A stretch of 64,000 bases of DNA from Amnibacterium kyonggiense (GTDB taxonomy: Bacteria; Actinomycetota; Actinomycetes; Actinomycetales; Microbacteriaceae): NCBI RefSeq assembly GCF_004364555.1, contig NZ_SOAM01000002.1, positions 372,001-436,000 of the forward strand, read 5' to 3'. The notes under the pieces were generated by a model that was given only the letters and a program-made list of their open reading frames with translations, searched no databases and was not told where the DNA came from. A program made the position numbers and the translations under genes. This document shows, piece by piece, positions 1 to 64,000 of the stretch; the first letter of the stretch is position 1; each line of letters starts with the position of its first letter.

Positions 1-22
1 CGTCCGGGTGGGAGGGTGAGGC

Positions 23-1819
23 GTGCCGTTCTCCGCGCCTCCCCCGTTCACCACGCGGCCGGATCTCGTCGGGACGTTCGGGATGAGCGCGTCGACGCAC
101 TGGCTCGCGACGGGGACCGCGCAGTCGGTGCTCGAGCGGGGCGGCAACGCGTTCGACGCGGCCGTCGCGGCGGCGTTCGTGCTGCACCTCGTCGAACCCC
201 ACCTCAACGGGCCCGGTGGCGATCTCACCGCGATCCTCGCGACCGCGGAGGACCCGGGTACGCCGGTCGTGCTCATGGGTCAGGGGCCCGCGCCGGCGGG
301 CGCGACCCTCACGCACTTCGCGGCGGAGGGACTCGACCTCGTCCCGGGAAGCGGCGCCCTCGCCGCGGCTGTCCCGGGCGCGACGGACGCCTGGCTGCTC
401 CTGCTCGAGACGCACGGCACCTGGGAGCTGCGCGACGTCCTGACCTACGCCGTCGACATCGCTCGTGACGGGCACCCGCTCTCAGCGGGCGTCGCCCGCT
501 CGATCGCGAGCATGGCCCCCTTCTTCCGTGCGCACTGGCCCACCTCCGCGGCACGCTGGCTCCACCCCGACGGCACGCCGCCCGAGCCCGGCGAGCGGGT
601 GGCGAATCCGACGTGGGCGGCGGTGCTCGACGAGCTCGTCGCGGCCGGCGCCGGCGCCGGCGATCGCGCCGGGCGGATCCGCGCGGCCCGCGACGCCTGG
701 GCGACCGGCCGCGTCGCGCAGGAGATCGATCGATTCGTCCGCGAACCGCACCGCCATGCCGACGGGCGCGATCACGCGGGCGTCATCCGTGCCGAGGACC
801 TCGCCGCGTTCCGCGCGTCCTTCGAGCCCGCCGTCACCCGGGACTTCCGCGGGACGACCGTCGCGAAGACCGGCCCGTGGGGTCAGGGGCCGGCACTGCT
901 CGCCGCGCTCGCGATTCTCGAGCCGCTCGACGACGCGCTGCTCGACCCCTCGACCGCGGACGGCGTGCACACGATCGCGGAGACGCTGAAGCTCGTCCTC
1001 GCGGACCGGGAGGCGTGGTTCGGCGACGACGCGCCCGTGCCGGTCGACGTCCTGCTGTCGAAGGACTACGCCGCCGAGCGCCGCACGCTCATCGGCGACC
1101 GCGCCTCGACCGAGCTGCGCCCCGGCCGGGCCGGCGGGACGCCGCCGCTCCCCCGCCTGCGCACCGCGGCGGAGTACGCATCCGGCGTCGCCGGCGTCGG
1201 CGAGCCGACCATCGAGTCGACCGGCGACCTGCGCGGCGACACCTGCCACCTCGACGTCGTCGACCGGTGGGGCAACATCGTCTCGGCGACCCCCTCCGGC
1301 GGCTGGCTGCAGTCCTCCCCGACGATCCCGGGCCTCGGGTTCTGCCTCGGCACGCGCCTCCAGATGACGTGGCTCGAGGAGGGGACGCCGTCGACGCTCG
1401 CGCCGGGGCGCCGACCCCGGACGACGCTCACCCCGACCCTGTTGCTCCGCGACGGGCGGGCGGTCGGCGCGCTCGGCTCGCCCGGGGGCGATCAGCAGGA
1501 CCAGTGGCAGCTGCTCCACCTCCTCCGCACCCTCGTCGGCGGGTGGAGCCCGCAGGAGGCGATCGACGCGCCCGCCTTCCACACGACGTCGTTCCCGGGA
1601 TCGTTCTGGCCGCGGACGTGGGAGCCGGGCGGCCTCGTCGTCGAGGACCGCCTCGGCGAGGACGTCATCGCCGAGCTCGAACGGCGCGGCCACCGCGTGG
1701 ACCGCGCGGGCGACTGGACGCTCGGCCGGCTGTCGACGGTCGGCCGGGACCCTGCCGCCGGCACGGTCCACGCCGCGGCGAACCCGCGCGCGATGCAGGG
1801 GTACGCCGCGGGCCGTTGA
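23..1819 (+). CDS. Gamma-glutamyltransferase-family Ntn hydrolase
   Basis: A 598-residue protein of the gamma-glutamyltranspeptidase family, which matures by self-cleavage before a catalytic threonine and hydrolyses or transfers gamma-glutamyl or related amide groups. The N-terminal GGNAFDAAVAAAF and NGPGGD segments are typical of the large subunit. The segment GDTCHLDVVDRWGN matches the autoprocessing site, with Thr407 as the predicted nucleophile. No signal peptide is visible, so a cytoplasmic enzyme is likely, closer to the HpxW/YwrD-like branch than to periplasmic GGT. The GTG start at 23 follows a GGGAGGGTGAG ribosome site. The gene upstream lies outside the window. Family is certain; the substrate is not. 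Confidence 0.9.
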   Translation: MPFSAPPPFTTRPDLVGTFGMSASTHWLATGTAQSVLERGGNAFDAAVAAAFVLHLVEPHLNGPGGDLTAILATAEDPGTPVVLMGQGPAPAGATLTHFAAEGLDLVPGSGALAAAVPGATDAWLLLLETHGTWELRDVLTYAVDIARDGHPLSAGVARSIASMAPFFRAHWPTSAARWLHPDGTPPEPGERVANPTWAAVLDELVAAGAGAGDRAGRIRAARDAWATGRVAQEIDRFVREPHRHADGRDHAGVIRAEDLAAFRASFEPAVTRDFRGTTVAKTGPWGQGPALLAALAILEPLDDALLDPSTADGVHTIAETLKLVLADREAWFGDDAPVPVDVLLSKDYAAERRTLIGDRASTELRPGRAGGTPPLPRLRTAAEYASGVAGVGEPTIESTGDLRGDTCHLDVVDRWGNIVSATPSGGWLQSSPTIPGLGFCLGTRLQMTWLEEGTPSTLAPGRRPRTTLTPTLLLRDGRAVGALGSPGGDQQDQWQLLHLLRTLVGGWSPQEAIDAPAFHTTSFPGSFWPRTWEPGGLVVEDRLGEDVIAELERRGHRVDRAGDWTLGRLSTVGRDPAAGTVHAAANPRAMQGYAAGR

Positions 1820-1893
1820 CGACCCGGCCGCCGCCGCCCCGCCTCCCGGCCCGCGTTCACCCGCCGGACACCCCGGCGCAGCACGCTTCGGGG

Positions 1894-2133
1894 ATGTCCT
1901 CCAGCGATCCCTTCCTCCCCGTGCCGCCCGAGGAGGCGGCGGACGTCGAGGAGCGGCGCGAGCTCGCGGACCTCGAGGACGACGAGCAGCCCGACGTGCT
2001 GACGGGCTCGGCGGAGGAGCACAACGCGGAGGAGCTGGCCGCCGCGGATCGCGCGGCGGAACCGGGCCGATTCCGTCGGCCGGAGCCGGGCGACCGGCTG
2101 ACCGCGGAGGAGCTCGCGGGCGAGCTGGACTGA
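1894..2133 (+). CDS. Small acidic protein, unknown function
   Basis: A 79-residue protein very rich in Glu, Asp and Ala, with no membrane segment and no cysteine. It holds a run of acidic helices (ELADLEDDEQPDV, EEHNAEELAAADRA) and ends in a conserved-looking LTAEELAGELD tail. The ATG follows a CACGCT hexamer at 1882-1887 with a six-base spacer, which fits a leaderless transcript. I do not recognise the family. Coding potential is supported by the clean codon-position GC bias and by its snug placement between the GGT-like gene and the DMT transporter. A possible role as a small cytosolic or protein-binding factor is only a guess. Confidence 0.6.
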   Translation: MSSSDPFLPVPPEEAADVEERRELADLEDDEQPDVLTGSAEEHNAEELAAADRAAEPGRFRRPEPGDRLTAEELAGELD

Positions 2134-2174
2134 GCGCGCCCCGTCCACCCAGGGGGCGCGGCTAGCGTCCGGGG

Positions 2175-3077
2175 GTGGTCCTCGGCGTCGGTGCGGCGCT
2201 GCTGTCGACCGTCCTGCTCGCGCTCGGCGCCCAGTTCCAGGGTCGCGGCGTCCGCGGCGTGGAGGGCGCGGAGGACGCGCGTCGCTCCGGGCTCCGCCGC
2301 ATCCTGGGTCTGTTCACGAGCGGCGGCTGGCTGCTCGGCTCCGGGTTCCTGACGCTCGCGATCCTGCTGCAGCTGGTCGGCCTGCTGCTCGCGCCGCTGC
2401 CCGTGGTCCAGCCGATCGGCGTGCTGTCGCTCGTCGTCACCGCGCTGCTCAGCCGCCGCGTGGCGCACGCCCGGATCCAGCGGTGGGGCGCGATCGGCAT
2501 CGCCGTCTGCCTCGCCGGTACGACGGCGTTCGTGGTCACGGCGACCTTCGCCACGACGACGGCACCGGAGCCGGCGGCGGTCGTCGTCCCGGTGCTCGTG
2601 CTCGCCGGGTTCGTGCTCCTGGCCCTCCTCATCGGCTACGCCCTCCTGCGCCGCCGCCTCCCCGCGTTCGTGTTCGCGACGGCGGGCGGCGTCTGCTTCG
2701 GGTTCGTCGCGACGCTGATGAAGGTCGTGCTCGACCGCGGCGCGGAGGCGGTGCGCGCCGGCGACCTCCTGCGGCCCGGGATCGGCTTCACGCTCCTCGT
2801 CCTCGTCGCCGCGGGCGCCGCGGGGCTCGCGGGCATCTCGCTCGTGCAGCGCGCCTACTCCTCCGGATCCGCGGACCTCGTCGTGGCCGCGCTGACCGTG
2901 GTCGACCCGCTCGTGGCCGTGACGCTCGGGATCGTCCTCCTCGGTCAGGCCCGGCACGCGCCGGGCTGGACCTTCGCCGTGTTCGCCGCGGCCGAGCTCG
3001 TCGCGATCGCCGGCGTCGCCCTCATGGCTCGGCACCCGCCGCGACCTGCGGACACGCCCGGCTCCCCGTCGGGATGA
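2175..3077 (+). CDS. DMT (EamA-like) family permease
   Basis: A 300-residue integral membrane protein with about nine to ten hydrophobic helices covering nearly its full length, fitting the drug/metabolite transporter superfamily. Motifs of the actinobacterial DMT group are visible: a VQPIGVLSLVVTALLSRR stretch in the first half and SLVQRAYSSGSADLVVAALTVVDPL in the second, matching the internal duplication of the family. The substrate cannot be read from sequence. The GTG start at 2175 lies six bases after TAGCGT (2163-2168), a leaderless arrangement. The C-terminus is a short hydrophilic Pro-rich tail. Confidence 0.85.
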   Translation: MVLGVGAALLSTVLLALGAQFQGRGVRGVEGAEDARRSGLRRILGLFTSGGWLLGSGFLTLAILLQLVGLLLAPLPVVQPIGVLSLVVTALLSRRVAHARIQRWGAIGIAVCLAGTTAFVVTATFATTTAPEPAAVVVPVLVLAGFVLLALLIGYALLRRRLPAFVFATAGGVCFGFVATLMKVVLDRGAEAVRAGDLLRPGIGFTLLVLVAAGAAGLAGISLVQRAYSSGSADLVVAALTVVDPLVAVTLGIVLLGQARHAPGWTFAVFAAAELVAIAGVALMARHPPRPADTPGSPSG

Positions 3078-3135
3078 CCCCTGAAGAGCGGGGCACGTCC
3101 GCCCGCGCCCGCCCGGGACGGGCCACGATGGTCGG

Positions 3136-3954
3136 ATGGTGACGGAGCCGAGCACGCCCGCCCGAGCGAAGCGGGGGCTGTTCCTCCCGCCGTTCGACGC
3201 CCTCGCCGACCCCCGTGCGGTCGCCGACCTCGCCGTCGCGGCGGAGCAGGCCGGCTGGGACGGCGTCTTCGTGTGGGACCACATGCGGTACTCGCCCCCG
3301 GTCGCCGCGCTCGCCGATCCGTGGATCTGCTGCGCGGCCATCGCCGCGCGCACCGAGCGGGTGCTGTTCGGCCCGATGGTCACCCCGCTCCCCCGGCGCC
3401 GCCCCCACGTGGTCGCCCGGCAGGCGGCGAGCCTCGACCTGCTGTCCGGCGGCCGACTCGTGCTCGGTTTCGGCAGCGGCGACGACTGGCTCGGCGAGAT
3501 GAGCCGGTTCGGCGACGAGGCGGACGCGCGCGTGCGCGGCGACATGCTCGACGAGGGCCTCGACGTCGTCACCGGCCTGCTCGGCGGCCATCTCGTCGAG
3601 CACCTGGGCCGGCACTACCGGGCGGAGGACGTGCGGTTCCTGCCCGCGCCCGAGCGCCCGGTCCCGATCTGGATCGCGGCCCGGTTCGGCAAGCCGAAGC
3701 CCCTGCGCCGGGCCGCCGGCTACGACGGCGTGTTCGTGATCGGCTACCCGGGACCGGAGGGCGTCGTCGCGGTCCGCGACGCGATCGAGGCCGAGCGCGG
3801 CGGCACGGACGGCTTCGAGATCGTGGCGGACATCCCCGCCGACGGCGACGCGGCGGCCTGGGCGGCCGCCGGCGCGACCTGGGTGCTCACCCGCTTCGGG
3901 CCGTACGGGCTCGATCCGGTCGCCGTCCGGGCGCGGATCGAGGCCGGCCCCTAG
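3136..3954 (+). CDS. LLM-class flavin-dependent oxidoreductase
   Basis: A 272-residue luciferase-like monooxygenase (LLM) fold protein, expected to use reduced FMN or F420. The family pattern is clear: an N-terminal LFLPPFDALADPRAVADLA strand-helix, EQAGWDGVFVWDHM, the block RTERVLFGPMVTPLPRRRP, then RQAASLDLLSGGRLVLGFGSG. At 272 residues it is slightly short compared with 300-350 for many relatives. Start ATG 3136 follows CACGAT plus six bases. The stop overlaps by four bases the tail of the convergent TMEM175-like gene. The physiological substrate is unknown. Confidence 0.88.
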   Translation: MVTEPSTPARAKRGLFLPPFDALADPRAVADLAVAAEQAGWDGVFVWDHMRYSPPVAALADPWICCAAIAARTERVLFGPMVTPLPRRRPHVVARQAASLDLLSGGRLVLGFGSGDDWLGEMSRFGDEADARVRGDMLDEGLDVVTGLLGGHLVEHLGRHYRAEDVRFLPAPERPVPIWIAARFGKPKPLRRAAGYDGVFVIGYPGPEGVVAVRDAIEAERGGTDGFEIVADIPADGDAAAWAAAGATWVLTRFGPYGLDPVAVRARIEAGP

Positions 3955-4586
3955 TCCTGCTCGGGCTCGCCGTGCGCGGCCTGGTGCGCGATCTGCCGCT
4001 CCACGCGGCGGTCCGGGACGAACCACAGCACCGCGACGAGCACGTAGACGGCGGCGCCGAGGAGCGGCTGCACGAGCGACAGCAGGATCCCGGCGAGGTA
4101 GAGCGGCGCGGAGATCTTGCCCTTCACGTCCCGGCCGACCGCGGCGGCGAGCGCGGAGTCGCGACCCTCCGCCCGGATCAGCGCGGTCTGCAGGATGAAG
4201 TAGGCGACCCCGGCGGCGAGCAGGACGGCGCCGTAGGCGACGAGCGGCGCCGTGAGGTCGGGCGCTTCGCCCTCCGGTCGCTTCTCGCCCAGCACCTCCG
4301 TGATCCAGTCGGTCACGAACGGCACCAGCGAGAGCCAGAAGAGCAGGTGCAGGTTCGCCCAGAGGACGGGGCCGCTCACCCGCCGCACCGCCTGAAGCAT
4401 GTGGTGGTGGTTGTTCCAGTAGATGCCGAGGTAGACGAAGCTCAGCACGTAGGCGAGGAGCACCGGCAGATCGGCCCGGATCGCGGCCCACGACCCGCCG
4501 TCCGGCTTCGGCAGCTCCAGGACCATGATCGTGATGAGGATCGCGATCACGCCGTCGCTGAAGGCCTCCATCCGCCCCGTCCGCAC
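3951..4586 (-). CDS. TMEM175/DUF1211-like membrane protein
   Basis: A 211-residue membrane protein with about six hydrophobic helices. The first helix carries RMEAFSDGVIAILITIMVLEL, the FSDGV signature of the TMEM175 family; characterised bacterial members are potassium-permeable channels. A second helix holds LGIYWNNHHHML, also typical. The GTG start at 4586 is preceded six bases upstream by TAGCGT on the minus strand (4593-4598), so a leaderless transcript is likely. It converges on the LLM gene with a four-base overlap. Ion conduction is inferred from the family, not shown by this sequence. Confidence 0.85.
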   Translation of the reverse strand: MRTGRMEAFSDGVIAILITIMVLELPKPDGGSWAAIRADLPVLLAYVLSFVYLGIYWNNHHHMLQAVRRVSGPVLWANLHLLFWLSLVPFVTDWITEVLGEKRPEGEAPDLTAPLVAYGAVLLAAGVAYFILQTALIRAEGRDSALAAAVGRDVKGKISAPLYLAGILLSLVQPLLGAAVYVLVAVLWFVPDRRVERQIAHQAAHGEPEQD

Positions 4587-4653
4587 GCGAGCACGCTACC
4601 GCCGACGCGTACCCTGGAAGGGGTCGACCGCCAGGACGGCGGAGGGAGGCGGC

Positions 4654-5919
4654 ATGTCCGCTTCAGCAGCAGCGGTCCGAGCGCGAGCGGGCGTCCTCGC
4701 GCGGATCGGACGGGTCACGAGCTCGGCGGTCCGCTGGACGGGTCGGCTCCGCGGCGATCGGGTGCTGCGCGGCGCCGCGCTGCTCGCGGCGGTCGTGCTC
4801 GTGCTCGTGGAGACCCTCCTCGTCGCCGCGCCGGAGCTGCCGCTGCCGCTCGCCTTCGCGCTCGTGATCGTCCACGTCGGCGCCGTGCCGCTCGCGCTCC
4901 GCATCCCGAACGTCGCCGCGCCGATCTCGCTCGCCGCCGCGCTCGCCCTGCAGTGGCTGACCGCGGACACCGGGTCCGTGCTGTGGCCGTGGTCACCGGT
5001 GCTCATCGTGACGCAGTGCCTCGTGCTCGGCGCGGTCGCGGCCCGGACGACGCTGCCCGTCGCGCTGCTGCACTGGCTCATCGCGGTCGTGCTGTCCGCC
5101 GTGCTCGCCGCCGTCCTCCGCCCGGCGAGCGGCGACGAGACCTCCGTCGACGTCGCCGTGTTCGGCAGCATCTCGGCGGCGCTGATCGTCGTCGCCCTGC
5201 TGCTGCTGCAGTGGCGGCGGGTGCGGTCCGAGCTGCTCCACGAGCGACGCCTCGCGGCCGAGGAGGCGGAGCGCCGCCTCGTCGCGGAGGAGCGCACGAG
5301 GATCGCCCGCGAGCTGCACGACGTCGTCGCGCACAGCCTGTCGATCATCACGGTCCAGTCGTCGACGGCGCGGTTCCGCCACCAAGGGTTCAGCGCCGAG
5401 GCGGCGGACGAGTTCGACCGCATCGCCGCGCAGTCGCGGGAGGCGCTCGACGAGATGCGCGGACTCCTCCGGGTGCTCCGCGGCGCGGACGACGACGCGG
5501 AGCGGCGCCCGCAGCCCGGCCTCCACGACATCGAGGAGCTCGTGGCGCAGGCCCGCCGCGCCGGCACGGCGATCGTGCTCGAGGAGCCGAGCGGGCCCTG
5601 GACCGTCGGCGTCGGGCCGCTCACCGGCATCACCGCGTACCGGATCGTGCAGGAGGCGACGAGCAACGCCATCCGGCACGCCCCCGGCTCCGACGTGACC
5701 GTCTCGCTCGCCCGCGTCGGCGACGACATCGTCGTCTCGGTCGTGAACACCGCGACCGGCGAGCCCGCCGTCGACGGCCGGGCCGGGCACGGGCTCGTCG
5801 GCATGACCGAGCGGGCCGCGATCGCCGGCGGCACCGTCCGGTTCGGGCCGACGGAGGAGGGCGGGTTCGCGGTCGAGGCGCGGCTGCCCGTGTTCGTCCG
5901 ATCCGGAGCGACCGCATGA
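4654..5919 (+). CDS. Sensor histidine kinase (HisKA_3, NarL/DesK type)
   Basis: A 421-residue two-component sensor kinase. Residues about 30-185 form five to six membrane helices. A cytoplasmic linker leads into the HisKA_3 dimerisation domain with ELHDVVAHSLSIITVQ (phosphoacceptor His222), followed by a HATPase domain with EATSNAIRHAPGS and GHGLVGMTERA near the C-terminus. The chosen ATG has a GGAGGGAGGC ribosome site; upstream in-frame starts lie in the divergent gene's promoter. It overlaps the response regulator by four bases (ATGA). Because a desaturase and a cold-shock gene follow, a DesK-like membrane-state sensor is a reasonable hypothesis. Confidence 0.92.
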   Translation: MSASAAAVRARAGVLARIGRVTSSAVRWTGRLRGDRVLRGAALLAAVVLVLVETLLVAAPELPLPLAFALVIVHVGAVPLALRIPNVAAPISLAAALALQWLTADTGSVLWPWSPVLIVTQCLVLGAVAARTTLPVALLHWLIAVVLSAVLAAVLRPASGDETSVDVAVFGSISAALIVVALLLLQWRRVRSELLHERRLAAEEAERRLVAEERTRIARELHDVVAHSLSIITVQSSTARFRHQGFSAEAADEFDRIAAQSREALDEMRGLLRVLRGADDDAERRPQPGLHDIEELVAQARRAGTAIVLEEPSGPWTVGVGPLTGITAYRIVQEATSNAIRHAPGSDVTVSLARVGDDIVVSVVNTATGEPAVDGRAGHGLVGMTERAAIAGGTVRFGPTEEGGFAVEARLPVFVRSGATA

Positions 5920-6581
5920 CCGTGCGGGTGCTGGTCGTCGACGACCAGGCGATGGTGCGCGCGGGCTTCGCGGCGCTGCTCGACGCGCAGCCCGACATCG
6001 AGGTCGTGGGCCAGGCGGCCGACGGCGCCGAGGGCGTCCGGCTCGCGGCGACGACGCGGCCCGACGTCGTCCTCATGGACGTGCGGATGCCGGTGCTCGA
6101 CGGCATCGAGGCGACGCGCGAGATCCTCGCCGCCGCGGGCGGCCGCCCGCCGAAGGTGGTCGTGCTGACGACGTTCGACGTCGACGACTACGTGCTCGAG
6201 GCGCTGCGGGCCGGCGCGAGCGGCTTCCTGCTCAAGGACGCGCTGCCCGACGACCTCGTCGAGGCGGTCCGGGTCGTCGCCCGCGGCGACGCCCTGCTCG
6301 CCCCGAGCGTCACCCGCCGCCTCATCGAGCGGTTCGCGGCGCGGCCGACCGGCACGACCGCGATCGGCTCGGACCTCGACGTCCTGACCGAGCGGGAGCG
6401 GGAGGTCCTCCGCCAGGTCGCGCAGGGCCGCAGCAACGGCGAGATCGCGAAGGTGCTGTTCATCGCGGAGCAGACCGTGAAGAGCCACGTCAGCCGGGTG
6501 CTGACGAAGCTGGGCCTCCGCGACCGCGCCCAGGCCGTGGTCGTCGCCTACGAGTCGGGTCTCGTCGTCCCGGGCGACTGA
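5916..6581 (+). CDS. LuxR/NarL-family response regulator
   Basis: A 221-residue response regulator and evident partner of the overlapping kinase. The receiver domain (1-120) shows the acidic pair D9-D10, phosphoacceptor Asp55 in VVLMDVRMP, Thr at the TTFD position and the KD pair in GFLLKDALP. The C-terminal LuxR helix-turn-helix is LTEREREVLRQVAQGRSNGE followed by TVKSHVSRVLTKLGL. The start codon overlaps the kinase stop (ATGA), so the two are translationally coupled. Its target may be the desaturase gene 160 bp downstream, by analogy with DesR; no operator was recognised to prove this. Confidence 0.93.
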   Translation: MTVRVLVVDDQAMVRAGFAALLDAQPDIEVVGQAADGAEGVRLAATTRPDVVLMDVRMPVLDGIEATREILAAAGGRPPKVVVLTTFDVDDYVLEALRAGASGFLLKDALPDDLVEAVRVVARGDALLAPSVTRRLIERFAARPTGTTAIGSDLDVLTEREREVLRQVAQGRSNGEIAKVLFIAEQTVKSHVSRVLTKLGLRDRAQAVVVAYESGLVVPGD

Positions 6582-6589
6582 GCGAGGCG

Positions 6590-6640
6590 GGGTGGTCTCG
6601 AGGCTCGCTCCGCTCGCACCTCGACCGGCGGGGCGGGGCT
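6590..6640. repeat. Intergenic repeat family R2, copy a
   Basis: A single-module copy of a repeat seen four times in this window. It contains TCTCGAGGCTCGCTCCGCTC followed by GCACCTCGACC, the same core found reversed at 61268-61304. It lies just after the response regulator stop and before the desaturase. It resembles REP-like elements: short, noncoding, dispersed and partly self-complementary. Confidence 0.75.
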
Positions 6641-6740
6641 GAGCAGGGCGCGACACGCCGGGGGCAGTACTCGGGTACGGGGTCGAGGACGGCTCTGCGG
6701 AGGGATTCGCGCCGAGGGGCCCGTCCGTACCGTCGATCCG

Positions 6741-7850
6741 GTGACCAGCACCATCGCTCCGCCGTTCCGCTCGACCCTGCCGCGGCGGGTGCCGAAGGGC
6801 GCCGGACAGGCCGCGCACGCCAGCGACTACACCGAGCTGTCCCGCCGCGTGAAGGCGGCCGGCCTGCTCGAGCGCCGCTACGGCTCGTACGTGCTGCGGA
6901 CCGTCCTGCTCGCGGTCGCGCTCGGCGTCGGCATCACGGCCGCCGTCCTCGTCGGCCACAGCTGGTGGCAGCTCGGGGTCGCCGCCTGGTTCGGCGTCGT
7001 CTTCGCCCAGGCCGGGTTCCTCGCGCACGACGCGGCCCACCGTCAGGTGTTCGAGTCCGGCAAGCGCAACGAGTGGTTCTCGCGGATCGTCGCGAACCTC
7101 GTCGTCGGGCTCGGCTACGGCTGGTGGATGCAGAAGCACACGCGCCACCACGGCAACCCGAACACGCTCGGCAAGGACATGGACCTCGACCCGAACCTCA
7201 TCGTGTTCACGGAGGAGGATGCCGCAGCCCGGTCGACCGGCGTCGGCGCCTGGGTGCGCCGTCGGCAGGGCTGGCTCTTCCTCCCTGCGATGACGCTGAC
7301 GGGCCTCGACCTGCACGTCAAGACCATCCGGATGCTCCTCTCCAAGGAGGGCGTGAAGCACCGCGGCGTCGAGTCGCTGCTGCTCGCCGTGCGGCTCCTC
7401 GGCCTGCCCGCCCTGTTCGTCCTGAGCGCCGGGCCGGTCATCGGCCTCGTCGCCCTCGCCGTCCAGCTGCTGCTCTTCGGCTTCCTGCTCGGCGGCGCGT
7501 TCGCCCCGAACCACATCGGCATGCCGCAGATCGCGCACACGCAGAAGGTCGACTACCTCCGCCGCCAGGTGCTCACGTCCCGCAACATCACGGGCGGTCC
7601 CGCCGTCGACTTCCTGATGGGCGGCCTGAACCACCAGATCGAGCACCACCTGTTCCCGAGCCTGCCGAGCGCGAACCTTCGCGCGGCGCGGCGCATGATC
7701 CGTGACTACTGCCTCGAGATGGGGCTGCCCTATACCGAGCGGGCGCTCCCCCGCGCGATGGCGGACGTGGTGCGCTCCGTGCACCGCATCGGCCTGAAGG
7801 CGGCGGACCCGTTCGACTGCCCGGCCGCCGCGGCGATGCGCATGGCGTAG
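6741..7850 (+). CDS. Membrane fatty acid desaturase
   Basis: A 369-residue membrane-bound di-iron desaturase that would introduce a double bond into acyl chains. The three histidine boxes are intact: H96DAAH100, H133TRHH137 and the C-terminal QIEHH with His302 and His303. Hydrophobic segments lie at about 55-90 and 215-255, as usual for the family. The GTG start lies seven bases after TACCGT (6728-6733), suggesting a leaderless mRNA. The regulator pair directly upstream and the convergent cold-shock gene suggest control by temperature or membrane fluidity. Regioselectivity and the electron donor cannot be deduced. Confidence 0.93.
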   Translation: MTSTIAPPFRSTLPRRVPKGAGQAAHASDYTELSRRVKAAGLLERRYGSYVLRTVLLAVALGVGITAAVLVGHSWWQLGVAAWFGVVFAQAGFLAHDAAHRQVFESGKRNEWFSRIVANLVVGLGYGWWMQKHTRHHGNPNTLGKDMDLDPNLIVFTEEDAAARSTGVGAWVRRRQGWLFLPAMTLTGLDLHVKTIRMLLSKEGVKHRGVESLLLAVRLLGLPALFVLSAGPVIGLVALAVQLLLFGFLLGGAFAPNHIGMPQIAHTQKVDYLRRQVLTSRNITGGPAVDFLMGGLNHQIEHHLFPSLPSANLRAARRMIRDYCLEMGLPYTERALPRAMADVVRSVHRIGLKAADPFDCPAAAAMRMA

Positions 7851-7863
7851 GACGCGGACATGC

Positions 7864-7898
7864 CGAAGGGCCCGGGAGCGATGCTCCCGGGCCCTTCG
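7864..7898. terminator. Perfect 16-bp hairpin terminator, bidirectional
   Basis: A perfect inverted repeat, CGAAGGGCCCGGGAGC (7864-7879) paired with 7883-7898 across a three-base loop, sits 14 bp after the desaturase stop and 45 bp before the cold-shock stop codon. A short T-containing stretch follows on each side. It probably ends both convergent transcripts. Confidence 0.9.
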
Positions 7899-7942
7899 TT
7901 CAATTCGTGGGACGAATCAGAAGCGCCCCGAACCCGATGGGT

Positions 7943-8146
7943 TCAGACCGCGCGGATGTTCGCGGCCTGCGGGCCGCGGTCGCCCTGCGCGATGTCGAAC
8001 TCGACGCGCTGGTTCTCCTCCAGGTTGCGGAAACCCTTGCCCTGGATGGCGGAGAAGTGCGCGAAGAGGTCGGCGCCTCCGTCGTCGGGGGCGATGAAGC
8101 CGAAGCCCTTGTCGCCGTTGAACCACTTGACGGTACCGGTAGCCAT
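7943..8146 (-). CDS. cspA: Cold-shock protein (CspA family)
   Basis: A 67-residue single cold-shock domain that binds single-stranded RNA or DNA. Both nucleic-acid motifs are present: [15 protein letters not shown] (RNP1) and DLFAHFSAI (RNP2). Length and sequence are standard for actinobacterial CspA. The ATG at 8146 is preceded by a GCAGG ribosome site. The upstream 181 bp (8147-8327) holds no other gene and would accommodate a long 5' leader; an AGTCAA block at 8240-8245 reads TTGACT on the minus strand and may be part of the promoter (weak). Convergent to the desaturase gene. Confidence 0.95.
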
Positions 8147-8327
8147 ATGTGCCTGCTTTCTCGAATCGTTCGACCCGGAGGTCCCGGATCGGCGCCACGC
8201 TGAACACACGCGTTCGAGATCGCCGGCTACGCCGTCGAAAGTCAATCCACCTGCTACAACACAACTGCGGTACCCACCGTAGCCCAGGGCGTCGCACTCG
8301 CCTACGGCTGAGCGGAAATCCGTGCCG

Positions 8328-10256
<1,929 letters not shown>

Positions 10257-10258
10257 GG

Positions 10259-11413
10259 TCAGTCCTCGAGCGGATGGATCGTGACGCCCTGCACGACGCG
10301 GTTCACGGCGCCGCCGGGGAACGGGTTGTCCGTCGGGACGCCCGCGTTGACCGAGGCGGTCAGCGCGAGCAGCTGCCCGACGAGGACGAACGGCACGGCG
10401 AGCCAGCCGTCGTCGAGCCCGTCCAGGCCGCGGAGCACCCAGTCGGCCTCCCCGCCGCCGGAGGCGCGCACGGTCAGCACCGCGTCGTCGCCGATCGCGG
10501 CGCGCAGCTCGCGCGCGATGTCGTCGTCGTACCGGCTCGTGTACGGGTCCGCGGAGGCGTAGACGACCACGAGCGTCGCCCCGTCGACGACCGCCTTCGG
10601 GCCGTGCCGGAAGCCGAGGGCGGAGTCGAAGTAGGTGTCGATGCCGCCGGCGGTGAGCTCGAGCACCTTCAGCGCCGATTCGCGCGCGATGCCGGCGAGC
10701 GGACCGCTGCCGAGGAACACGATCCGCTCGGGCGCCCGTGCGGCGAGCGCCTCGATGCGGGCGCGGGCGTCGAGCACCTGCGCACCGGCGTCCGCGACCG
10801 CGCCCACGACCTGCTCGTCGTCGCCGAGGAGGACGAGCAGCACCGAGAGGAGCATGGAGGTGAAGCTCGACGTCATCGCGAAGCCCTCGTCGTTCGAGCG
10901 CTCCGGCGTGAGGAGCACGAACGACCGCGGCCGGTCGGCGTGCACGCGGGCCAGCCGCCCCTCCGCCGCGCAGGTGATGACGAGGTGGTGCACGTCCCGC
11001 AGGACCCGGTCGGCGGTCTCGGTCGCCGCGAGGCTCTCGGGGCTGTCGCCGGACCGGGCGAAGGAGACGAGCAGGGTCGGCACGTCCTCCGCGAGGCGGC
11101 CGGCAGGGTCGGAGACGAGGTCCGTCGTCGCGACCGCCTCGATCCTCCGGTGCAGCCGCCGCGACAGCGCCGGGGCGGCGACCTCGCCGACGAAGGCCGA
11201 GCTGCCCGCGCCGGTGAGCACGATGCGGAGGTCCGGGGCGGCGAGCAGCGGCGCGAGGAAGGCGTCGAGCGCCTCGCGGCGGTCCGCGACGATCCGGCCC
11301 GCCTCCCGCCAGACGTCGGGCTGGCGGCTCAGCTCGCGCTCGGTCGCGGTCCCCTCGCCGAGGCGGGAGGAGGAGAGGGTGTCGGCGGTGGCCTGAGGCT
11401 CTCGAAGGGTCAT
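10259..11413 (-). CDS. agaS: AgaS-like double-SIS sugar-phosphate isomerase/deaminase
   Basis: A 384-residue protein with two sugar isomerase (SIS) domains, as in AgaS, the galactosamine-6-phosphate deaminase/isomerase. The first SIS domain shows IVLTGAGSSAFVGE and SFARSGDSPES, the second VFLGSGPLAGIARESALKVL and a FRHGPKAVVD loop near the active site. The ATG at 11413 overlaps the stop of the GatZ-like gene by four bases. With that aldolase homologue and the kinase it forms a compact amino-sugar operon. Galactosamine- versus glucosamine-phosphate specificity cannot be decided here. Confidence 0.87.
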   Translation of the reverse strand: MTLREPQATADTLSSSRLGEGTATERELSRQPDVWREAGRIVADRREALDAFLAPLLAAPDLRIVLTGAGSSAFVGEVAAPALSRRLHRRIEAVATTDLVSDPAGRLAEDVPTLLVSFARSGDSPESLAATETADRVLRDVHHLVITCAAEGRLARVHADRPRSFVLLTPERSNDEGFAMTSSFTSMLLSVLLVLLGDDEQVVGAVADAGAQVLDARARIEALAARAPERIVFLGSGPLAGIARESALKVLELTAGGIDTYFDSALGFRHGPKAVVDGATLVVVYASADPYTSRYDDDIARELRAAIGDDAVLTVRASGGGEADWVLRGLDGLDDGWLAVPFVLVGQLLALTASVNAGVPTDNPFPGGAVNRVVQGVTIHPLED

Positions 11414-12723
11414 CGGCGGACTCCAGACGGGGCGGATTCGGCGGGGAGGTCGGCGGCGCGGGTCGCGGTGGCGTAGGGCCGGAGCGCGTCGCGGACCCGG
11501 TCGAGCAGCAGCGCCCGCGGCTCGTTCGGCAGCTCGCCGCGTCGGACCCGGAGGTACTGCGCGGGCAGGTACTGGCTGAGCAGCGGCTCGGGGACGCCCG
11601 CGGCGTCGAGGTTCGCGAGCAGCCGGTCGACCGCCGCCTCGATCCGCGGGTCCGGCAGGGAGTAGCGCATCCGGTCGCTGTAGCTGAAGCGCCGCGCGAT
11701 GCGCTGCTCGTCCGGGGTGCCCTCGTAGTAGCGCTCCCACCGGTCCGGGTCGCCCAGCATGACCCGCTCGATGACGGCGAGCAGGTCGGAGCGCTCGGCG
11801 GCGGGGACGAGCTGGTCCTCGATCGCGGCGAGCGCGAGGAGGCCCTCCCGCAGCGCGAACGTGAGGCCGGGACCGACCTTGAGCACCGCCCAGTGGTCGC
11901 GGACGAGGGCGGCGAGGCCCTCCTCGAGCTGGTAGTCGGTCGAGTGCGCCTCGAACACGGCGTCGGGCTCGTCGTCGAGCACGTGCTGGAGGGCCTCCGT
12001 GCGGGACGGGTCGTAGTCGAAGACGCGGACGTGGTCGAACTCGACGCCGGGCTGCACGACGAGGGCCATGATGCGCGGCCACGCGTCGCCGGCGCCGGCG
12101 GCCTCGAACGCGCGGCGGTGCGCGGCGAGCGTCGCGCGCGCCGCCTCGGGCGGCGTCGGGCGGAGCGCGTCGATCGTCTCGTGGGCGCCGCCCGGGACGG
12201 GCACCTCCGTGCCGATCACGTAGCGGACCGCGTCGGGGTCGGGCGCCGCCGCCTCGGCGGCGACGAGGAGCCGCGCGGCCCGCGCGGCCACGACGTCGTC
12301 CGTCAGCGGCGTCGCGTCGCCGGCGAGCGGCATGCTGCAGTCGAGGTGGAGCTTCGTGTAGCCGGCGGCGGCGTAGGCGCGGACGAGGTCCTCGGCCTTG
12401 GGCATCGCGACGTCCTCCGGCTCCCCCTGCCAGGTGTTCGGGCCGAGGTGGTCGCCGCCGAGCGCGACCCGGTCGGCCGGGAGGCCCTCCTCCGCGGCGA
12501 TCCGGTGCACGAGGTCGCGGAAGTCGGCCGGGCGCATCCCGGTGTAGCCGCCGAACTGGTCGACCTGGTTCGACGTCGCCTCGACCAGGACCGGCGAGCC
12601 GTCGGCCGCCGCCTGCCGCATCGCGGCCGCGAGGACGAGCGGGTGCGCCGAGCAGACGGAGGCGATGCCGACCGCGTGTCCGGCCTTGTGCGCGCGGAGC
12701 ACGGCTCCGAGGTGATCCGTCAT
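11410..12723 (-). CDS. gatZ: GatZ/KbaZ-like D-tagatose-bisphosphate aldolase subunit
   Basis: A 437-residue protein of the GatZ/KbaZ/AgaZ family, known as the non-catalytic partner of class II tagatose-1,6-bisphosphate aldolase. Family blocks include IASVCSAHPLVLAAAMRQA, EATSNQVDQFGGYTGM, LGGDHLGPNTWQ and KLHLDCSMPLAGD. The ATG at 12723 is preferred over an ATG 13 codons earlier because a GAAGGGAAGG ribosome site precedes it and homologues begin at this point. No catalytic GatY/KbaY partner is present in the window, which is odd. It heads the operon with agaS and the kinase. Confidence 0.85.
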   Translation of the reverse strand: MTDHLGAVLRAHKAGHAVGIASVCSAHPLVLAAAMRQAAADGSPVLVEATSNQVDQFGGYTGMRPADFRDLVHRIAAEEGLPADRVALGGDHLGPNTWQGEPEDVAMPKAEDLVRAYAAAGYTKLHLDCSMPLAGDATPLTDDVVAARAARLLVAAEAAAPDPDAVRYVIGTEVPVPGGAHETIDALRPTPPEAARATLAAHRRAFEAAGAGDAWPRIMALVVQPGVEFDHVRVFDYDPSRTEALQHVLDDEPDAVFEAHSTDYQLEEGLAALVRDHWAVLKVGPGLTFALREGLLALAAIEDQLVPAAERSDLLAVIERVMLGDPDRWERYYEGTPDEQRIARRFSYSDRMRYSLPDPRIEAAVDRLLANLDAAGVPEPLLSQYLPAQYLRVRRGELPNEPRALLLDRVRDALRPYATATRAADLPAESAPSGVRR

Positions 12724-12766
12724 GCGGGCGTGCGCCTTCCCTTCGTCGAGTGCGACGTCCATCGTC

Positions 12767-12786
12767 CGTGCAGGAGCGCCTGCGCG
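12767..12786. promoter_or_regulatory. Putative DeoR operator upstream of gatZ
   Basis: CGTGCAG, six bases, CTGCGCG: the half-sites of the operator proposed for this island, with a spacer one base longer than the others. It lies 44-63 bp upstream of the gatZ start. Confidence 0.4.
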
Positions 12787-12844
12787 CCGGGTCGGGGCCG
12801 CAACCGCTCATCCGGACTGCTCGATGCGCGCGGCGTCCGCGCGG

Positions 12845-13696
12845 TCATCGCGACCGCCGCCGCACGTCGGCGAGGTGCGCCGCGCCGATCGCGGCCGCCG
12901 CGGTGCCGTGCGCGGCGGGCACGACGACGGGCTCCGGGAAGCCGGCGAGGCGCTCCGCGAGTGCGGCGCGGAGCGGGTCGAGGAGGGCGTCGCCCGCGCG
13001 GGCGAGGCCGCCGCCGACCGCGACGGTGCCGGGCGCGATGAGCGCGATCGTCCAGGCGAGGACCTCCGCGAGGGCGTCGACGGTCTCGCGCCACCGCTCG
13101 GCCGCGACGGCGTCGCCCGCCTGCATCGCCGCCAGCACCGGGGCCGCCTCCGGCGCGCCGTACCGGAGCGCGAGGCCGCCGGCCGACGCGACCTCCTCCA
13201 CCCGCAGCCCCCGGTGCGGGCCGGGGCCGAACCGCAGCTGCCCCACCTCGCCGGCCCAGCCGGTGCCGATCGGCCGCGCGTCGGCGTCGACGACCGCGAG
13301 GGCGAGCCCGGTGCCGACCGGGGCGAACACGAGCGCCCCGGGCCGGCCCGCGCCGGCGCCCGTCAGCCGCTCCGCGACGGCGCCCGCGCGGACGTCGTGC
13401 GTCAGCGCGACGGGCACGCCGGTCCGCGACTCGAGGAGGTCCCGCACCGGGACCTCCTGCCAGCCGAGGTTGACCGACATGCGCGTGACACCCGCCTCGT
13501 CGTCGACGATGCCCGGCGTCGCGACGCCGATCGCGGCGACGCCCGGGAAGCCGGCGGCGAGCCCGGCCAGCAGATCGGCCGTCCGCTCCCCCGTCGGGTC
13601 GCCCTTCGGCGTCGGCACCGTCGGCCCCGCGCCGCCGTGCCACCACGTCTTGATCGCGGTGCCGCCGACGTCGACCCCGAGCACGTCCTCGTCCAT
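12845..13696 (-). CDS. ROK-family sugar kinase
   Basis: A 283-residue ROK-family protein. The ATP-binding motif LGVDVGGTAIKTWW opens the chain, GVATPGIVDD and the sugar-binding GWQEVPVRDLLE follow, and a second ATP segment, GTVAVGGGLARAGD, sits near the C-terminus. The cysteine-rich zinc motif of many ROK kinases is absent: the corresponding region reads GPGPHRGLRVEEVASAGGL. The start at 13696 was chosen because it directly precedes the kinase motif and lies six bases after GATGCT, a leaderless arrangement. It is divergent from the dehydrogenase/ABC operon. Confidence 0.88.
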   Translation of the reverse strand: MDEDVLGVDVGGTAIKTWWHGGAGPTVPTPKGDPTGERTADLLAGLAAGFPGVAAIGVATPGIVDDEAGVTRMSVNLGWQEVPVRDLLESRTGVPVALTHDVRAGAVAERLTGAGAGRPGALVFAPVGTGLALAVVDADARPIGTGWAGEVGQLRFGPGPHRGLRVEEVASAGGLALRYGAPEAAPVLAAMQAGDAVAAERWRETVDALAEVLAWTIALIAPGTVAVGGGLARAGDALLDPLRAALAERLAGFPEPVVVPAAHGTAAAAIGAAHLADVRRRSR

Positions 13697-13748
13697 GACG
13701 CCAGCATCCCGGATCCTCGGGTCCGGCGAGCGACCGGACCGCGCGAAT

Positions 13749-13767
13749 CGCGCCGTCCGACTGCGCG
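13749..13767. promoter_or_regulatory. Putative DeoR operator between ROK gene and Gfo/Idh operon
   Basis: CGCGCCG, five bases, CTGCGCG: one perfect half-site and one degenerate half-site of the island's proposed operator, placed in the divergent 142-bp promoter region where it could control both directions. Confidence 0.4.
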
Positions 13768-13838
13768 TTTGTCGCCGGACCGATCGCGCGGACGCCGCAC
13801 CGGGCAAGACTGCCGCCGACCGACGACGGGGAGACGGC

Positions 13839-15050
13839 ATGGGCGACACGAGCACGATCGGGACGAGGACGCTGCGGGTCGGGGTGATCGGGATCGGTCA
13901 GCGCGCCGAGATCGCCCAGCACGTGGGGAGCACCGACACCGCGGCCCGGCTGGTGCTCGCCGTCGACCCGACGGAGGTCGGTCGGGCGCGCGCCGCCCGG
14001 AGCTTCGGCCCGGACGTGCAGGTCGCCGCGGACCTGGGGGACGCGATCGCCGCGGACCTCGACGCCGCGATCGTCACCACTCCCGACGACACCCACGCCG
14101 CCATCGCGATCCCGCTGCTCGAGGCGGGCGTCGCGGTCTACCTCGAGAAGCCGATGGCGATCACCCTCGAGGACTGCGACCGGCTGCTCGAGACCGCCGC
14201 CCGCACGGGCACGCCCCTCTACGTCGGCCACAACATGCGGCACATGTCGGTGGTCCGGCAGATGAAGGCGCTGATCGACGACGGCGCGATCGGCGAGGTG
14301 AAGTCGATCTGGTGCCGCCACTTCGTCGGCAACGGCGGCGACTTCTACTTCAAGGACTGGCACGCCGAGCGGCGGCACGTGAACTCCCTGCTCCTGCAGA
14401 AGGCGAGCCACGACCTCGACGTCATGCACTGGCTCGCCGGCCGGTCGACGAAGCGCGTCACGGCGCTCGGCGCGCTCACCGTCTACGGGGCCGTGGAGGA
14501 CCGCGGCACGCACGAGGGCGAGGTGATGCCCGACTGGTTCTCGCACGACAACTGGCCGCCCGAGGCGCAGACCGGGCTGAACCCGGTGATCGACGTCGAG
14601 GACGTCTCGATGATGCTGATGGACCTCGGCGACGGCGTGACCGCCAGCTACGAGCAGTGCCACTTCACGCCCGACTACTGGCGCAACTACACGGTCATCG
14701 GCACCCGCGGCCGGCTGGAGAACTTCGGCGACACCCCGGGCGGCGTCATCCGCGTCTGGAACCGTCGCCACGACTGGCAGCTCGCCGGCGACGTCGAGGT
14801 GCCGATCGAGGGCGAGGGCGAGGGCCACGAGCAGGCCGACGTCCGCACCATGGGCGAGTTCCTGCGCCACGTCGCCACGGGCGCGCCCACCGAGGTGTCC
14901 CTGATCGCCGCCCGCGACGCGGTCGCCGCCGGCGCGCTCGCCGCCGAGTCGCTCCGCGACGGCGGCACCCCGCGCGACGTGCCGCCCCTGGCCGCCGACC
15001 TGATCTCCCGCCTCGAGCACCGCACCGCCACTCCCGCAACCACGAGCTGA
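13839..15050 (+). CDS. Gfo/Idh/MocA-family sugar dehydrogenase
   Basis: A 403-residue NAD(P)-dependent oxidoreductase. The N-terminal Rossmann segment is LRVGVIGIGQRAEIAQ and the family signature EKP occurs in VAVYLEKPMAI. The C-terminal half matches the Gfo/Idh/MocA substrate domain, with a catalytic-type KASHDLDVMHWLAG region whose His follows the usual Asp/His arrangement. It leads the operon with the first ABC importer: the binding-protein gene starts 12 bp downstream. It probably oxidises a sugar or inositol-like ligand delivered by that importer; the substrate is not readable. Start ATG with GGGGAGACGGC upstream. Confidence 0.9.
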   Translation: MGDTSTIGTRTLRVGVIGIGQRAEIAQHVGSTDTAARLVLAVDPTEVGRARAARSFGPDVQVAADLGDAIAADLDAAIVTTPDDTHAAIAIPLLEAGVAVYLEKPMAITLEDCDRLLETAARTGTPLYVGHNMRHMSVVRQMKALIDDGAIGEVKSIWCRHFVGNGGDFYFKDWHAERRHVNSLLLQKASHDLDVMHWLAGRSTKRVTALGALTVYGAVEDRGTHEGEVMPDWFSHDNWPPEAQTGLNPVIDVEDVSMMLMDLGDGVTASYEQCHFTPDYWRNYTVIGTRGRLENFGDTPGGVIRVWNRRHDWQLAGDVEVPIEGEGEGHEQADVRTMGEFLRHVATGAPTEVSLIAARDAVAAGALAAESLRDGGTPRDVPPLAADLISRLEHRTATPATTS

Positions 15051-15062
15051 ACGGACCACGCC

Positions 15063-16382
15063 ATGCCCCGCACCACCAGCCATCCCGTCACCCGCCGCGC
15101 GCTCGTCGGCCTGGCCGGCGCCGCGACCGCCGGCCTCCTGCTCGCCGGCTGCTCCAGCCCCGGCGGCTCCGGCGGCGCGCCGAGCGGCGACTACACCGCC
15201 GCGCCGAAGGACCTGAAGGCCTCCATCACCTACGCGCTCTGGGACCAGACGCAGGTGAAGGCCATCCAGGCGAACCTCGCCGGGTTCAAGAAGGAGTACC
15301 CGAACATCTCCGTGAACGTAGACGTGACGCCGTACGACACGTACTTCACGAAGCTGCAGACCGAGGCGTCGAGCAACACGATGCCCGACCTGTTCTGGCT
15401 CAACGGCCCGAACTTCCAGCTCTACGCCGACAACGGCAAGGTCGAGCCGATCACCGGCGAGATCAAGGCCGGGGCGATCGACCCGAAGAACTACCCGTCC
15501 GCGCTCGTCGACCTCTACACGGCGAACGGCGTGCACTACGGCGTCCCGAAGGACTTCGACACGATCGGCCTCTGGTACAACAAGGCGCTCTTCGCGAAGG
15601 CGGGGGTCGCGGTGCCGACGAGCGACTGGACGTGGGACGACCTCACGACCGCCGCGACCACGATCTCGTCGAAGCTGAAGGGCCAGGGGATCTACGGCGT
15701 CGCCGCCGGCATGGACGGGCAGACCACCTACTACGACACGATCTTCCAGGCGGGCGGGAACGTCATCTCCGCCGACGGGAAGAAGTCGGAGTACGCGAGC
15801 GACGCCACGAAGAAGGGCATCGTCTTCTGGCGCGACCTGATCGCCTCGAAGGGCTCCCCCTCCGTCAAGCAGCTGACGGACACCCCCGCGGACCAGTGGT
15901 TCGTGAGCGGCAAGGCGGCGATGCTGATCGGCGGCGACTGGGGCCGCTCGGAGATCGCGGCCGCCCCGATCGCGAAGGACGTGCAGGTCGCGCCGCTGCC
16001 GAAGGGCGAGCAGAAGGCCACAGTCATCCACGGGGTCTCGAACGTCGTCGCGGCCGGCAGCAGGAACAAGCAGGCGGCGCAGGCGCTGCAGGTCTACCTC
16101 GCGAGCAAGGCCGCCCAGCAGCAGCAGGGCGACATGGGCGCCGTGATCCCCGCGTTCAACGGCACGCAGGACTCGTTCGCGAAGTCGATGCCGGGCGTCG
16201 ACCTGCAGGTCTTCCTCGACGAGCTCGCCTACGCGAAGCCGCTGCCGGTCTCGAAGAACACGGCGGCCTGGAACGCGCTCGAGGCGAAGTACCTGCCGGG
16301 CGTCTTCGCCGGCACGTCCCCCGTCGACTCGACCCTCGAGCAGCTGCAGACCGAGATGACCGCGGCGCTCGCGAAGGGATGA
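15063..16382 (+). CDS. Sugar ABC transporter substrate-binding lipoprotein (importer 1)
   Basis: A 439-residue extracellular solute-binding protein, family 1 type. It starts with an Arg-containing signal peptide ending in the lipobox LLLAGC, so it should be lipid-anchored outside the membrane. Family blocks include ITYALWDQTQ, the FTKLQTEASSNTMPDLFWLNG region, GVPKDFDTIGLWYNKALF and WFVSGKAAMLIGGDWG. It lies in a dehydrogenase - binding protein - permease - permease operon, and its stop overlaps the first permease start (ATGA). A mono- or oligosaccharide ligand is expected. Confidence 0.93.
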   Translation: MPRTTSHPVTRRALVGLAGAATAGLLLAGCSSPGGSGGAPSGDYTAAPKDLKASITYALWDQTQVKAIQANLAGFKKEYPNISVNVDVTPYDTYFTKLQTEASSNTMPDLFWLNGPNFQLYADNGKVEPITGEIKAGAIDPKNYPSALVDLYTANGVHYGVPKDFDTIGLWYNKALFAKAGVAVPTSDWTWDDLTTAATTISSKLKGQGIYGVAAGMDGQTTYYDTIFQAGGNVISADGKKSEYASDATKKGIVFWRDLIASKGSPSVKQLTDTPADQWFVSGKAAMLIGGDWGRSEIAAAPIAKDVQVAPLPKGEQKATVIHGVSNVVAAGSRNKQAAQALQVYLASKAAQQQQGDMGAVIPAFNGTQDSFAKSMPGVDLQVFLDELAYAKPLPVSKNTAAWNALEAKYLPGVFAGTSPVDSTLEQLQTEMTAALAKG

Positions 16383-17320
16383 GCGGCTTCCAGCGCGCGG
16401 TCCCCCGCGCAGCCGGCCGCCCCGCCACCCGGCGGGGCGGCTCCGGCGTGCACACGGACGGCTGGTGGCCGGTCCTCTTCGTCGCGCCGCTGCTGATCGG
16501 CGTCGCGGCGTTCTACCTGTGGCCGATCGTCCAGACGTTCTGGTTCTCGTTCACGACCTTCGGCGTCTTCGGCGGCCAGACGTTCAGCGGCGTCGCGAAC
16601 TACGTGGCGCTCGTGCAGGACCCGGAGTTCTACACGTCCCTCGGGAACACCCTGATCTACACGGCGATCGTGCTGCTCGGGGTGCCGCTCGCGGTCTGGC
16701 TCGCGGCGCTGCTGAACACGCCCGGCCTCCGCTTCGCGTCCTTCTACCGGGTCCTCTTCTTCCTGCCGTACATCGCGATGCCGACAGCCGTCGCGCTCGT
16801 GTGGCGGCTGATCTTCAACGGTGACTACGGCGTCCTGAACTGGTTCCTGTCGCTGGTCGGCCTCCCCGGCCCGTACTGGGTGAGCACGCCGGGCTTCGCG
16901 ATCCTCGCCGTGTCGATCGTCGGGCTGTGGTCGTCGCTCGGGTTCTCGATGATCGTGCTCGCGGCCGGGCTGAAGGCGATCCCGCCGGAGCTCTACGAGG
17001 CCGCGGAGCTCGACGGCGCCTCCCCCGCCCGGCGCTTCCGGTCGGTCACCGTGCCGCTGCTGACCCCGACGATCTTCTTCGTCACCGTCGTGACGGTGAT
17101 CTCGAGCTTCCAGCTCTTCGACCTGCTATACGCGATCATGGGCCCGCGCAACCCGGCGATGCCGTCGTCGATGTCGCTCGTCTTCTACTTCTTCCAGGCG
17201 GGCTTCGTCGACAACCAGCAGGGGTTCGCGGCGGCCATCGCCATGGCGATCTTCGCGCTGATCGGGCTCGTGACCCTGGTGCAGTTCCGACTCCAGCGGA
17301 GGTGGGTGGCCGATGTCTAG
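16379..17320 (+). CDS. Sugar ABC transporter permease, MalF type (importer 1)
   Basis: A 313-residue inner-membrane permease with six predicted helices after a positively charged N-terminal tail. The cytoplasmic coupling (EAA) loop is seen as ELYEAAELDGASPARRFRSV, which docks with the ATPase. The start overlaps the binding-protein stop by four bases, and the end overlaps the next permease by eight. No ATPase gene is present in the operon, so a shared MsiK-type ATPase encoded elsewhere is expected. Confidence 0.93.
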   Translation: MSGFQRAVPRAAGRPATRRGGSGVHTDGWWPVLFVAPLLIGVAAFYLWPIVQTFWFSFTTFGVFGGQTFSGVANYVALVQDPEFYTSLGNTLIYTAIVLLGVPLAVWLAALLNTPGLRFASFYRVLFFLPYIAMPTAVALVWRLIFNGDYGVLNWFLSLVGLPGPYWVSTPGFAILAVSIVGLWSSLGFSMIVLAAGLKAIPPELYEAAELDGASPARRFRSVTVPLLTPTIFFVTVVTVISSFQLFDLLYAIMGPRNPAMPSSMSLVFYFFQAGFVDNQQGFAAAIAMAIFALIGLVTLVQFRLQRRWVADV

Positions 17321-18194
17321 CGCCGTGTCGACGAGGTCCGCAGCGGCGGTCCGCACCAGGACGCCCGCGACCCGGAGCCGCCGGCGGCCGCGTCACGCGG
17401 TCGCGCACGTCGTGCTCGGCGTGGGCGGGTTCCTGATGGCCTTCCCGTTCCTGTGGCAGATCATCATGTCGCTGTCCACGAACAGCCAGGTCCGCAGCGT
17501 CGTGCCGACGTTCTGGCCCGGCACGCTCCAGTGGCACAACTACGTCGACGTGTTCGCGCAGCTGCCGTTCCTGCCGCAGCTCGGCGTCTCCGTGACCATC
17601 ACGGTGATCCGGACGGTCGCGCAGATCGTGCTCTGCACCCTGGCCGGCTACGCCTTCGCGCGGATGCGGTTCCGCGGCCGGAACCTGCTGCTCGGGCTGG
17701 TGCTGTCGATCCTGCTCGTGCCGTCGCAGGTCTACCTGCTGTCGCAGTACCAGATCGTCCAGTCGCTCGGCTGGCTCAACACCATCCCGGGCATCGTCGC
17801 GCCGGGCCTGTTCAGCGCGTTCGGAACGTTCCTGATGCGGACGGCGTTCATGAACCTGCCGAACGAGCTGGAGGAGGCCGCCCGCATCGACGGCGCGAAC
17901 CCCTGGCAGATCTTCACGCGCGTGATGATGCCGCTCGTCCGCTCGAACATCAGCGTGCTCGCGATCACGACCGTGCTGTTCAGCTGGAACGAGCTGCTCT
18001 GGCCGCTCGTCGTGACGACGTACGCGAACCTCCAGCCGCTCGCGGCCGGGCTGGCGACGCTGTCCGGCAGCGTGACGGTCGACTACCCGATCATCATGGC
18101 GGCGAGCCTCATGGCGACCGCGCCCGTGCTGATCGCGTTCATCCTGCTCCAGCGCCGCGTGATCGACGGGATCGCGTCCTCCGGCCTGAAGTAA
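17313..18194 (+). CDS. Sugar ABC transporter permease, MalG type (importer 1)
   Basis: A 293-residue permease with six helices and the EAA loop ELEEAARIDGANPWQIFTRV. The ATG at 17313 has a strong GGAGGTGGG ribosome site and overlaps the preceding permease gene. The N-terminus is a basic cytoplasmic tail of about 30 residues. It completes importer 1. A large palindrome (18213-18274) follows and may end transcription. Confidence 0.93.
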   Translation: MSSAVSTRSAAAVRTRTPATRSRRRPRHAVAHVVLGVGGFLMAFPFLWQIIMSLSTNSQVRSVVPTFWPGTLQWHNYVDVFAQLPFLPQLGVSVTITVIRTVAQIVLCTLAGYAFARMRFRGRNLLLGLVLSILLVPSQVYLLSQYQIVQSLGWLNTIPGIVAPGLFSAFGTFLMRTAFMNLPNELEEAARIDGANPWQIFTRVMMPLVRSNISVLAITTVLFSWNELLWPLVVTTYANLQPLAAGLATLSGSVTVDYPIIMAASLMATAPVLIAFILLQRRVIDGIASSGLK

Positions 18195-18212
18195 GGCGCG
18201 CCGTACGCGCTC

Positions 18213-18274
18213 GCGGGGCCATCCGCTGCAATTCGGGCCGTGCGCACCGCCCGGATTGCAGCGGAAGGCCCCGC
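18213..18274. repeat. Palindromic repeat family R1, copy 1
   Basis: Two 26-base arms (18213-18238 and 18249-18274) differ at only two positions and flank a ten-base loop, CGTGCGCACC. The 58-base core (18215-18272) recurs at 19891-19948 with about 50 matching bases. It sits at the tail-to-tail junction of importer 1 and the DUF4832 gene, so it could also act as a terminator. Confidence 0.85.
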
Positions 18275-18374
18275 TCCGCACGGATGACGTCTCGGGAGCA
18301 CGTGAGCAGGCTGCGGGTGCAGCACGGCGGGCCGGGAGTCGCCTCCCGGCCCGCCGCCCTTCCGACCGTTCGGG

Positions 18375-19814
18375 TCAGCGGATGCGCACCGTCTGGTGGA
18401 GGTCGTTCAGGCCGGCCGAGGCGTGCCAGGTGCCGACGTTCGCGAGCCGGATGGCGTAGCGCGGGTCCTTCGCGGTCCTCTTGTCCGCCGCCGGGAGGGC
18501 GAGGTACACGACGTACTTCCCGTGCGGCAGGTGGCGGATCGCGGTGCGGACCGTGGTGGTCGTGCCGGCCGCCCAGCGGCGCACGTCCGTCTTCAGCGCG
18601 ACCGAGTAGCGGTGCTTCCCGCTGACGAGCACGAGCTTCGCGGGCCGTGCGTTGTACGGCGCCGCCCAGCCGGTGTTCTGCACGCGGATCGTGACGGTCG
18701 GCATGCGGCCGGCCGTGACCGTGCTCGAGGTGAGCTGGAAGCGGTAGCCGAGCTTCCGCTCCACCGTCGCGATGCCCGCGGCGCCCCACGAGTCGAGCAC
18801 GTCGGTGTTGTACTCGCGGTTCAGGTAGCTGTAGTGGAAGCGCGCCAGCTGCGTCTTCGCGTTCGGGAACTCCGACAGCGGCGGGTCGACGTTGCAGGTC
18901 TCGCCGCCCACCGGCACGAACCGGCTGTCCGCCGCCAGGTAGTCCTGGTCGAGCGAGATCGGGTCGGACAGGTAGGTGCCGAAGTCGTCCGGCGACGCGA
19001 GGAAGCAGTCGTTGTGATGCCCGATCCGCGCCGCGAGGGTGTTCCGGTAGGCCTCCTTCGGCGTCAGGGCGCCGGCGGTCCCGGTGGTCCGACCCGCGAT
19101 CTCCTGCTTCATGAGCGGCGTCCGGACCTGCACGGTCCGGGTCGGCAGGGCCGTGAGCTCCGCCTCGACGACCGCGCGTCGCTTCGCCCAGTCCGCGTCG
19201 GACACCGCCTGGGTCTTCGGGTCGGCGAAGAAGTCGGTGTAGTAGCCCTCGCCCCACAGCCCGATGAAGCCCTGCTGCAGCGTCGCGATGAGGCCGGCGT
19301 TCCGCCGGAGCAGCGGAGTCAGCTCGCGGATGTGCTTCTGCACCGTCGGCAGGTCGGCGTCACCGAAGGGCGCGACGTAGGGATCGGCGCCGCCCTCGAC
19401 GTAGGCGAAGCGGAGGACGACCGTGAAGCCGTTGCGCTTCACCACGTCGAAGTCGTGCTGCAGCTTCGTGAGCAGGTCGTGGCTGAGGTCCGCGCCCTTC
19501 GCGAAGTCGTCGAGGTAGTAGACGCGGTTGATCTGGGTGTCGCCGAGCTTCCGCCAGGCGCGCAGCTGCGCATCGGTGAGCGGCGCCCAGTCCTTCCCGC
19601 CGTCGCGGTAGTGCGTGTCGGTCTCGTGGTCGAACCCGCGCTCGGGGTTCGGGATGTTCGCGCTGCTCGCCCGGTAGGTCACCGTGCGACCCGGATGGTG
19701 GTCGGGGTGCGCGGAGGCCGCGGTGGCGGGCACGGCCAGCGCGAGGGTCGCGGCGACGGCGGCCGTGGCGAGCACGACCCGGCGGCGTCGCCGGGTGGAG
19801 GTGGTGTCGGTCAT
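18375..19814 (-). CDS. Secreted DUF4874/DUF4832 protein
   Basis: A 479-residue protein with a clear signal peptide (basic RRRRR start, hydrophobic core, AASAH cleavage region) followed by a DUF4874 domain (NIPNPERGFDHETDTHYRDG) and a C-terminal DUF4832 beta-sandwich domain (VTIRVQNTGWAAPYNARP). The first domain is probably a TIM barrel related to glycoside hydrolases, but no catalytic residues have been assigned. It lies inside the sugar island, between two copies of palindrome R1, with a putative DeoR operator 50-68 bp upstream. An external glycan-binding or glycan-cleaving role is likely but unproven. Confidence 0.85.
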   Translation of the reverse strand: MTDTTSTRRRRRVVLATAAVAATLALAVPATAASAHPDHHPGRTVTYRASSANIPNPERGFDHETDTHYRDGGKDWAPLTDAQLRAWRKLGDTQINRVYYLDDFAKGADLSHDLLTKLQHDFDVVKRNGFTVVLRFAYVEGGADPYVAPFGDADLPTVQKHIRELTPLLRRNAGLIATLQQGFIGLWGEGYYTDFFADPKTQAVSDADWAKRRAVVEAELTALPTRTVQVRTPLMKQEIAGRTTGTAGALTPKEAYRNTLAARIGHHNDCFLASPDDFGTYLSDPISLDQDYLAADSRFVPVGGETCNVDPPLSEFPNAKTQLARFHYSYLNREYNTDVLDSWGAAGIATVERKLGYRFQLTSSTVTAGRMPTVTIRVQNTGWAAPYNARPAKLVLVSGKHRYSVALKTDVRRWAAGTTTTVRTAIRHLPHGKYVVYLALPAADKRTAKDPRYAIRLANVGTWHASAGLNDLHQTVRIR

Positions 19815-19863
19815 CGCCTCATGCTCGGAGCGGGTGCCCGCGGAGTCGAGGCGCCCCGCCGAT

Positions 19864-19882
19864 CGCGCAGTGCGACTGCGCG
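19864..19882. promoter_or_regulatory. Putative DeoR operator upstream of DUF4832 gene
   Basis: CGCGCAG-TGCGA-CTGCGCG is a perfect seven-base inverted repeat around a five-base spacer. It has the same architecture as the sites at 20791 and 22266. Confidence 0.55.
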
Positions 19883-19890
19883 GCGCCATC

Positions 19891-19948
19891 GGGGCCGTCC
19901 GCTGCAATCCGGACCGTGCGCACCGCCGGTGGTGCAGCGGGAGGCCCC
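19891..19948. repeat. Palindromic repeat family R1, copy 2
   Basis: A 58-base palindrome nearly identical to 18215-18272, sharing the TCCGCTGCAAT and CCGTGCGCACCGCC blocks. It lies directly before the stop codon of the DeoR gene, between it and the DUF4832 promoter. Confidence 0.85.
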
Positions 19949-19949
19949 G

Positions 19950-20765
19950 TCAGCGGCGGGGTTCGACGAGGTGGACGGTCACGCCGGCGTCGCGGATGCG
20001 GTCGAGCTCCGCCGGGTCCGCCGTCGTGTCCGTGACGAGCACGTCGATCGACTCCGTCGCGGCCATCTGCGCGAACGTGACGCGGCCGACCTTCGAGCCG
20101 TCCGCGACGACCATCACGCGCTGGGCGTGGTCGACCATCGCGTTGTTCGTCCGCGCCTCGACCTCGTCGTGCGTCGTCGCCCCGCCGTGCGCGCTGAACC
20201 CGTCGACCCCGAGGATCGCGGTGCCGACGTTCACCGCCTTGAAGGTGTTCTCGGCCAGCACCCCGACCGCCTCGAACGACGTCGACCGCACGACGCCGCC
20301 CGTCAGGATCACCTTCGTCGTCGGGCGGGCGGCCAGCTCGAGCGCGATCGTGAGCGCGTTCGTGATGATCGTCAGCTGTGTCCGCCGCGCGAGCGCCTTC
20401 GCGATCTCCGCGGTCGTCGTGCCGCCGGTCAGCGCGACGGCGTACGGCCCCGACGGGATCAGCTCGGCCGCGCGGAGCGCGATGCGGTGCTTCGCCTCCC
20501 GCGCCTCCAGGTCCCGGAGGTGCACCGGCACCTCGTCGTGCACCGCCTGCGGCCGCGCGCCGCCGTGGGTGCGGATGAGGAGGCCCTGGTCCTCCATGTC
20601 GGCGAGGTCGCGCCGCAGCGTCGCCGCGGACACGTGCAGCTCCCCCGCCAGGTCGGCCAGTGACACGGCGCCTCGCGCGTTCACGCTCTTGAGGACCGCC
20701 AGCATGCGGTCGGCGCGCTTGGCCGACGACGCGTGCGGCAGCCGCAGCCCGGTGGCCTGCGCCAT
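19950..20765 (-). CDS. DeoR/GlpR-family transcriptional regulator
   Basis: A 271-residue repressor-type protein. The N-terminal winged helix contains VSLADLAGELHVSAATLRRD, and the C-terminal sugar-phosphate sensing domain has ALTGGTTTAEIAKAL, KVILTGGVVRS and GVDGFSAHGGATTHD, typical of DeoR proteins. The start at 20765 is supported by a GAGGAGGA ribosome site. It is divergent from the GH4 gene across a 106-bp region carrying an operator-like palindrome, fitting autoregulation. Members of this family respond to phosphorylated sugars such as galactosamine or tagatose phosphates; the effector here is unknown. Confidence 0.93.
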   Translation of the reverse strand: MAQATGLRLPHASSAKRADRMLAVLKSVNARGAVSLADLAGELHVSAATLRRDLADMEDQGLLIRTHGGARPQAVHDEVPVHLRDLEAREAKHRIALRAAELIPSGPYAVALTGGTTTAEIAKALARRTQLTIITNALTIALELAARPTTKVILTGGVVRSTSFEAVGVLAENTFKAVNVGTAILGVDGFSAHGGATTHDEVEARTNNAMVDHAQRVMVVADGSKVGRVTFAQMAATESIDVLVTDTTADPAELDRIRDAGVTVHLVEPRR

Positions 20766-20790
20766 CGCGGTCCTCCTCAGGGGTCGGAAG

Positions 20791-20809
20791 CGTGCAGCAG
20801 GATTGCGCA
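20791..20809. promoter_or_regulatory. Putative operator in the DeoR/GH4 divergent region
   Basis: CGTGCAG-CAGGA-TTGCGCA fits CGYGCAR-N5-YTGCGCG with one mismatch. A further half-site CGCGCAA is at 20822-20828. Its position between the divergent deoR-type and GH4 genes suits dual control. Confidence 0.5.
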
Positions 20810-20871
20810 CTTCGCGGAAGCCGCGCAACGGTCCTCCCCGGATCGCTCACTTCCACTGTTGGATCGCGGAC

Positions 20872-22164
20872 ATGCCCTCCGTCGCGTTCATCGGCGCCGG
20901 CAGCGTCGTCTTCACCAGGCAGCTGCTCGCCGACCTCCTCCGCTTCCCCGAGCTGGCCGATCTCGAGATCCGGCTCCACGACATCGACGCCCAGCGCCTC
21001 GTCGTCGCGGAGGGAACCGCGCGCCAGGTGAACGAGCGCCTCGGCGCCCGGGCGACGATCGTGCCCGCGCTCGACCGCGCCGCGGCGCTCGACGGCGTCG
21101 ACTTCGTCGTCAACATGGTGCAGGTCGGCGGCATCGCAGCGACGCGCACGGACCTCGAGATCCCCGCTCGGTACGGCCTGCTGCAGACCATCGGCGACAC
21201 GACCGGCATCGGCGGTGTGTTCCGCGGACTCCGCACCTTCCCGTTCCTGACCGGGCTGCTCGGCGACATGGGGCGCCTCTGCCCCGACGCCGTGTTCCTG
21301 AACTACACGAACCCGATGGCCATGAACGTCTGGTGGGCGTCGGTCGTCGCGCCGGAGATCCGCACGATCGGGCTCTGCCACAGCGTCTACTGGACCGTCC
21401 ACGACCTCTGCGAGCTCATCGGCGTGCCGCTCGAGGGCACCCGGTTCCGGGCCGCCGGGGTGAACCACCAGGCCTGGCTGCTGGAGTGGAGCCGCGACGG
21501 CGAGAGCCTCTACCCGCGTCTCCGGGAGACGATCGCGGCGCAGCCCGAGCTCGAACGCCGCGTGCGGGTCGAGATGTTCCGCCGGCTCGGGTACTACCCG
21601 ACCGAGACGAGCGAGCACTCCAGCGAGTACCTCGACTGGTTCCTCCGCTCCCCCGAGCAGGTCGAGCGCTTCCGCATCGAGCCGCTGCAGTACATCGGCA
21701 TCAGCGAGGAGAACGTCGCCGAGTTCGAGCACGCGCAGCGCGCCCTCGCCGCCGCCGAGCCGCTCGAGCTGGAGGAGGGCGCCGCCGAGTACGCGCCGCA
21801 GGTCATCCACTCGATGGTCACGGGCACCGAGCGGGAGATCCACGGCAACCTCGTGAACCGCGGGCTGATCGACAACCTGCCGGAGGGCGCGGTCGTCGAG
21901 GTGCCCGTGCGCGTCGACGGCGACGGCCTCCACCCGGTCGCGATGGGCTCCATCCCGACCCAGGGCGCGGCGCTGAACCGCGCCTACGTCTCCGTCGCGG
22001 AGCTGACGATCGAGGCCGCCCGGACCGGCTCGAAGGAGCGCGTGCGCCAGGCGGTGCTCGCCGACCCGAACGCGAGCTCGAGCCTCACGCCGGAGCAGAT
22101 CTGGGCGCTCTGCGACGAGCTGACCGCCGCACACGGCGACCTGATCCAGCCCGACCTCCGCTAG
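20872..22164 (+). CDS. GH4 family NAD-dependent glycosidase (alpha-galactosidase/glucosidase-like)
   Basis: A 430-residue GH4 enzyme, a family that cleaves glycosides by an oxidation-elimination mechanism using NAD and Mn(II). The NAD-binding start SVAFIGAGSVVFTRQLL is present. The metal ligands Cys169 (IGLCHSVYW) and His199 (GVNHQAW) are conserved. The CHS motif resembles alpha-galactosidase/alpha-glucosidase members (MelA/AglA-like) rather than 6-phospho-beta-glucosidases, but the assignment is by eye. Cytoplasmic: no signal peptide. Transcribed divergently from the DeoR gene and followed by importer 2, which may bring in its substrate. Confidence 0.9.
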   Translation: MPSVAFIGAGSVVFTRQLLADLLRFPELADLEIRLHDIDAQRLVVAEGTARQVNERLGARATIVPALDRAAALDGVDFVVNMVQVGGIAATRTDLEIPARYGLLQTIGDTTGIGGVFRGLRTFPFLTGLLGDMGRLCPDAVFLNYTNPMAMNVWWASVVAPEIRTIGLCHSVYWTVHDLCELIGVPLEGTRFRAAGVNHQAWLLEWSRDGESLYPRLRETIAAQPELERRVRVEMFRRLGYYPTETSEHSSEYLDWFLRSPEQVERFRIEPLQYIGISEENVAEFEHAQRALAAAEPLELEEGAAEYAPQVIHSMVTGTEREIHGNLVNRGLIDNLPEGAVVEVPVRVDGDGLHPVAMGSIPTQGAALNRAYVSVAELTIEAARTGSKERVRQAVLADPNASSSLTPEQIWALCDELTAAHGDLIQPDLR

Positions 22165-22265
22165 GTCCGGGAGCCCCTCGGGGCCCGCCCCGCTCGCCCC
22201 GCGTCGAGCGCGGCGGGCCCTCGTGCGTCCGGCGTGTTTCGGGGCCGTAACGGAACAGCGCGGAG

Positions 22266-22284
22266 CGCGCAATCGGGTTGCGCG
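22266..22284. promoter_or_regulatory. Putative DeoR operator upstream of importer 2
   Basis: CGCGCAA-TCGGG-TTGCGCG is a perfect seven-base inverted repeat with five-base spacer, about 90 bp before the binding-protein start in a 208-bp gene-free stretch. It is the best example of the island's proposed operator. Confidence 0.6.
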
Positions 22285-22372
22285 TTCCTCGCAGCGACCT
22301 CCCGGGGAGTCCGTGCAGTGGGGACCATGGCGGCAGCGCAGAGCAGCGCGACGACCGAGCGAGGAGCCAGCC

Positions 22373-23707
22373 ATGCCGAGGATCCCCATCCACCGACGAC
22401 CGACCGTCCGGGTCGCCGCCGCGGTCGCGACCGTGGGCGCCCTCATCGCCGCGCTGACCGGCTGCTCGGGCGGGGGCGGCTCCTCCACGCTCGACACGAA
22501 GGCCGACGTCACCCTCACGTGGTGGACCGGGCAGGCGGACCAGGCGGAGACGATCCTCGAGGGCCTCGCGAAGCAGTACGAGCAGCTCCACCCGAACGTG
22601 ACGATCGACGTCTCCTCCGGGGCGCCGTCGACGGAGGACCTGCTGCAGAAGCTCTCCGCGAGCTTCGCGGGCGGCAACTACCCCGACATCTCGTACGCGT
22701 TCGGCTCCTGGTCGAGCCAGCTCGAGGCGTCGAACCGCACGCTCGACATCACGAAGCAGGTGTCGGCGGCGGACGTCGACTGGAACGGCTTCAGCGGCGC
22801 CGCGCGGCAGACCGCCCGGCCCACCGGGAAGAAGACGATCGGCTTCCCCGCCGTCGTCGACAACCTCTCGCTGATCTACAACAAGAAGCTCTTCGACGCC
22901 GCGGGCCTCTCCTACCCGACGGACCGGTGGACGTGGGACGACTTCCGCGCCGCCGCGAAGAAGCTGACGAACAGGGCCACCGACACCTACGGCTACGGCT
23001 ACTCGGTCTCCGGCAGCGAGGAGACCACCTGGCAGTTCTGGCCGCACCTCTGGCAGCACGGCGGCGAGGTGCTGTCGTCCGACGGGAAGAAGGCGGCCTT
23101 CGACTCCGCGGCCGGCGTCGAGGCGCTCACGTTCCTCCGCGACATGGCGATCGACGACAAGAGCGTCTACCTCGACCAGACGGACACGAAGTTCGGGCAG
23201 CTGTTCGCGGGCGGCCACATCGGCATGATCACGAGCGGCCCGTGGCAGCTGTACGACCTGAAGACCGCGAAGACCGACTACGGCGTGACGGTCCTGCCCG
23301 GCACGAACGGGAACCACGAGACGGTGTCCGGCCCCGACCTGTGGACGCTCTTCGACCACAAGGACGCGAACCGCGCGCACTGGGCGGTCGAGTTCACGAA
23401 GTGGCTCACCGACCCGGCCCAGGACGAGCGGTGGAACGTCGCCTACGGCAACCTCCCGCTGCGGTCGAGCGAGACGTCCTCCGCCGCGTTCCAGGCGCAG
23501 GTGAAGGCGTTGCCCGGGCTCGAGGTGATGGCGGCGAACTCGGCGAACGCGAAGCACGCCAGGCCGACCGTGCCCGCCTACAACAAGCTCTCCGAGGCGA
23601 TCGGCGACCAGATCTCGGCGGTGCTGCAGGGGCAGGGCACGCCCGAGGCGGGTCTGCGCGCCGCGGCGGCGAAGGCCGACCAGGCGCTCGAGGGCAACGG
23701 CCCGTGA
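22373..23707 (+). CDS. Sugar ABC transporter substrate-binding lipoprotein (importer 2)
   Basis: A 444-residue family 1 solute-binding protein with a signal peptide ending in the lipobox ALTGC, giving a lipid-anchored extracellular receptor. Family features are ADVTLTWWTGQADQAE, the LQKLSASFAGGNYPDI segment, FPAVVDNLSLIYNKKLFD and FAGGHIGMITSGPWQ. The ATG at 22373 has a GAGGAGCC ribosome site. It is followed by two permeases with GTGA and TGATG overlaps. A perfect palindrome in its promoter suggests DeoR control, and the neighbouring GH4 enzyme suggests an alpha-galactoside or related sugar as ligand. Confidence 0.93.
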   Translation: MPRIPIHRRPTVRVAAAVATVGALIAALTGCSGGGGSSTLDTKADVTLTWWTGQADQAETILEGLAKQYEQLHPNVTIDVSSGAPSTEDLLQKLSASFAGGNYPDISYAFGSWSSQLEASNRTLDITKQVSAADVDWNGFSGAARQTARPTGKKTIGFPAVVDNLSLIYNKKLFDAAGLSYPTDRWTWDDFRAAAKKLTNRATDTYGYGYSVSGSEETTWQFWPHLWQHGGEVLSSDGKKAAFDSAAGVEALTFLRDMAIDDKSVYLDQTDTKFGQLFAGGHIGMITSGPWQLYDLKTAKTDYGVTVLPGTNGNHETVSGPDLWTLFDHKDANRAHWAVEFTKWLTDPAQDERWNVAYGNLPLRSSETSSAAFQAQVKALPGLEVMAANSANAKHARPTVPAYNKLSEAIGDQISAVLQGQGTPEAGLRAAAAKADQALEGNGP

Positions 23708-24642
23708 GCGCGGCGCCCCTCTCGCCCGCCGCCGGTGTCGGCGTGGACCGGCGACGGTCCCGCCGCCGGCGGGGGCTCCGGCTCACCCTCGAGGGTTGGG
23801 CGTTCGTCGGCCCGGCGACCGTGCTCGTGCTCGGGCTGTCGATCTTCCCGGCGATCTGGTCGTTCTTCCTGTCGCTGCAGCGCTGGGACGGCTTCAGCGA
23901 GCCGGAGGGCGTCGGGCTGCACAACTACGCCTACGCGCTGACGGACGCGGACCTCGCGGCCGCCGTGACGCACACCGTGCTCTACACGGCGCTGTTCGTG
24001 CCGTCCTCGGTGCTGCTCGGCCTGCTGCTCGCGGTCGCGCTGAACCGGCGGATCCGCTTCATCGGGCTGTACCGGACGGCGATCTTCGTGCCGTTCGTCG
24101 CGTCCGCCGCTGCGACCGGCATCCTCACGACCTACCTGTTCAGCCCGCAGTTCGGGCTGCTGAACAACGTCCTCCGCCGCGTCGGTCTGCCGCAGCAGGG
24201 CTGGCTCGAGGACCCGCGGCAGGCGATGGTCGTGATCGCGATCATGTCGCTCTGGGGCTCCGCCGCCTTCACCACGGTGATCTTCCTCGCCGCGCTGCAG
24301 GACATCCCGGGCGAGCTCGTCGAGGCGGCGCGCATCGACGGCGCCACGAGCCGGCAGGCGTTCTGGCACGTCACCGTGCCGCAGCTCGCGCCCGTCGCCG
24401 TGTTCGCGACGATCTGGCAGGTCATCCAGGCGCTGCAGCTCTTCGACCTCGTCTACACGACCACCCGCGGCGGCCCCCTGAACGCGACGCAGACGGTCGT
24501 CTACTACCTCTGGAACGCCGCGTTCCGGCAGACCGAGTTCGGCTACGGCTCCGCGGTCGCCTGGACCCTGTTCATCGTCACGATGCTGATCACCATCGGC
24601 GTGGTGCTCTACGCCCGCCGCGCCCGGATCGAGGCCTTCTGA
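23704..24642 (+). CDS. Sugar ABC transporter permease, MalF type (importer 2)
   Basis: A 312-residue permease with a basic N-terminal tail, six hydrophobic helices and the coupling loop ELVEAARIDGATSRQAFWHV. Its GTG start overlaps the binding-protein stop (GTGA) and its stop shares one base with the next start (TGATG). As with importer 1, no ATPase gene follows. Confidence 0.93.
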   Translation: MSAAPLSPAAGVGVDRRRSRRRRGLRLTLEGWAFVGPATVLVLGLSIFPAIWSFFLSLQRWDGFSEPEGVGLHNYAYALTDADLAAAVTHTVLYTALFVPSSVLLGLLLAVALNRRIRFIGLYRTAIFVPFVASAAATGILTTYLFSPQFGLLNNVLRRVGLPQQGWLEDPRQAMVVIAIMSLWGSAAFTTVIFLAALQDIPGELVEAARIDGATSRQAFWHVTVPQLAPVAVFATIWQVIQALQLFDLVYTTTRGGPLNATQTVVYYLWNAAFRQTEFGYGSAVAWTLFIVTMLITIGVVLYARRARIEAF

Positions 24643-25520
24643 TGTCGTCCAGCGCACTCCCCTCCGCCTCCGCGCGCACCACCGGCCGGTCGGGGCCGCG
24701 CCGCCGCGGGCTGCCGTTCAGCCCGTGGCACCTGCTGCTCGCGCCCGTCGCGGTGCTGTTCGCGATCCCGTTCGTGCAGATGTTCCTCGCCGCGCTCACG
24801 CCGGCGGAGGACCTCAACCGCATCCCGACGCCGTTCATCCCCTCACGGCTCACGTTCGACGGGTTCGCGCAGCTGTTCGGCACCTCCCCGGTCCTGCTGT
24901 GGCTCGGGAACACCGTGATCGTGTCCGTCACCGCGATCGTGAGCCACCTCGTGCTCTGCTCGCTCGCCGGGTACGGGTTCGCGCGGCTGCGGTTCCGCGG
25001 CCGCACCCTCGGATTCTTCGGGATCGTCGCGACGATCATGATCCCGATCCAGGTGCTGATGATCCCGACCTACGTGCTGTTCTCGCGGATCGGCCTGATC
25101 GACAGCCTCGGCGCCGCGATTGTGCCATGGCTGGCCAGCGCGTTCGGGATCTTCCTGATGCGGCAGTTCTTCCTCTCCCTCCCGCCGGAGCTGGAGGAAG
25201 CCGGGCTGATCGACGGTGCGACCCGGCGGCAGGTCTTCTTCCGCATCGTCCTGCCGCTCGCGAAGCCGGCGCTCGCGACGCTCGCGATCTTCACGCTGCT
25301 CGGTTCGTGGAACGACCTGGTCTGGCCGCTGATCGCGATCAACAACGACCAGGCGTTCACGCTGCAGCTCGGGATCACGAGCTTCCAGGGCACCCGCCGC
25401 ACGCAGTGGTCGCTGCTCATGGCCGCGAACGTCGTCGCGACGCTGCCGCTGATCGTGTTCTTCCTCGTGGCGCAGAAGCAGTTCGTGCAGACGATGACGT
25501 TCTCCGGCCTCAAGGGCTGA
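24642..25520 (+). CDS. Sugar ABC transporter permease, MalG type (importer 2)
   Basis: A 292-residue permease with six helices and EAA loop ELEEAGLIDGATRRQVFFRI, in which Ala-Ala is replaced by Ala-Gly. It ends with the usual FVQTMTFSGLKG tail of sugar permeases. It overlaps the upstream permease and completes importer 2. Confidence 0.93.
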   Translation: MSSSALPSASARTTGRSGPRRRGLPFSPWHLLLAPVAVLFAIPFVQMFLAALTPAEDLNRIPTPFIPSRLTFDGFAQLFGTSPVLLWLGNTVIVSVTAIVSHLVLCSLAGYGFARLRFRGRTLGFFGIVATIMIPIQVLMIPTYVLFSRIGLIDSLGAAIVPWLASAFGIFLMRQFFLSLPPELEEAGLIDGATRRQVFFRIVLPLAKPALATLAIFTLLGSWNDLVWPLIAINNDQAFTLQLGITSFQGTRRTQWSLLMAANVVATLPLIVFFLVAQKQFVQTMTFSGLKG

Positions 25521-25537
25521 TCGCCTAGCGTCGTCCC

Positions 25538-26083
25538 GTGGCTGAGGACGACCTGATCGCGTGGGAGCGGCTCCGGCGGGACGCGGAACGACGGGGCGCG
25601 TTCGGCGCGCTGCGCACGGACGCGGAGCGGCGGGATGCGGACCGGGAGCGCGCGGTCCGGCTGGCGGCCGACACCCTGCTCGACAAGGCGCTCCGCCGCG
25701 GCGACTCCGAGGCCGGCGCCCGGAAGCTCGTCGACCGGGCGCTCACGCTGTCCGTCCCCGGGTCCGAGCCGGGCGAGGAGGGCGCGCTCGCGGTGCACCT
25801 GTTCGTCTGGGACGCCCTCCGCGAGGTCGCGCTCGATCCCGCGCACCCCGACTGGCTCGACCGCGCCGAGGCGGCGACCCCGGACGGCGTCGGGCGGAGC
25901 GAGTGGCTGGCGGCGCTCCGCGCGGTCGCCGGCGAGGGCGAGATCGATCAGGACGAGCGGCGCCGCATCCGCGTGCTCGCCGGGCCCGCGGGCGACCACG
26001 ACCCGTTCGCGGGCGTCCCGCACGACGAGCGCGTGGCCGCGACCCTGCAGCTGCTCGCCGCCGTCCGCGCCGTCACCGCCTGA
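25538..26083 (+). CDS. Hypothetical protein, charged, soluble
   Basis: A 181-residue protein rich in Arg, Glu, Asp and Ala with no membrane segment or signal peptide. The first 60 residues look like a long charged helix (AWERLRRDAERRG and repeats of DAERRDADRER), possibly coiled coil; the remainder is helical. I do not recognise a family. The GTG start lies six bases after TAGCGT (25526-25531), so it is probably its own leaderless unit despite lying 17 bp behind the permease. A strong hairpin (26086-26146) ends it. Confidence 0.7.
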   Translation: MAEDDLIAWERLRRDAERRGAFGALRTDAERRDADRERAVRLAADTLLDKALRRGDSEAGARKLVDRALTLSVPGSEPGEEGALAVHLFVWDALREVALDPAHPDWLDRAEAATPDGVGRSEWLAALRAVAGEGEIDQDERRRIRVLAGPAGDHDPFAGVPHDERVAATLQLLAAVRAVTA

Positions 26084-26085
26084 CA

Positions 26086-26146
26086 CCGCACTCTCTCTTC
26101 GTCTTGTAGGAGTCGCACTCCTGCAGAACGAAGAGAGAGCGTGCGG
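26086..26146. repeat. Palindromic repeat family R4, copy 1
   Basis: A long, nearly perfect hairpin: CCGCACTCTCTCTTCG on the left pairs with the complementary right arm ending CGTGCGG, around AGGAGTCGCACTCCT. It separates the convergent hypothetical gene and the GH38 gene and is likely used as a terminator. A relative is at 58338-58380. Confidence 0.85.
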
Positions 26147-26150
26147 GGCG

Positions 26151-29100
26151 TCAGCGGCGGAAGCGGAGGGTGAGCAGCTCGAAGGGGCGGAGGGCGATCC
26201 GCGCCGAGTCGCCCGGCGTCGAGCCCCCGAGCGCCGTGCTCGCGACCTCCCGCTCGAGGAGGTCCGTCGCCACGACGGACGTCCAGGGGAACGTCGTCCG
26301 CACCTCCCCAGCGGCGCGGCCGCCGAGCGACTCGCTGAGCCGGACGACCACGTCGCCGCTGCGGTCCTCCGCGAGCTTCACCGCCTCGACGAGCACCGCC
26401 GGGTCCGTCACGGCGACGAGCGGCTCGACCGGCGTCCCGCTCGTCGTGCGCCGCGGAAGGTGCTGCCGGTAGCCGTCGTCGATCGCCTCCGGGATCCCGC
26501 CGGGCCGGAGGCTCACCGTGAAGGCGTGGCGTCCCTGGTCCGCGGTCGGGTCGGGGAACAGCGGCGCCCGCAGCAGCGACAGCCGCGCGACGGCCATGGG
26601 GCGGCCGGAGGGCGCGACCGCGGCACGCACGTCATGGCCGTAGACGACGTCGTTCGCGATCGCGACGCCGAAGCCCGTCTCGCCGACGTGGATCCACCGG
26701 TGCGCGACGGTCTCGAAGCGCGCGCTGTCCCAGGACGTGTTCCGGTGGATCGGCCGCTGCAGGTGGCCGAACTGGATCTCGGAGGTGGCGTGGGTCGCCC
26801 GCACGTCGAGCGGGAACGCGAGCTTGAGCAGCTTCTGCGTCTCGTGCCAGTCGATGGCGAAGGCGTAGTCGAGGCGGCCGTCGACGACCCGGATCCGCAC
26901 CTCGACGGTCGAGGCGCCGAAGCGGTGCCGGACGACGACCGCGTCCCCCTCCACCTCCACCGACTCCGGCGCGAGCAGCTCGACGCCGGTCCGCTGGTCC
27001 TCCGCGTCGATGTCCCAGGCGTCCCAGTCGCGCGGGGTGTCGCGGAACAGCTGCAGCACGCCGCCCGGGAGGCCCTCCGGCAGCACCTCGCGGCCGGAGG
27101 CGCGGTCCTGCACCGACAGCAGCACCCCGCGCCGGTCCACCACCACGCGGAGGGCGTCGTCGACGAGCGCGAAGCCGCGCGGCGTCGGCCGGGGGGTCGC
27201 CGCGACCGGCTCGCTCGCCGGGCCGATGCCGAGCGCCGGCACGCCGTGCCGCGCGAGCGGCGCCGCGTTCGCGACGACCGGATCGCCGCCACCACCGCCG
27301 AGGGCGGCCAGCGCGCCGCCGATCAGCCCCTCGAGCGCGGCCGAGACCGCGGCGTGGTTCCGCTCCGCCTCCTGGTGCACCCAGGCGATCGAGGAGCCGG
27401 GGAGGATGTCGTGGAACTGCTGCAGCAGCACCGTCCGCCAGGCCTCCTCGAGCGCGTCGTACGGGTACGCGGCACCGCGGAGGACCGCGGCGGTCGTCGC
27501 CCACAGCTCCGCCTCGCGCAGCAGCGCCTCGTTGCGCCGGTTCCCCCGCTTCGTCCGCTGCTGCGAGATGAGGGTGCCGCGATGCAGCTCGAGGTACATC
27601 TCCCCCGACCAGACCGACGGGTCGGGCAGCTCGGCGGCCGCGTCGGCGAAGAACGTCGCCGGGTCGGTCAGCCGCACGCGCGGCGAGCCGTCGAGGTCCG
27701 CCTTGCGGTGCGCGGCCGCGAGCATCTCCCGTGTCGGGCCACCGCCGCCGTCGCCGAAGCCGAAGAGCCCGAGGACCTCCTTCGCCCGGCCCTTCTCCGC
27801 GAACCGGCGCTCCGTGCGGGCGAGGTCCTCCGCGCCGAGGTCCGAGTTGTACGTGTCGGCCGGGGGGAAGTGGGTGAGGAGGCGCGAGCCGTCGATCCCC
27901 TCCCAGAGGAACGTCGAGTACGGCATCCGGTTCGTCTCGTTCCAGGAGGGCTTCTGCGTGACGAACGACCGCATCCCCGCCGCGCGCGCGATCTGCGGGA
28001 ACGCGGCCGTGTAGCCGAAGGAGTCCGGCAGCCAGACCTCGTCGGACTCCACGCCGAGGTGCTCGAGGAACCAGCGCTTGCCGTGGACGAGCTGCCGCAC
28101 GAGCGACTCCCCGCTCGGCATGTTCGTGTCGGACTCGACCCACATGCCGCCGACCGGTCTGATGCGCCCCGAATCGACGGCGGCGCGCACGCGCTCGAAC
28201 AGCGCCGGCTGGCTCGCCTGCAACCACGCGTACTGCTGGGCGGAGGACGCCGCGTACACGAAGTCCGGGTCGCGGTCGAGGAGGTCGAGCACGTTCGCGA
28301 ACGTGCGCGCGACCTTCCGCACCGTCTCCCGCGTGGGCCAGAGCCACGCGGAGTCGATGTGCGCGTGCCCGACGGCGGAGACGCGGAGCGCGCTGTCCGC
28401 CGCTCGGACGGCCAGCGCGGGCGCGAGCGCCGCGCGCCCGGCCGCCGCCGTCCCCGGCACGTCGGCCGGGTCCATGACGTCGACCATGCGCTCGAGCGCG
28501 GTCACGAGCTGCGCGCGGCGCGCGCCGTCCTCCGGCAGCACGTCGACGAGCCCGTCGAGCACGAGGACGTCCTGCAGCAGCTCCCATACCTCGGCGTCGC
28601 GGCGCGCGACCTCGAGCGTCGTCAGCCGGTAGATCGGCTCGGACCCCGCGGAGGCGGGGTCGCCGACCGGCGTCGGGCGGTAGGCGTACGGCGTGAACAC
28701 GACCGGGTTCGCGGCGGCCTCGATGAGCAGGGTGAACGGGCCGGACCCGTCGATCGGGACCCACGCGTTCCGCGGCTCGACCGCCTTCACGACGGACCCG
28801 TCGGGCCGGTACGCGGTCGCCTCCGCCTGGAAGCCCGGCTGCGCCTCGTCGAACCCGAGGTCGACGAGCAGCTCCGCCTCGTCGGACGCCCACTCCTGCG
28901 GGACCTCGCCGCGCACCTCGAACCAGACCGTGTCCCACGGCCGGCCCCACGGCTCGCCGACCGCGAAGGGATCGAAGCGCTGCGCGGCGGCCTCCGCGAA
29001 CGGCACGGGCTCGCCTCCCACCGTCCAGGCCCGGACGGCCACCGGCCGGCGCTCGCCGTGGACCGCGGGCTCGATCCGCTCCCGGAGGAACCGGCGCACG

Positions 29101-29153
29101 CGCCGCATGGTCAGCTCGAGGCGTCCTCGCGCGAACGGGTCGACGTCGTCCAT
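26151..29153 (-). CDS. GH38 alpha-mannosidase
   Basis: A 1000-residue glycoside hydrolase family 38 enzyme, a zinc-dependent retaining alpha-mannosidase. The zinc-binding GHAHIDSAWLWP block lies at about 262-273. The nucleophile is Asp342 in WVESDTNMPSGES, and a further metal-site region reads LTHFPPADTYNS. The C-terminal half holds the usual beta-sandwich domains. No signal peptide is visible, so it acts on imported oligosaccharides in the cytoplasm. The start at 29153 was chosen by homologue length. Divergent from a MarR-type regulator 84 bp away that may control it. Confidence 0.93.
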   Translation of the reverse strand: MDDVDPFARGRLELTMRRVRRFLRERIEPAVHGERRPVAVRAWTVGGEPVPFAEAAAQRFDPFAVGEPWGRPWDTVWFEVRGEVPQEWASDEAELLVDLGFDEAQPGFQAEATAYRPDGSVVKAVEPRNAWVPIDGSGPFTLLIEAAANPVVFTPYAYRPTPVGDPASAGSEPIYRLTTLEVARRDAEVWELLQDVLVLDGLVDVLPEDGARRAQLVTALERMVDVMDPADVPGTAAAGRAALAPALAVRAADSALRVSAVGHAHIDSAWLWPTRETVRKVARTFANVLDLLDRDPDFVYAASSAQQYAWLQASQPALFERVRAAVDSGRIRPVGGMWVESDTNMPSGESLVRQLVHGKRWFLEHLGVESDEVWLPDSFGYTAAFPQIARAAGMRSFVTQKPSWNETNRMPYSTFLWEGIDGSRLLTHFPPADTYNSDLGAEDLARTERRFAEKGRAKEVLGLFGFGDGGGGPTREMLAAAHRKADLDGSPRVRLTDPATFFADAAAELPDPSVWSGEMYLELHRGTLISQQRTKRGNRRNEALLREAELWATTAAVLRGAAYPYDALEEAWRTVLLQQFHDILPGSSIAWVHQEAERNHAAVSAALEGLIGGALAALGGGGGDPVVANAAPLARHGVPALGIGPASEPVAATPRPTPRGFALVDDALRVVVDRRGVLLSVQDRASGREVLPEGLPGGVLQLFRDTPRDWDAWDIDAEDQRTGVELLAPESVEVEGDAVVVRHRFGASTVEVRIRVVDGRLDYAFAIDWHETQKLLKLAFPLDVRATHATSEIQFGHLQRPIHRNTSWDSARFETVAHRWIHVGETGFGVAIANDVVYGHDVRAAVAPSGRPMAVARLSLLRAPLFPDPTADQGRHAFTVSLRPGGIPEAIDDGYRQHLPRRTTSGTPVEPLVAVTDPAVLVEAVKLAEDRSGDVVVRLSESLGGRAAGEVRTTFPWTSVVATDLLEREVASTALGGSTPGDSARIALRPFELLTLRFRR

Positions 29154-29237
29154 GCGACGAGCGAACTCCACCTTCCCTGCTCGTCGGCGGTGAGCCAGGA
29201 CGATCCGCGCTCCGCACGGCGGTCCGGGTTGGCTACG

Positions 29238-29678
29238 GTGAGCGCTGTGGAGACCGACGACGCGATCCGGACCATCATCGAGTCCTTCGACCGCATCTTC
29301 GTGGGCGTGCGCCGCACCGTGCGGATCGCCGCCGCCGCGCTGGGACCCGACGTGCAGCCCGCCGCCTGGCCCGTGTTCCGCGAGGTGGTCCGCGCCGAGC
29401 GCGTCCAGGCGACGACCCTCGTCGCGACGCTCGGGATGGACAAGAGCGCGGTGAGCCGGCACCTGAAGGAGCTGCGGGAGGCCGGCCTCGTCGACGCGGA
29501 GCGCGACCCCACGGACGCGCGCATCGCCTGGCTCTCCCCCACACCGCTCGCGCACGAGCGGCTCGACGCGATCACGGAGGCCCAGCGCGAGCGCCTGCGC
29601 GTGCTCTTCGCGTCGTGGCCGGCGGACGACGTCGAGCGGTTCTCCGCGCTGCTCGCCCGCTTCTCCAGCACCGACTGA
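29238..29678 (+). CDS. MarR-family transcriptional regulator
   Basis: A 146-residue winged-helix regulator. The DNA-binding part reads TLVATLGMDKSAVSRHLKEL, followed by AGLVDAERDPTDARIAWLSPT, the wing with its DxRxxxLxLT-like pattern. The N-terminal helix probably serves dimerisation. Two GTG starts are possible (29238 and 29247); the former is annotated. It is divergent from the GH38 gene and may repress it. The ligand is unknown. Confidence 0.85.
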   Translation: MSAVETDDAIRTIIESFDRIFVGVRRTVRIAAAALGPDVQPAAWPVFREVVRAERVQATTLVATLGMDKSAVSRHLKELREAGLVDAERDPTDARIAWLSPTPLAHERLDAITEAQRERLRVLFASWPADDVERFSALLARFSSTD

Positions 29679-29700
29679 GCCCTGCGCGGACGGCCGCCCG

Positions 29701-30903
29701 TCAGTCGTCCGAGCCGTGGCCCCCGTGGCCGCCGCCGTGCCCGGAGCCGTGGCCGCTCCCGTCCGCCCGAGCGACGCGATCGTCGGACGCCGGCGCGGGC
29801 GCGGGCGCGGGCGCTCGCGGTGCGGCGGCGGGCGCGGAGGGGGTCCCCTCGGTCACGACTGGCTCGGCGGCCGGCAGCGCGCCGGGCAGTGCCTGCTCGA
29901 CCGCGGCCGGGTCGACGACGACCGCGACCGCGCCGCCGAGCAGCGCCCCGGCGAGGGCGACGCCCGCGATCGCGACGGCCGTGCGCCCGCGACGACGACC
30001 CGACCGGATGCGCGCGGCGCTCCCGACGGGGTCGAGCGGGGCCGTGAACCGGCCGGCCGCCGCGGGGAGGACCTCCGGCCGCCGCCCGGATCCGAGCGCG
30101 CTGGCGAGCGCCGCGGTCGCGGACGCGTCGAGGCGGTCCTCGGGTGCGAGCGCGGTCATGCCGCGCAGGAGGTCCGCCCAGTCGTCGGGCAGCGCCGCGG
30201 GCACGGCCGGCGTGCGCAGCAGCCGGCCGGCGAGCGACTCCGCCTCCGGCCCGGGGAACGCGTCCGCGCCGGTGATCGCGGCGAGGACGGTGAGGCCGAG
30301 CGAGTAGACGTCGGACGCGGCAGTCACCCGCTCGCCGCGCGCCTGCTCCGGGCTGAGGAACCGGAGCGTGCCGACGACGGTGCGCTCCGCCGTGGTCCGG
30401 GTCGCATCCGCTCTCCGGGCGATGCCGAAGTCCGAGAGCTTCGCCTCCGCGACCGCCTCGCCGCGGAGGCGCAGCAGCACGTTGCCGGGCTTCACGTCCC
30501 GATGCACGACGCCCCGGCGGTGCGCGTGGGCGAGCCCCGCGGCGACGTCGCGGAGCACGACCGCGGCCTCCTCGAGCGGGAGCGCGCCGCGCTGGAGCCG
30601 CTGGTGCAGCGACGGCCCGTCGACGAGCTCCATGACGAGCGCGGTCCCGCGGCCGGTGTCGAGCACGTCGTGCAGCGCGACGATCCGGGGGTGGTCGAGC
30701 TCGGCGAGGATGTCCGACTCGCGCCGCCCGATCTGGGCGCCGACGGGCTCCGCGCCGGCCGGCAGCAGCTTCACCGCGACCGCGCGGCCGCGCTCCCGGT
30801 CCCACGCGCGGTGCACGACGCCGGACCCGCCGCGGCCGATCCGGTCGCCCAGCACGTAGCGGTCGTCGAGCACGGCACCGGCGCCGACGTCCCGGTCGGC
30901 CAT
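29701..30903 (-). CDS. Membrane Ser/Thr protein kinase with extracellular His-rich tail
   Basis: A 400-residue Hanks-type kinase. The catalytic domain (residues 15-270) has the glycine loop IGRGGSG (22-28), Lys45, HRDVKPGN (134-141) and DFG (158-160), all intact. One membrane helix follows at about 308-330, then a Pro/Ala-rich linker and a C-terminal Gly/His tail (383-400) with five histidines. No PASTA repeats are present, so this is not a PknB-type muropeptide sensor; metal or redox sensing by the His tail is conceivable. The start overlaps the stop of the RnfD-FNR gene by ATGA, so it is the last gene of the flavin operon. Confidence 0.92.
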   Translation of the reverse strand: MADRDVGAGAVLDDRYVLGDRIGRGGSGVVHRAWDRERGRAVAVKLLPAGAEPVGAQIGRRESDILAELDHPRIVALHDVLDTGRGTALVMELVDGPSLHQRLQRGALPLEEAAVVLRDVAAGLAHAHRRGVVHRDVKPGNVLLRLRGEAVAEAKLSDFGIARRADATRTTAERTVVGTLRFLSPEQARGERVTAASDVYSLGLTVLAAITGADAFPGPEAESLAGRLLRTPAVPAALPDDWADLLRGMTALAPEDRLDASATAALASALGSGRRPEVLPAAAGRFTAPLDPVGSAARIRSGRRRGRTAVAIAGVALAGALLGGAVAVVVDPAAVEQALPGALPAAEPVVTEGTPSAPAAAPRAPAPAPAPASDDRVARADGSGHGSGHGGGHGGHGSDD

Positions 30904-32438
30904 CAGTACCCCAGGAACCGGTCGCTGCGGAGCCGCCGCATCCCGGCCGACCGCCCGACGCGTCGGCCGAGCGCGACCCACGTCGGCGAGCCGGCGACGA
31001 AGCCGTCGCGCTCCCGCAGATCGGGCACCGCCGCGACGAGCGCTTCCCGCTCGAGCCGCGCGCCGAGCCGCTCCCAGCCGTCCGGCAGCGGCACGTCCTC
31101 CGGTCCGACGACGAGCATGCGAACCCGGCGAAGCGCGCCCGCGGCCCACGCAGGATCGTCGCCGGCGCGGAGGTGCCAGACCAGGACGGCGTCGCGGTCG
31201 GGCTCCGTCTCCGCCATCGCGAGGAACGGGGTCACGCCGACGCCGCTCGCGAGCCACAGCACCGCCGTGCGGGGATCGCGGGGCGGGAGGAAGTCCCCCG
31301 CGACGGTGCTGCCCGCGACCGCGCCGCCGATCGGCACCGCGGCCAGCGCGCGCTTGAACGAGCTCGAGCGCTCGGCCCGGCGCGTCACGATGCGGACGGC
31401 GGTGCCCGGTGCGCTCGCGGGGCTGAACGCGCGGCGCGCGCCGCGGGCGTCCTGCCGCGCGTGCGGGAGGCTCAGCTCCACGTACTGACCGGGGCGGATG
31501 CGCAGCGGCGCCTCGCTCGTGAACCGCAGCTCCTCGATGCCGCCCGGGTGCTCCTCCCGACCCTCGAGGACGAAGCGCAGTCGGCGCCGCTGGCCGAAGC
31601 CGAACGCGACGAGGTTCGCGAGCACGAGCGCGACCTCCGGGGTCAGCCCGACCCAGCCGATGCGCAGCGGGATCAGGAGGAGCACGCCGACGAGCGCGCT
31701 GACGAGGATCCGCTGCCGTCGCCGCGGCGGCGCGGTGAGCGGCTCGGAGAGCATGAACGCGCCGAGGAAGAGGTACGGCGAGGAGGCGAGCGCCGTCCAC
31801 ACCGCCGCGTCGAGCGGGCTGCCCGCCGCCAGCAGGCGGATCGCCGCGCCCGGGACGGCGATCAGGAGCATCGGCAGCGCGAGGTCCCACGCGCCGGCGC
31901 GGCGCAGCACGAGCGCCCCGCCGATCACGACGAACGGGAGGAGGAGCGGCGTCCCGACCCACCAGGTCGCGCCGGACAGCCGGGTCAGCAGCACCGCGAC
32001 CGCCCCGATCGCGACCGGGTTGACGAGGTGCCGCCCCCGCACGACGAGCAGGTACTTCGAGAGGTTCGCCGCCGCGACAGCCAGCGCGAGCGCGCCGAGC
32101 GCCTGCGCGGTCGGGAGCGGCAGGAAGAGGAAGAATGCGAGCAGCCCGGTGATGATCCCGGACTCGGTGTGCGGGCGGATGCGCCGCACGAGCGCGAAGA
32201 GCCGGTTGGTGCCCGCGCCGACGACGACCGCCACGACGAGGGACGCGAGGAGGCCGAGCACGGGGAACGGTACGAGGCCGACCGCGGAGCCGACGACCGC
32301 GACGAGGGCGATCGCGAGCAGGACCAGCACGACCAGGCGGTACATCGTGACGCGGCCGGTCAGCCGGTCGAGGAGGAGGCCCGGCGTGCGGAACCGCTCC
32401 GGGCGCGCCGCGTCGCGGACCGGAGCGGGCGCGGTCAC
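30903..32438 (-). CDS. RnfD-like membrane domain fused to FNR-type flavin reductase
   Basis: A 511-residue fusion. Residues about 30-290 form eight to nine membrane helices like RnfD/NqrB proteins. Residues about 290-511 form a ferredoxin-NADP reductase-type module: RIRPGQYVELSLPH, the flavin-binding ARRAFSPASAPGTAV and the NAD(P) loop LASGVGVTPFLAM. It would move electrons from cytosolic NAD(P)H across or into the membrane towards an external flavoprotein. The GTG start overlaps the FMN-binding lipoprotein stop (GTGA) and the kinase overlaps its end, so all three are coupled. Confidence 0.88.
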   Translation of the reverse strand: MTAPAPVRDAARPERFRTPGLLLDRLTGRVTMYRLVVLVLLAIALVAVVGSAVGLVPFPVLGLLASLVVAVVVGAGTNRLFALVRRIRPHTESGIITGLLAFFLFLPLPTAQALGALALAVAAANLSKYLLVVRGRHLVNPVAIGAVAVLLTRLSGATWWVGTPLLLPFVVIGGALVLRRAGAWDLALPMLLIAVPGAAIRLLAAGSPLDAAVWTALASSPYLFLGAFMLSEPLTAPPRRRQRILVSALVGVLLLIPLRIGWVGLTPEVALVLANLVAFGFGQRRRLRFVLEGREEHPGGIEELRFTSEAPLRIRPGQYVELSLPHARQDARGARRAFSPASAPGTAVRIVTRRAERSSSFKRALAAVPIGGAVAGSTVAGDFLPPRDPRTAVLWLASGVGVTPFLAMAETEPDRDAVLVWHLRAGDDPAWAAGALRRVRMLVVGPEDVPLPDGWERLGARLEREALVAAVPDLRERDGFVAGSPTWVALGRRVGRSAGMRRLRSDRFLGY

Positions 32439-32908
32439 GCCGCCGCCTCGGTCCGGATCTCCGCGAGGGCCTTCTCGAAGCCCTGGCTCGTCAGCGACGA
32501 GCCGGACACGGCGCCGACCTGGAGGCCGTCGATCCTCTTGCCGACCGCGACGCCGCTGATGCCGGAGGCGGACTGCGCCTCGTACTGCTGCGCCGTGGGG
32601 TCGGCCGCCTTCGGCACCACCTTCACCGCGCTGATCGTGCCGCTCTTCAGCGTGACGGTCACCTCGACCGCGGAGTCGCCGCCGGGCGACTGGTAGTGCC
32701 CGGTCGCCGTGTAGCTCCCGTCCTTGAGGTCGCCGGAGGACGTGCCGGCGCTCGCCGCCGAGCTCGGAGCGGACGCGGCCGGGGCGCTCGACGCGGGGGC
32801 CGCGTCCGAGGCGGTCGGCGCGCAGCCGGCGAGCGCGGCGACGCCGAGCAGCCCTCCGCCGATCGCGGCGAGGCGGCGCAGGGTCGTGCGGGGCCCAGTG
32901 GTGGTCAT
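32435..32908 (-). CDS. FMN-binding-domain lipoprotein, likely flavinylated
   Basis: A 157-residue lipoprotein: signal peptide, lipobox VAALAGC with Cys29, a low-complexity Ser/Ala linker (35-58), then an FMN_bind domain (60-157). The domain ends with SGSSLTS (135-141), which fits the covalent flavin attachment motif S-G-A-T/S-x-T of NqrC/RnfG-type proteins, with Thr140 the likely acceptor. An ApbE flavin transferase would be needed and is not in this window. The start at 32908 has a GAGGGAG ribosome site. First gene of the redox operon, under the minus-strand ECF-type promoter. Confidence 0.88.
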   Translation of the reverse strand: MTTTGPRTTLRRLAAIGGGLLGVAALAGCAPTASDAAPASSAPAASAPSSAASAGTSSGDLKDGSYTATGHYQSPGGDSAVEVTVTLKSGTISAVKVVPKAADPTAQQYEAQSASGISGVAVGKRIDGLQVGAVSGSSLTSQGFEKALAEIRTEAAA

Positions 32909-32948
32909 GCGGTCGGCTCCCTCCGGACGCGGTCGTGCGTCGATGGGG

Positions 32949-32978
32949 ACCACGGCACGGCGGCGCGGATGGTTCACC
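32949..32978 (-). promoter_or_regulatory. Predicted ECF promoter of the flavin/kinase operon
   Basis: On the minus strand GGTGAACC (32978-32971) is followed after exactly 16 bases by CGTGGT (32954-32949), 41 bases before the lipoprotein start. The element matches the divergent sigma-gene promoter in -35 box, spacer and -10 box. Confidence 0.65.
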
Positions 32979-33020
32979 GCGGACATCCGCTCGGGCGTGT
33001 CGCGACGGATCCGCCGATCC

Positions 33021-33050
33021 GGTGAACCGACCGCGCCGCCGCTCCGTAGT
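33021..33050 (+). promoter_or_regulatory. Predicted ECF promoter of the sigma/anti-sigma pair
   Basis: GGTGAACC (33021-33028), 16 bases, CGTAGT (33045-33050), ending 34 bases before the sigma-factor start. It is identical in design to the minus-strand promoter 43 bp away, which suggests autoregulation. Confidence 0.65.
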
Positions 33051-33084
33051 AGACATCGACGGGTTCGGCGGATCGGAGGCGGGC

Positions 33085-33588
33085 ATGGACGAGCAGGACG
33101 CGCTGCTGCGCTCGCTCACCGACGAGCACGGCCCCGACCTGTTCCGGTTCGTTCTCCGGCAGACCCGGGACCGCGAGCTGGCGGAGGACATCGTGCAGGA
33201 GACGCTCGCACGGGCCTGGCGGAACCCGGCCCGCATCGCCGCGGGCCGCGACGCCGCCCGCGCCTGGCTGTTCACGGTCGCGCGGAACCTCGTCATCGAC
33301 GACGCCCGAAGCGCGCACAAGCGGCGGGAGCTCGGCGTCGAGGAGCTGCCGGAGCGGCCCGTCGACGACGGCGTGGACGCGGCGCTCGACCGCATCCTCG
33401 TGTCGGACGCGCTCGCCTCCCTGTCGCGCGATCATCGGGTCGTGATCGTGGAGGCGCACTACCTGGGGCGCTCGGTGCGCGAGATCGCGGAGCGGGAAGG
33501 GATCGCGGAGGGCACGGTGAAGTCGCGACTGCACTACGGGATGCGGGCGCTGCGGCTCGCGCTCCAGGAGCGGGGGGTGACGCGATGA
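33085..33588 (+). CDS. ECF-type RNA polymerase sigma factor
   Basis: A 167-residue group 4 sigma factor consisting of regions 2 and 4. Region 2 shows LFRFVLRQTRDRELAEDIVQ and LARAWRNPARI; region 4 shows VIVEAHYLGRSVREIAEREG followed by TVKSRLHYGMRALRLAL. The ATG at 33085 has a GGAGGCGGG ribosome site. The anti-sigma gene overlaps its end (ATGA), the classic paired arrangement. Its own promoter and that of the divergent redox operon share GGTGAACC-N16-CGTRGT, the probable target sequence. Confidence 0.94.
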   Translation: MDEQDALLRSLTDEHGPDLFRFVLRQTRDRELAEDIVQETLARAWRNPARIAAGRDAARAWLFTVARNLVIDDARSAHKRRELGVEELPERPVDDGVDAALDRILVSDALASLSRDHRVVIVEAHYLGRSVREIAEREGIAEGTVKSRLHYGMRALRLALQERGVTR

Positions 33589-34295
33589 GCGACTCGATCC
33601 ACGACTGGGACGGCGCCTACGTGCTCGGCGCGCTCGAGCCCGCCGACCGGCACCGGTACGAGGAGCACCTCGCCTCCTGCTCCAGCTGCTCCCGGTCCGT
33701 GCGGGAGCTCGCGGGCCTGCCCGGCATCCTCGGGACGCTGGACGAGGCGGAGGCCCTCGCGCTCCGCGACCTGCCCGACGACGCCGCCCTGCGGGACGGG
33801 GCGCACGCCTCCGACCGGGCGGCCGGCGTCGCCCGACGCGTCCGGAGCCGGCGTCGACGCAACCGGCTCGTCACCGCGCTCGCGCTCGCGGCCGTCCTGG
33901 TCGTCGGCTCGATCGGCGGCTGGGGGCTGGTCCGCGCCGTGCAGCCGGCGTCGCAGCCCGCGGCGGCGGCGCAGGCGCACCGCCTCGAGCCGATCGGCGA
34001 CTCCCATCTGACCGCGGACCTCCGGGTCACGCCCGTCGGCTGGGGCACGCGCATCGACTGGTCGTGCGACTACGCGGCGACGGCGTCGCAGCACACGGAG
34101 CAGTACGAGCCGACGAGCTACTCCCTCGTCGTCCACACGGACACCGGCGGCACCGCCACCGTCGCGACGTGGACCTCGGACGGCGGCGAGGCGAGGAACC
34201 TCGTCGCCTCCACCGCGATCCCGGCCGACGACATCGCGTCGGTCGACATCCGGGTGACGGGCAGCTCCCGGCCGCTCGCCTCGACCTCCTTCTGA
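33585..34295 (+). CDS. Membrane anti-sigma factor with zinc-finger (ZAS) domain
   Basis: A 236-residue anti-sigma factor. The cytoplasmic N-terminus begins with DWDGAYVLGALEPADRHRYE and holds the zinc motif His28-x3-Cys32-x2-Cys35. A single membrane helix lies at about 95-117 and is followed by an extracellular domain (about 120-236). The HxxxCxxC motif suggests redox sensitivity, which would suit a partner redox operon, but many ZAS proteins are not redox-responsive. It overlaps the sigma gene by four bases. Confidence 0.92.
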   Translation: MSDSIHDWDGAYVLGALEPADRHRYEEHLASCSSCSRSVRELAGLPGILGTLDEAEALALRDLPDDAALRDGAHASDRAAGVARRVRSRRRRNRLVTALALAAVLVVGSIGGWGLVRAVQPASQPAAAAQAHRLEPIGDSHLTADLRVTPVGWGTRIDWSCDYAATASQHTEQYEPTSYSLVVHTDTGGTATVATWTSDGGEARNLVASTAIPADDIASVDIRVTGSSRPLASTSF

Positions 34296-34331
34296 CCGGG
34301 CCCTCCCACCCGACCGCGGCACGCTGTCCGG

Positions 34332-35051
34332 ATGGATCCGCGACCGGACGAGGAGCTCGACGCGCTGCGGCGCCGGCTCTACGCGCCCGGTGTCACCGCC
34401 CAGGACGTCGCCCGGTACGAAGCGGCGGCCGGGGTACCGGAGGCGGCGCCTGCACCCGCGTCGCCGCCGGCCGCCCCGCGCCGACCGCGCCGTGCGGCGC
34501 TCATCGGGGTCGCGGTCCTCGCCGCCGCGGTGCTCGTCGGCGCGACGCTCGCCGTGGCCCGGACGACCGAGCACCGCGCGACGCCGAGCGCCTCCCCCAC
34601 GGCGACGATCCCGGAGGTCATCGACGCCCGCGTCCCGCTCGCGGCGTCGATGCGGACCGCGCTCGTGGCCCGGCTGCGGGCGGGCCGGTCCGCGGGCATG
34701 CTCGACCTCGTCGAGGCCGATCCCGGCCTCCGGCCGCCGCAGCTGACGACCGTCGGCCGGGCGGCGAGTACCGAGTACTCGGGCACGGGCCCGACCGTGC
34801 TGCGCCTCGACCCGAGCGCGCTCGCCGAGCGGGGCGGTCGCGCGACGGTGATCGTCGTGCTCGCCGGCACCGGCGGGTACACCTGGCGCGCCGATCGCGG
34901 GGAGCGGCTGATCGCGGCGCACGCCTCCGCGGCGCAGGCGGGCGCGCCGGTCGCGTCGACCTTCGCCTACGGCCCGGGTGCGCCGGACCGCCTGCTGCTC
35001 CTCGTGCCGGACCGGGCGCGCTGGGGCGCCGTCGTGGTCTTCACGGACTGA
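34332..35051 (+). CDS. Unrecognised single-span membrane protein, paralogue P1
   Basis: A 239-residue protein in three parts: a cytoplasmic N-terminus with ALRRRLYAPGVTAQDVARYE (11-30), a Pro-rich basic linker, one membrane helix at about 54-75, and an extracellular domain with GTGPTVLRLDPS, ATVIVVLAGTGGYTWRA and a terminal WGAVVVFTD. The same architecture and motifs recur in P2 (35106), P3 (37498) and P4 (42209). I know of no assigned function. The ATG lies six bases after CACGCT. The last 15 bases, including the stop, are duplicated in tandem immediately downstream. It sits directly behind the anti-sigma gene. Confidence 0.8.
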   Translation: MDPRPDEELDALRRRLYAPGVTAQDVARYEAAAGVPEAAPAPASPPAAPRRPRRAALIGVAVLAAAVLVGATLAVARTTEHRATPSASPTATIPEVIDARVPLAASMRTALVARLRAGRSAGMLDLVEADPGLRPPQLTTVGRAASTEYSGTGPTVLRLDPSALAERGGRATVIVVLAGTGGYTWRADRGERLIAAHASAAQAGAPVASTFAYGPGAPDRLLLLVPDRARWGAVVVFTD

Positions 35052-35066
35052 GTCTTCACGGACTGA
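35037..35066 (+). repeat. Perfect 15-bp tandem duplication over a stop codon
   Basis: GTCTTCACGGACTGA occurs twice in a row (35037-35051, 35052-35066). The first copy encodes the end of P1 (Phe-Thr-Asp-stop) and the second lies outside the gene. This looks like a recent replication-slippage event with no coding effect. Confidence 0.9.
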
Positions 35067-35105
35067 GCCCTTCCCCTCCCGGGCGATCGGGGGGACGCTG
35101 AGCGC

Positions 35106-35828
35106 ATGACCGGGCCGGGGACGACCGAGACGCGGGCCACCGAGGCGCTCCGCCGCCGGCTCTACGCCCCGGGCGCGACCGCGGAGGACCTCGTCGCCTT
35201 CCGTGCCGCCGAGGCGACTGCCCGCCCACCCGCGCTGTCGCCGGTGCGCCGCCGCCGCCCGCGGACCGCCGCGGTGCTCGCCGCAGCGGTGGTCGCGATC
35301 GCCGCACCGCTCGCGCTCGTGACCCTGCGCCCGCTGGCCGCCGTGCCCGTCGCGACAGGACCGACGCCGACGGCGACCGCGGTGCCGTCCCCGGAGGGCG
35401 TCGTCCTCCCGGCGCCGCAGTCGGTGCGGGCCGCGTTCGTCCGGCAGCTGGCGTCCCGCTCGGGCGCGGGGCTGCTGGAGTACCTGTACGGGCATCCGGC
35501 CTTCCTGCCCGAGGCGCTGCGGCAGCCGACGAGGGGCCACGTCACGGAGACCGCCGGTGACGGGCCGAGGACGCTCGACCTCTCGCCGAGCACCGGCGAC
35601 GGACCCGCCGGGAGGCTGACGGTGGTGATCGTCGTCGAGCGAGCCGCGCGCATCTTTTGGACCGCGACCGGCCGGACCGGCGACGCGGCGCTGCACCGCC
35701 GACTCGACGCACCCGCCGGCGTGCCGGTGAGCGCGACGGTGGCGTACAAGCACGGCGCGCCGACCACCCTCGAGATCGAGGTGCCGGAGGGCTCGAGCTG
35801 GGGCGCCTTGGTCGCCCTGACGAACTGA
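35106..35828 (+). CDS. Unrecognised single-span membrane protein, paralogue P2
   Basis: A 240-residue member of the same family as P1: N-terminal EALRRRLYAPGATAEDLVAF, a basic stretch RRRRPR, one helix at about 56-76, then an extracellular domain with GDGPRTLDLSPS, LTVVIVVERAARIFWTA and terminal SWGALVALTN. The ATG follows GACGCT with a six-base spacer. Only 39 bp separate it from the duplicated tail of P1. Function unknown. Motif conservation at both ends and divergence elsewhere suggest old duplicates under selection. Confidence 0.8.
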   Translation: MTGPGTTETRATEALRRRLYAPGATAEDLVAFRAAEATARPPALSPVRRRRPRTAAVLAAAVVAIAAPLALVTLRPLAAVPVATGPTPTATAVPSPEGVVLPAPQSVRAAFVRQLASRSGAGLLEYLYGHPAFLPEALRQPTRGHVTETAGDGPRTLDLSPSTGDGPAGRLTVVIVVERAARIFWTATGRTGDAALHRRLDAPAGVPVSATVAYKHGAPTTLEIEVPEGSSWGALVALTN

Positions 35829-35848
35829 CCCACCCCTGGTCGCGCACC

Positions 35849-35886
35849 GCCGGTCGAGGCGCGCGCGAAGCGCGCCTCGAGACCAC
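35849..35886. repeat. Intergenic repeat family R2, copy d
   Basis: Contains a perfect 11-bp hairpin, TCGAGGCGCGC (35854-35864) and its complement (35870-35880) around GCGAA, then GACCAC. The orientation is opposite to the copy at 37338. Located between P2 and the DUF222/HNH gene, where it may also terminate both. Confidence 0.85.
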
Positions 35887-35898
35887 GCCCCGAACACG

Positions 35899-37233
35899 TC
35901 ATGCCGCGACCGGCGGTATCCGCCCTCCGGGCCGCCGTCGCCCGGTGGGGTCGACCCATGGTGGTGGTGTCCACCACCACCTGCCGTCGTCGTCCCGGTC
36001 GATCTGCCATCCCTGTTCGTCATGCAGCACATGGCACCGCCAGCAGAGCAGGACTCCGTTGTCGATGCTCGTGGGGCCGCGACCGGCGGGGCGGATGTGG
36101 GCTCCGTCGCACCAGGAGGGTGGTGCGTCGCAGCTGGGTCCGACGCACCCGCCGTCGCGGACGGCCATCGCCCGCCGTTGGACTTCGGTGAAGAACCTGC
36201 GTCCGGTCCCGAGGTCGAGCGGCTGGGACTTCCCGCCGAGGACGACCGGGATGATCTCCGCGTCCGCCGCGAGCATCCGGGCGACGGAGGCGCTGATCTG
36301 GGTGCCGCAGTCGGGCAGTTCGGCGGTGCCGAGCCCGGTCCGCAGCGCGTCCTCGGTCATGGTGATGAGGAGGGTGACGGCGGTGCCGGCGATCTGCCCG
36401 TCGTCGACCTGGATCGCCTTCTTCGCAAGCAGGCGGATGCCGTCCACCCACTGCTGTTCCAGCGGCCGCCGGTCGGTTGTGGCCAGATCGGCTTCGTCCT
36501 GGTCCGGGGTGATCAGGATCGGGCGCCGGGTGGGGCTGTTGGCCTCGACCGCGGTCTTCAAGAACCCGTCCGTCAACGTGTCGAGGTCGAGGGTCCACCG
36601 GACGAGCCCGTTGCGGAGGTGCCGCCGCTTGACCGTCGGGATCGGGGTCGGTTCGCCCCGGTCGGGGCGTCCGCCGTCGGGGTTCGCGTGCTCCGGGACG
36701 CGCTTGAGCCAGCGGAGGAGGTCGTTGGGTGCCCAGCCTTCGGCTGCGGTGTCGAGGAGCTTGCGCTCGAGGTTGTCGAGCTCCCACGGGGCCAGGCCGG
36801 GTGCGCACTGCTCCAGGGTGCGCCGCATCGCCGCGGCGACCTCCGGGTCGAGCTGCCCGGCCGCGAACGCTTCGGCGATCTGCGGGCAGGTCGCCGGCAG
36901 CGTCTCGCCGGTCATCGCTTCCCGCGGCCGGAACGCTTCACCCGATGCGACCACGGTGGCCGCGGTCGAGCGCGGCATCCCGGTGACCTGGGAGACGAGG
37001 TTCGCCGCGTTGGAGGCGCCCTGCTTGCGGGCGAGGGAGTCCTCCCGGTTCTCGGATCGGCGGGCGACCTCCCCGGCCAGCGCCGTTTCCTCCGCCTGGA
37101 CCAGCCGGCGCAGCGTCGCGACTACGGAGAGTCGCTCCAGGAGTGCCCGATCGGAGGCGAGGCGCAGGGCGTGGTCGGCGAGGCGGGCGTAGGCGTCCGC
37201 CTGGTCCAGGAGTGCCTCCGCCGTCCGGGTCAT
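35899..37233 (-). CDS. DUF222/HNH endonuclease-domain protein (13E12 family)
   Basis: A 444-residue protein with an N-terminal DUF222 helical region and a C-terminal HNH nuclease domain. The HNH part shows RDGGCVGPSCDAPPSWCDGA, HIRPAGRGPTSIDNGVLLC and WRCHVLHDEQGW; the paired cysteines and histidines for metal binding are present. Such genes are multicopy in Microbacteriaceae and mycobacteria, and their function is poorly known. Here it lies between paralogues P2 and P3, antisense to both, and is bracketed by inverted copies of repeat R2, suggesting that it moved in as a unit. Confidence 0.9.
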   Translation of the reverse strand: MTRTAEALLDQADAYARLADHALRLASDRALLERLSVVATLRRLVQAEETALAGEVARRSENREDSLARKQGASNAANLVSQVTGMPRSTAATVVASGEAFRPREAMTGETLPATCPQIAEAFAAGQLDPEVAAAMRRTLEQCAPGLAPWELDNLERKLLDTAAEGWAPNDLLRWLKRVPEHANPDGGRPDRGEPTPIPTVKRRHLRNGLVRWTLDLDTLTDGFLKTAVEANSPTRRPILITPDQDEADLATTDRRPLEQQWVDGIRLLAKKAIQVDDGQIAGTAVTLLITMTEDALRTGLGTAELPDCGTQISASVARMLAADAEIIPVVLGGKSQPLDLGTGRRFFTEVQRRAMAVRDGGCVGPSCDAPPSWCDGAHIRPAGRGPTSIDNGVLLCWRCHVLHDEQGWQIDRDDDGRWWWTPPPWVDPTGRRRPGGRIPPVAA

Positions 37234-37337
37234 ACCGGTATTCGAGCACGGGGCACTGACATTGGAACCGGTTCCGGGTCAGGTGTTTTCCGTTCTGCGG
37301 AAGGCGCGGCGGTGCGGGTCGGTACCGAGGGTTCGGG

Positions 37338-37430
37338 GTGGTTTCGAGGCTCGCTTCGCTCGCACCTCAACCGCCGAGAAGATGGGCCTCGGTGGTTGAG
37401 CCGGGCGCCCCGCGCCCGCGCCGAAACCAC
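37338..37430. repeat. Intergenic repeat family R2, copy b (two-module)
   Basis: The outer arms GTGGTTTCG (37338-37346) and CGAAACCAC (37422-37430) enclose GAGGCTCGCTTCGCTCGCAC and an inner pair, CTCAACCGCCGAG with CTCGGTGGTTGAG. The reverse complement aligns over about 90 bases with 61216-61304. It lies in the 264-bp gap between the HNH gene and P3, which otherwise holds only the P3 promoter. Confidence 0.85.
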
Positions 37431-37497
37431 ACCAGCGCCCTTGTCCGTGCACCTTTGTATCCGCGAACTGTTCACCCGGCCGGGACAGGGTGGGGGC

Positions 37498-38202
37498 GTG
37501 GAGGATCCGCTCGACAGCCTGCGCCGTCGGCTCTACGAATCGGGCTCGACGGCGGCCGACGTCGAGGCGTACCGGGCCGCGGAGGCGGAGCGACTCGTCG
37601 TCGAGCCCCCGGCGACGCCGAAGGTCGCTCGGCGGCGGGGTCGACGCGGTCTCGTCGCCGCGGGCGTCGTCCTGCTCGTCGCGGCCGGCGTCGCACTGGT
37701 CGTCGTGCGTCCGGCCGTGCGCCCGGCGGAGCGCCCCGCCCCGGCTGCCTCCGGGATCGCGGCCCCCGTCGCGACGCGAGCGCGGTTCGCGGCGGCGCTC
37801 GACGCCGGGCGGGACCCGGGGCTGCTCGACTGGCTCAATGCGCACCCGAAGGCGCTGCTCGCCTCGCTCCGGTCCGCGGGCCGCGCGGACAGCACGGCCT
37901 TCACGGGCGCCGGCCCCACGACGATGACCCTCTCGCCCACGACGGAGGAGGAGCGCGCCGGCCACCTCACGGTCGTGCTCGTCACCGACCGGGCCGCCCG
38001 CTACGTCTGGCGTGCGACGGTGGTCGCCCAGCACAACGACCGCTCCGGTCCCGAGCCGCCCGTCGCCGCGCACGAGGGCGGCGCACGGCGCGGCGCTCCG
38101 GTCAGCGGCACGGTCGGCTACGACGGCGGCGTCCCGACGCGCCTGACGCTGCTGCTGCCCACCGGCGTGCGGTGGGCAGCAGTCGTCGTCTACACGGACT
38201 GA
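37498..38202 (+). CDS. Unrecognised single-span membrane protein, paralogue P3
   Basis: A 234-residue member of the P1-P4 family: SLRRRLYESGSTAADVEAYR near the start, a basic cluster RRRGRRG, one helix at about 52-70, then an extracellular domain with GAGPTTMTLSPT, LTVVLVTDRAARYVWRA and terminal RWAAVVVYTD. The GTG at 37498 lies six bases after CAGGGT (37486-37491). It is separated from P2 by the HNH gene and two R2 repeats. Its stop lies about 20 bp from the convergent decarboxylase stop; a ten-base repeat, GCTCAGGCGG, occurs twice there (38205 and 38221). Confidence 0.8.
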   Translation: MEDPLDSLRRRLYESGSTAADVEAYRAAEAERLVVEPPATPKVARRRGRRGLVAAGVVLLVAAGVALVVVRPAVRPAERPAPAASGIAAPVATRARFAAALDAGRDPGLLDWLNAHPKALLASLRSAGRADSTAFTGAGPTTMTLSPTTEEERAGHLTVVLVTDRAARYVWRATVVAQHNDRSGPEPPVAAHEGGARRGAPVSGTVGYDGGVPTRLTLLLPTGVRWAAVVVYTD

Positions 38203-38222
38203 GCGCTCAGGCGGCCAGCGGC

Positions 38223-39605
38223 TCAGGCGGCGGCGCGACGGAGCGCCTCGACGCTTCGGCGGACGTCCTCGTCGTCCGTGCTCCAGTTGCTGACGGACAC
38301 CCGGATGACGTCGCGTCCGCGCCACCGCGAGCCCGACATCCACGCGGTGCCGTCGGCGAGCAGTCGCGCGGTGACGGCGCGGGTGCGCTCGTCGTCCTCG
38401 AACGCAATGCAGACCTGCGAGAAGACGACGTCGTTCAGCACGGTGGCCCCGGGGATCCCGCGGGCGCCGTCCGCGATCGCGCGCGCTCGCCGGGCGAGCC
38501 CCTCGACCAGCTCCACCGTGCCGAGTCGACCGAGTGACCGGAGGGCCGCCCAGACCGGTGCCCCGCGGGCGCGGCGTGACAGCTCGGGTACCCGCTCCTG
38601 CGGATCGCCGAGCTCCGTGGTGTCGTCGACGAGATAGGACGCGTGCAGCCCGAGCGCACCGCGCATCGCCGCGCGGTCCTGCACGATCGCGACGCCGCAG
38701 TCGTACGGGACGCTCAGCGTCTTGTGCGCGTCGGTCGCCCACGAGTCCGCCCCGGTCACGCCCCGGACCAGCGGCGCCATGGAGGCGGGCGCCGCGGCCC
38801 AGAGCCCGAACGCGCCGTCCACGTGCACCCAGCCGCTGCGTCGGCGGACCGTCTCGATCGCCTCCGCGAAGGGGTCGAAGGCGCCGGAATGGACGTTGCC
38901 GGCCTGCAGCACGACGATCAGCGGCGATCCGGCGGGCACGGCGTCGAGCGCCGCCGCGAGCGCATCGACCCGGATCCGGCCCTCCTCGTCGACCGCCACC
39001 GGCGTCGGCGCGCCGAGCCCGAGGTACCGGAGCGCGAGGTCGACCGTCTCGTGGCGCTCCTCCCCCACCAGCACGTGCACGCGCGGCGCACCCGTGAGGC
39101 CGTCCTGGGTGACGTCCCACCCGGCCGCCCCGAGCACGGCGCTGCGGGCCGCGGCGAGGCAGGAGAAGTTCGCGGTCGTCGCGCCCGTGGTGAAGCCGAC
39201 GCCCGCCGTCGACGGCAGGCCGAGCAGGTCGAGGAGCCAGACGGCGGCGGCCTCCTCGATCGCGGCGGTCGCCGGCGTCGCGAACCGGATACCGGTGTTC
39301 TGGTCCCACGCGCTCACGAGCCAGTCGGCCCCGAGCGCGGCGGGCAGCGTGCCTCCCATGACCCAGCCGAAGAAGCGGCCGGAGCCGATCGCCATCAGCC
39401 CGGGCTCCGCGCCGTCCGCGAGCTCGGCGACGACGTCCGAGGCCGGAGTCGGACCGTCGGGCAGCGGGCCGCCGAAGACGGGCCGCAGCTCCTCCGCGGT
39501 CGCGGTCGGCGGGACCGGGCGGCTGCCCACGGTCCCGAGCCAGGCCCGCGCGCGGTCCGCGGCGACGCCGAGGACCTCCTGGTACTCGTCCTCCCGGGTG
39601 CTCAC
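38223..39605 (-). CDS. PLP-dependent group II decarboxylase-like enzyme
   Basis: A 460-residue pyridoxal-phosphate enzyme of the aromatic amino acid decarboxylase/glutamate decarboxylase group. The cofactor lysine is Lys295 in DSWATDAHKTLSVPYDCG. Other family blocks are GRFFGWVMGGTLPAALGADW, FTTGATTANFSCLAAARS and GWVHVDGAFGLW (the Asp and Ala that stack with PLP). The amino acid substrate is uncertain. The GTG start at 39605 lies six bases after TACCCT on the minus strand, a leaderless layout. Convergent with P3. Confidence 0.9.
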   Translation of the reverse strand: MSTREDEYQEVLGVAADRARAWLGTVGSRPVPPTATAEELRPVFGGPLPDGPTPASDVVAELADGAEPGLMAIGSGRFFGWVMGGTLPAALGADWLVSAWDQNTGIRFATPATAAIEEAAAVWLLDLLGLPSTAGVGFTTGATTANFSCLAAARSAVLGAAGWDVTQDGLTGAPRVHVLVGEERHETVDLALRYLGLGAPTPVAVDEEGRIRVDALAAALDAVPAGSPLIVVLQAGNVHSGAFDPFAEAIETVRRRSGWVHVDGAFGLWAAAPASMAPLVRGVTGADSWATDAHKTLSVPYDCGVAIVQDRAAMRGALGLHASYLVDDTTELGDPQERVPELSRRARGAPVWAALRSLGRLGTVELVEGLARRARAIADGARGIPGATVLNDVVFSQVCIAFEDDERTRAVTARLLADGTAWMSGSRWRGRDVIRVSVSNWSTDDEDVRRSVEALRRAAA

Positions 39606-39669
39606 GCGGGCAGGGTAGGCCCGAGGGGCGACGCGACGGAAGCGCCCGTCGGCCCGCCCGAGCACGTTG

Positions 39670-39750
39670 CACGGATCAGGACCGGACGAGCGACACGCCG
39701 CCTCCAGGACCTCCGGAGGCGGCGTGTCGCCGGATCCGTCCTGATCCGTG
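39670..39750. repeat. Palindromic repeat family R3, copy 1
   Basis: The 36-base arms 39670-39705 and 39715-39750 pair around a nine-base loop, with mismatches only in a short internal block. The inner stem CGACACGCCG is shared with the palindrome at 54905-54987. It begins three bases after the SDR stop, so it could terminate that transcript. Confidence 0.85.
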
Positions 39751-39753
39751 GAA

Positions 39754-40455
39754 TCAGACCAGGATGTCTGCGAGCTGCGAGCGGACCTGCCGGGTGTAGT
39801 CGTCGGCGAGCACCTCGAGCGCGCCGGACTCGAGGCCGTCGTACGCGTCGCGCACGACGGCGACCGGGCTGCCCTTCGGGGCGTCGATGCCGACGGTCAT
39901 CGGGGTGTCCGTGAACGCGAGGTAGAGCCCGATGACGTGGACGCCCTGCGGGGCCAGCTCCGTGCGCAGCGAGTCGGTCAGCGACCACACCGCCGCCTTG
40001 GTCGCGCCGTAGGCGGCGAGCGCGCCGCGCGCCCGCCAGCTCGCCACCGAGGCGACGTTCACGATGCCCCCGTGCGCGCGGAGGATCACCGGTGCGAACG
40101 CCTGCGTGACGGCGAACAGCCCGACGGTGTTCGTCTCGAGCAGGCCGCGGAGGTCCTCGACGGACGTGCCGAGCAGCGTCGGGCTGAACAGGCCGACCCC
40201 GGCGTTGTTGACGAGCACGGTCGTGTCGGCGGCCGCCTCCGCGGCGGCCGCGATCGAGGCGGGGTCGGTCACGTCGAGCACGAGCGGCACGACGCGCGCG
40301 TCGTGCCAGTCCTTCGGCGTGCGGGCGGTCGCGTACACCCTGGCCGCGCCGCGATCGAGGGCCTGGCGGACGAACTCGGTGCCGAGCCCTCCGTTCGCGC
40401 CGGTGACGAGGACGACGGCGCCCTGGAGCGAGACGGTGTCGGTCGAACTGCTCAT
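39754..40455 (-). CDS. Short-chain dehydrogenase/reductase
   Basis: A 233-residue SDR. The nucleotide motif is VTGANGGLGTEFVRQ, the structural NAG motif is VLVNNAGVGL, and the catalytic Ser-Tyr-Lys lies in NVASVASW and AAYGATKAAV. The start overlaps the stop of the MFS gene (ATGA), so the two form an operon read leftwards. With the HxlR regulator divergent to them, a role in handling a reactive carbonyl or quinone is plausible. Cofactor preference is not determined. Confidence 0.92.
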   Translation of the reverse strand: MSSSTDTVSLQGAVVLVTGANGGLGTEFVRQALDRGAARVYATARTPKDWHDARVVPLVLDVTDPASIAAAAEAAADTTVLVNNAGVGLFSPTLLGTSVEDLRGLLETNTVGLFAVTQAFAPVILRAHGGIVNVASVASWRARGALAAYGATKAAVWSLTDSLRTELAPQGVHVIGLYLAFTDTPMTVGIDAPKGSPVAVVRDAYDGLESGALEVLADDYTRQVRSQLADILV

Positions 40456-41651
40456 GCGGGGTTCCCTTCGGTGATGGTGCGGACCGCGCGCCGGGCGCGG
40501 ACGAGCGGGGCGGCGCCGGCGACGAGCGCGAGCACCGAGAGCAGGACGGCGCCGATCGCGATCGCGGGCAGGAGGCCGTCCGCGGTGGCGACCTGGCCGA
40601 GGCCGATCGCCGCGATCGCCTGGACGCCGTAGCCGAAGAAGTAGACCGTCGAGACGGTGGCGGCGCGATGCGCGGGCGGCGCGAGCTCCGCGGCGATCCC
40701 GACCCCGGCGGCGAACAGCAGGCTGTACCCGACGCCGGTGACCACGATCGAGGCGAGGAATACGACGAGGGACGCCGTCGCGCTGGCGAGCACGAGGAGC
40801 CCGAGCCCCAGCACCATGAGGAGCGCGCCGACGGGCGCCGCGACGCCGGCCCGCACGCGCCGGGCCAGCAGCGCCGTCGCACCGATCGTCACGGCGGAGA
40901 GCGCGAGGACCAGCCCGATCACGAGCGGGGCGCTCGTCCCGATCAGGTCGACGGCGACGTCCGCGCCGAGTGCGAGCACGACCCCACCGGTCCCGAACGC
41001 GGCCGCGACGCCGAGTGCTCCCTGGGCGACGACCCCGGTCATCGAGCGCGGCACCCGCAGCACCTGCACGGCGCGTCCGCTCCCCCGCTCGCCGGCGGGC
41101 AGGCGCAGCGCGGACAGCAGGGTCAGGAGGATCGCGCCGAGCAGCGGCCAGTAGGACGCGTGGAGCGGGTCGCCGAGCCAGGTCAGGAACACGCCCCCGA
41201 TGAGCAGCGCGACCGTCAGCCCGGACGCGGTCGAGGCCGTGGCGACGGCGCCGGCGAGGTGGCCGCGGCCCGGGCGCGCGTACTCCGCGAGCGCGGCCGT
41301 GGCGGGACTCAGCGCGAACCCGACGCCGGCGCCCGTCAGCACCCGCCCGAGCAGCAGCACGGGCAGGGACGGCGCGAGCGCGAACGCCAGCGTCCCGACG
41401 GCCATCAGCGCGAGCCCGAGGACGATCGCCGCCCGCCGCCCGATGCGGTCGCTGATACCGCCGAACAGACCGAGGACGACGAGCAGGGTCAGCGGGTACA
41501 CGCCGAACACGACCGTCGTCAGGGCGGGCGGGACGTCCCAGAGTCGCCCGTAGACCGGGTAGACGACCGACGGAGCCCCGCTGGTCCACAGCGCGAGCGC
41601 TGCGGTGAGGGACGCGGTCGCGAAGGCGGTGCGGCGGGACGCTGGACGCAT
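40452..41651 (-). CDS. MFS transporter
   Basis: A 399-residue major facilitator superfamily protein with about twelve hydrophobic helices. The loop 2-3 motif is seen as GGISDRIGRRAAIVLG and the antiporter-type GAGVGFALSPATAALAEYARP follows, suggesting a drug or metabolite exporter. First gene of the MFS-SDR operon; the next gene overlaps its stop by four bases. It is divergent from the HxlR regulator with an 82-bp intergenic region containing a palindrome. Confidence 0.92.
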   Translation of the reverse strand: MRPASRRTAFATASLTAALALWTSGAPSVVYPVYGRLWDVPPALTTVVFGVYPLTLLVVLGLFGGISDRIGRRAAIVLGLALMAVGTLAFALAPSLPVLLLGRVLTGAGVGFALSPATAALAEYARPGRGHLAGAVATASTASGLTVALLIGGVFLTWLGDPLHASYWPLLGAILLTLLSALRLPAGERGSGRAVQVLRVPRSMTGVVAQGALGVAAAFGTGGVVLALGADVAVDLIGTSAPLVIGLVLALSAVTIGATALLARRVRAGVAAPVGALLMVLGLGLLVLASATASLVVFLASIVVTGVGYSLLFAAGVGIAAELAPPAHRAATVSTVYFFGYGVQAIAAIGLGQVATADGLLPAIAIGAVLLSVLALVAGAAPLVRARRAVRTITEGNPA

Positions 41652-41673
41652 CGACGGTCTCCGTTCGAGCTGA

Positions 41674-41688
41674 GTTGGTCAAGCCAAC
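41674..41688. promoter_or_regulatory. Candidate HxlR operator
   Basis: GTTGG-TCAAG-CCAAC, a five-base inverted repeat in the centre of the divergent MFS/HxlR region, next to the TAGGCT element of the regulator gene. Confidence 0.4.
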
Positions 41689-41733
41689 GTAGTACCTGAC
41701 TCCGTGTTTCGGACCCAGGAGTAGGCTGCTCGC

Positions 41734-42174
41734 ATGCCGCTCATCGACCCGACCGGAGGGACCTGCTCCATCGCGCGCACGATCACCGCGCTCGGTGACC
41801 GGTGGTCCCTGCTCGTCCTCCGCGAATCGGCGATGGGCACGACCCGGTTCAGCGACTTCCGCAGCCGGCTCGGCATCGCGAGCGACGTGCTCACCGATCG
41901 CCTGCAGGCTCTCGTCGACCGCGGCGTGCTGGAGCGCGTCGCCTACCAGGAGGAGGGCAGCCGCACCCGCACGGAGTACCGGCTCACCGAGGCGGGGCGC
42001 GAGTTCCAGGTCGTGCTCGGCGCGCTCGGCATGTGGGGGCGGGAGCACCTCCGCAGCGAGATCGACGCGGGCGCGCAGTGGCGCGACGCGAGCGGGCGCC
42101 CGGTCCGGGTCGCGTTCGTGGACGCGGACGGGCACGTGCTCGGCGCGGACGACGTCGAGGTCTCGCGCCGCTGA
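41734..42174 (+). CDS. HxlR-family transcriptional regulator
   Basis: A 146-residue winged-helix regulator. The HxlR signature is clear: a Cys near the N-terminus (GGTCSIARTI), ALGDRWSLLVLRES, RFSDFRSRLGIASDVLTDRL and the wing YRLTEAGREF. Cys-based HxlR proteins can sense aldehydes, quinones or thiol stress. The ATG lies six bases after TAGGCT (41722-41727), probably leaderless. Divergent from the MFS/SDR operon, its probable target. Confidence 0.93.
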   Translation: MPLIDPTGGTCSIARTITALGDRWSLLVLRESAMGTTRFSDFRSRLGIASDVLTDRLQALVDRGVLERVAYQEEGSRTRTEYRLTEAGREFQVVLGALGMWGREHLRSEIDAGAQWRDASGRPVRVAFVDADGHVLGADDVEVSRR

Positions 42175-42208
42175 CGCGGGATCGGCGCCGGAGGGTCACA
42201 CTGGTGCC

Positions 42209-42928
42209 GTGACGGGCGAGGACGCGGAGTCGCTGCGCCGGCGCCTCTACGCGCCCGGCGCCTCCGACGCGGACGTCGAGCGCTTCCGCGGCGCAGAACC
42301 GGTTGCCGTCGTGGAGGCGGACCGGCCCGCAGCCGAGCCGGAGTCCGCGCTCCCGACGGGCCGGTCCCGCACCCGGCTCGCCGCCGTCCTCGTGCTCGCG
42401 CTCGTGCTGCTCGTCGCGGTCCTCGCCGTCGCTGTCGGCCGGCTGGCTACGGATGCGGGCCGCCCCGAGACCCCGCCGACCGCACTGCGGATGACCGCGG
42501 AGGACCGGCAGGACATCGCGACCGCGTTCGCCGATGGGACGAACGCCGGCATCGCCGCGTTCCTGGTCACGCATCGGGCTCCGCCCGCCCTCCGGACGGC
42601 GACTCGGTTCTTCACCGAGGAGCACGCCGGCACCGGTCCCGCGACGGTGGACCTCGAGCCCGCGCCGGCCTCGGCGTTCCAGGGCCGCGCGACGGTGCTG
42701 CTCGTGCTGCAGCAGCCGGGCCGCGTGTCCTGGAGCGCGTTCCGCCGGCAGGTCGACGCGACCGGCGAGCAGCGGCTCGTCCTGCAGCGGCAGCGCGGCG
42801 GCGAGCTCGACGGCGAGCAGCTGACCGCCGACACCTTCCCGTATCGCAGCGGCGACCGTCCCGTGCAGGTGCGGATCGACGCCCCGCCGGGCGCGCGCTG
42901 GGGCTTCGCGGTCGTCTACTCGGACTGA
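42209..42928 (+). CDS. Unrecognised single-span membrane protein, paralogue P4
   Basis: A 239-residue member of the P1-P4 family: SLRRRLYAPGASDADVERFR (8-27), one long helix at about 57-79, then an extracellular domain with GTGPATVDLEPA, ATVLLVLQQPGRVSWSA and terminal RWGFAVVYSD. The GTG follows CACACT with a six-base spacer, as in the other paralogues. It lies 34 bp behind the HxlR gene. Its last 13 bases overlap the end of the convergent His/Asp-rich gene. Function unknown. Confidence 0.8.
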   Translation: MTGEDAESLRRRLYAPGASDADVERFRGAEPVAVVEADRPAAEPESALPTGRSRTRLAAVLVLALVLLVAVLAVAVGRLATDAGRPETPPTALRMTAEDRQDIATAFADGTNAGIAAFLVTHRAPPALRTATRFFTEEHAGTGPATVDLEPAPASAFQGRATVLLVLQQPGRVSWSAFRRQVDATGEQRLVLQRQRGGELDGEQLTADTFPYRSGDRPVQVRIDAPPGARWGFAVVYSD

Positions 42929-43224
42929 CCTCGGTCGTCGGCCCTGACGTCGTCATGACCCCGGGAGCGCTTCCCGTGGTCGTCGGCCTTCCCGCCGTGG
43001 CGGCCCCGGGCGTGCTTCCCCCGGTCGTCCGACGTCGCGTCGTCGTGGCCGCGGCCGTGCGTGCCGTGGTCGTCGACGGAGGTGACGGCGGTGACGGCGT
43101 GGCGACCGGCGAGCGGTGCCGCCTGGGCGGACGCGACGGCGGACGCCGTGACGAGGCCGGCGGTGAGCGCGGCGGCGGCGCCGAGACCGGCGACGGCGCG
43201 GGTGCGGCGGGAGCGTGCGGACAT
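42916..43224 (-). CDS. Secreted His/Asp/Gly-rich repeat protein
   Basis: A 102-residue protein with a signal peptide (RSRRTRAV start, hydrophobic core, AQA cleavage region near residue 35). The mature part is about 60 residues of degenerate repeats on the pattern DDxGxHxRGHDD, with about ten histidines and many Asp and Arg residues and no cysteine. This composition suggests metal or polyanion binding outside the cell. A clear GGAGGTC ribosome site precedes the ATG at 43224. It overlaps P4 tail to tail. I recognise no named family. Confidence 0.7.
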   Translation of the reverse strand: MSARSRRTRAVAGLGAAAALTAGLVTASAVASAQAAPLAGRHAVTAVTSVDDHGTHGRGHDDATSDDRGKHARGRHGGKADDHGKRSRGHDDVRADDRGQSE

Positions 43225-43404
43225 GGGAGACCTCCTGATGGGGCGACGGTTCGAGCGCGCGACGGGTCGCCTCCGTCGCGGTGCAGGAGGACCGCGGGAG
43301 GCGACCGGTCGACGCCGGTGGCAGCGGATGCGCTGTCACCCCGTACGACGGAGCACCGGGGCGTTCGGTTCAGTGCAGGATGAGCCCGGGACGGGTGGTG
43401 CGCG

Positions 43405-44222
43405 ATGGCGGGTGCGGTCGAGCCGGTCGAGATCAGGACGGCGGCGGGCGTCCTCGCCGTGCACGAGTTCGGCGCCGGCGTCCCCACGGTGCTCTGGCAC
43501 GGGCACTGGGTGGACGGCTCGAGCTGGGGCTACGTGCTGCCGGCCCTGCTGCCCGGACGACGACTGCTCGTCGTCGACGCGCCCGGCTGGGGCCGGAGCG
43601 GGCGGCTCGAGAGCGGGGCCGGCCCGACCGAGCTGGTCGACGCCGCCGACCGCGTCGCGGAGGATCTCGCGCCCGGCACGCCGGTCGACTGGGTCGGGGT
43701 CGGCTGGGGCGGCCGGATCGGACTGGAGCTCGCCGCCCGGTTCCCGCGCCGGGTGCGCAGCGTCATCGCGGCGATGGCGGACCCCGGCCCGATGCCGGAC
43801 GAGGAACGTCGGGCGGTCCTCCGGATCCTGCGACGCCTGCGGATCGTCGGGCCGGTCGGGGCCGTGGGCCGGGCGATCGTCGCCGACCAGCTGTCGCCCG
43901 CTTCCGGCACGGAGCCGCAGACGGTCGGCTCGATCCTCGACGCGCTGCTGCTCGCCGGCCGGATGCGCGCCGCGGCGTCGGTGCTCCGCTTCGACGTGCG
44001 ACGACCGGACGTGACGGGGCTGCTCCCCCGGCTCACGGCGCCGCTCCTCCTCGTCGCCGGCGACGCGACGAGCCCGTGCCGGCCGACCGCGCGGCCGCCG
44101 CAGCGGCACTTGCGCCCTTCGCGCGGGTGATCGAGGTGCCGGGCGCCCGTGGGCAGGTCGCCCTCGACCGCCCGGAGGCGTTCACCGCGGCCGTCCGGGA
44201 CTTCTGGTCGACCCTGGAATGA
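43405..44222 (+). pseudogene. Frameshifted alpha/beta-hydrolase lacking its catalytic residues
   Basis: The first 220 codons read as an alpha/beta-hydrolase (VLWHGHWVDGSSWGYVLPAL, VVDAPGWGRSG). The frame then shifts near 44064 and the expected end, PVPADRAAAAAALAPFARVI then RPEAFTAAVRDFW, continues in the -1 frame to 44222. A single missing C between GAC and GC(GAC) restores the usual GDRDEPVPADR sequence. In addition, the nucleophile elbow reads G98-V-G100-W-G, with Gly where Ser is required, and the expected catalytic His region reads GARGQVALD. The loss of both residues suggests decay or a non-catalytic role predating the frameshift. A sequencing error could explain the shift but not the substitutions. 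Confidence 0.75.
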
Positions 44223-44267
44223 GTTCCGGGGTGCGCCCGTCCAGGCCCTGGTGCCAGGCTCGGTCGC

Positions 44268-46688
<2,421 letters not shown>

Positions 46689-46700
46689 CCCCCACGCGGT

Positions 46701-46772
46701 CGAAGCGCGGACCTGCCACGTGTCGCCCTCCGCGGGCGTTCACCAGGGCGAGAAGTGGCAAGCGCGCGTTCG
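46701..46772. terminator. Hairpin between convergent pepN and TauE/SafE genes
   Basis: CTGCCACGTGTCGCCCT (46713-46729) pairs with 46745-46761 at 14 of 17 positions, extended by outer CGAAGCGCG and CGCGCGTTCG arms. It lies in the 97-bp gap between two stop codons. Confidence 0.65.
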
Positions 46773-46785
46773 AGCACCCTGGGTA

Positions 46786-47547
46786 CTACTCCCCGCCCAG
46801 GAGGACGACGGCGAGCGTCAGCCCGCAGAGCCCGATCAGCAACCGCAGCAGCGCGGCCGGCACCCGCCGCGCGACGACCGGGCCCACGAGGCCGCCGAGG
46901 ACGGCGCCGATCGCGAGCGGCCACATCGCCCGCCACACGACCGGGCCGACGAGCGCGAAGACGACGGCGGGCAGGACGTCCGCGGCGACGAGGATCACGT
47001 TCTTCAGCGCGTTCGCGCGGTGCAGCACCGGCTGCGCGGTGAGCAGCAGCAGCGCGATCAGGAGGATCCCCGCGCCCGCCCCGAAGTAGCCGTTGTAGAC
47101 GGCGACCCCGGCGCCCGCCGCGACGACCGCCGCCCGCGGCATCGGCCTCCCGCGCCGGAGCTGCCACCGAGCGATCGCGGGCTGCAGCAGCAGCACGATC
47201 GACCCGGCTGCCACGAGGAACGGCACGACCCGGTCGAACACGCCCCCGGGCGTCACGACGAGCAGCACGGCGCCCGCCGTCGAACCGAGCACGATCGGCG
47301 GCATCCAGCGCCCCAGCACGCGGCCGCTGCCCGCGACGTCCTGCCCGGAGCTGAGCGCCGAGCTCAATCCGCTCCCGAGCAGGGCGACCGAGTTCGTGAC
47401 GTTCGCGGCGAGCGGCGGCAGCCCCGCGACGAGCAGCGCGGGATACGCGACGAGGGAGGTGATGCCGCCCGACGTGCCGATCACGCCGGCGACGATCCCG
47501 GCGAGGACGAGGAACGCCCAGCCGCCGACGCCCTCCACCGCCACCAT
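46786..47547 (-). CDS. TauE/SafE-family sulfite exporter-like permease
   Basis: A 253-residue membrane protein with about eight helices. The N-terminal GVIGTSGGITSLVAYPALL and the second-half GAGIVNGYFGAGAGILLI-like segment (seen as VYNGYFGAGAGILLIALLL) are the duplicated TauE/SafE motifs. The family exports sulfite, sulfonates or related organic anions; the substrate here is not evident. It is transcribed towards pepN and divergently from the GH43-like gene, 131 bp away. Confidence 0.9.
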   Translation of the reverse strand: MVAVEGVGGWAFLVLAGIVAGVIGTSGGITSLVAYPALLVAGLPPLAANVTNSVALLGSGLSSALSSGQDVAGSGRVLGRWMPPIVLGSTAGAVLLVVTPGGVFDRVVPFLVAAGSIVLLLQPAIARWQLRRGRPMPRAAVVAAGAGVAVYNGYFGAGAGILLIALLLLTAQPVLHRANALKNVILVAADVLPAVVFALVGPVVWRAMWPLAIGAVLGGLVGPVVARRVPAALLRLLIGLCGLTLAVVLLGGE

Positions 47548-47678
47548 CCTGCCGGAGCGCGCCCGGCGCGCTTCCCCCGGCCGCGGCCGGACCCGACGTA
47601 GCGTGCCGACCGCTCCGCCCGTCCTGTCCGCCGGTCCACCGATCCCGCTGTCCGCGGCGAGGGAGGCGTCCTCCGCTC

Positions 47679-48809
47679 ATGACCGTCTCCCGACGCGAGG
47701 TCCTGCTCGCCTCCGGCACCACCGCCCTCGCCTCCGGCCTCACGGTCGCCGCCGCCGCGCCGAGCGAGGCCGCGACCCTGCCGCCCACCTCGTACCCGCT
47801 GCGGCTGACGGACTTCACCGTCCGCGACCCGTACGTCGTCGTCGACGCGGCGTCGAAGGAGTACCTGCTCTACGCGACGAACGACCCCGCCCGCACCGGG
47901 GTCGCCGGCGCCGGGACGATGGTCTACCGCAGCCGCGACCTAAAGTCCTGGTCCGCGCCCGCGGTCGTGTTCCGCCCGACCTCCGACCTGTGGGCGCGGA
48001 GCGGTGCGTGGGCGCCGGAGGTGCACCGCTGGCGCGGCCGCTGGTACCTGTTCGTCACGCTGCACGACAAGGCCAAGCCGCTGCCCCAGCACCAGCCGAA
48101 CGCGGACTTCCTGCCGGCGCAGATCCCGCAGCACGCGCGCGGGACCGTGATCGCGGTCGCGGACTCGCTGCTCGGCCCGTTCACCGTCGTGGACCCCACC
48201 GGGCCGGTCGCCCCCGCGACGTTCATGACCCTCGACGGCACGCTGTTCAAGGACCCGAAGGGCCGGCCGTGGATGGTCTACGCGCACGAGTGGGTCCAGA
48301 AGCTCGACGGCACCATCGAGGCGATCCCGCTGAAGCCGGACCTCTCCGGCGCGGACGGCGGGCCGATCCACCTGTTCAAGGGCTCCGACGCGACCTGGAT
48401 CGCGGAGGAGATCCCGTCCCCGTCCGCGAACCAGCTGCCGCCCTACGTGACTGACGGGCCGCAGCTGATGCGCCTGCCGGGCGGCGCGCTCGCGATGCTC
48501 TGGTCGACGTACGAGAAGACGATCGACAACACGAACGGCCTGGTCACGGGCCACTACGTCGTGACGTCCGCGGTGTCGCCCTCCGGGAAGCTGCACGGTC
48601 CGTGGGTCCAGCGCCGGCCGCTGCTCCGCAAGGACACCGGGCACGGCATGGTGTTCCGCACCCTGCCGGCGAAGGGGAGGCCGTCGCGGCCGCTGCTCGT
48701 CGTCCACCACGGCACCAGGACCCCGCACGCGAAGCTCTACGAGATCGAGCTGCGGCGCGACGGGCTGCGGCTCGGGAAGCACCGGAAGGACCTCGACGGG
48801 TCGAAGTGA
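47679..48809 (+). CDS. Secreted GH43-like glycoside hydrolase, copy 1
   Basis: A 376-residue protein with a twin-arginine-type signal (SRREVLLASGTTALASG) and a five-bladed beta-propeller fold of GH43 type. The probable base Asp lies in FTVRDPYVVVD, the middle Asp in FMTLDGTLFKD, and the third site reads YVTDGPQLMRL, with DGP where many GH43 enzymes have EGP. Other family blocks are APEVHRWRGRWYLF and AMLWSTYEK. It shares very high identity with copy 2 at 51515, which has a membrane anchor instead of a Tat signal. The nearby nag genes suggest a glycan substrate, but the linkage is unknown. Confidence 0.85.
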   Translation: MTVSRREVLLASGTTALASGLTVAAAAPSEAATLPPTSYPLRLTDFTVRDPYVVVDAASKEYLLYATNDPARTGVAGAGTMVYRSRDLKSWSAPAVVFRPTSDLWARSGAWAPEVHRWRGRWYLFVTLHDKAKPLPQHQPNADFLPAQIPQHARGTVIAVADSLLGPFTVVDPTGPVAPATFMTLDGTLFKDPKGRPWMVYAHEWVQKLDGTIEAIPLKPDLSGADGGPIHLFKGSDATWIAEEIPSPSANQLPPYVTDGPQLMRLPGGALAMLWSTYEKTIDNTNGLVTGHYVVTSAVSPSGKLHGPWVQRRPLLRKDTGHGMVFRTLPAKGRPSRPLLVVHHGTRTPHAKLYEIELRRDGLRLGKHRKDLDGSK

Positions 48810-48823
48810 CCCGGCGCCGGGCG

Positions 48824-49213
48824 TCAGCCGGTCGCCAGCCCGATCGCGACGAGCAGCACCGCGACCGCCGGCACCAGGCCCTGCACGAGCGCCGCGCGCG
48901 CCTTCGACCGGTCCGACACCACGAGCACGAGGGCCGCGGCGGCCATCGATCCGGCGCCGATGAGCACCGCGGTCGCGCCGGCCGCCGTCGCGCCGGCGAC
49001 GAGGAGGACGACGCCGACGACGACCTCCACCGCGAGGAACAGGTTGTAGAAGCCCTGGTTCAGGGCGAGGGGCGCGGTGACGCGGGCGTCCTCCTCCGAC
49101 GTCCCGAAGACCGCCCGGGCGCGCGGTCCGCGCCAGGCGATCGACTCGAGCACCCAGATGGACACATGGACGGCCGCGCCGACGAGCGCGAGCACGGATC
49201 CGGCGACGAGCAT
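48824..49213 (-). CDS. DUF1304 membrane protein
   Basis: A 129-residue membrane protein with four helices. The block AAVHVSIWVLESIAWRGPRA and the ALNQGFYNLFLA segment are the DUF1304 signature. The start at 49213 has a GGGAGGCC ribosome site. It is convergent with the GH43-like gene (14 bp apart) and divergent from the DUF1524 nuclease gene. The function of DUF1304 proteins is unknown. Confidence 0.88.
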   Translation of the reverse strand: MLVAGSVLALVGAAVHVSIWVLESIAWRGPRARAVFGTSEEDARVTAPLALNQGFYNLFLAVEVVVGVVLLVAGATAAGATAVLIGAGSMAAAALVLVVSDRSKARAALVQGLVPAVAVLLVAIGLATG

Positions 49214-49313
49214 GCGGCCTCCCAGCGGTCTCCGCCCATCCTGGCGCGGACCGGGCGCGGGCACGACGGCGCGGCACCGCGGCGTCGGCGCGTCCGCCGC
49301 GCACGATCGGTGC

Positions 49314-50159
49314 ATGGCCCGCCGCACCCGACGCCCCGCCCTGGTCGCCGCTCCGGTGGTGCTCGTGGCGCTCGTGCTCGGCGCCGTCCTGACGAGCGTC
49401 GCCAATCGCGGCGGCGCGTTCGGCCTGCCCGATGCCGCGCCCTCCGCGGCCGCCACGGCTGCGGCCGCGCCCTCGAGCGCAGCCGCGCCCCCGAGCACGT
49501 CGAACGCGACGCCGGCGACCTCCGGCTCCGCCCTGGCCGTCCTCGCGACCCTCCCCGTCAAGGGCAAGGCGCCGATGACGGGCTACGTCCGCACGGCGCG
49601 GTTCGGCGCCGCATGGCTCGACGTCGACCGGAACGGCTGCGACACCCGAGACGACGTCCTCCGCCGCGATCTGACGGACGTGGCGGGCAGCCGCTGCACC
49701 GTCCGCAGCGGCGTGCTGCACGACCCCTACACCGGCCGGACGATCCACTTCGTCCGCGGCGAGGGCACGAGCACCGCGGTGCAGATCGACCACGTCGTTC
49801 CGCTCGCGGACGCCTGGCGCACCGGGGCCCAGCGGCTCTCGCAGGCGCAGCGGATCGCGCTCGCGAACGACCCGATCAACCTCTTCGCGGTCGACGGACC
49901 GACCAACGGGCAGAAGAGCGACGGCGACGCGGCGACCTGGTTGCCGCCGAGCACGGCCTTCCGCTGCACCTACATCGCCCACCAGGTCGGCGTGAAGCGC
50001 GCGTACGGGCTGTGGGTGACGCCCGCGGAGAAGGCGGCGATGCAGCGGATCCTGACCGCCTGCCCGTCGACTCCGGCGCCCGCCTCCCGCATCTCGAGCC
50101 TCGTCTCCACCGGGTCGGGCGCGACCCCGGCCGCGTCGTCCTCGGCCGGCGCTCAGTAG
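49314..50159 (+). CDS. Secreted DUF1524/HNH-type nuclease
   Basis: A 281-residue protein. An N-terminal helix (about 10-28) acts as signal or anchor, and an Ala/Ser/Pro linker (40-75) leads to a DUF1524 domain. The nuclease motif shows QIDHVVPLADAWRTGAQ, NDPINLFAVDGPTNGQKSDG and WLPPSTAFRC, with the His, Asp and Asn/Lys residues of the beta-beta-alpha metal site. Two Cys pairs may form disulfides outside the cell. The ATG lies six bases after CACGAT. It probably degrades external nucleic acid. Confidence 0.9.
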   Translation: MARRTRRPALVAAPVVLVALVLGAVLTSVANRGGAFGLPDAAPSAAATAAAAPSSAAAPPSTSNATPATSGSALAVLATLPVKGKAPMTGYVRTARFGAAWLDVDRNGCDTRDDVLRRDLTDVAGSRCTVRSGVLHDPYTGRTIHFVRGEGTSTAVQIDHVVPLADAWRTGAQRLSQAQRIALANDPINLFAVDGPTNGQKSDGDAATWLPPSTAFRCTYIAHQVGVKRAYGLWVTPAEKAAMQRILTACPSTPAPASRISSLVSTGSGATPAASSSAGAQ

Positions 50160-50179
50160 CCTGGCCTGCGGAGGTGCCG

Positions 50180-51316
50180 ATGCCGGAGCACGAGGACCTG
50201 CTGATCGCGGGCGCACGCGTCGTGACCGGCGGGGCGTCCGAAGAGGGCTGGGTGCGCTTCACGGGCGGCCTGGTCGCCGCCCGCGGTACCGGGGCGCCGC
50301 CGCCCCACGAGGGCAGGCGGATCGACGCGGTCGGCCGCGTGCTCGTGCCCGGGTTCGTCGACCTCCACGTGCACGGCGGCGGCCGCGGGGATGCGTCCGA
50401 CGGCCCGTCCGGCGTGCCGCCGATGCTCGCGGCGCACCGCGCGCACGGCACGACGCGGTCGATGCTCTCGCTCGTCAGCGGTCCCGTCCCCGCGCTCGCG
50501 GAGAACCTCCGCGCGCTCGCGCCCCTCGTCCGCGCCGACCCGCTGCTGCTCGGCACGCACCTCGAGGGGCCGTTCCTCAGCCCGGAGAACCGCGGCGCGC
50601 ACGACCCGGCGGCGCTCGTCGCGCCGACACCGGAGGCCGTCGACGCCCTCCTCGACGCGGCCGACGGCACGCTCGCCCAGGTCACGATGGCGCCGGAGCT
50701 GCCGGGCGCCGAGGACGCCGCCGCCCGCTTCATCGACGCCGGGGTGCGGGTCGCCGTCGGACACACCGTCGCCGACCTCGCGACCGCGGGCGCCGCGTTC
50801 GACGCCGGCGCCTCCCTGCTCACCCACGCCTTCAACGCGATGCCCGGTCTCCACCACCGCGCCCCCGGCCCGATCGGCGCAGCCGTCGCGCGCCCGGGCG
50901 TCGTCCTCGAGCTCGTCGCGGACGGCCTGCACGTGCACCCGATCGTGATCGCCTCGCTGTTCCGGATGACGCCCGGCCGCATCGCCCTGGTCACCGACGC
51001 GATGGCGGCGGCCGGGGTCGGCGACGGCTTGTACCGGCTCGGCTCGCTCGAGGTGGAGGTGCGGGACGGCGCCGCGCGCCTCGCCTCCGGCTCCCTCGCC
51101 GGGTCGACGCTGACGCTCGACGCCGCGATCCGCACCGTCGTCGCGGCCGGGATCCCGCTCGAGGAGGCGGTGCTCGCCGCGACCGGCACCCCCGCCCGGG
51201 CGATCGGCCGTCCGGAGCTCGGCGCGCTCGAGGTCGGCGCGCCCGCGGACGCGGTGCTGCTGAGCGCCGACCTCGAGGTCGAGCACGTCTGGGCGGCGGG
51301 CGTCCCGCTCCGCTGA
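50180..51316 (+). CDS. nagA: N-acetylglucosamine-6-phosphate deacetylase
   Basis: A 378-residue amidohydrolase that removes acetate from GlcNAc-6-phosphate. The metal and active-site motifs are present in order: DLHVHGGGRGD, GTHLEGPFLSPENRGAHD, VGHTVADL, LTHAFNAMPGLHHRAPG and the catalytic Asp in ALVTDAMAAAG. A GGAGGTGCC ribosome site precedes the ATG. The gene is on the plus strand and separated from the minus-strand nagB by one GH43-like gene, an unusual split of the nag pathway. Its product feeds NagB. Confidence 0.94.
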   Translation: MPEHEDLLIAGARVVTGGASEEGWVRFTGGLVAARGTGAPPPHEGRRIDAVGRVLVPGFVDLHVHGGGRGDASDGPSGVPPMLAAHRAHGTTRSMLSLVSGPVPALAENLRALAPLVRADPLLLGTHLEGPFLSPENRGAHDPAALVAPTPEAVDALLDAADGTLAQVTMAPELPGAEDAAARFIDAGVRVAVGHTVADLATAGAAFDAGASLLTHAFNAMPGLHHRAPGPIGAAVARPGVVLELVADGLHVHPIVIASLFRMTPGRIALVTDAMAAAGVGDGLYRLGSLEVEVRDGAARLASGSLAGSTLTLDAAIRTVVAAGIPLEEAVLAATGTPARAIGRPELGALEVGAPADAVLLSADLEVEHVWAAGVPLR

Positions 51317-51337
51317 GCGGCTCCATCCGACCACGAC

Positions 51338-51446
51338 GAGCACGACGGCAGGAACCCGCGAGCACGATCGCAGGAATCCGGCGCATCAGCAGGAATCGAG
51401 CGGCCGCTGCTTCCTGCTGCAGCGCCTCCTTCCTGCTGTCGAGCTC
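51338..51446. repeat. Complex repeat family R5, copy 1
   Basis: Three GCAGGAA half-sites (two within GAGCACGACGGCAGGAA-like units) face two TTCCTGC half-sites, giving several alternative hairpins. The same organisation recurs at 63484-63592. It fills most of the 198-bp gap between nagA and GH43-like copy 2. Confidence 0.8.
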
Positions 51447-51514
51447 CCTGCGCCACGCCGGACGGTCGCGTGAACGCTCACGGTCCGCCAGGATCGACAT
51501 GCGGGAGGAGCAGC

Positions 51515-52621
51515 ATGTCGATGACGACGAGGACGACCGGGATCGTGGCGGCGGTCGCGGGAGCGGCCGTCGCGCTGGGGGCGCAGGGACGCGCGCGGCG
51601 GCGACGACTGGAGGCGCGCTTCCCCCTCCGGCTCCCCGGGATGCCGCTGCACGACCCGTTCGTCGTGCCCGACCCCGGGTCCGGCCTCTACCACCTCTAC
51701 TCGTCGAACCACCCCGAGCTGACGGGCGACGACGCGGTCGGCACCATGGTCTACCGCAGCCCGGACCTCCTCCACTGGTCGCTGCCGACCGTCGTGTTCC
51801 GCGCGACGCCCGACCTCTGGGCGGCGGACGGCGGCTGGGCGCCGGAGGTGCACCGGTGGCGCGGCCGCTGGTACCTGTTCACGACCCTCCACGACGAGGC
51901 GGCGCCGCTCTCCGTGCCGGTGCCCGGCGGGTACGGCACGCCGGTCGCGACGCCGCAGCACCGCCGCGGCACGGTGATCGCGGCGGCCGACTCGCTGCTC
52001 GGCCCGTTCGAGGTCGTCGACCCGACCGGGCCCGTCGCGCCCGCCGACTTCATGACCCTCGACGGCAGCCTCTTCGTCGACCGGCGCCGGCGCCCGTGGA
52101 TGGTCTACGCGCACGAGTGGCTGCAGAAGATCGACGGGACCATGGAGGCCGTGCCGCTCCGGCCCGATCTCACCGGCGCCGCCGGCGACCCGGTCCACCT
52201 CTTCAAGGCGTCGGACGCCGGCTGGATCGGCCGGGAGATGCCGAAGCCCTCCGCGAACCAGATCGTGCCGTACATCACGGACGGCCCGCAGCTGATCCGG
52301 CTGCCGGGCGGCGCCCTCGCGATGCTCTGGTCGACGTACGAGAAGAACGCCGACCAGCCCGACGGCACCGTCAGCGGCGGCTACGTGCAGACCTGGGCGA
52401 TCTCCCCCTCCGGCGAGCTGGCCGGCCCGTGGGAGCAGCGCGACCCGCTCGTGCGGGAGGACAGCGGCCACGGCATGGTGTTCCGCACCTTCGGCGGCAC
52501 GCCGATGCTGATCGTGCACCGCCCGTTCACGAACGCCCGCGGCAAGCTCTACGAGATCGCGCTGCGCCGCGACGGCCTCCGCCTCGGCCGGCGCCGCGAC
52601 GACCTCGACGGCGGCGACTGA
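51515..52621 (+). CDS. GH43-like glycoside hydrolase, copy 2 (membrane-anchored)
   Basis: A 368-residue paralogue of the protein at 47679, with the same propeller motifs: MPLHDPFVVPDP, APEVHRWRGRWYLF, FMTLDGSLFVD, YAHEWLQKIDG and ITDGPQLIRL. The N-terminus (residues 8-23) is a hydrophobic helix followed by GRARRRRLEAR without a clear cleavage site, so it may be a signal anchor. The ATG has a GGGAGGAGC ribosome site. It lies between nagA and nagB, suggesting that its product sugar enters the same route or is co-regulated. The substrate is unknown. Confidence 0.85.
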   Translation: MSMTTRTTGIVAAVAGAAVALGAQGRARRRRLEARFPLRLPGMPLHDPFVVPDPGSGLYHLYSSNHPELTGDDAVGTMVYRSPDLLHWSLPTVVFRATPDLWAADGGWAPEVHRWRGRWYLFTTLHDEAAPLSVPVPGGYGTPVATPQHRRGTVIAAADSLLGPFEVVDPTGPVAPADFMTLDGSLFVDRRRRPWMVYAHEWLQKIDGTMEAVPLRPDLTGAAGDPVHLFKASDAGWIGREMPKPSANQIVPYITDGPQLIRLPGGALAMLWSTYEKNADQPDGTVSGGYVQTWAISPSGELAGPWEQRDPLVREDSGHGMVFRTFGGTPMLIVHRPFTNARGKLYEIALRRDGLRLGRRRDDLDGGD

Positions 52622-52624
52622 GCG

Positions 52625-52654
52625 CCCGTGCCCGTGCCCGTGCCCGTGCCCGTG
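52625..52654. repeat. Five tandem CCCGTG hexamers
   Basis: Five exact copies of CCCGTG lie between the GH43-like stop and the nagB stop, in the only noncoding stretch there. This is a potential slippage site with no obvious coding effect. Confidence 0.9.
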
Positions 52655-52655
52655 A

Positions 52656-53444
52656 TCAGTCGACGCGCTGCCAGGCCGGCTTGTTCGCGTAGGTGAAGCG
52701 GTAGTAGTCCGCGAGCGTCAGCTTCGAGGCCGCGGCCTCGTCGAGCAGCACGACGGCGGTGCGGTGCAGCTGCAGGGCTGAACCGGGCACCATCGCGGTG
52801 AGCGGCCCCTCGACCGCCGCCGCGACAGCGGCCGCCTTCGACTCGCCCTGCGCCACGAGCAGCAGCTGCCGGGCGTCGAGGATCGTGCCGAGGCCCTGCG
52901 TGATGCAGTGCATCGGCACCGCATCGAGGTCGCCGCCGAAGAACCGCGCGTTGTCCTCCCGCGTCCGCGGCGCCAGCGTCTTGATGCGGGTGCGGGAGGC
53001 GAAGGAGGAGGTCGGCTCGTTGAAGCCGATGTGGCCGTTCGCCCCGATGCCGAGCAGCTGCACGTCGACGCCGCCCGCCGCGGCGATCGCCGCCTCGTAC
53101 GCCGAGCACGCCGCCTCGAGGTCCGCCGCGTTCCCGTCGGGCGTACGGACCCGGGCGGGATCGAGCCCGAGCGGCCCGGTCGCGTCGTGGGCGATGGTCG
53201 CGGCGTAGCTGAGCGGCGACTCCGGCGGCACGCCGACGTACTCGTCGAGCGCGAACGCGGAGGTCCGCGACAGGTCGACCTCCCCGCGTGCGACCAGGTC
53301 GGCCAGGGCGGCGTAGGCGCCGAGCGGCGACGACCCGGTGGCGAGACCGAGGACGGCCTCGGGCTTCCGCTGCACGACGGCGGCGATGCGGGCGGCGGCG
53401 GCCGCGCCGACGGCGGCCCCGTCGGGCAGGATGACGATCTCCAT
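52656..53444 (-). CDS. nagB: Glucosamine-6-phosphate deaminase
   Basis: A 262-residue enzyme that converts glucosamine-6-phosphate to fructose-6-phosphate and ammonia. Motifs are LGLATGSSPLGAY (phosphate binding), FALDEYVGVPPESPLSY with the catalytic Asp, and LLGIGANGHIGFNEP with the His/Glu pair. It shares one base with the NagZ gene upstream in the operon (TGATG). Length and motifs match E. coli NagB. Confidence 0.95.
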   Translation of the reverse strand: MEIVILPDGAAVGAAAAARIAAVVQRKPEAVLGLATGSSPLGAYAALADLVARGEVDLSRTSAFALDEYVGVPPESPLSYAATIAHDATGPLGLDPARVRTPDGNAADLEAACSAYEAAIAAAGGVDVQLLGIGANGHIGFNEPTSSFASRTRIKTLAPRTREDNARFFGGDLDAVPMHCITQGLGTILDARQLLLVAQGESKAAAVAAAVEGPLTAMVPGSALQLHRTAVVLLDEAAASKLTLADYYRFTYANKPAWQRVD

Positions 53445-54895
53445 CAGGGTCCTTCGGGTCGGGAGAGCAGCGGGAGCAGGGCCGCGCCGACGGCGCGCGA
53501 GCTCCCGAACGTGGCGATGTCGGCGTAGCGGCGGTCGGCGGACGGCCAGCCCATGTCGACCACGACGACGGTGCCGCCCGCGGCGCGGAGTGCGTCGACG
53601 ACGGCGCGGGACCGGGGTCGCCGATGGACGTCGCGGCCGATGACGAGCACCCGGCCGGACACCTCCGGCACCGGGTCGTCCGTTCCGACCTCGAGGCGGG
53701 GCCAGGCCGCGAAGCGCTGCGCGGCCGGCGCGTCGTCGAGGGCCGTGAACGGCCCCCAGCCGGCGGGTCCGACCGCGAGGTTCGGCACGTCCTCGAGCCG
53801 GACGACGGTCCACGGCCCGGGGGTCGCCAGCGCGGCGGCGGCGGAGGCGGAGACGTCGAACGCGGTCGCGATGCGCTCGGCCCCGAGCGGTGCCGGAGCG
53901 GACCCGCCGTCCTCCGCCCGCCCGTTCAGCCGCCGCACGCGGTCCGCGGCGTCACGGAGGCGGGACTCGGCGAGCTCGCCGGAGGCGACGGCGGCGACGA
54001 TCGCGTCGAGCACGGCGTCGAGGTGCGGCTCGCTGTCGCTGCCGAGGCAGAGCAGGTCCGCGCCGGCCGCGAGCGAGCGGACCGCGGCGGCGGGAATGCC
54101 GATCGCCGCCGAAGCGCCGGCCATGTCGAGCGCGTCGGTCACGACGACGCCGGTGAACCCGAGCCGCTCGCGCAGCAGCCCGGTGAGGATCGCCCGGCTC
54201 ATCGTCGCGGGCGCGTCCGGGTCGAGCCGCGGCAGGAGGATGTGCGACGTCATCACCGTCGCGACCCCGGCCTCGATCGCCGCGACGAACGGCGGCAGCT
54301 CGCGCTCGAGCAGCACGTCGAGCGGCTGGTCGACCACCGGCAGCCCGAGGTGGGAATCGACCGCGGTGTCGCCGTGCCCCGGGAAGTGCTTCGCGCACGC
54401 CGCGACACCGGTGGACTGCAGCGCCCGGATCCAGGCCGCGCCGTGCCGGGCGACGAGCGCGGGATCGGCGCCGAAGCTCCGCGCGCCGATCACCGGGTTG
54501 TCCGCGTCGGTGTTCGCGTCCACGCTCGGCGCGAGGTCGAGGTTCACGCCCGCGGCGACGAGCTCCTCCCCGATCCGGTGCGCCGACGCGGCGGTGACCG
54601 CCTCGTCGTCGATGCGACCGAGGACGGCGTTCCCCGGCTCCGGCGACCCGGTCGGCAGGTGGAGGCGCGTGACGTCGCCGCCCTCCTCGTCGATCGCGAC
54701 GACGGCCTCCGGCCGGATCGCCCGGATCGCGTCGGTGAGGGCGCGGACCTGCTCGACCGACTCGATGTTCCGGCCGAACAGCGCGACCCCGGCGAGCCCG
54801 TCCCGGAAGCGTGCGGCCATCCCGTCGGACAGCGCGGTCCCGGCGAACCCGGGCAGCAGCGTCCCCGCGGCCAGCCGCCGCAGCTCCGCCGTCAC
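53444..54895 (-). CDS. nagZ: GH3 beta-N-acetylhexosaminidase
   Basis: A 483-residue glycoside hydrolase family 3 enzyme of NagZ type. The catalytic loop KHFPGHGDTAVDSHLGLP carries the Asp/His acid-base dyad specific to N-acetylglucosaminidases, and VTDALDMAGAS contains the nucleophile Asp. A C-terminal domain of about 150 residues extends beyond the classic 340-residue NagZ. No signal peptide, so it probably cleaves imported chitobiose or muropeptides in the cytosol. The GTG start lies ten bases from palindrome R3. Operon with nagB. Confidence 0.92.
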   Translation of the reverse strand: MTAELRRLAAGTLLPGFAGTALSDGMAARFRDGLAGVALFGRNIESVEQVRALTDAIRAIRPEAVVAIDEEGGDVTRLHLPTGSPEPGNAVLGRIDDEAVTAASAHRIGEELVAAGVNLDLAPSVDANTDADNPVIGARSFGADPALVARHGAAWIRALQSTGVAACAKHFPGHGDTAVDSHLGLPVVDQPLDVLLERELPPFVAAIEAGVATVMTSHILLPRLDPDAPATMSRAILTGLLRERLGFTGVVVTDALDMAGASAAIGIPAAAVRSLAAGADLLCLGSDSEPHLDAVLDAIVAAVASGELAESRLRDAADRVRRLNGRAEDGGSAPAPLGAERIATAFDVSASAAAALATPGPWTVVRLEDVPNLAVGPAGWGPFTALDDAPAAQRFAAWPRLEVGTDDPVPEVSGRVLVIGRDVHRRPRSRAVVDALRAAGGTVVVVDMGWPSADRRYADIATFGSSRAVGAALLPLLSRPEGP

Positions 54896-54904
54896 CGCCC
54901 GAGC

Positions 54905-54987
54905 TCGCGGATCCGCAGTTCCTGGCCGACACGCCGGCCAGGGAGGCCCTCCGCCCGGCGTGTCGCGCGGGAACTGCGGATCCGCGA
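54905..54987. repeat. Palindromic repeat family R3, copy 2
   Basis: The outer arms TCGCGGATCCGCAGTTCC and their complement (ending 54987), plus an inner GCCGACACGCCGG stem, form a long hairpin between the permease stop and the nagZ start. It shares the inner CGACACGCCG block with 39670-39750. Confidence 0.85.
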
Positions 54988-54998
54988 CCGGTGACCGG

Positions 54999-55889
54999 TC
55001 ACTTGTCGGCGCCGATCACGACGGAGCCGGAGAGCGCCCGCTGGAACACCAGGTAGACGATCAGCACCGGGAGGATCGTCATCACGACCGCGGCGAACAG
55101 CGCGCCGAAGTCGATCGAGTAGCCGGCCGTCCCCGCGAACGCGGCCATGCCCTGCGTCAGGACGTACTTCGACTGGTCGGGGTTCAGCGCGACCGGCAGC
55201 AGGAACTGGTTCCAGAGCCCGACGAAGTTGAGGATCGCGAGCGTCGAGATCGCCGGCCGCGCCATCGGCACCATGATCGAGAAGAAGGTGCGCCACTCCC
55301 CCGCGCCGTCGATCGCCGCGGCCTCCGTCACCGACGCGGGCAGCGCGCGGAAGAACGGGACCATGAAGAACACGGTGAACGGCAGCGCGAACGCCGAGTA
55401 GGTGATCGCGAGCCCCGGCAGCGTGCCGAGCAGGCCGAGCCCCTTCAGGATGAAGAACAGGGGCACGATCGCGAGGAAGATCGGGAACGTCAACCCGGCG
55501 ACCATGAGCAGGTAGATGGCGCGGTTCCCGATGAAGCGGAAGCGCGCGAGGAAGTACGCGCACATCGAGCCCATGACCATCGTGAGGACGAGCGCGCCGC
55601 CCACGACGATCAGCGTGTTGACGAAGAACGTGCCGATCCCGGCCTGCGTCCAGGCGTTCACGTAGTTCTCGAAGTGCAGCGTGTCCGGCAGCGTGAACGG
55701 CGACTGCAGCACCTGCTTGCTCGTCTTGAACGACGACATGAAGGTCCACAGGAACGGGAGCACGACGACGGCCGCGCAGACGATGAGCACCGCCTGCGAG
55801 ACGCCGCCGGTGATCCGCTCCCCCGCGGGCACGGTGGTCTTGCGCCGGGCGCGCGTCAGCACGACGGGCGCGGCGGTCTCACTGGCCAT
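54999..55889 (-). CDS. ngcG: Amino-sugar ABC transporter permease, NgcG-like
   Basis: A 296-residue MalG-type permease with six helices. The coupling loop is seen as ASVTEAAAIDGAGEWRTFFS. It lies three bases behind the NgcF-like gene in a binding protein - permease - permease operon. The C-terminus reads FQRALSGSVVIGADK, as in N-acetylglucosamine importers. No ATPase gene is nearby. Confidence 0.9.
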   Translation of the reverse strand: MASETAAPVVLTRARRKTTVPAGERITGGVSQAVLIVCAAVVVLPFLWTFMSSFKTSKQVLQSPFTLPDTLHFENYVNAWTQAGIGTFFVNTLIVVGGALVLTMVMGSMCAYFLARFRFIGNRAIYLLMVAGLTFPIFLAIVPLFFILKGLGLLGTLPGLAITYSAFALPFTVFFMVPFFRALPASVTEAAAIDGAGEWRTFFSIMVPMARPAISTLAILNFVGLWNQFLLPVALNPDQSKYVLTQGMAAFAGTAGYSIDFGALFAAVVMTILPVLIVYLVFQRALSGSVVIGADK

Positions 55890-55892
55890 GGG

Positions 55893-56891
55893 TCACTCCT
55901 CCGTGAGGTCCTCGCGGCCGCCGGTGAGGCGGTCGACGAGGAAGACGACACCGGCGAACAGCAGCGTGATCGCGGCGAGGACGACGCCCATGGCGCACGC
56001 GTAGCCGAACTGCCCCTTCGTGAAGGCGGTCTTGAACAGCTCCTGCGAGATCACGAGCGTCGAGTTCTGCGGGCCGCCGCCGGCGTTCAGCGCGGACATG
56101 AAGACGAACGCGTCGAGCGAGAAGATCCCGGTGTAGATCAGCGACGTGCGGATGTTCGCACGGAGCATCGGCACCGTGATCCGCGTCGCGATCCGGAACC
56201 GGCCCGCCCCGTCGAGGCGCGCCGCCTCGAAGATCTCCGCCGGCAGCGCCTTGATGGCCGCCACGAAGATCACGACGTAGAAGCCCACCGACGCCCAGAA
56301 CATCACGAACATCGTCGCGATCATCGCGGTCCGCGCGTCCCCGAGCCACGGGTACGAGGCGAAGCCGTTCAGGCCGACGGCGGTGAGGATGCCGTTCAGG
56401 AGGCCGTTGCTCGGGTCGTAGATCTGATTCCACATGATCCCGACCGCGATCGCCGGGATGATGTACGGGAAGAAGAGCAGGACGCGGTAGAACTCCCCGC
56501 CCTTCACGCCGCGCACCGGCCCGCTGGACGAGCCGCCGATCGTGACCAGCGACGCGAGCGCGAGCGCCGCCGCGATGATCGCGATCGGCAGGACGAGCAC
56601 GAGCGTGACGCTGTTCTGCACGGCCTGGACGAAGTCGTCGTCCGTGAACGCCTTGACGTAGTTCGCGAGCCCGACGAACGGCGTGGAGGCGTCGAAGCCG
56701 GACCAGCTGGTCAGCGAGTAGCCGACCGCCTGGACGAACGGCGACAGCACGAGCACGACGTACACGAGCAGGGGGACGCCGAGGAACACCGCGGCGAACG
56801 ACACCTTGTCGACGGTCAGGTTCTTCCTCCGCCAGCGGGCGGCCCGCGAGGGGCCGCCCGCCGTCGGAAGCGTCGGGGCGATCCCGGTCAC
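55893..56891 (-). CDS. ngcF: Amino-sugar ABC transporter permease, NgcF-like
   Basis: A 332-residue MalF-type permease with six helices after a 45-residue basic tail. The coupling loop is EIFEAARLDGAGRFRIATRI. The GTG start at 56891 overlaps the binding-protein stop (GTGA). Together with the NgcE- and NgcG-like genes it forms the importer of the GlcNAc locus. Confidence 0.9.
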   Translation of the reverse strand: MTGIAPTLPTAGGPSRAARWRRKNLTVDKVSFAAVFLGVPLLVYVVLVLSPFVQAVGYSLTSWSGFDASTPFVGLANYVKAFTDDDFVQAVQNSVTLVLVLPIAIIAAALALASLVTIGGSSSGPVRGVKGGEFYRVLLFFPYIIPAIAVGIMWNQIYDPSNGLLNGILTAVGLNGFASYPWLGDARTAMIATMFVMFWASVGFYVVIFVAAIKALPAEIFEAARLDGAGRFRIATRITVPMLRANIRTSLIYTGIFSLDAFVFMSALNAGGGPQNSTLVISQELFKTAFTKGQFGYACAMGVVLAAITLLFAGVVFLVDRLTGGREDLTEE

Positions 56892-58297
56892 GACACCTTG
56901 ACCTTCGTGACCGACGAGTCGTTCGCGACCTTGTCGGTGATCTGCTGCAGCCCGCTGGTCAGCTGCGCGACGGAGGACTTGCCCGAGAGGAACGTGTTCC
57001 AGACCACGAGCTGATCCTGGTTCATCCCGTACAGGTCGACGAAGTTCCAGGAGAAGACGTTGTCGCCGGCCTTCTCGAGCAGCGTCGACTGCGACACGAG
57101 CGCCGTCGACCCGAAGCCGTCCGCGGGCACGGTGCCCTTGACGATCGTCGGGGTCAGACGCGTCTTGGCGAAGTTCGTCGCGGCCTCGTTCGAGAGCATC
57201 GCCCGGAGCAGCTCCTTGCCGCCCGCGACGTTCGCGCCCTTCGACGGCACGATGAACGGCTCGCCAGCGGTGGAGTGCATCGCCTCGTACGGCAGCGCCG
57301 AGTTCGAGGTGACCGTCATCTCCGGCGCGCCCGTCATCTTGAAGCCGGACTTCGTCTGCTTGATCATCTCGTTCTCGATCCACGAGCCGGACGGGTACAG
57401 CAGCCCCGCCTCGTCGTTGGACCACTGCGCCTGCGCGGCCGTGAACTGCGTGCCCGCGCCGCCCGGCTTGAACATGCCCGCGTCGATGATCTTCTTCATG
57501 CCGTTGAAGACGCCCTGGATCGCCGGCTTCGACCAGCACTTCGGCTCGAGGTTCTCGAGCGCGAGGCGCACCTCGTCGCCGCCCTCCTTGATCGCGGACG
57601 CGATGGCGAGCGTCTGGTAGTACGTCGCCGCCTCCTTGCCCCAGACGAAGAGGTACTTGCCCTTCTTCTTCGCCTCCAGGCCGAGGTCGTAGGCCTCCGC
57701 CCACGTCTTCGGGACCGTCCACCCGTTCGCCTCGAACAGCGAGGCCGAGTACCAGACCGCGTACACGGTGAGGACGTAGTTGAGGATGAGGAGCTTGCCG
57801 TCGAGCGTGCCCGGCTTCGTGACGCCGCCGTAGAGCGTGTCCGCGATCTTCTTGCCCTCGTAGTTGTTGCTGTTGATCACGTCCGACAGCTCGGCGAGCT
57901 GGCTGCGGATCGTCGAGACGCCGATCGCGTTCGCGCCCGAGTTGTCGACGAGGTCGGGCGGGTTGCCCGCGACGAACTTCGGCTGCAGGGTCTGGGCGAT
58001 GTTCGTGGCCGGGCTGACCTTGGCGGTCACGCCGAGCTTCTGCTTCGCCATGACGGTCGCCGCGAAGGTGACGTAGTCGTAGCCGTAGCCGCCGTTGAAG
58101 ATCGTCGCGGCGACGGTGGACTTCTCCTTGACGCCGAACGGGTTGGAGGCGCTCTTCGCGCCGCCCGCCTGCGTGGCCGGCGCGGAGCTGCCCGCGGCGC
58201 AGGACGCGAGCGTCACCGCGAGGGGCGCGCCGATTCCGAAGGCGAGGGCGCCGCGGAGGAAGTCCCTCCGCTGCAGCGTGGGCTTGTGGTCGTTCAT
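56888..58297 (-). CDS. ngcE: N-acetylglucosamine/chitobiose-binding lipoprotein, NgcE-like
   Basis: A 469-residue extracellular binding protein with a twin-arginine start (QRRDFLRGALAFG) and lipobox TLASC, so possibly a Tat-exported lipoprotein. Its motifs match the NgcE family of Streptomyces: VAATIFNGGYGYDYV, SSNNYEGKKIADTL-type segment (here NSNNYEGKKIADTLYGG), FVWGKEAATYYQ and FIVPSKGANVAGGKELLRAM. It heads the importer operon, with the palindrome at 58338-58380 just upstream. Ligand GlcNAc or chitobiose is inferred from family and neighbours. Confidence 0.92.
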   Translation of the reverse strand: MNDHKPTLQRRDFLRGALAFGIGAPLAVTLASCAAGSSAPATQAGGAKSASNPFGVKEKSTVAATIFNGGYGYDYVTFAATVMAKQKLGVTAKVSPATNIAQTLQPKFVAGNPPDLVDNSGANAIGVSTIRSQLAELSDVINSNNYEGKKIADTLYGGVTKPGTLDGKLLILNYVLTVYAVWYSASLFEANGWTVPKTWAEAYDLGLEAKKKGKYLFVWGKEAATYYQTLAIASAIKEGGDEVRLALENLEPKCWSKPAIQGVFNGMKKIIDAGMFKPGGAGTQFTAAQAQWSNDEAGLLYPSGSWIENEMIKQTKSGFKMTGAPEMTVTSNSALPYEAMHSTAGEPFIVPSKGANVAGGKELLRAMLSNEAATNFAKTRLTPTIVKGTVPADGFGSTALVSQSTLLEKAGDNVFSWNFVDLYGMNQDQLVVWNTFLSGKSSVAQLTSGLQQITDKVANDSSVTKVKVS

Positions 58298-58337
58298 CTG
58301 CTGTCGTTCCTTCCGAGTGGTGCTGCTGTGAGTGGTG

Positions 58338-58380
58338 ACTCTTCGTTTCGGAGGAAGCGACGTCCTGCGGAACGAAGAGT
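58338..58380. repeat. Palindromic repeat family R4, copy 2
   Basis: ACTCTTCGTTTCGGAGGA pairs with 58363-58380 at 16 of 18 positions. It resembles the hairpin at 26086-26146 in sequence (CTCTTCGT, AGGA, GAACGAAGAG) and lies nine bases from the SIS gene stop. Confidence 0.8.
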
Positions 58381-58389
58381 GCGGGGTGT

Positions 58390-59148
58390 CTAGGCGAAGC
58401 GGGAGATGCCGTACTGCTCCTCGAGGGCGACGTTGTGCTCGTCGCCGCCGGGGATGTTCGCGGAGAGGTACAGCGGGGCCGTGTCCCCTCCGGAGACGAA
58501 GCGCTCGGAGACCCCGAGCGTGAGGATCTGGGCGATGTATGCCGCGGTGATGGAGGACACCGCGCCCACGGGGACGTCCGCGCCGATCGTGATCGCCGCG
58601 TCGCCGTAGGGGGCGAGGTTGTCGATCGTCACGTCGGCGACGTCGCGGAGGCGCTGGCCGCTCGGGTGCTTCGGCTGCACCTGCATCGTGTGGTCGAGGG
58701 ACGTCACGGCGATGACGGGGTTGCCGTTGCGCTTCGCGGCGAGGGCGAAGCCGACGATCGAGCCGTTGACGCCGGAGTTCGACGCGATCACGACGACGTC
58801 GTGCGGCCCGACCTGCGCGATGGCGAACAGCTCGTCGGCGACGTCCGGGTTGCGCTCGAGGTTCGCGCCCTTCAGCTCGGCGATCGGCAGTGAGCCGACG
58901 ATGGCGAGGTCGCGGAGCGCGACCTTCTTCGTGGGGATGAGGCCGCCGGCCCGGCCCGCGATCTCCATTGCGAACGCCTCCGAGTGGCCGGTGCCGAACG
59001 CGTACACGACCCCGCCGTTCCGGATCGCGGTCGTCATGAGGTCGATCGCGGCGTCGAAGGCGCCGTCGGCGGCCTGCTGCTCGAGCGAGGAGAGCCGGCT
59101 GCGCACCGCCTCCGAGAAGTCGTGGACGGCGGACGTGAACACGGTCAT
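58390..59148 (-). CDS. SIS-domain sugar-phosphate protein (UPF0309-like)
   Basis: A 252-residue single SIS-domain protein. The sugar-binding motifs are YAFGTGHSEAFAMEIAGRAG, VVIASNSGVNGSIVGFALAA and VIAVTSLDHTMQ. It resembles UPF0309 proteins found beside N-acetylglucosamine genes; an isomerase or etherase-like step on amino-sugar phosphates is expected. The start overlaps the RpiR regulator stop (ATGA), so the two are coupled. Confidence 0.9.
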   Translation of the reverse strand: MTVFTSAVHDFSEAVRSRLSSLEQQAADGAFDAAIDLMTTAIRNGGVVYAFGTGHSEAFAMEIAGRAGGLIPTKKVALRDLAIVGSLPIAELKGANLERNPDVADELFAIAQVGPHDVVVIASNSGVNGSIVGFALAAKRNGNPVIAVTSLDHTMQVQPKHPSGQRLRDVADVTIDNLAPYGDAAITIGADVPVGAVSSITAAYIAQILTLGVSERFVSGGDTAPLYLSANIPGGDEHNVALEEQYGISRFA

Positions 59149-60143
59149 ACGGGGTTCCTCTGCGTGGAGCGGGGGCGCTGGCGGCCCTTGGCGTCGTCGG
59201 CGGCGAGCCGGACGGTGATGCCGCCGGCCCGGTGCGGGCTGACGGCGAGGGCGGATGCGGCGAGGTGCCGGCTCGAGCGGGCGAAGTCGACCTGCGCGGT
59301 GAGCACGTAGAGCAGGTCGCCGACGTAGATCTGGCTGTAGTACGCCGCGAGGTCGTCGGGCTGGAGGAACTGCTCGAACGCGGCGGTCTGGATGACGAGC
59401 TCCGCGACCTCGGCGAGCGGCGACGTCGGGTCGTTCGTCACGGCGACGGTGACGGCGCCCTGATCGCCCGCCTCCCGCAGCATCTGGATCGTCTCCGCCG
59501 TGCGGCCGGTGTGCGAGTAGCCGATCGCGACGCAGTCCTCGTCCTGCACCGCGGCGCTCGTGAGGCCCGCGTGCACCTCCGACCACACGTTGCAGGCGAC
59601 GCCGATCCGGTACAGCCGGGTCGCGAGGGCCTCCGCGGCCAGCGCGCTCGAGCCGACGCCGTAGAGGTCGACGTGCCGGCTCGCGGTCAGCGCCTCCGCG
59701 ACCCGGCGGAGGAGGGCGAGGTCGACCGAGCCGGCCGTCTGCTGCATGCTCCGCGTCGCCGCGGCGAGGAGGGTGCTGCGCACGTCCTCGGCGGTGTCGT
59801 CCGGGCCGAACGCGCGCCCGATGTCCGCGGCGCCCCCGAGCGCGTCGCTGCGACCGAGCTCCGTCGCGATGCTCATCCGGAGCGCGACGTAGCCGGAGTA
59901 GCCGATCTGCCGGCAGAAGCGGGTGACGGTCGCGGGCGACGCGCCGGCGCGCTCGGAGAGCTCGTCGATGCGGAGGTCGAGCACCAGGCGCGGGTCGTCG
60001 AGCACGACCTGCGCGACGCGCAGCGTGGCGGCGGGGAGATCGTCCCACCGGGCGCGGATCCTGTTCCGGACCGCGGTCGCGGGGGCGTCGTCATCGACCG
60101 GCATCACTGGTGGTGCGGTATCGGCCATGAGAATCCGTTTCAT
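59145..60143 (-). CDS. RpiR/MurR-family transcriptional regulator
   Basis: A 332-residue regulator with an N-terminal RpiR helix-turn-helix (LSERAGASPATVTRFCRQIG, then YSGYVALRMSIA) and a C-terminal SIS domain (DLYGVGSSALAAEALATRL, IGYSHTGRTAETIQMLRE) that senses sugar phosphates. The ATG at 60143 has a GAAGG ribosome site; a shorter start at 60128 is possible. It is divergent from the BadF kinase gene and probably controls the nag/ngc locus. Confidence 0.9.
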   Translation of the reverse strand: MKRILMADTAPPVMPVDDDAPATAVRNRIRARWDDLPAATLRVAQVVLDDPRLVLDLRIDELSERAGASPATVTRFCRQIGYSGYVALRMSIATELGRSDALGGAADIGRAFGPDDTAEDVRSTLLAAATRSMQQTAGSVDLALLRRVAEALTASRHVDLYGVGSSALAAEALATRLYRIGVACNVWSEVHAGLTSAAVQDEDCVAIGYSHTGRTAETIQMLREAGDQGAVTVAVTNDPTSPLAEVAELVIQTAAFEQFLQPDDLAAYYSQIYVGDLLYVLTAQVDFARSSRHLAASALAVSPHRAGGITVRLAADDAKGRQRPRSTQRNPV

Positions 60144-60204
60144 CAGGAGGCGCCTTCGCCCGAGATCTGGTTTCACCATAGGCTCGTCATGTGGCGTTCG
60201 TGTT

Positions 60205-60219
60205 TCGTTCAAGTAACGA
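60205..60219. promoter_or_regulatory. Possible RpiR operator
   Basis: TCGTT-CAAGT-AACGA, a five-base inverted repeat at the start of the kinase gene in the divergent region. It is weak: a single copy with short arms. Confidence 0.25.
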
Positions 60220-61208
60220 TGCGTGAGTTCCTCGCGGTCGACGCGGGCGGCACCTCGAGCCGCGCGGTGCGCGTCGCGGAGGACGGCCGGATCCGCGCCT
60301 TCGGGCGCGCGGGCGGCGGCAACCCGACCTCGGCCGGGGTCGATCGCGCCATCGCCGCGGTGACCGCCGCGCTCACCGGTGCGATGGCCGGCGCCGCCGA
60401 TCCGGCAGCGGTCGAGCTCGTGCTGCTCGCGCACGCCGGGTCCTCCGGCGACCGCTTCCACGAGCGGGTCGGCGAGGGCGTCGCGCCGCTCGGCGTCGCT
60501 GCGCCGGTCGTCGGCGCGGGCGACGTGACGGCGCTGTTCGCGTCCGGCACGCCGGAGCCGGACGGGGTCGCACTGATCGCCGGGACGGGCTCGATCGGCG
60601 GGGCCATCCGCGGCGGCCGGCTCGCGCGGACCGTCGACGGGACCGGCTGGCTGCTCGGCGACGAGGGCAGCGGGTTCCAGGTCGGGCACCGCGTCGCCCG
60701 CGCCGTCGTGGACGACCTGGACGGCGGATCGGCGACCGCGCTCACCCCGCGCGTCCTCGAGCGGTTCGCGCTGGGCCCGTCGGACGCGGCCGCCGCCGAG
60801 GGCCGCTCCCCCGTGCTCGGCGACCTCATCCGCGCGCTCTACGCGCTGCGGCCGGTGGAGCTCTCCGTGCTCGCGCCCCTGGCGTTCGGCCTGGTCGGGG
60901 AGGACGACGTCGCGACGACGATCGTGCGCGACGGCGCCGCGGCGCTCGCCCGCGTGCTCGGTCGCGTGCGGGCGCTGCAGCCGGACGGTCCGCTGGTGTT
61001 CGGCGGCAGCGTGCTCGTCGACGGCTACCTGCCGCAGGCGCCCGACCTGATCGCGCCGCTCCTCGACGCGACCGCCGGCTCGCTGCCGATCCCGGTGGCC
61101 GACGGCACCGCGGGCGCGGCGGTCCTCGCCCTCCGCGCCGGCGGCGTCGAGGTCGACGCGGCGGTCTTCGCGACCCTGACGGAGTCCCTCGCGGCGCTCC
61201 GCGGCTGA
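60219..61208 (+). CDS. nagK: BadF-type N-acetylglucosamine kinase
   Basis: A 329-residue ASKHA kinase with phosphate loop FLAVDAGGTSSRAVRV at its start, LIAGTGSIGGAI, LLGDEGSGFQVG and an adenosine segment near VFGGSVLVDGY. It would phosphorylate GlcNAc released by NagZ, supplying NagA. The ATG at 60219 is preferred because the kinase motif follows at once; an in-frame ATG at 60189 preceded by CATAGG is an alternative. Divergent from the RpiR gene. Confidence 0.88.
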   Translation: MREFLAVDAGGTSSRAVRVAEDGRIRAFGRAGGGNPTSAGVDRAIAAVTAALTGAMAGAADPAAVELVLLAHAGSSGDRFHERVGEGVAPLGVAAPVVGAGDVTALFASGTPEPDGVALIAGTGSIGGAIRGGRLARTVDGTGWLLGDEGSGFQVGHRVARAVVDDLDGGSATALTPRVLERFALGPSDAAAAEGRSPVLGDLIRALYALRPVELSVLAPLAFGLVGEDDVATTIVRDGAAALARVLGRVRALQPDGPLVFGGSVLVDGYLPQAPDLIAPLLDATAGSLPIPVADGTAGAAVLALRAGGVEVDAAVFATLTESLAALRG

Positions 61209-61215
61209 CGTGACG

Positions 61216-61304
61216 TTTCGGCACGGGCGCAGAGCGCCCGGCTCGACCATCGGGGCGCCCGCCCCGCTGGTCGAGGTGCGAGCGAAGCGACCCTCGAGAC
61301 CACC
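61216..61304. repeat. Intergenic repeat family R2, copy c (two-module)
   Basis: Contains GTTTCGGCACGGGCGC, CGCCCGGCTCGACCATCG and TCGAGGTGCGAGCGAAGCGA, aligning with the reverse complement of 37338-37430 along its length. It fills the 152-bp gap between nagK and the CBM9-like gene. Confidence 0.85.
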
Positions 61305-61360
61305 CCGCCCCCGAAAGGTTCGTCGATACGGAGATCCGGCGGGTCGGCCAGGATCGAGCG

Positions 61361-62125
61361 GTGACCCCCGCGTTCCCCTGGCCCGCGGATCGCGTCGCTC
61401 GGGCCGTCGCGTTCCGCGCCGCGACGCCGCCGGACCTCGACGGGCGGCTCGCGGCCGACTGCTGGCGCCGGGCCGCCTGGTCGCCGCGCTTCGTCGACCT
61501 CGTCAGCGGCGAGGCCGTGCCGCTCGCCACCCGAGGCGCCGTGCTCTGGGACGACGAGCACCTCTACCTCGGGTTCCGCATCGAGCAGCCGCAGGTCACC
61601 GCGACGCTCACCGAGCGGGACGCCCACATCTGGCTCGACGACGACGTGGAGGTGTTCGTCGCGGGCGACGACGCGTACTACGAGCTCGAGGTGAACGCGT
61701 TCAACACCGTCTACGAGGTGCTGTTCCGCTGGGGCGAGCACCCGGACGGCACGCCGTGGGACGGCGTCGGGTTCCGTCACCCGCGCGGTCCGCGCACCGG
61801 GTTCTGGGACTTCGACCTGCCCGGCCTGCGCACCGCGGTGCACGTCGACGGCGCGCTGAACGACCCGACGACCGTCGATCGGGGATGGAGCGTCGAGATC
61901 GCGCTCCCCTGGTCCGGTCTCGCCGCGGTCGCGGGCGACCGCCGGCTGCCGCCCGCGGACGGCGACGCGTGGCGGATCGCCCTGTCGCGGTTCAACCGCG
62001 AGCACGGGGAGGACTCCGGCGGCTGGGCGTGGAGCCCGCACGGCGTCTGGGACAGCCACATCCCGGAGCTGTTCCCGCTCGTGACGTTCGTCGACCGCCC
62101 CGGGGAGGCCGTCACACCGCGGTGA
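61361..62125 (+). CDS. CBM9-like carbohydrate-binding domain protein, cytosolic
   Basis: A 254-residue protein consisting of one DOMON/CBM9-like domain: GAVLWDDEHLYLGFRIEQPQ, DDDVEVFVAGDDAYYELEVN, WSVEIALPWSGLA and WRIALSRFNREHGE are the repeated strands of the family. There is no signal peptide, unlike most CBM9 proteins. The GTG lies six bases after CAGGAT (leaderless). It overlaps the convergent SDR by 14 bases. Role unknown; binding of a sugar or heme-like ligand is a guess. Confidence 0.82.
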   Translation: MTPAFPWPADRVARAVAFRAATPPDLDGRLAADCWRRAAWSPRFVDLVSGEAVPLATRGAVLWDDEHLYLGFRIEQPQVTATLTERDAHIWLDDDVEVFVAGDDAYYELEVNAFNTVYEVLFRWGEHPDGTPWDGVGFRHPRGPRTGFWDFDLPGLRTAVHVDGALNDPTTVDRGWSVEIALPWSGLAAVAGDRRLPPADGDAWRIALSRFNREHGEDSGGWAWSPHGVWDSHIPELFPLVTFVDRPGEAVTPR

Positions 62126-62864
62126 AGCCGCCGTCCACGCTGTACTGGGCGCCGGTCACGAAGGACGCGGCGTCGGAGAGCAGGAACAGGACGACCTCCG
62201 CGGCCTCCTCCGGCCGGCCGAGGCGCTCCATGGGGTTGCGGCGCTGCAGCACCTCCCGCTCCTCGCGGGTCGTGTGCGTCGGCAGCGCCGTGTCGACCCA
62301 GCCGGGGTGCACCGAGTTCACCCGGATGCCGTGCGCCGCGTACCCGGCTGCGGCCGCCTTCGTCAGCCCGGTCACGCCGTGCTTCGCGGCCGTGTAGGCG
62401 ACCGAGTCGCCGTCGCCGACGAGGCCCAGGAAGCTCGACACGTTCACGATCGAACCGCCGCCGGACTCGAGCATCGCCGCGGCCTCGTACTTCATGCCGA
62501 AGAAGACGGCGTCGAGGTTCACGGTCATCACCCGTCGCCACGCCTCGAGGTCGACCTCGTGCACGAGGCCGTGCGCGCCGCCGACGCCGACGTTGTTCAC
62601 GGCGAGGTGGAGGCCGCCGCGGCGCTCGACCGCCGTCGCGACGACGCGCTCGACCGCCGACGGGTCCGTGACGTCCTCGACGACGGGGATCAGCAGCCCG
62701 CCGCCGATCTCGATCCGTCGCTCGACGTTGTGGAGGCGGTCGCCGTCGATGTCGACGCCCACCACGACGGCGCCCTCCGCCGCGAGCCCGCGCGCGATCG
62801 CCGCCCCGATGCCGGAACCCGCTCCGGTCACCATCGCGACCCTGCCCTCGAACCTGCCTGCCAT
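62112..62864 (-). CDS. Short-chain dehydrogenase/reductase
   Basis: A 250-residue classical SDR. Motifs: MVTGAGSGIGAAIARGLA, VVGVDIDGDRL (acidic residue at the end of strand 2 suggests NAD), LAVNNVGVGG and the catalytic Ser/Tyr/Lys in NVSSFLG and VAYTAAKHG. Close to 3-oxoacyl-ACP reductase/glucose dehydrogenase-type enzymes. Tail-to-tail overlap with the CBM9-like gene. The substrate is not identified. Confidence 0.93.
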   Translation of the reverse strand: MAGRFEGRVAMVTGAGSGIGAAIARGLAAEGAVVVGVDIDGDRLHNVERRIEIGGGLLIPVVEDVTDPSAVERVVATAVERRGGLHLAVNNVGVGGAHGLVHEVDLEAWRRVMTVNLDAVFFGMKYEAAAMLESGGGSIVNVSSFLGLVGDGDSVAYTAAKHGVTGLTKAAAAGYAAHGIRVNSVHPGWVDTALPTHTTREEREVLQRRNPMERLGRPEEAAEVVLFLLSDAASFVTGAQYSVDGGFTAV

Positions 62865-62979
62865 CGCGCGCTCCTCCGTGTTCGTACTACGGACTGTAGA
62901 ACTTCCGGATGTGCGGCCGGTGTTCGCGGATCCGGGGCCTCCTGCCGGATGATGGCAGCCACCGACGCGAGGAGGCAGC

Positions 62980-63477
62980 GTGCCGAGTGCAGGCGACCAG
63001 CCCGGCTGGCAGCCGGACCCCGAGCGCCCCGGTCAGCTCCGCTGGTGGAACGGCCTCGGGTGGTCGGACGCGCGCAGGGCGGCCGACGACGCGACCGAGC
63101 GCGCGCGGCAGGCGGTGACGGAGGCGGCGCGCAGCAGCACGGTCACGCCGGAGCAGGTCGCGAGGACCACGGCGACGAAGGTCGCGTCCCGCGCGGTGCC
63201 CGCCGCCGCGGCCGGCACGAACGGCACCGCGGGGGCCGCACTCGGCCTCGGCATCGTCGGCTTCGGGCTGGGCGTCGGCGGGATCCTCCCGCTCATCGCC
63301 CTCGTGCTCTCGATCGCGGGGCTCGTCCGCGCCCGCCGGCTCGCGGCGCAGGGGTCGAAGCGGACCGGCCTCGGCACGTCGCTCGCGGGCCTCGTCGTCT
63401 CGATCGTCGGCCTCGTGCGGTGGCTGCCCCTGCTCGCCCAGCTGCCCGACGTCGTGCAGCAGATCCTGAACAGCTGA
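62980..63477 (+). CDS. DUF2510 membrane protein
   Basis: A 165-residue protein. It begins with a DUF2510 motif (GWQPDPERPGQLRWWNGLGW), then an Ala/Thr-rich linker, then two hydrophobic helices (about 84-109 and 126-147) in a DUF4190-like arrangement, with LRARRLAAQGSKR-type loop between them. The GTG at 62980 has a GAGGAGGC ribosome site. DUF2510 is common in actinobacteria and often precedes membrane domains; its function is unknown. Confidence 0.88.
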   Translation: MPSAGDQPGWQPDPERPGQLRWWNGLGWSDARRAADDATERARQAVTEAARSSTVTPEQVARTTATKVASRAVPAAAAGTNGTAGAALGLGIVGFGLGVGGILPLIALVLSIAGLVRARRLAAQGSKRTGLGTSLAGLVVSIVGLVRWLPLLAQLPDVVQQILNS

Positions 63478-63483
63478 CGCGAG

Positions 63484-63592
63484 GAGCACGACAGCAGGAA
63501 GCAGGCGCTTCAGCAGGAAGGAATCGGCGATCCGTTCCTGCTCAAGCGTTTCGTTCCTGCCGTCGTGCTCGAGGGTTCCTGCCGTCGTGCTC
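63484..63592. repeat. Complex repeat family R5, copy 2
   Basis: GAGCACGACAGCAGGAA (63484-63500) and CAGCAGGAA units face TTCCTGC and two TTCCTGCCGTCGTGCTC units (ending 63592), allowing alternative hairpins. It is the counterpart of 51338-51446 and ends seven bases before the stop of the reductase gene. Confidence 0.85.
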
Positions 63593-63598
63593 CGGGCG

Positions 63599-64000
63599 TC
63601 AGGCGGAGCGGCGCGGGTAGTCCGTGTAGCCCTCCGCGCCGGCCGTGTAGAAGTGCTCGGGGCGCGGCGCGTTCTCCGGCGCCCCCGCCCGCCAGCGCTC
63701 GACGAGGTCGGGGTTCGCGATGATCGCGCGGCCGACCGCGACGGCGTCGGCGTGGGCGCCCTCGGTGAGCGCGAGCGCCTCCTCCCGGGTCGTCACCGAG
63801 CCGAAGCCGCTGTTGATGACGAGCTTCCCGCCGAACCAGGAGCGGAGGTCGCGCACGAGCGCGCCGGCCGGCTCGGCGTGCAGCACGCTCAGGTAGGCCA
63901 GGCCGAGCGGGCGGAGGCCGTCGAGCAGCGCCCGGTAGGTCGCGCGGGTCTCGGTCTCATCGGTCTCGAACACGTCCTGCGCCTGGTTGCCCGGCGACAG
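63599..64000 (-). CDS. nemA: Alkene reductase (old yellow enzyme family), C-terminal part
   Basis: The last 133 residues of an FMN-dependent old yellow enzyme; the N-terminal two thirds lie beyond the window end. The phosphate-binding strand GGKLVINSGFGSVTTREEAL and the region ADAVAVGRAIIANPDLVERW are typical, and the tail HFYTAGAEGYTDYP is characteristic of NemA-type ene-reductases. It would reduce activated alkenes or nitro compounds with NAD(P)H. The stop follows repeat R5. Confidence 0.85.
   Translation of the reverse strand: MSPGNQAQDVFETDETETRATYRALLDGLRPLGLAYLSVLHAEPAGALVRDLRSWFGGKLVINSGFGSVTTREEALALTEGAHADAVAVGRAIIANPDLVERWRAGAPENAPRPEHFYTAGAEGYTDYPRRSA

Follow-up and report, generated by a model that had tools for sequence, protein, structure and literature searches.

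SigL promoters of Mycobacterium tuberculosis have a TGAACC-like -35 element. The partner of this sigma factor, RslA, binds zinc and holds SigL when reduced, and oxidation of its CXXC motif releases the zinc and weakens the binding 8-fold (PMC2877774). SigL holoenzyme has been reported to transcribe P-sigL, so that SigL-dependent transcription of sigL is already known in M. tuberculosis, and to prefer CG-T-G-N-C/A-A-G at -10, with Asp60 contributing to the G at -11 (PMC6372665). The sites of SigL, SigE and SigH have been described as similar (PMC4821874). Published accounts of SigL targets in this bacterium name sigL, pks7-pks10, Rv1138c-Rv1139c and recN and, as far as these accounts go, no FMN/NQR operon. 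Another system relevant to the locus described here is that of the NQR/RNF-like flavinylation clusters, reported mostly from Actinobacteria and the candidate phyla radiation; a term search of the paper describing them returned no mention of a sigma factor (Meheust et al., 2021; PMC8238504). A further one is SoxR-Rsx of Escherichia coli, in which a redox sensor switches on both an RNF-type membrane reductase and apbE (PMC12174285). In the open-access literature, nothing was found on the SigL regulon outside mycobacteria, and neither an inducer nor an acceptor was found for the actinobacterial NQR/RNF-like flavinylation clusters; the same literature and term searches of flavinylation/RNF papers yielded no report of a link between SigL and flavinylation-based electron transfer.

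The sigL-rslA pair and the divergent FMN/NQR operon

The window, that is, the whole stretch of 64,000 nucleotides of Amnibacterium kyonggiense that was analysed, contains the following features.

29701..30903, minus strand: Ser/Thr protein kinase with a predicted membrane span (Pfam Pkinase, E 1e-45)
30903..32438, minus strand: predicted membrane reductase, 511 aa, with an NqrB/RnfD-like membrane part and a C-terminal NqrF/ferredoxin-reductase-like part
32435..32908, minus strand: FMN-binding lipoprotein, lipobox LAGC (Pfam FMN_bind, 25.4 bits, cut-off 22)
32949..32978, minus strand: candidate divergent promoter of the FMN/NQR operon, exact match; -35 GGTGAACC at 32971-32978, N16, -10 CGTGGT at 32949-32954
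32992..33003, no strand assigned: 12-base block CGGGCGTGTCGC, identical in three congeners, lying between the two -35 boxes
33021..33050, plus strand: candidate sigL promoter, exact match; -35 GGTGAACC at 33021-33028, N16, -10 CGTAGT at 33045-33050
33085..33588, plus strand: SigL-like ECF sigma factor, 167 aa (Pfam Sigma70_r2 and r4)
33585..34295, plus strand: RslA-like zinc anti-sigma factor, 236 aa (Pfam zf-HC2; PDB 3hug_B, RslA, E 1.3e-12)

The ECF sigma gene named in the original prediction is confirmed and can be specified further as SigL-like, with an RslA-like partner. Its product contains sigma regions 2 and 4 only, and among solved relatives M. tuberculosis SigL is the closest to it (E 2e-49; SigK follows at 1e-11). 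The anti-sigma protein, for which RslA (3hug_B) is the sole solved relative at E up to 1, has an HLASCSSC motif and one predicted membrane span (residues 93-119), and its gene overlaps the sigma gene by four bases; the HXXXCXXC motif is present in 45 of the 47 members of the anti-sigma cluster. The pair is like SigL-RslA of M. tuberculosis, which supplies the nearest solved relatives of both proteins, in the order of a sigma gene followed by that of a membrane anti-sigma factor with HXXXCXXC, and it is like the SigL type in having its own candidate promoter with a TGAACC-like -35 and CGT at -10. Directly after the anti-sigma gene begins a group of four paralogous proteins on the plus strand (34332-35051, 35106-35828, 37498-38202 and 42209-42928) with an LRRRLYAPG...DVxxYRAAE-like start and a hydrophobic stretch seen by eye; two of them were scanned, with no Pfam match, and relatives are found in loci L117 and L118.

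The divergent target had been described as an FMN-binding lipoprotein heading a flavin/kinase operon that would be the main regulon of the sigma factor. The lipoprotein stands, and the core also includes the NqrB/RnfD-NqrF reductase, which had been left unnamed. The FMN/NQR operon has the same boxes in other genera. The kinase is, on gene content, accessory to it, being in the operon in genomes G000 and G002 but absent from that of G004. The reductase gene shares 4 bases with the lipoprotein gene and 1 base with the kinase gene. In Pfam, the window reductase matches NQR2_RnfD_RnfE (PF03116) at E 1.2e-4, below the cut-off, and PF00175 is not reported; its homologue in L129 matches NAD_binding_1 (PF00175) above the cut-off. 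The lipoprotein contains a flavinylation-site-like SGSSLTS, and AGSS or SGSS is found at this position in 74 of the 78 FMN genes checked; SGSS here replaces the [S/T]GA[S/T]-like site of NQR/RNF-like flavinylation clusters. Like the clusters described by Meheust et al. (2021; PMC8238504), the window operon has an extracytosolic FMN-binding protein and appears to join an NqrB/RnfD-like membrane part to an NqrF-like NAD part; unlike those described there, it is without apbE and has an added kinase. The genome has three other loci for ApbE, of which one was returned in two adjacent pieces and another is next to a second nqr copy, and the operon of the L129 relatives contains apbE. Judged by its genes, the window operon would work like an NQR/RNF-like flavinylation cluster but is not a complete member alone, because ApbE is encoded at other loci only. 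In the kinase, the predicted membrane span is followed by a His/Gly-rich C-terminal tail, GHGSGHGGGHGGHGSDD, which is possibly metal-binding.

A matched pair of candidate promoters

The two divergent sites that had been predicted, with identical -35 boxes and N16 spacing, are both exact at 32949-32978 (minus) and 33021-33050 (plus), and they are the only matches in the window (2, versus a mean of 0.01 expected; none of 100 shuffles reached 2). Measured from the -10 box to the start codon, the distance on the sigma side is the 34 bases first given (ATG at 33085), and that on the lipoprotein side is 40 and not 41 (ATG at 32908). Shine-Dalgarno-like sequences, GGAGGGAG and GGAGG, can be seen by eye before both start codons. 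Comparison with the congeners G004 and G002 shows the same divergent layout and the same core boxes, amid other intergenic bases that have changed. Both boxes of the sigL promoter are invariant in two congeners; in the divergent promoter TGAAC and CGT are kept in G004 and G002, with TGAACT replacing TGAACC in the latter.

Recurrence of the motif at sigL loci

The original prediction also proposed that the sigma factor is autoregulated and that the pair reveals its target motif. Recurrence of the boxes upstream of orthologous sigma genes bears this out at the level of sequence: TGAAC[CTG]-N16-CGT occurs within 150 bases upstream, on the sigma strand, in 42 of 50 sigL loci (own genome included), and the reversed pattern in 0 of the same 50 stretches. 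These 50 are what is left of 55 loci entered after five of them (L032-L036), below 120 bits, were set aside. Positions that the pattern leaves free are skewed too, with GG before TGAAC and, in 32 of the 42, G two bases after CGT. A divergent second copy lies within 150 bases in 18 of the 42 loci and none in the other 24. The eight loci in which the site just before sigL is absent are of several kinds. In L021, L024 and L028 (in their longer versions L129, L132 and L135), the site heads a same-strand FMN or YceI gene that precedes sigL; L288, L290, L296 and L297 have a same-strand site 792-876 bases upstream of sigL; and in L029 no upstream site was seen.

The -10 element of M. tuberculosis, T-G-N-C/A-A-G, is matched in part by the window sites, which have T at -12 in both and G and A, respectively one of each, at -11. 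Residue 60, counted by hand from the SigL alignment together with a pattern, is Asp in M. tuberculosis SigL and Ala in the window sigma factor. Across loci, it is Asp in 6 of 77 and Gln in 44 of 77; of the loci with Gln at this position, 30 have the site, 22 of them with T at -11, and the six loci with Asp60 have G at -11 in three cases, A in two and T in one. Recognition of the -10 element by SigL may have shifted together with residue 60, which in a set of related sequences is a hint only. We take the M. tuberculosis -10 consensus with Asp60 as a species-level detail and not as a family feature, because only six of the 77 loci have Asp and 44 have Gln.

Genes with the motif upstream were sought in 27 sigL loci, with genes called by a custom codon-score script instead of a standard gene caller and with the window represented by its part from 24 to 44 kb. 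The motif lies within 250 bases upstream of 47 of the 379 called genes, and the reversed pattern upstream of none. All but three of the 47, which are unrelated, fall into a few families: sigL itself (21), FMN lipoproteins (5, that is, 5/5 of this family), Rieske (4/4), DUF2231 (3/7), Lipoprotein_15 (6/7) and YceI (5/5). One member each of the Rieske, DUF2231, Lipoprotein_15 and YceI families was checked with Pfam; as for the FMN homologues, that of L129 has no Pfam match and that of L120 is just below the cut-off, both being assigned by BLAST clustering. The four DUF2231 genes without a site adjoin a Rieske gene that has one. On these family assignments, the common theme of the sigL neighbours is a predicted extracytoplasmic redox or lipoprotein function. 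In L122, L123, L126 and L127, a pair of Rieske and DUF2231 membrane protein genes is divergent from sigL and is apparently the counterpart, in those genera, of the FMN/NQR operon.

FMN operons near and away from sigL

The family is taken to be Microbacteriaceae, the closest named loci being those of Rhodoglobus, Cryobacterium and Curtobacterium. Among 299 genomes of the family, the reductase is found in 118 (E up to 1e-40), sigL in 107 (E up to 1e-35) and both in 47. Co-occurrence of sigL and nqr was rejected as evidence, since it is not enriched (Fisher p 0.27). The two are less than 5 kb apart in nine of the 47 genomes having both, in several layouts: divergent in G000, G002, G004, G125 and G235, on the same strand in G010 and G271, convergent in G006, and again divergent in G262, where the FMN/NQR operon lies 2.6 kb from sigL. 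The site precedes the linked FMN gene in G000, G002, G004, G006, G010, G125 and G235, and none was seen for G262 in the stretch fetched. In G125 and G235, which belong to one other genus and have identical sites, the matched divergent promoter pair is repeated. Genome G003 has a site before its FMN gene, no sigL match and an RslA-like piece near a contig edge (L274).

Operons not linked to sigL allow a comparison of genomes with and without this gene, the latter defined by no match at E up to 1e-35. The linked copies of nine genomes (G000, G002, G004, G006, G010, G125, G235, G271 and G262), both G003 copies, G032, G035 and G149 were left out of it, and the sample consists of 40 of 40 operons from genomes with sigL and 40 of the 67 listed from genomes without. 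The motif is upstream of the FMN gene in 26/40 of the former versus 2/40 of the latter (Fisher 1.3e-8), and by genus, scored positive when at least half of its genomes have the site, in 10/17 versus 2/19 (Fisher p 0.004), both tests still including shared ancestry. Over the 3.7-kb stretches with and without sigL, controls gave 1 and 1 matches on the other strand and 3 and 0 for the reversed pattern. One region (L309) stops after 989 bases; 2 of the 80 gave no FMN gene, and in L333 this gene seems to be misplaced, so that the site there was left uncounted. The 14 of 40 operons in sigL genomes without a counted site include the second nqr copies of G000 and G004.

For genera of one class only, the counts are 9/12 with sigL versus 0/14 without (Fisher p 7e-5). 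Of the five mixed genera, only g69 agrees (3/3 with sigL, 0/2 without); g87 (0/1 with, 1/1 without) and g89 (0/1 with, 1/2 without) are opposite, and g3 and g106 have the site in neither kind of genome. The exception in g87, G157, has a sigL match split into two overlapping pieces that lie in different frames (contig C14, 29627-30030), and its sigL may be broken although the FMN operon keeps the site; in g89, G096 has the site and no close sigL. A tree-aware paired test on the ApbE tree, with 8 supported pairs, has too few pairs to decide (3.6 agree, 1.4 disagree, median p 0.63), as it has when G157 is counted as sigL-positive (3.5 versus 0.5, median p 0.38).

A riboswitch was also considered for the unlinked FMN operons, with their longer leaders, and was rejected, since a scan of 10 loci returned only glycine riboswitches. 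These lie about 1 kb upstream of FMN/ApbE operons, on the other strand, in two loci, and are tandem (L312, 2596-2773, plus; L317, 834-1029, minus), in two of the four loci of genus g12 scanned.

Other matches in the genome

The genome scan that had been proposed as a check returned 7 exact matches in 3,709,865 bases and 0 for the pattern read backwards. The window pair accounts for two of the seven and the other five are not promoter-like, so that the exact motif was rejected as evidence of a wide regulon. Three of these lie in coding sequence (L001/L198 and L004/L235 by score, L007 by eye), L005/L237 lies at the start codon of an open frame and L006/L253 in a perfect terminator-like intergenic hairpin (both by eye). 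A looser scan with TGAACC-N16-CGT gave 66 genome sites, 51 of them with a coding-frame score of at least 40; two of the other 15 are the pair, the 13 remaining were judged by eye, and no further site with clear conserved promoter evidence was found among the 66. The variant TGAAC[GT]-N16-CGTNG has 33 genome matches, of which 30 were fetched, leaving one non-coding site, between convergent genes. Three further sites of the looser kind stand in promoter position, one of them in the window.

43345..43372, minus strand: third, doubtful site, TGAACC-N16-CGTCGT, beginning 148 bases upstream of a small secreted ORF at 42916-43224

For this site, no equivalent was found in the congeneric stretches L257 and L258, where synteny is uncertain. 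The ORF (minus strand) is small, secreted and His/Asp-rich, with the SigL-like site upstream. A site at a lipoprotein gene (G000:C1:1210.5k, L221) was rejected, the motif being kept in 0 of 4 congeneric orthologues (L265-L268). The third site precedes an rpsO-like gene (L241, identified by eye); compared with G002 and G004, its spacers match about as well as its boxes do, and a -10-like box, TAGACT, stands just upstream. A riboswitch scan of L241, L003 and L272 found no family.

Interpretation of the locus

The locus is best explained, with high probability, as an autoregulated SigL-RslA-type ECF module whose target would be extracytosolic flavin electron transfer. SigL-RNA polymerase would recognise GGTGAACC-N16-CGTNGT and fire two back-to-back promoters, one giving more sigL and rslA and the other an extracytosolic electron-transfer set of reductase, FMN lipoprotein and kinase. 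The reductase would act as a membrane NAD(P)H-flavin reductase (an NqrB/RnfD-NqrF fusion), and the lipoprotein would carry FMN, attached by an ApbE from another locus of the genome. SigL would be held at the membrane by RslA until the zinc CXXC site is oxidised, as in M. tuberculosis RslA. We infer that SigL reads the boxes and that the lipoprotein is flavinylated and, by analogy with the described systems, that oxidation of RslA induces the flavin chain and that electrons flow outward from NAD(P)H.

The FMN/NQR operon might be driven not by this SigL but by a different ECF factor whose specificity overlaps, which we consider improbable. Several of these genomes do contain other ECF sigmas (29-34% identity), similar sites have been described for SigL, SigE and SigH of M. 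tuberculosis (PMC4821874), and in genera g87 and g89 the motif does not go with sigL; however, the motif at unlinked operons tracks sigL across genomes (26/40 versus 2/40, with too few pairs for the tree-aware test), and sigL and nqr are linked in nine genomes. It is quite improbable that sigL autoregulation is real while the divergent copy arose by chance or duplication and the FMN/NQR operon has another promoter. An 11-base spacer stretch, CCGCGCCGCCG, is common to both 30-base window sites and could stem from local inversion or duplication, and this reading would also suit the TGAACT of G002 and the adjacent FMN operon of G262 without a site; yet it is the core boxes that are common to both sites in G002 and G004 and not the spacer stretch (by eye), and in other genera the motif stands before FMN operons, including ones that are not near sigL. 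Finally, an inverted-repeat operator for a dimeric regulator, in place of two -35 boxes, is very improbable: the octamers form a perfect inverted repeat with 42 bases between its halves (GGTTCACC-N42-GGTGAACC) and with a 12-base block between them conserved in three congeners, but 24 of the 42 motif-bearing sigL loci have no divergent copy within 150 bases, unlinked FMN operons with the site show single copies near the gene, and CGT is found again downstream at N16, a feature for which an operator would have no use.

The SigL-RslA module driving a flavin chain is like SoxR-Rsx of E. coli in that a redox sensor would induce a membrane reductase, and it differs in that SoxR is an iron-sulphur activator and not a sigma/anti-sigma pair. 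Extending this analogy, SigL-RslA could be a membrane redox thermostat, a proposal that is rather unlikely. Oxidised RslA would release SigL, leading to synthesis of the NQR-like reductase and the FMN lipoprotein and, in relatives, of Rieske, YceI and DUF2231 proteins; the flavin chain would send electrons to the envelope and restore reduced, SigL-holding RslA, much as Rsx re-reduces SoxR. The feedback of the flavin chain on RslA is a conjecture drawn from that comparison.

Implications

Because one locus carries two matched promoters, the SigL link is testable by a simple reporter assay. A conserved SigL promoter on NQR/RNF-like flavinylation clusters would supply these with a likely regulator and a redox theme.
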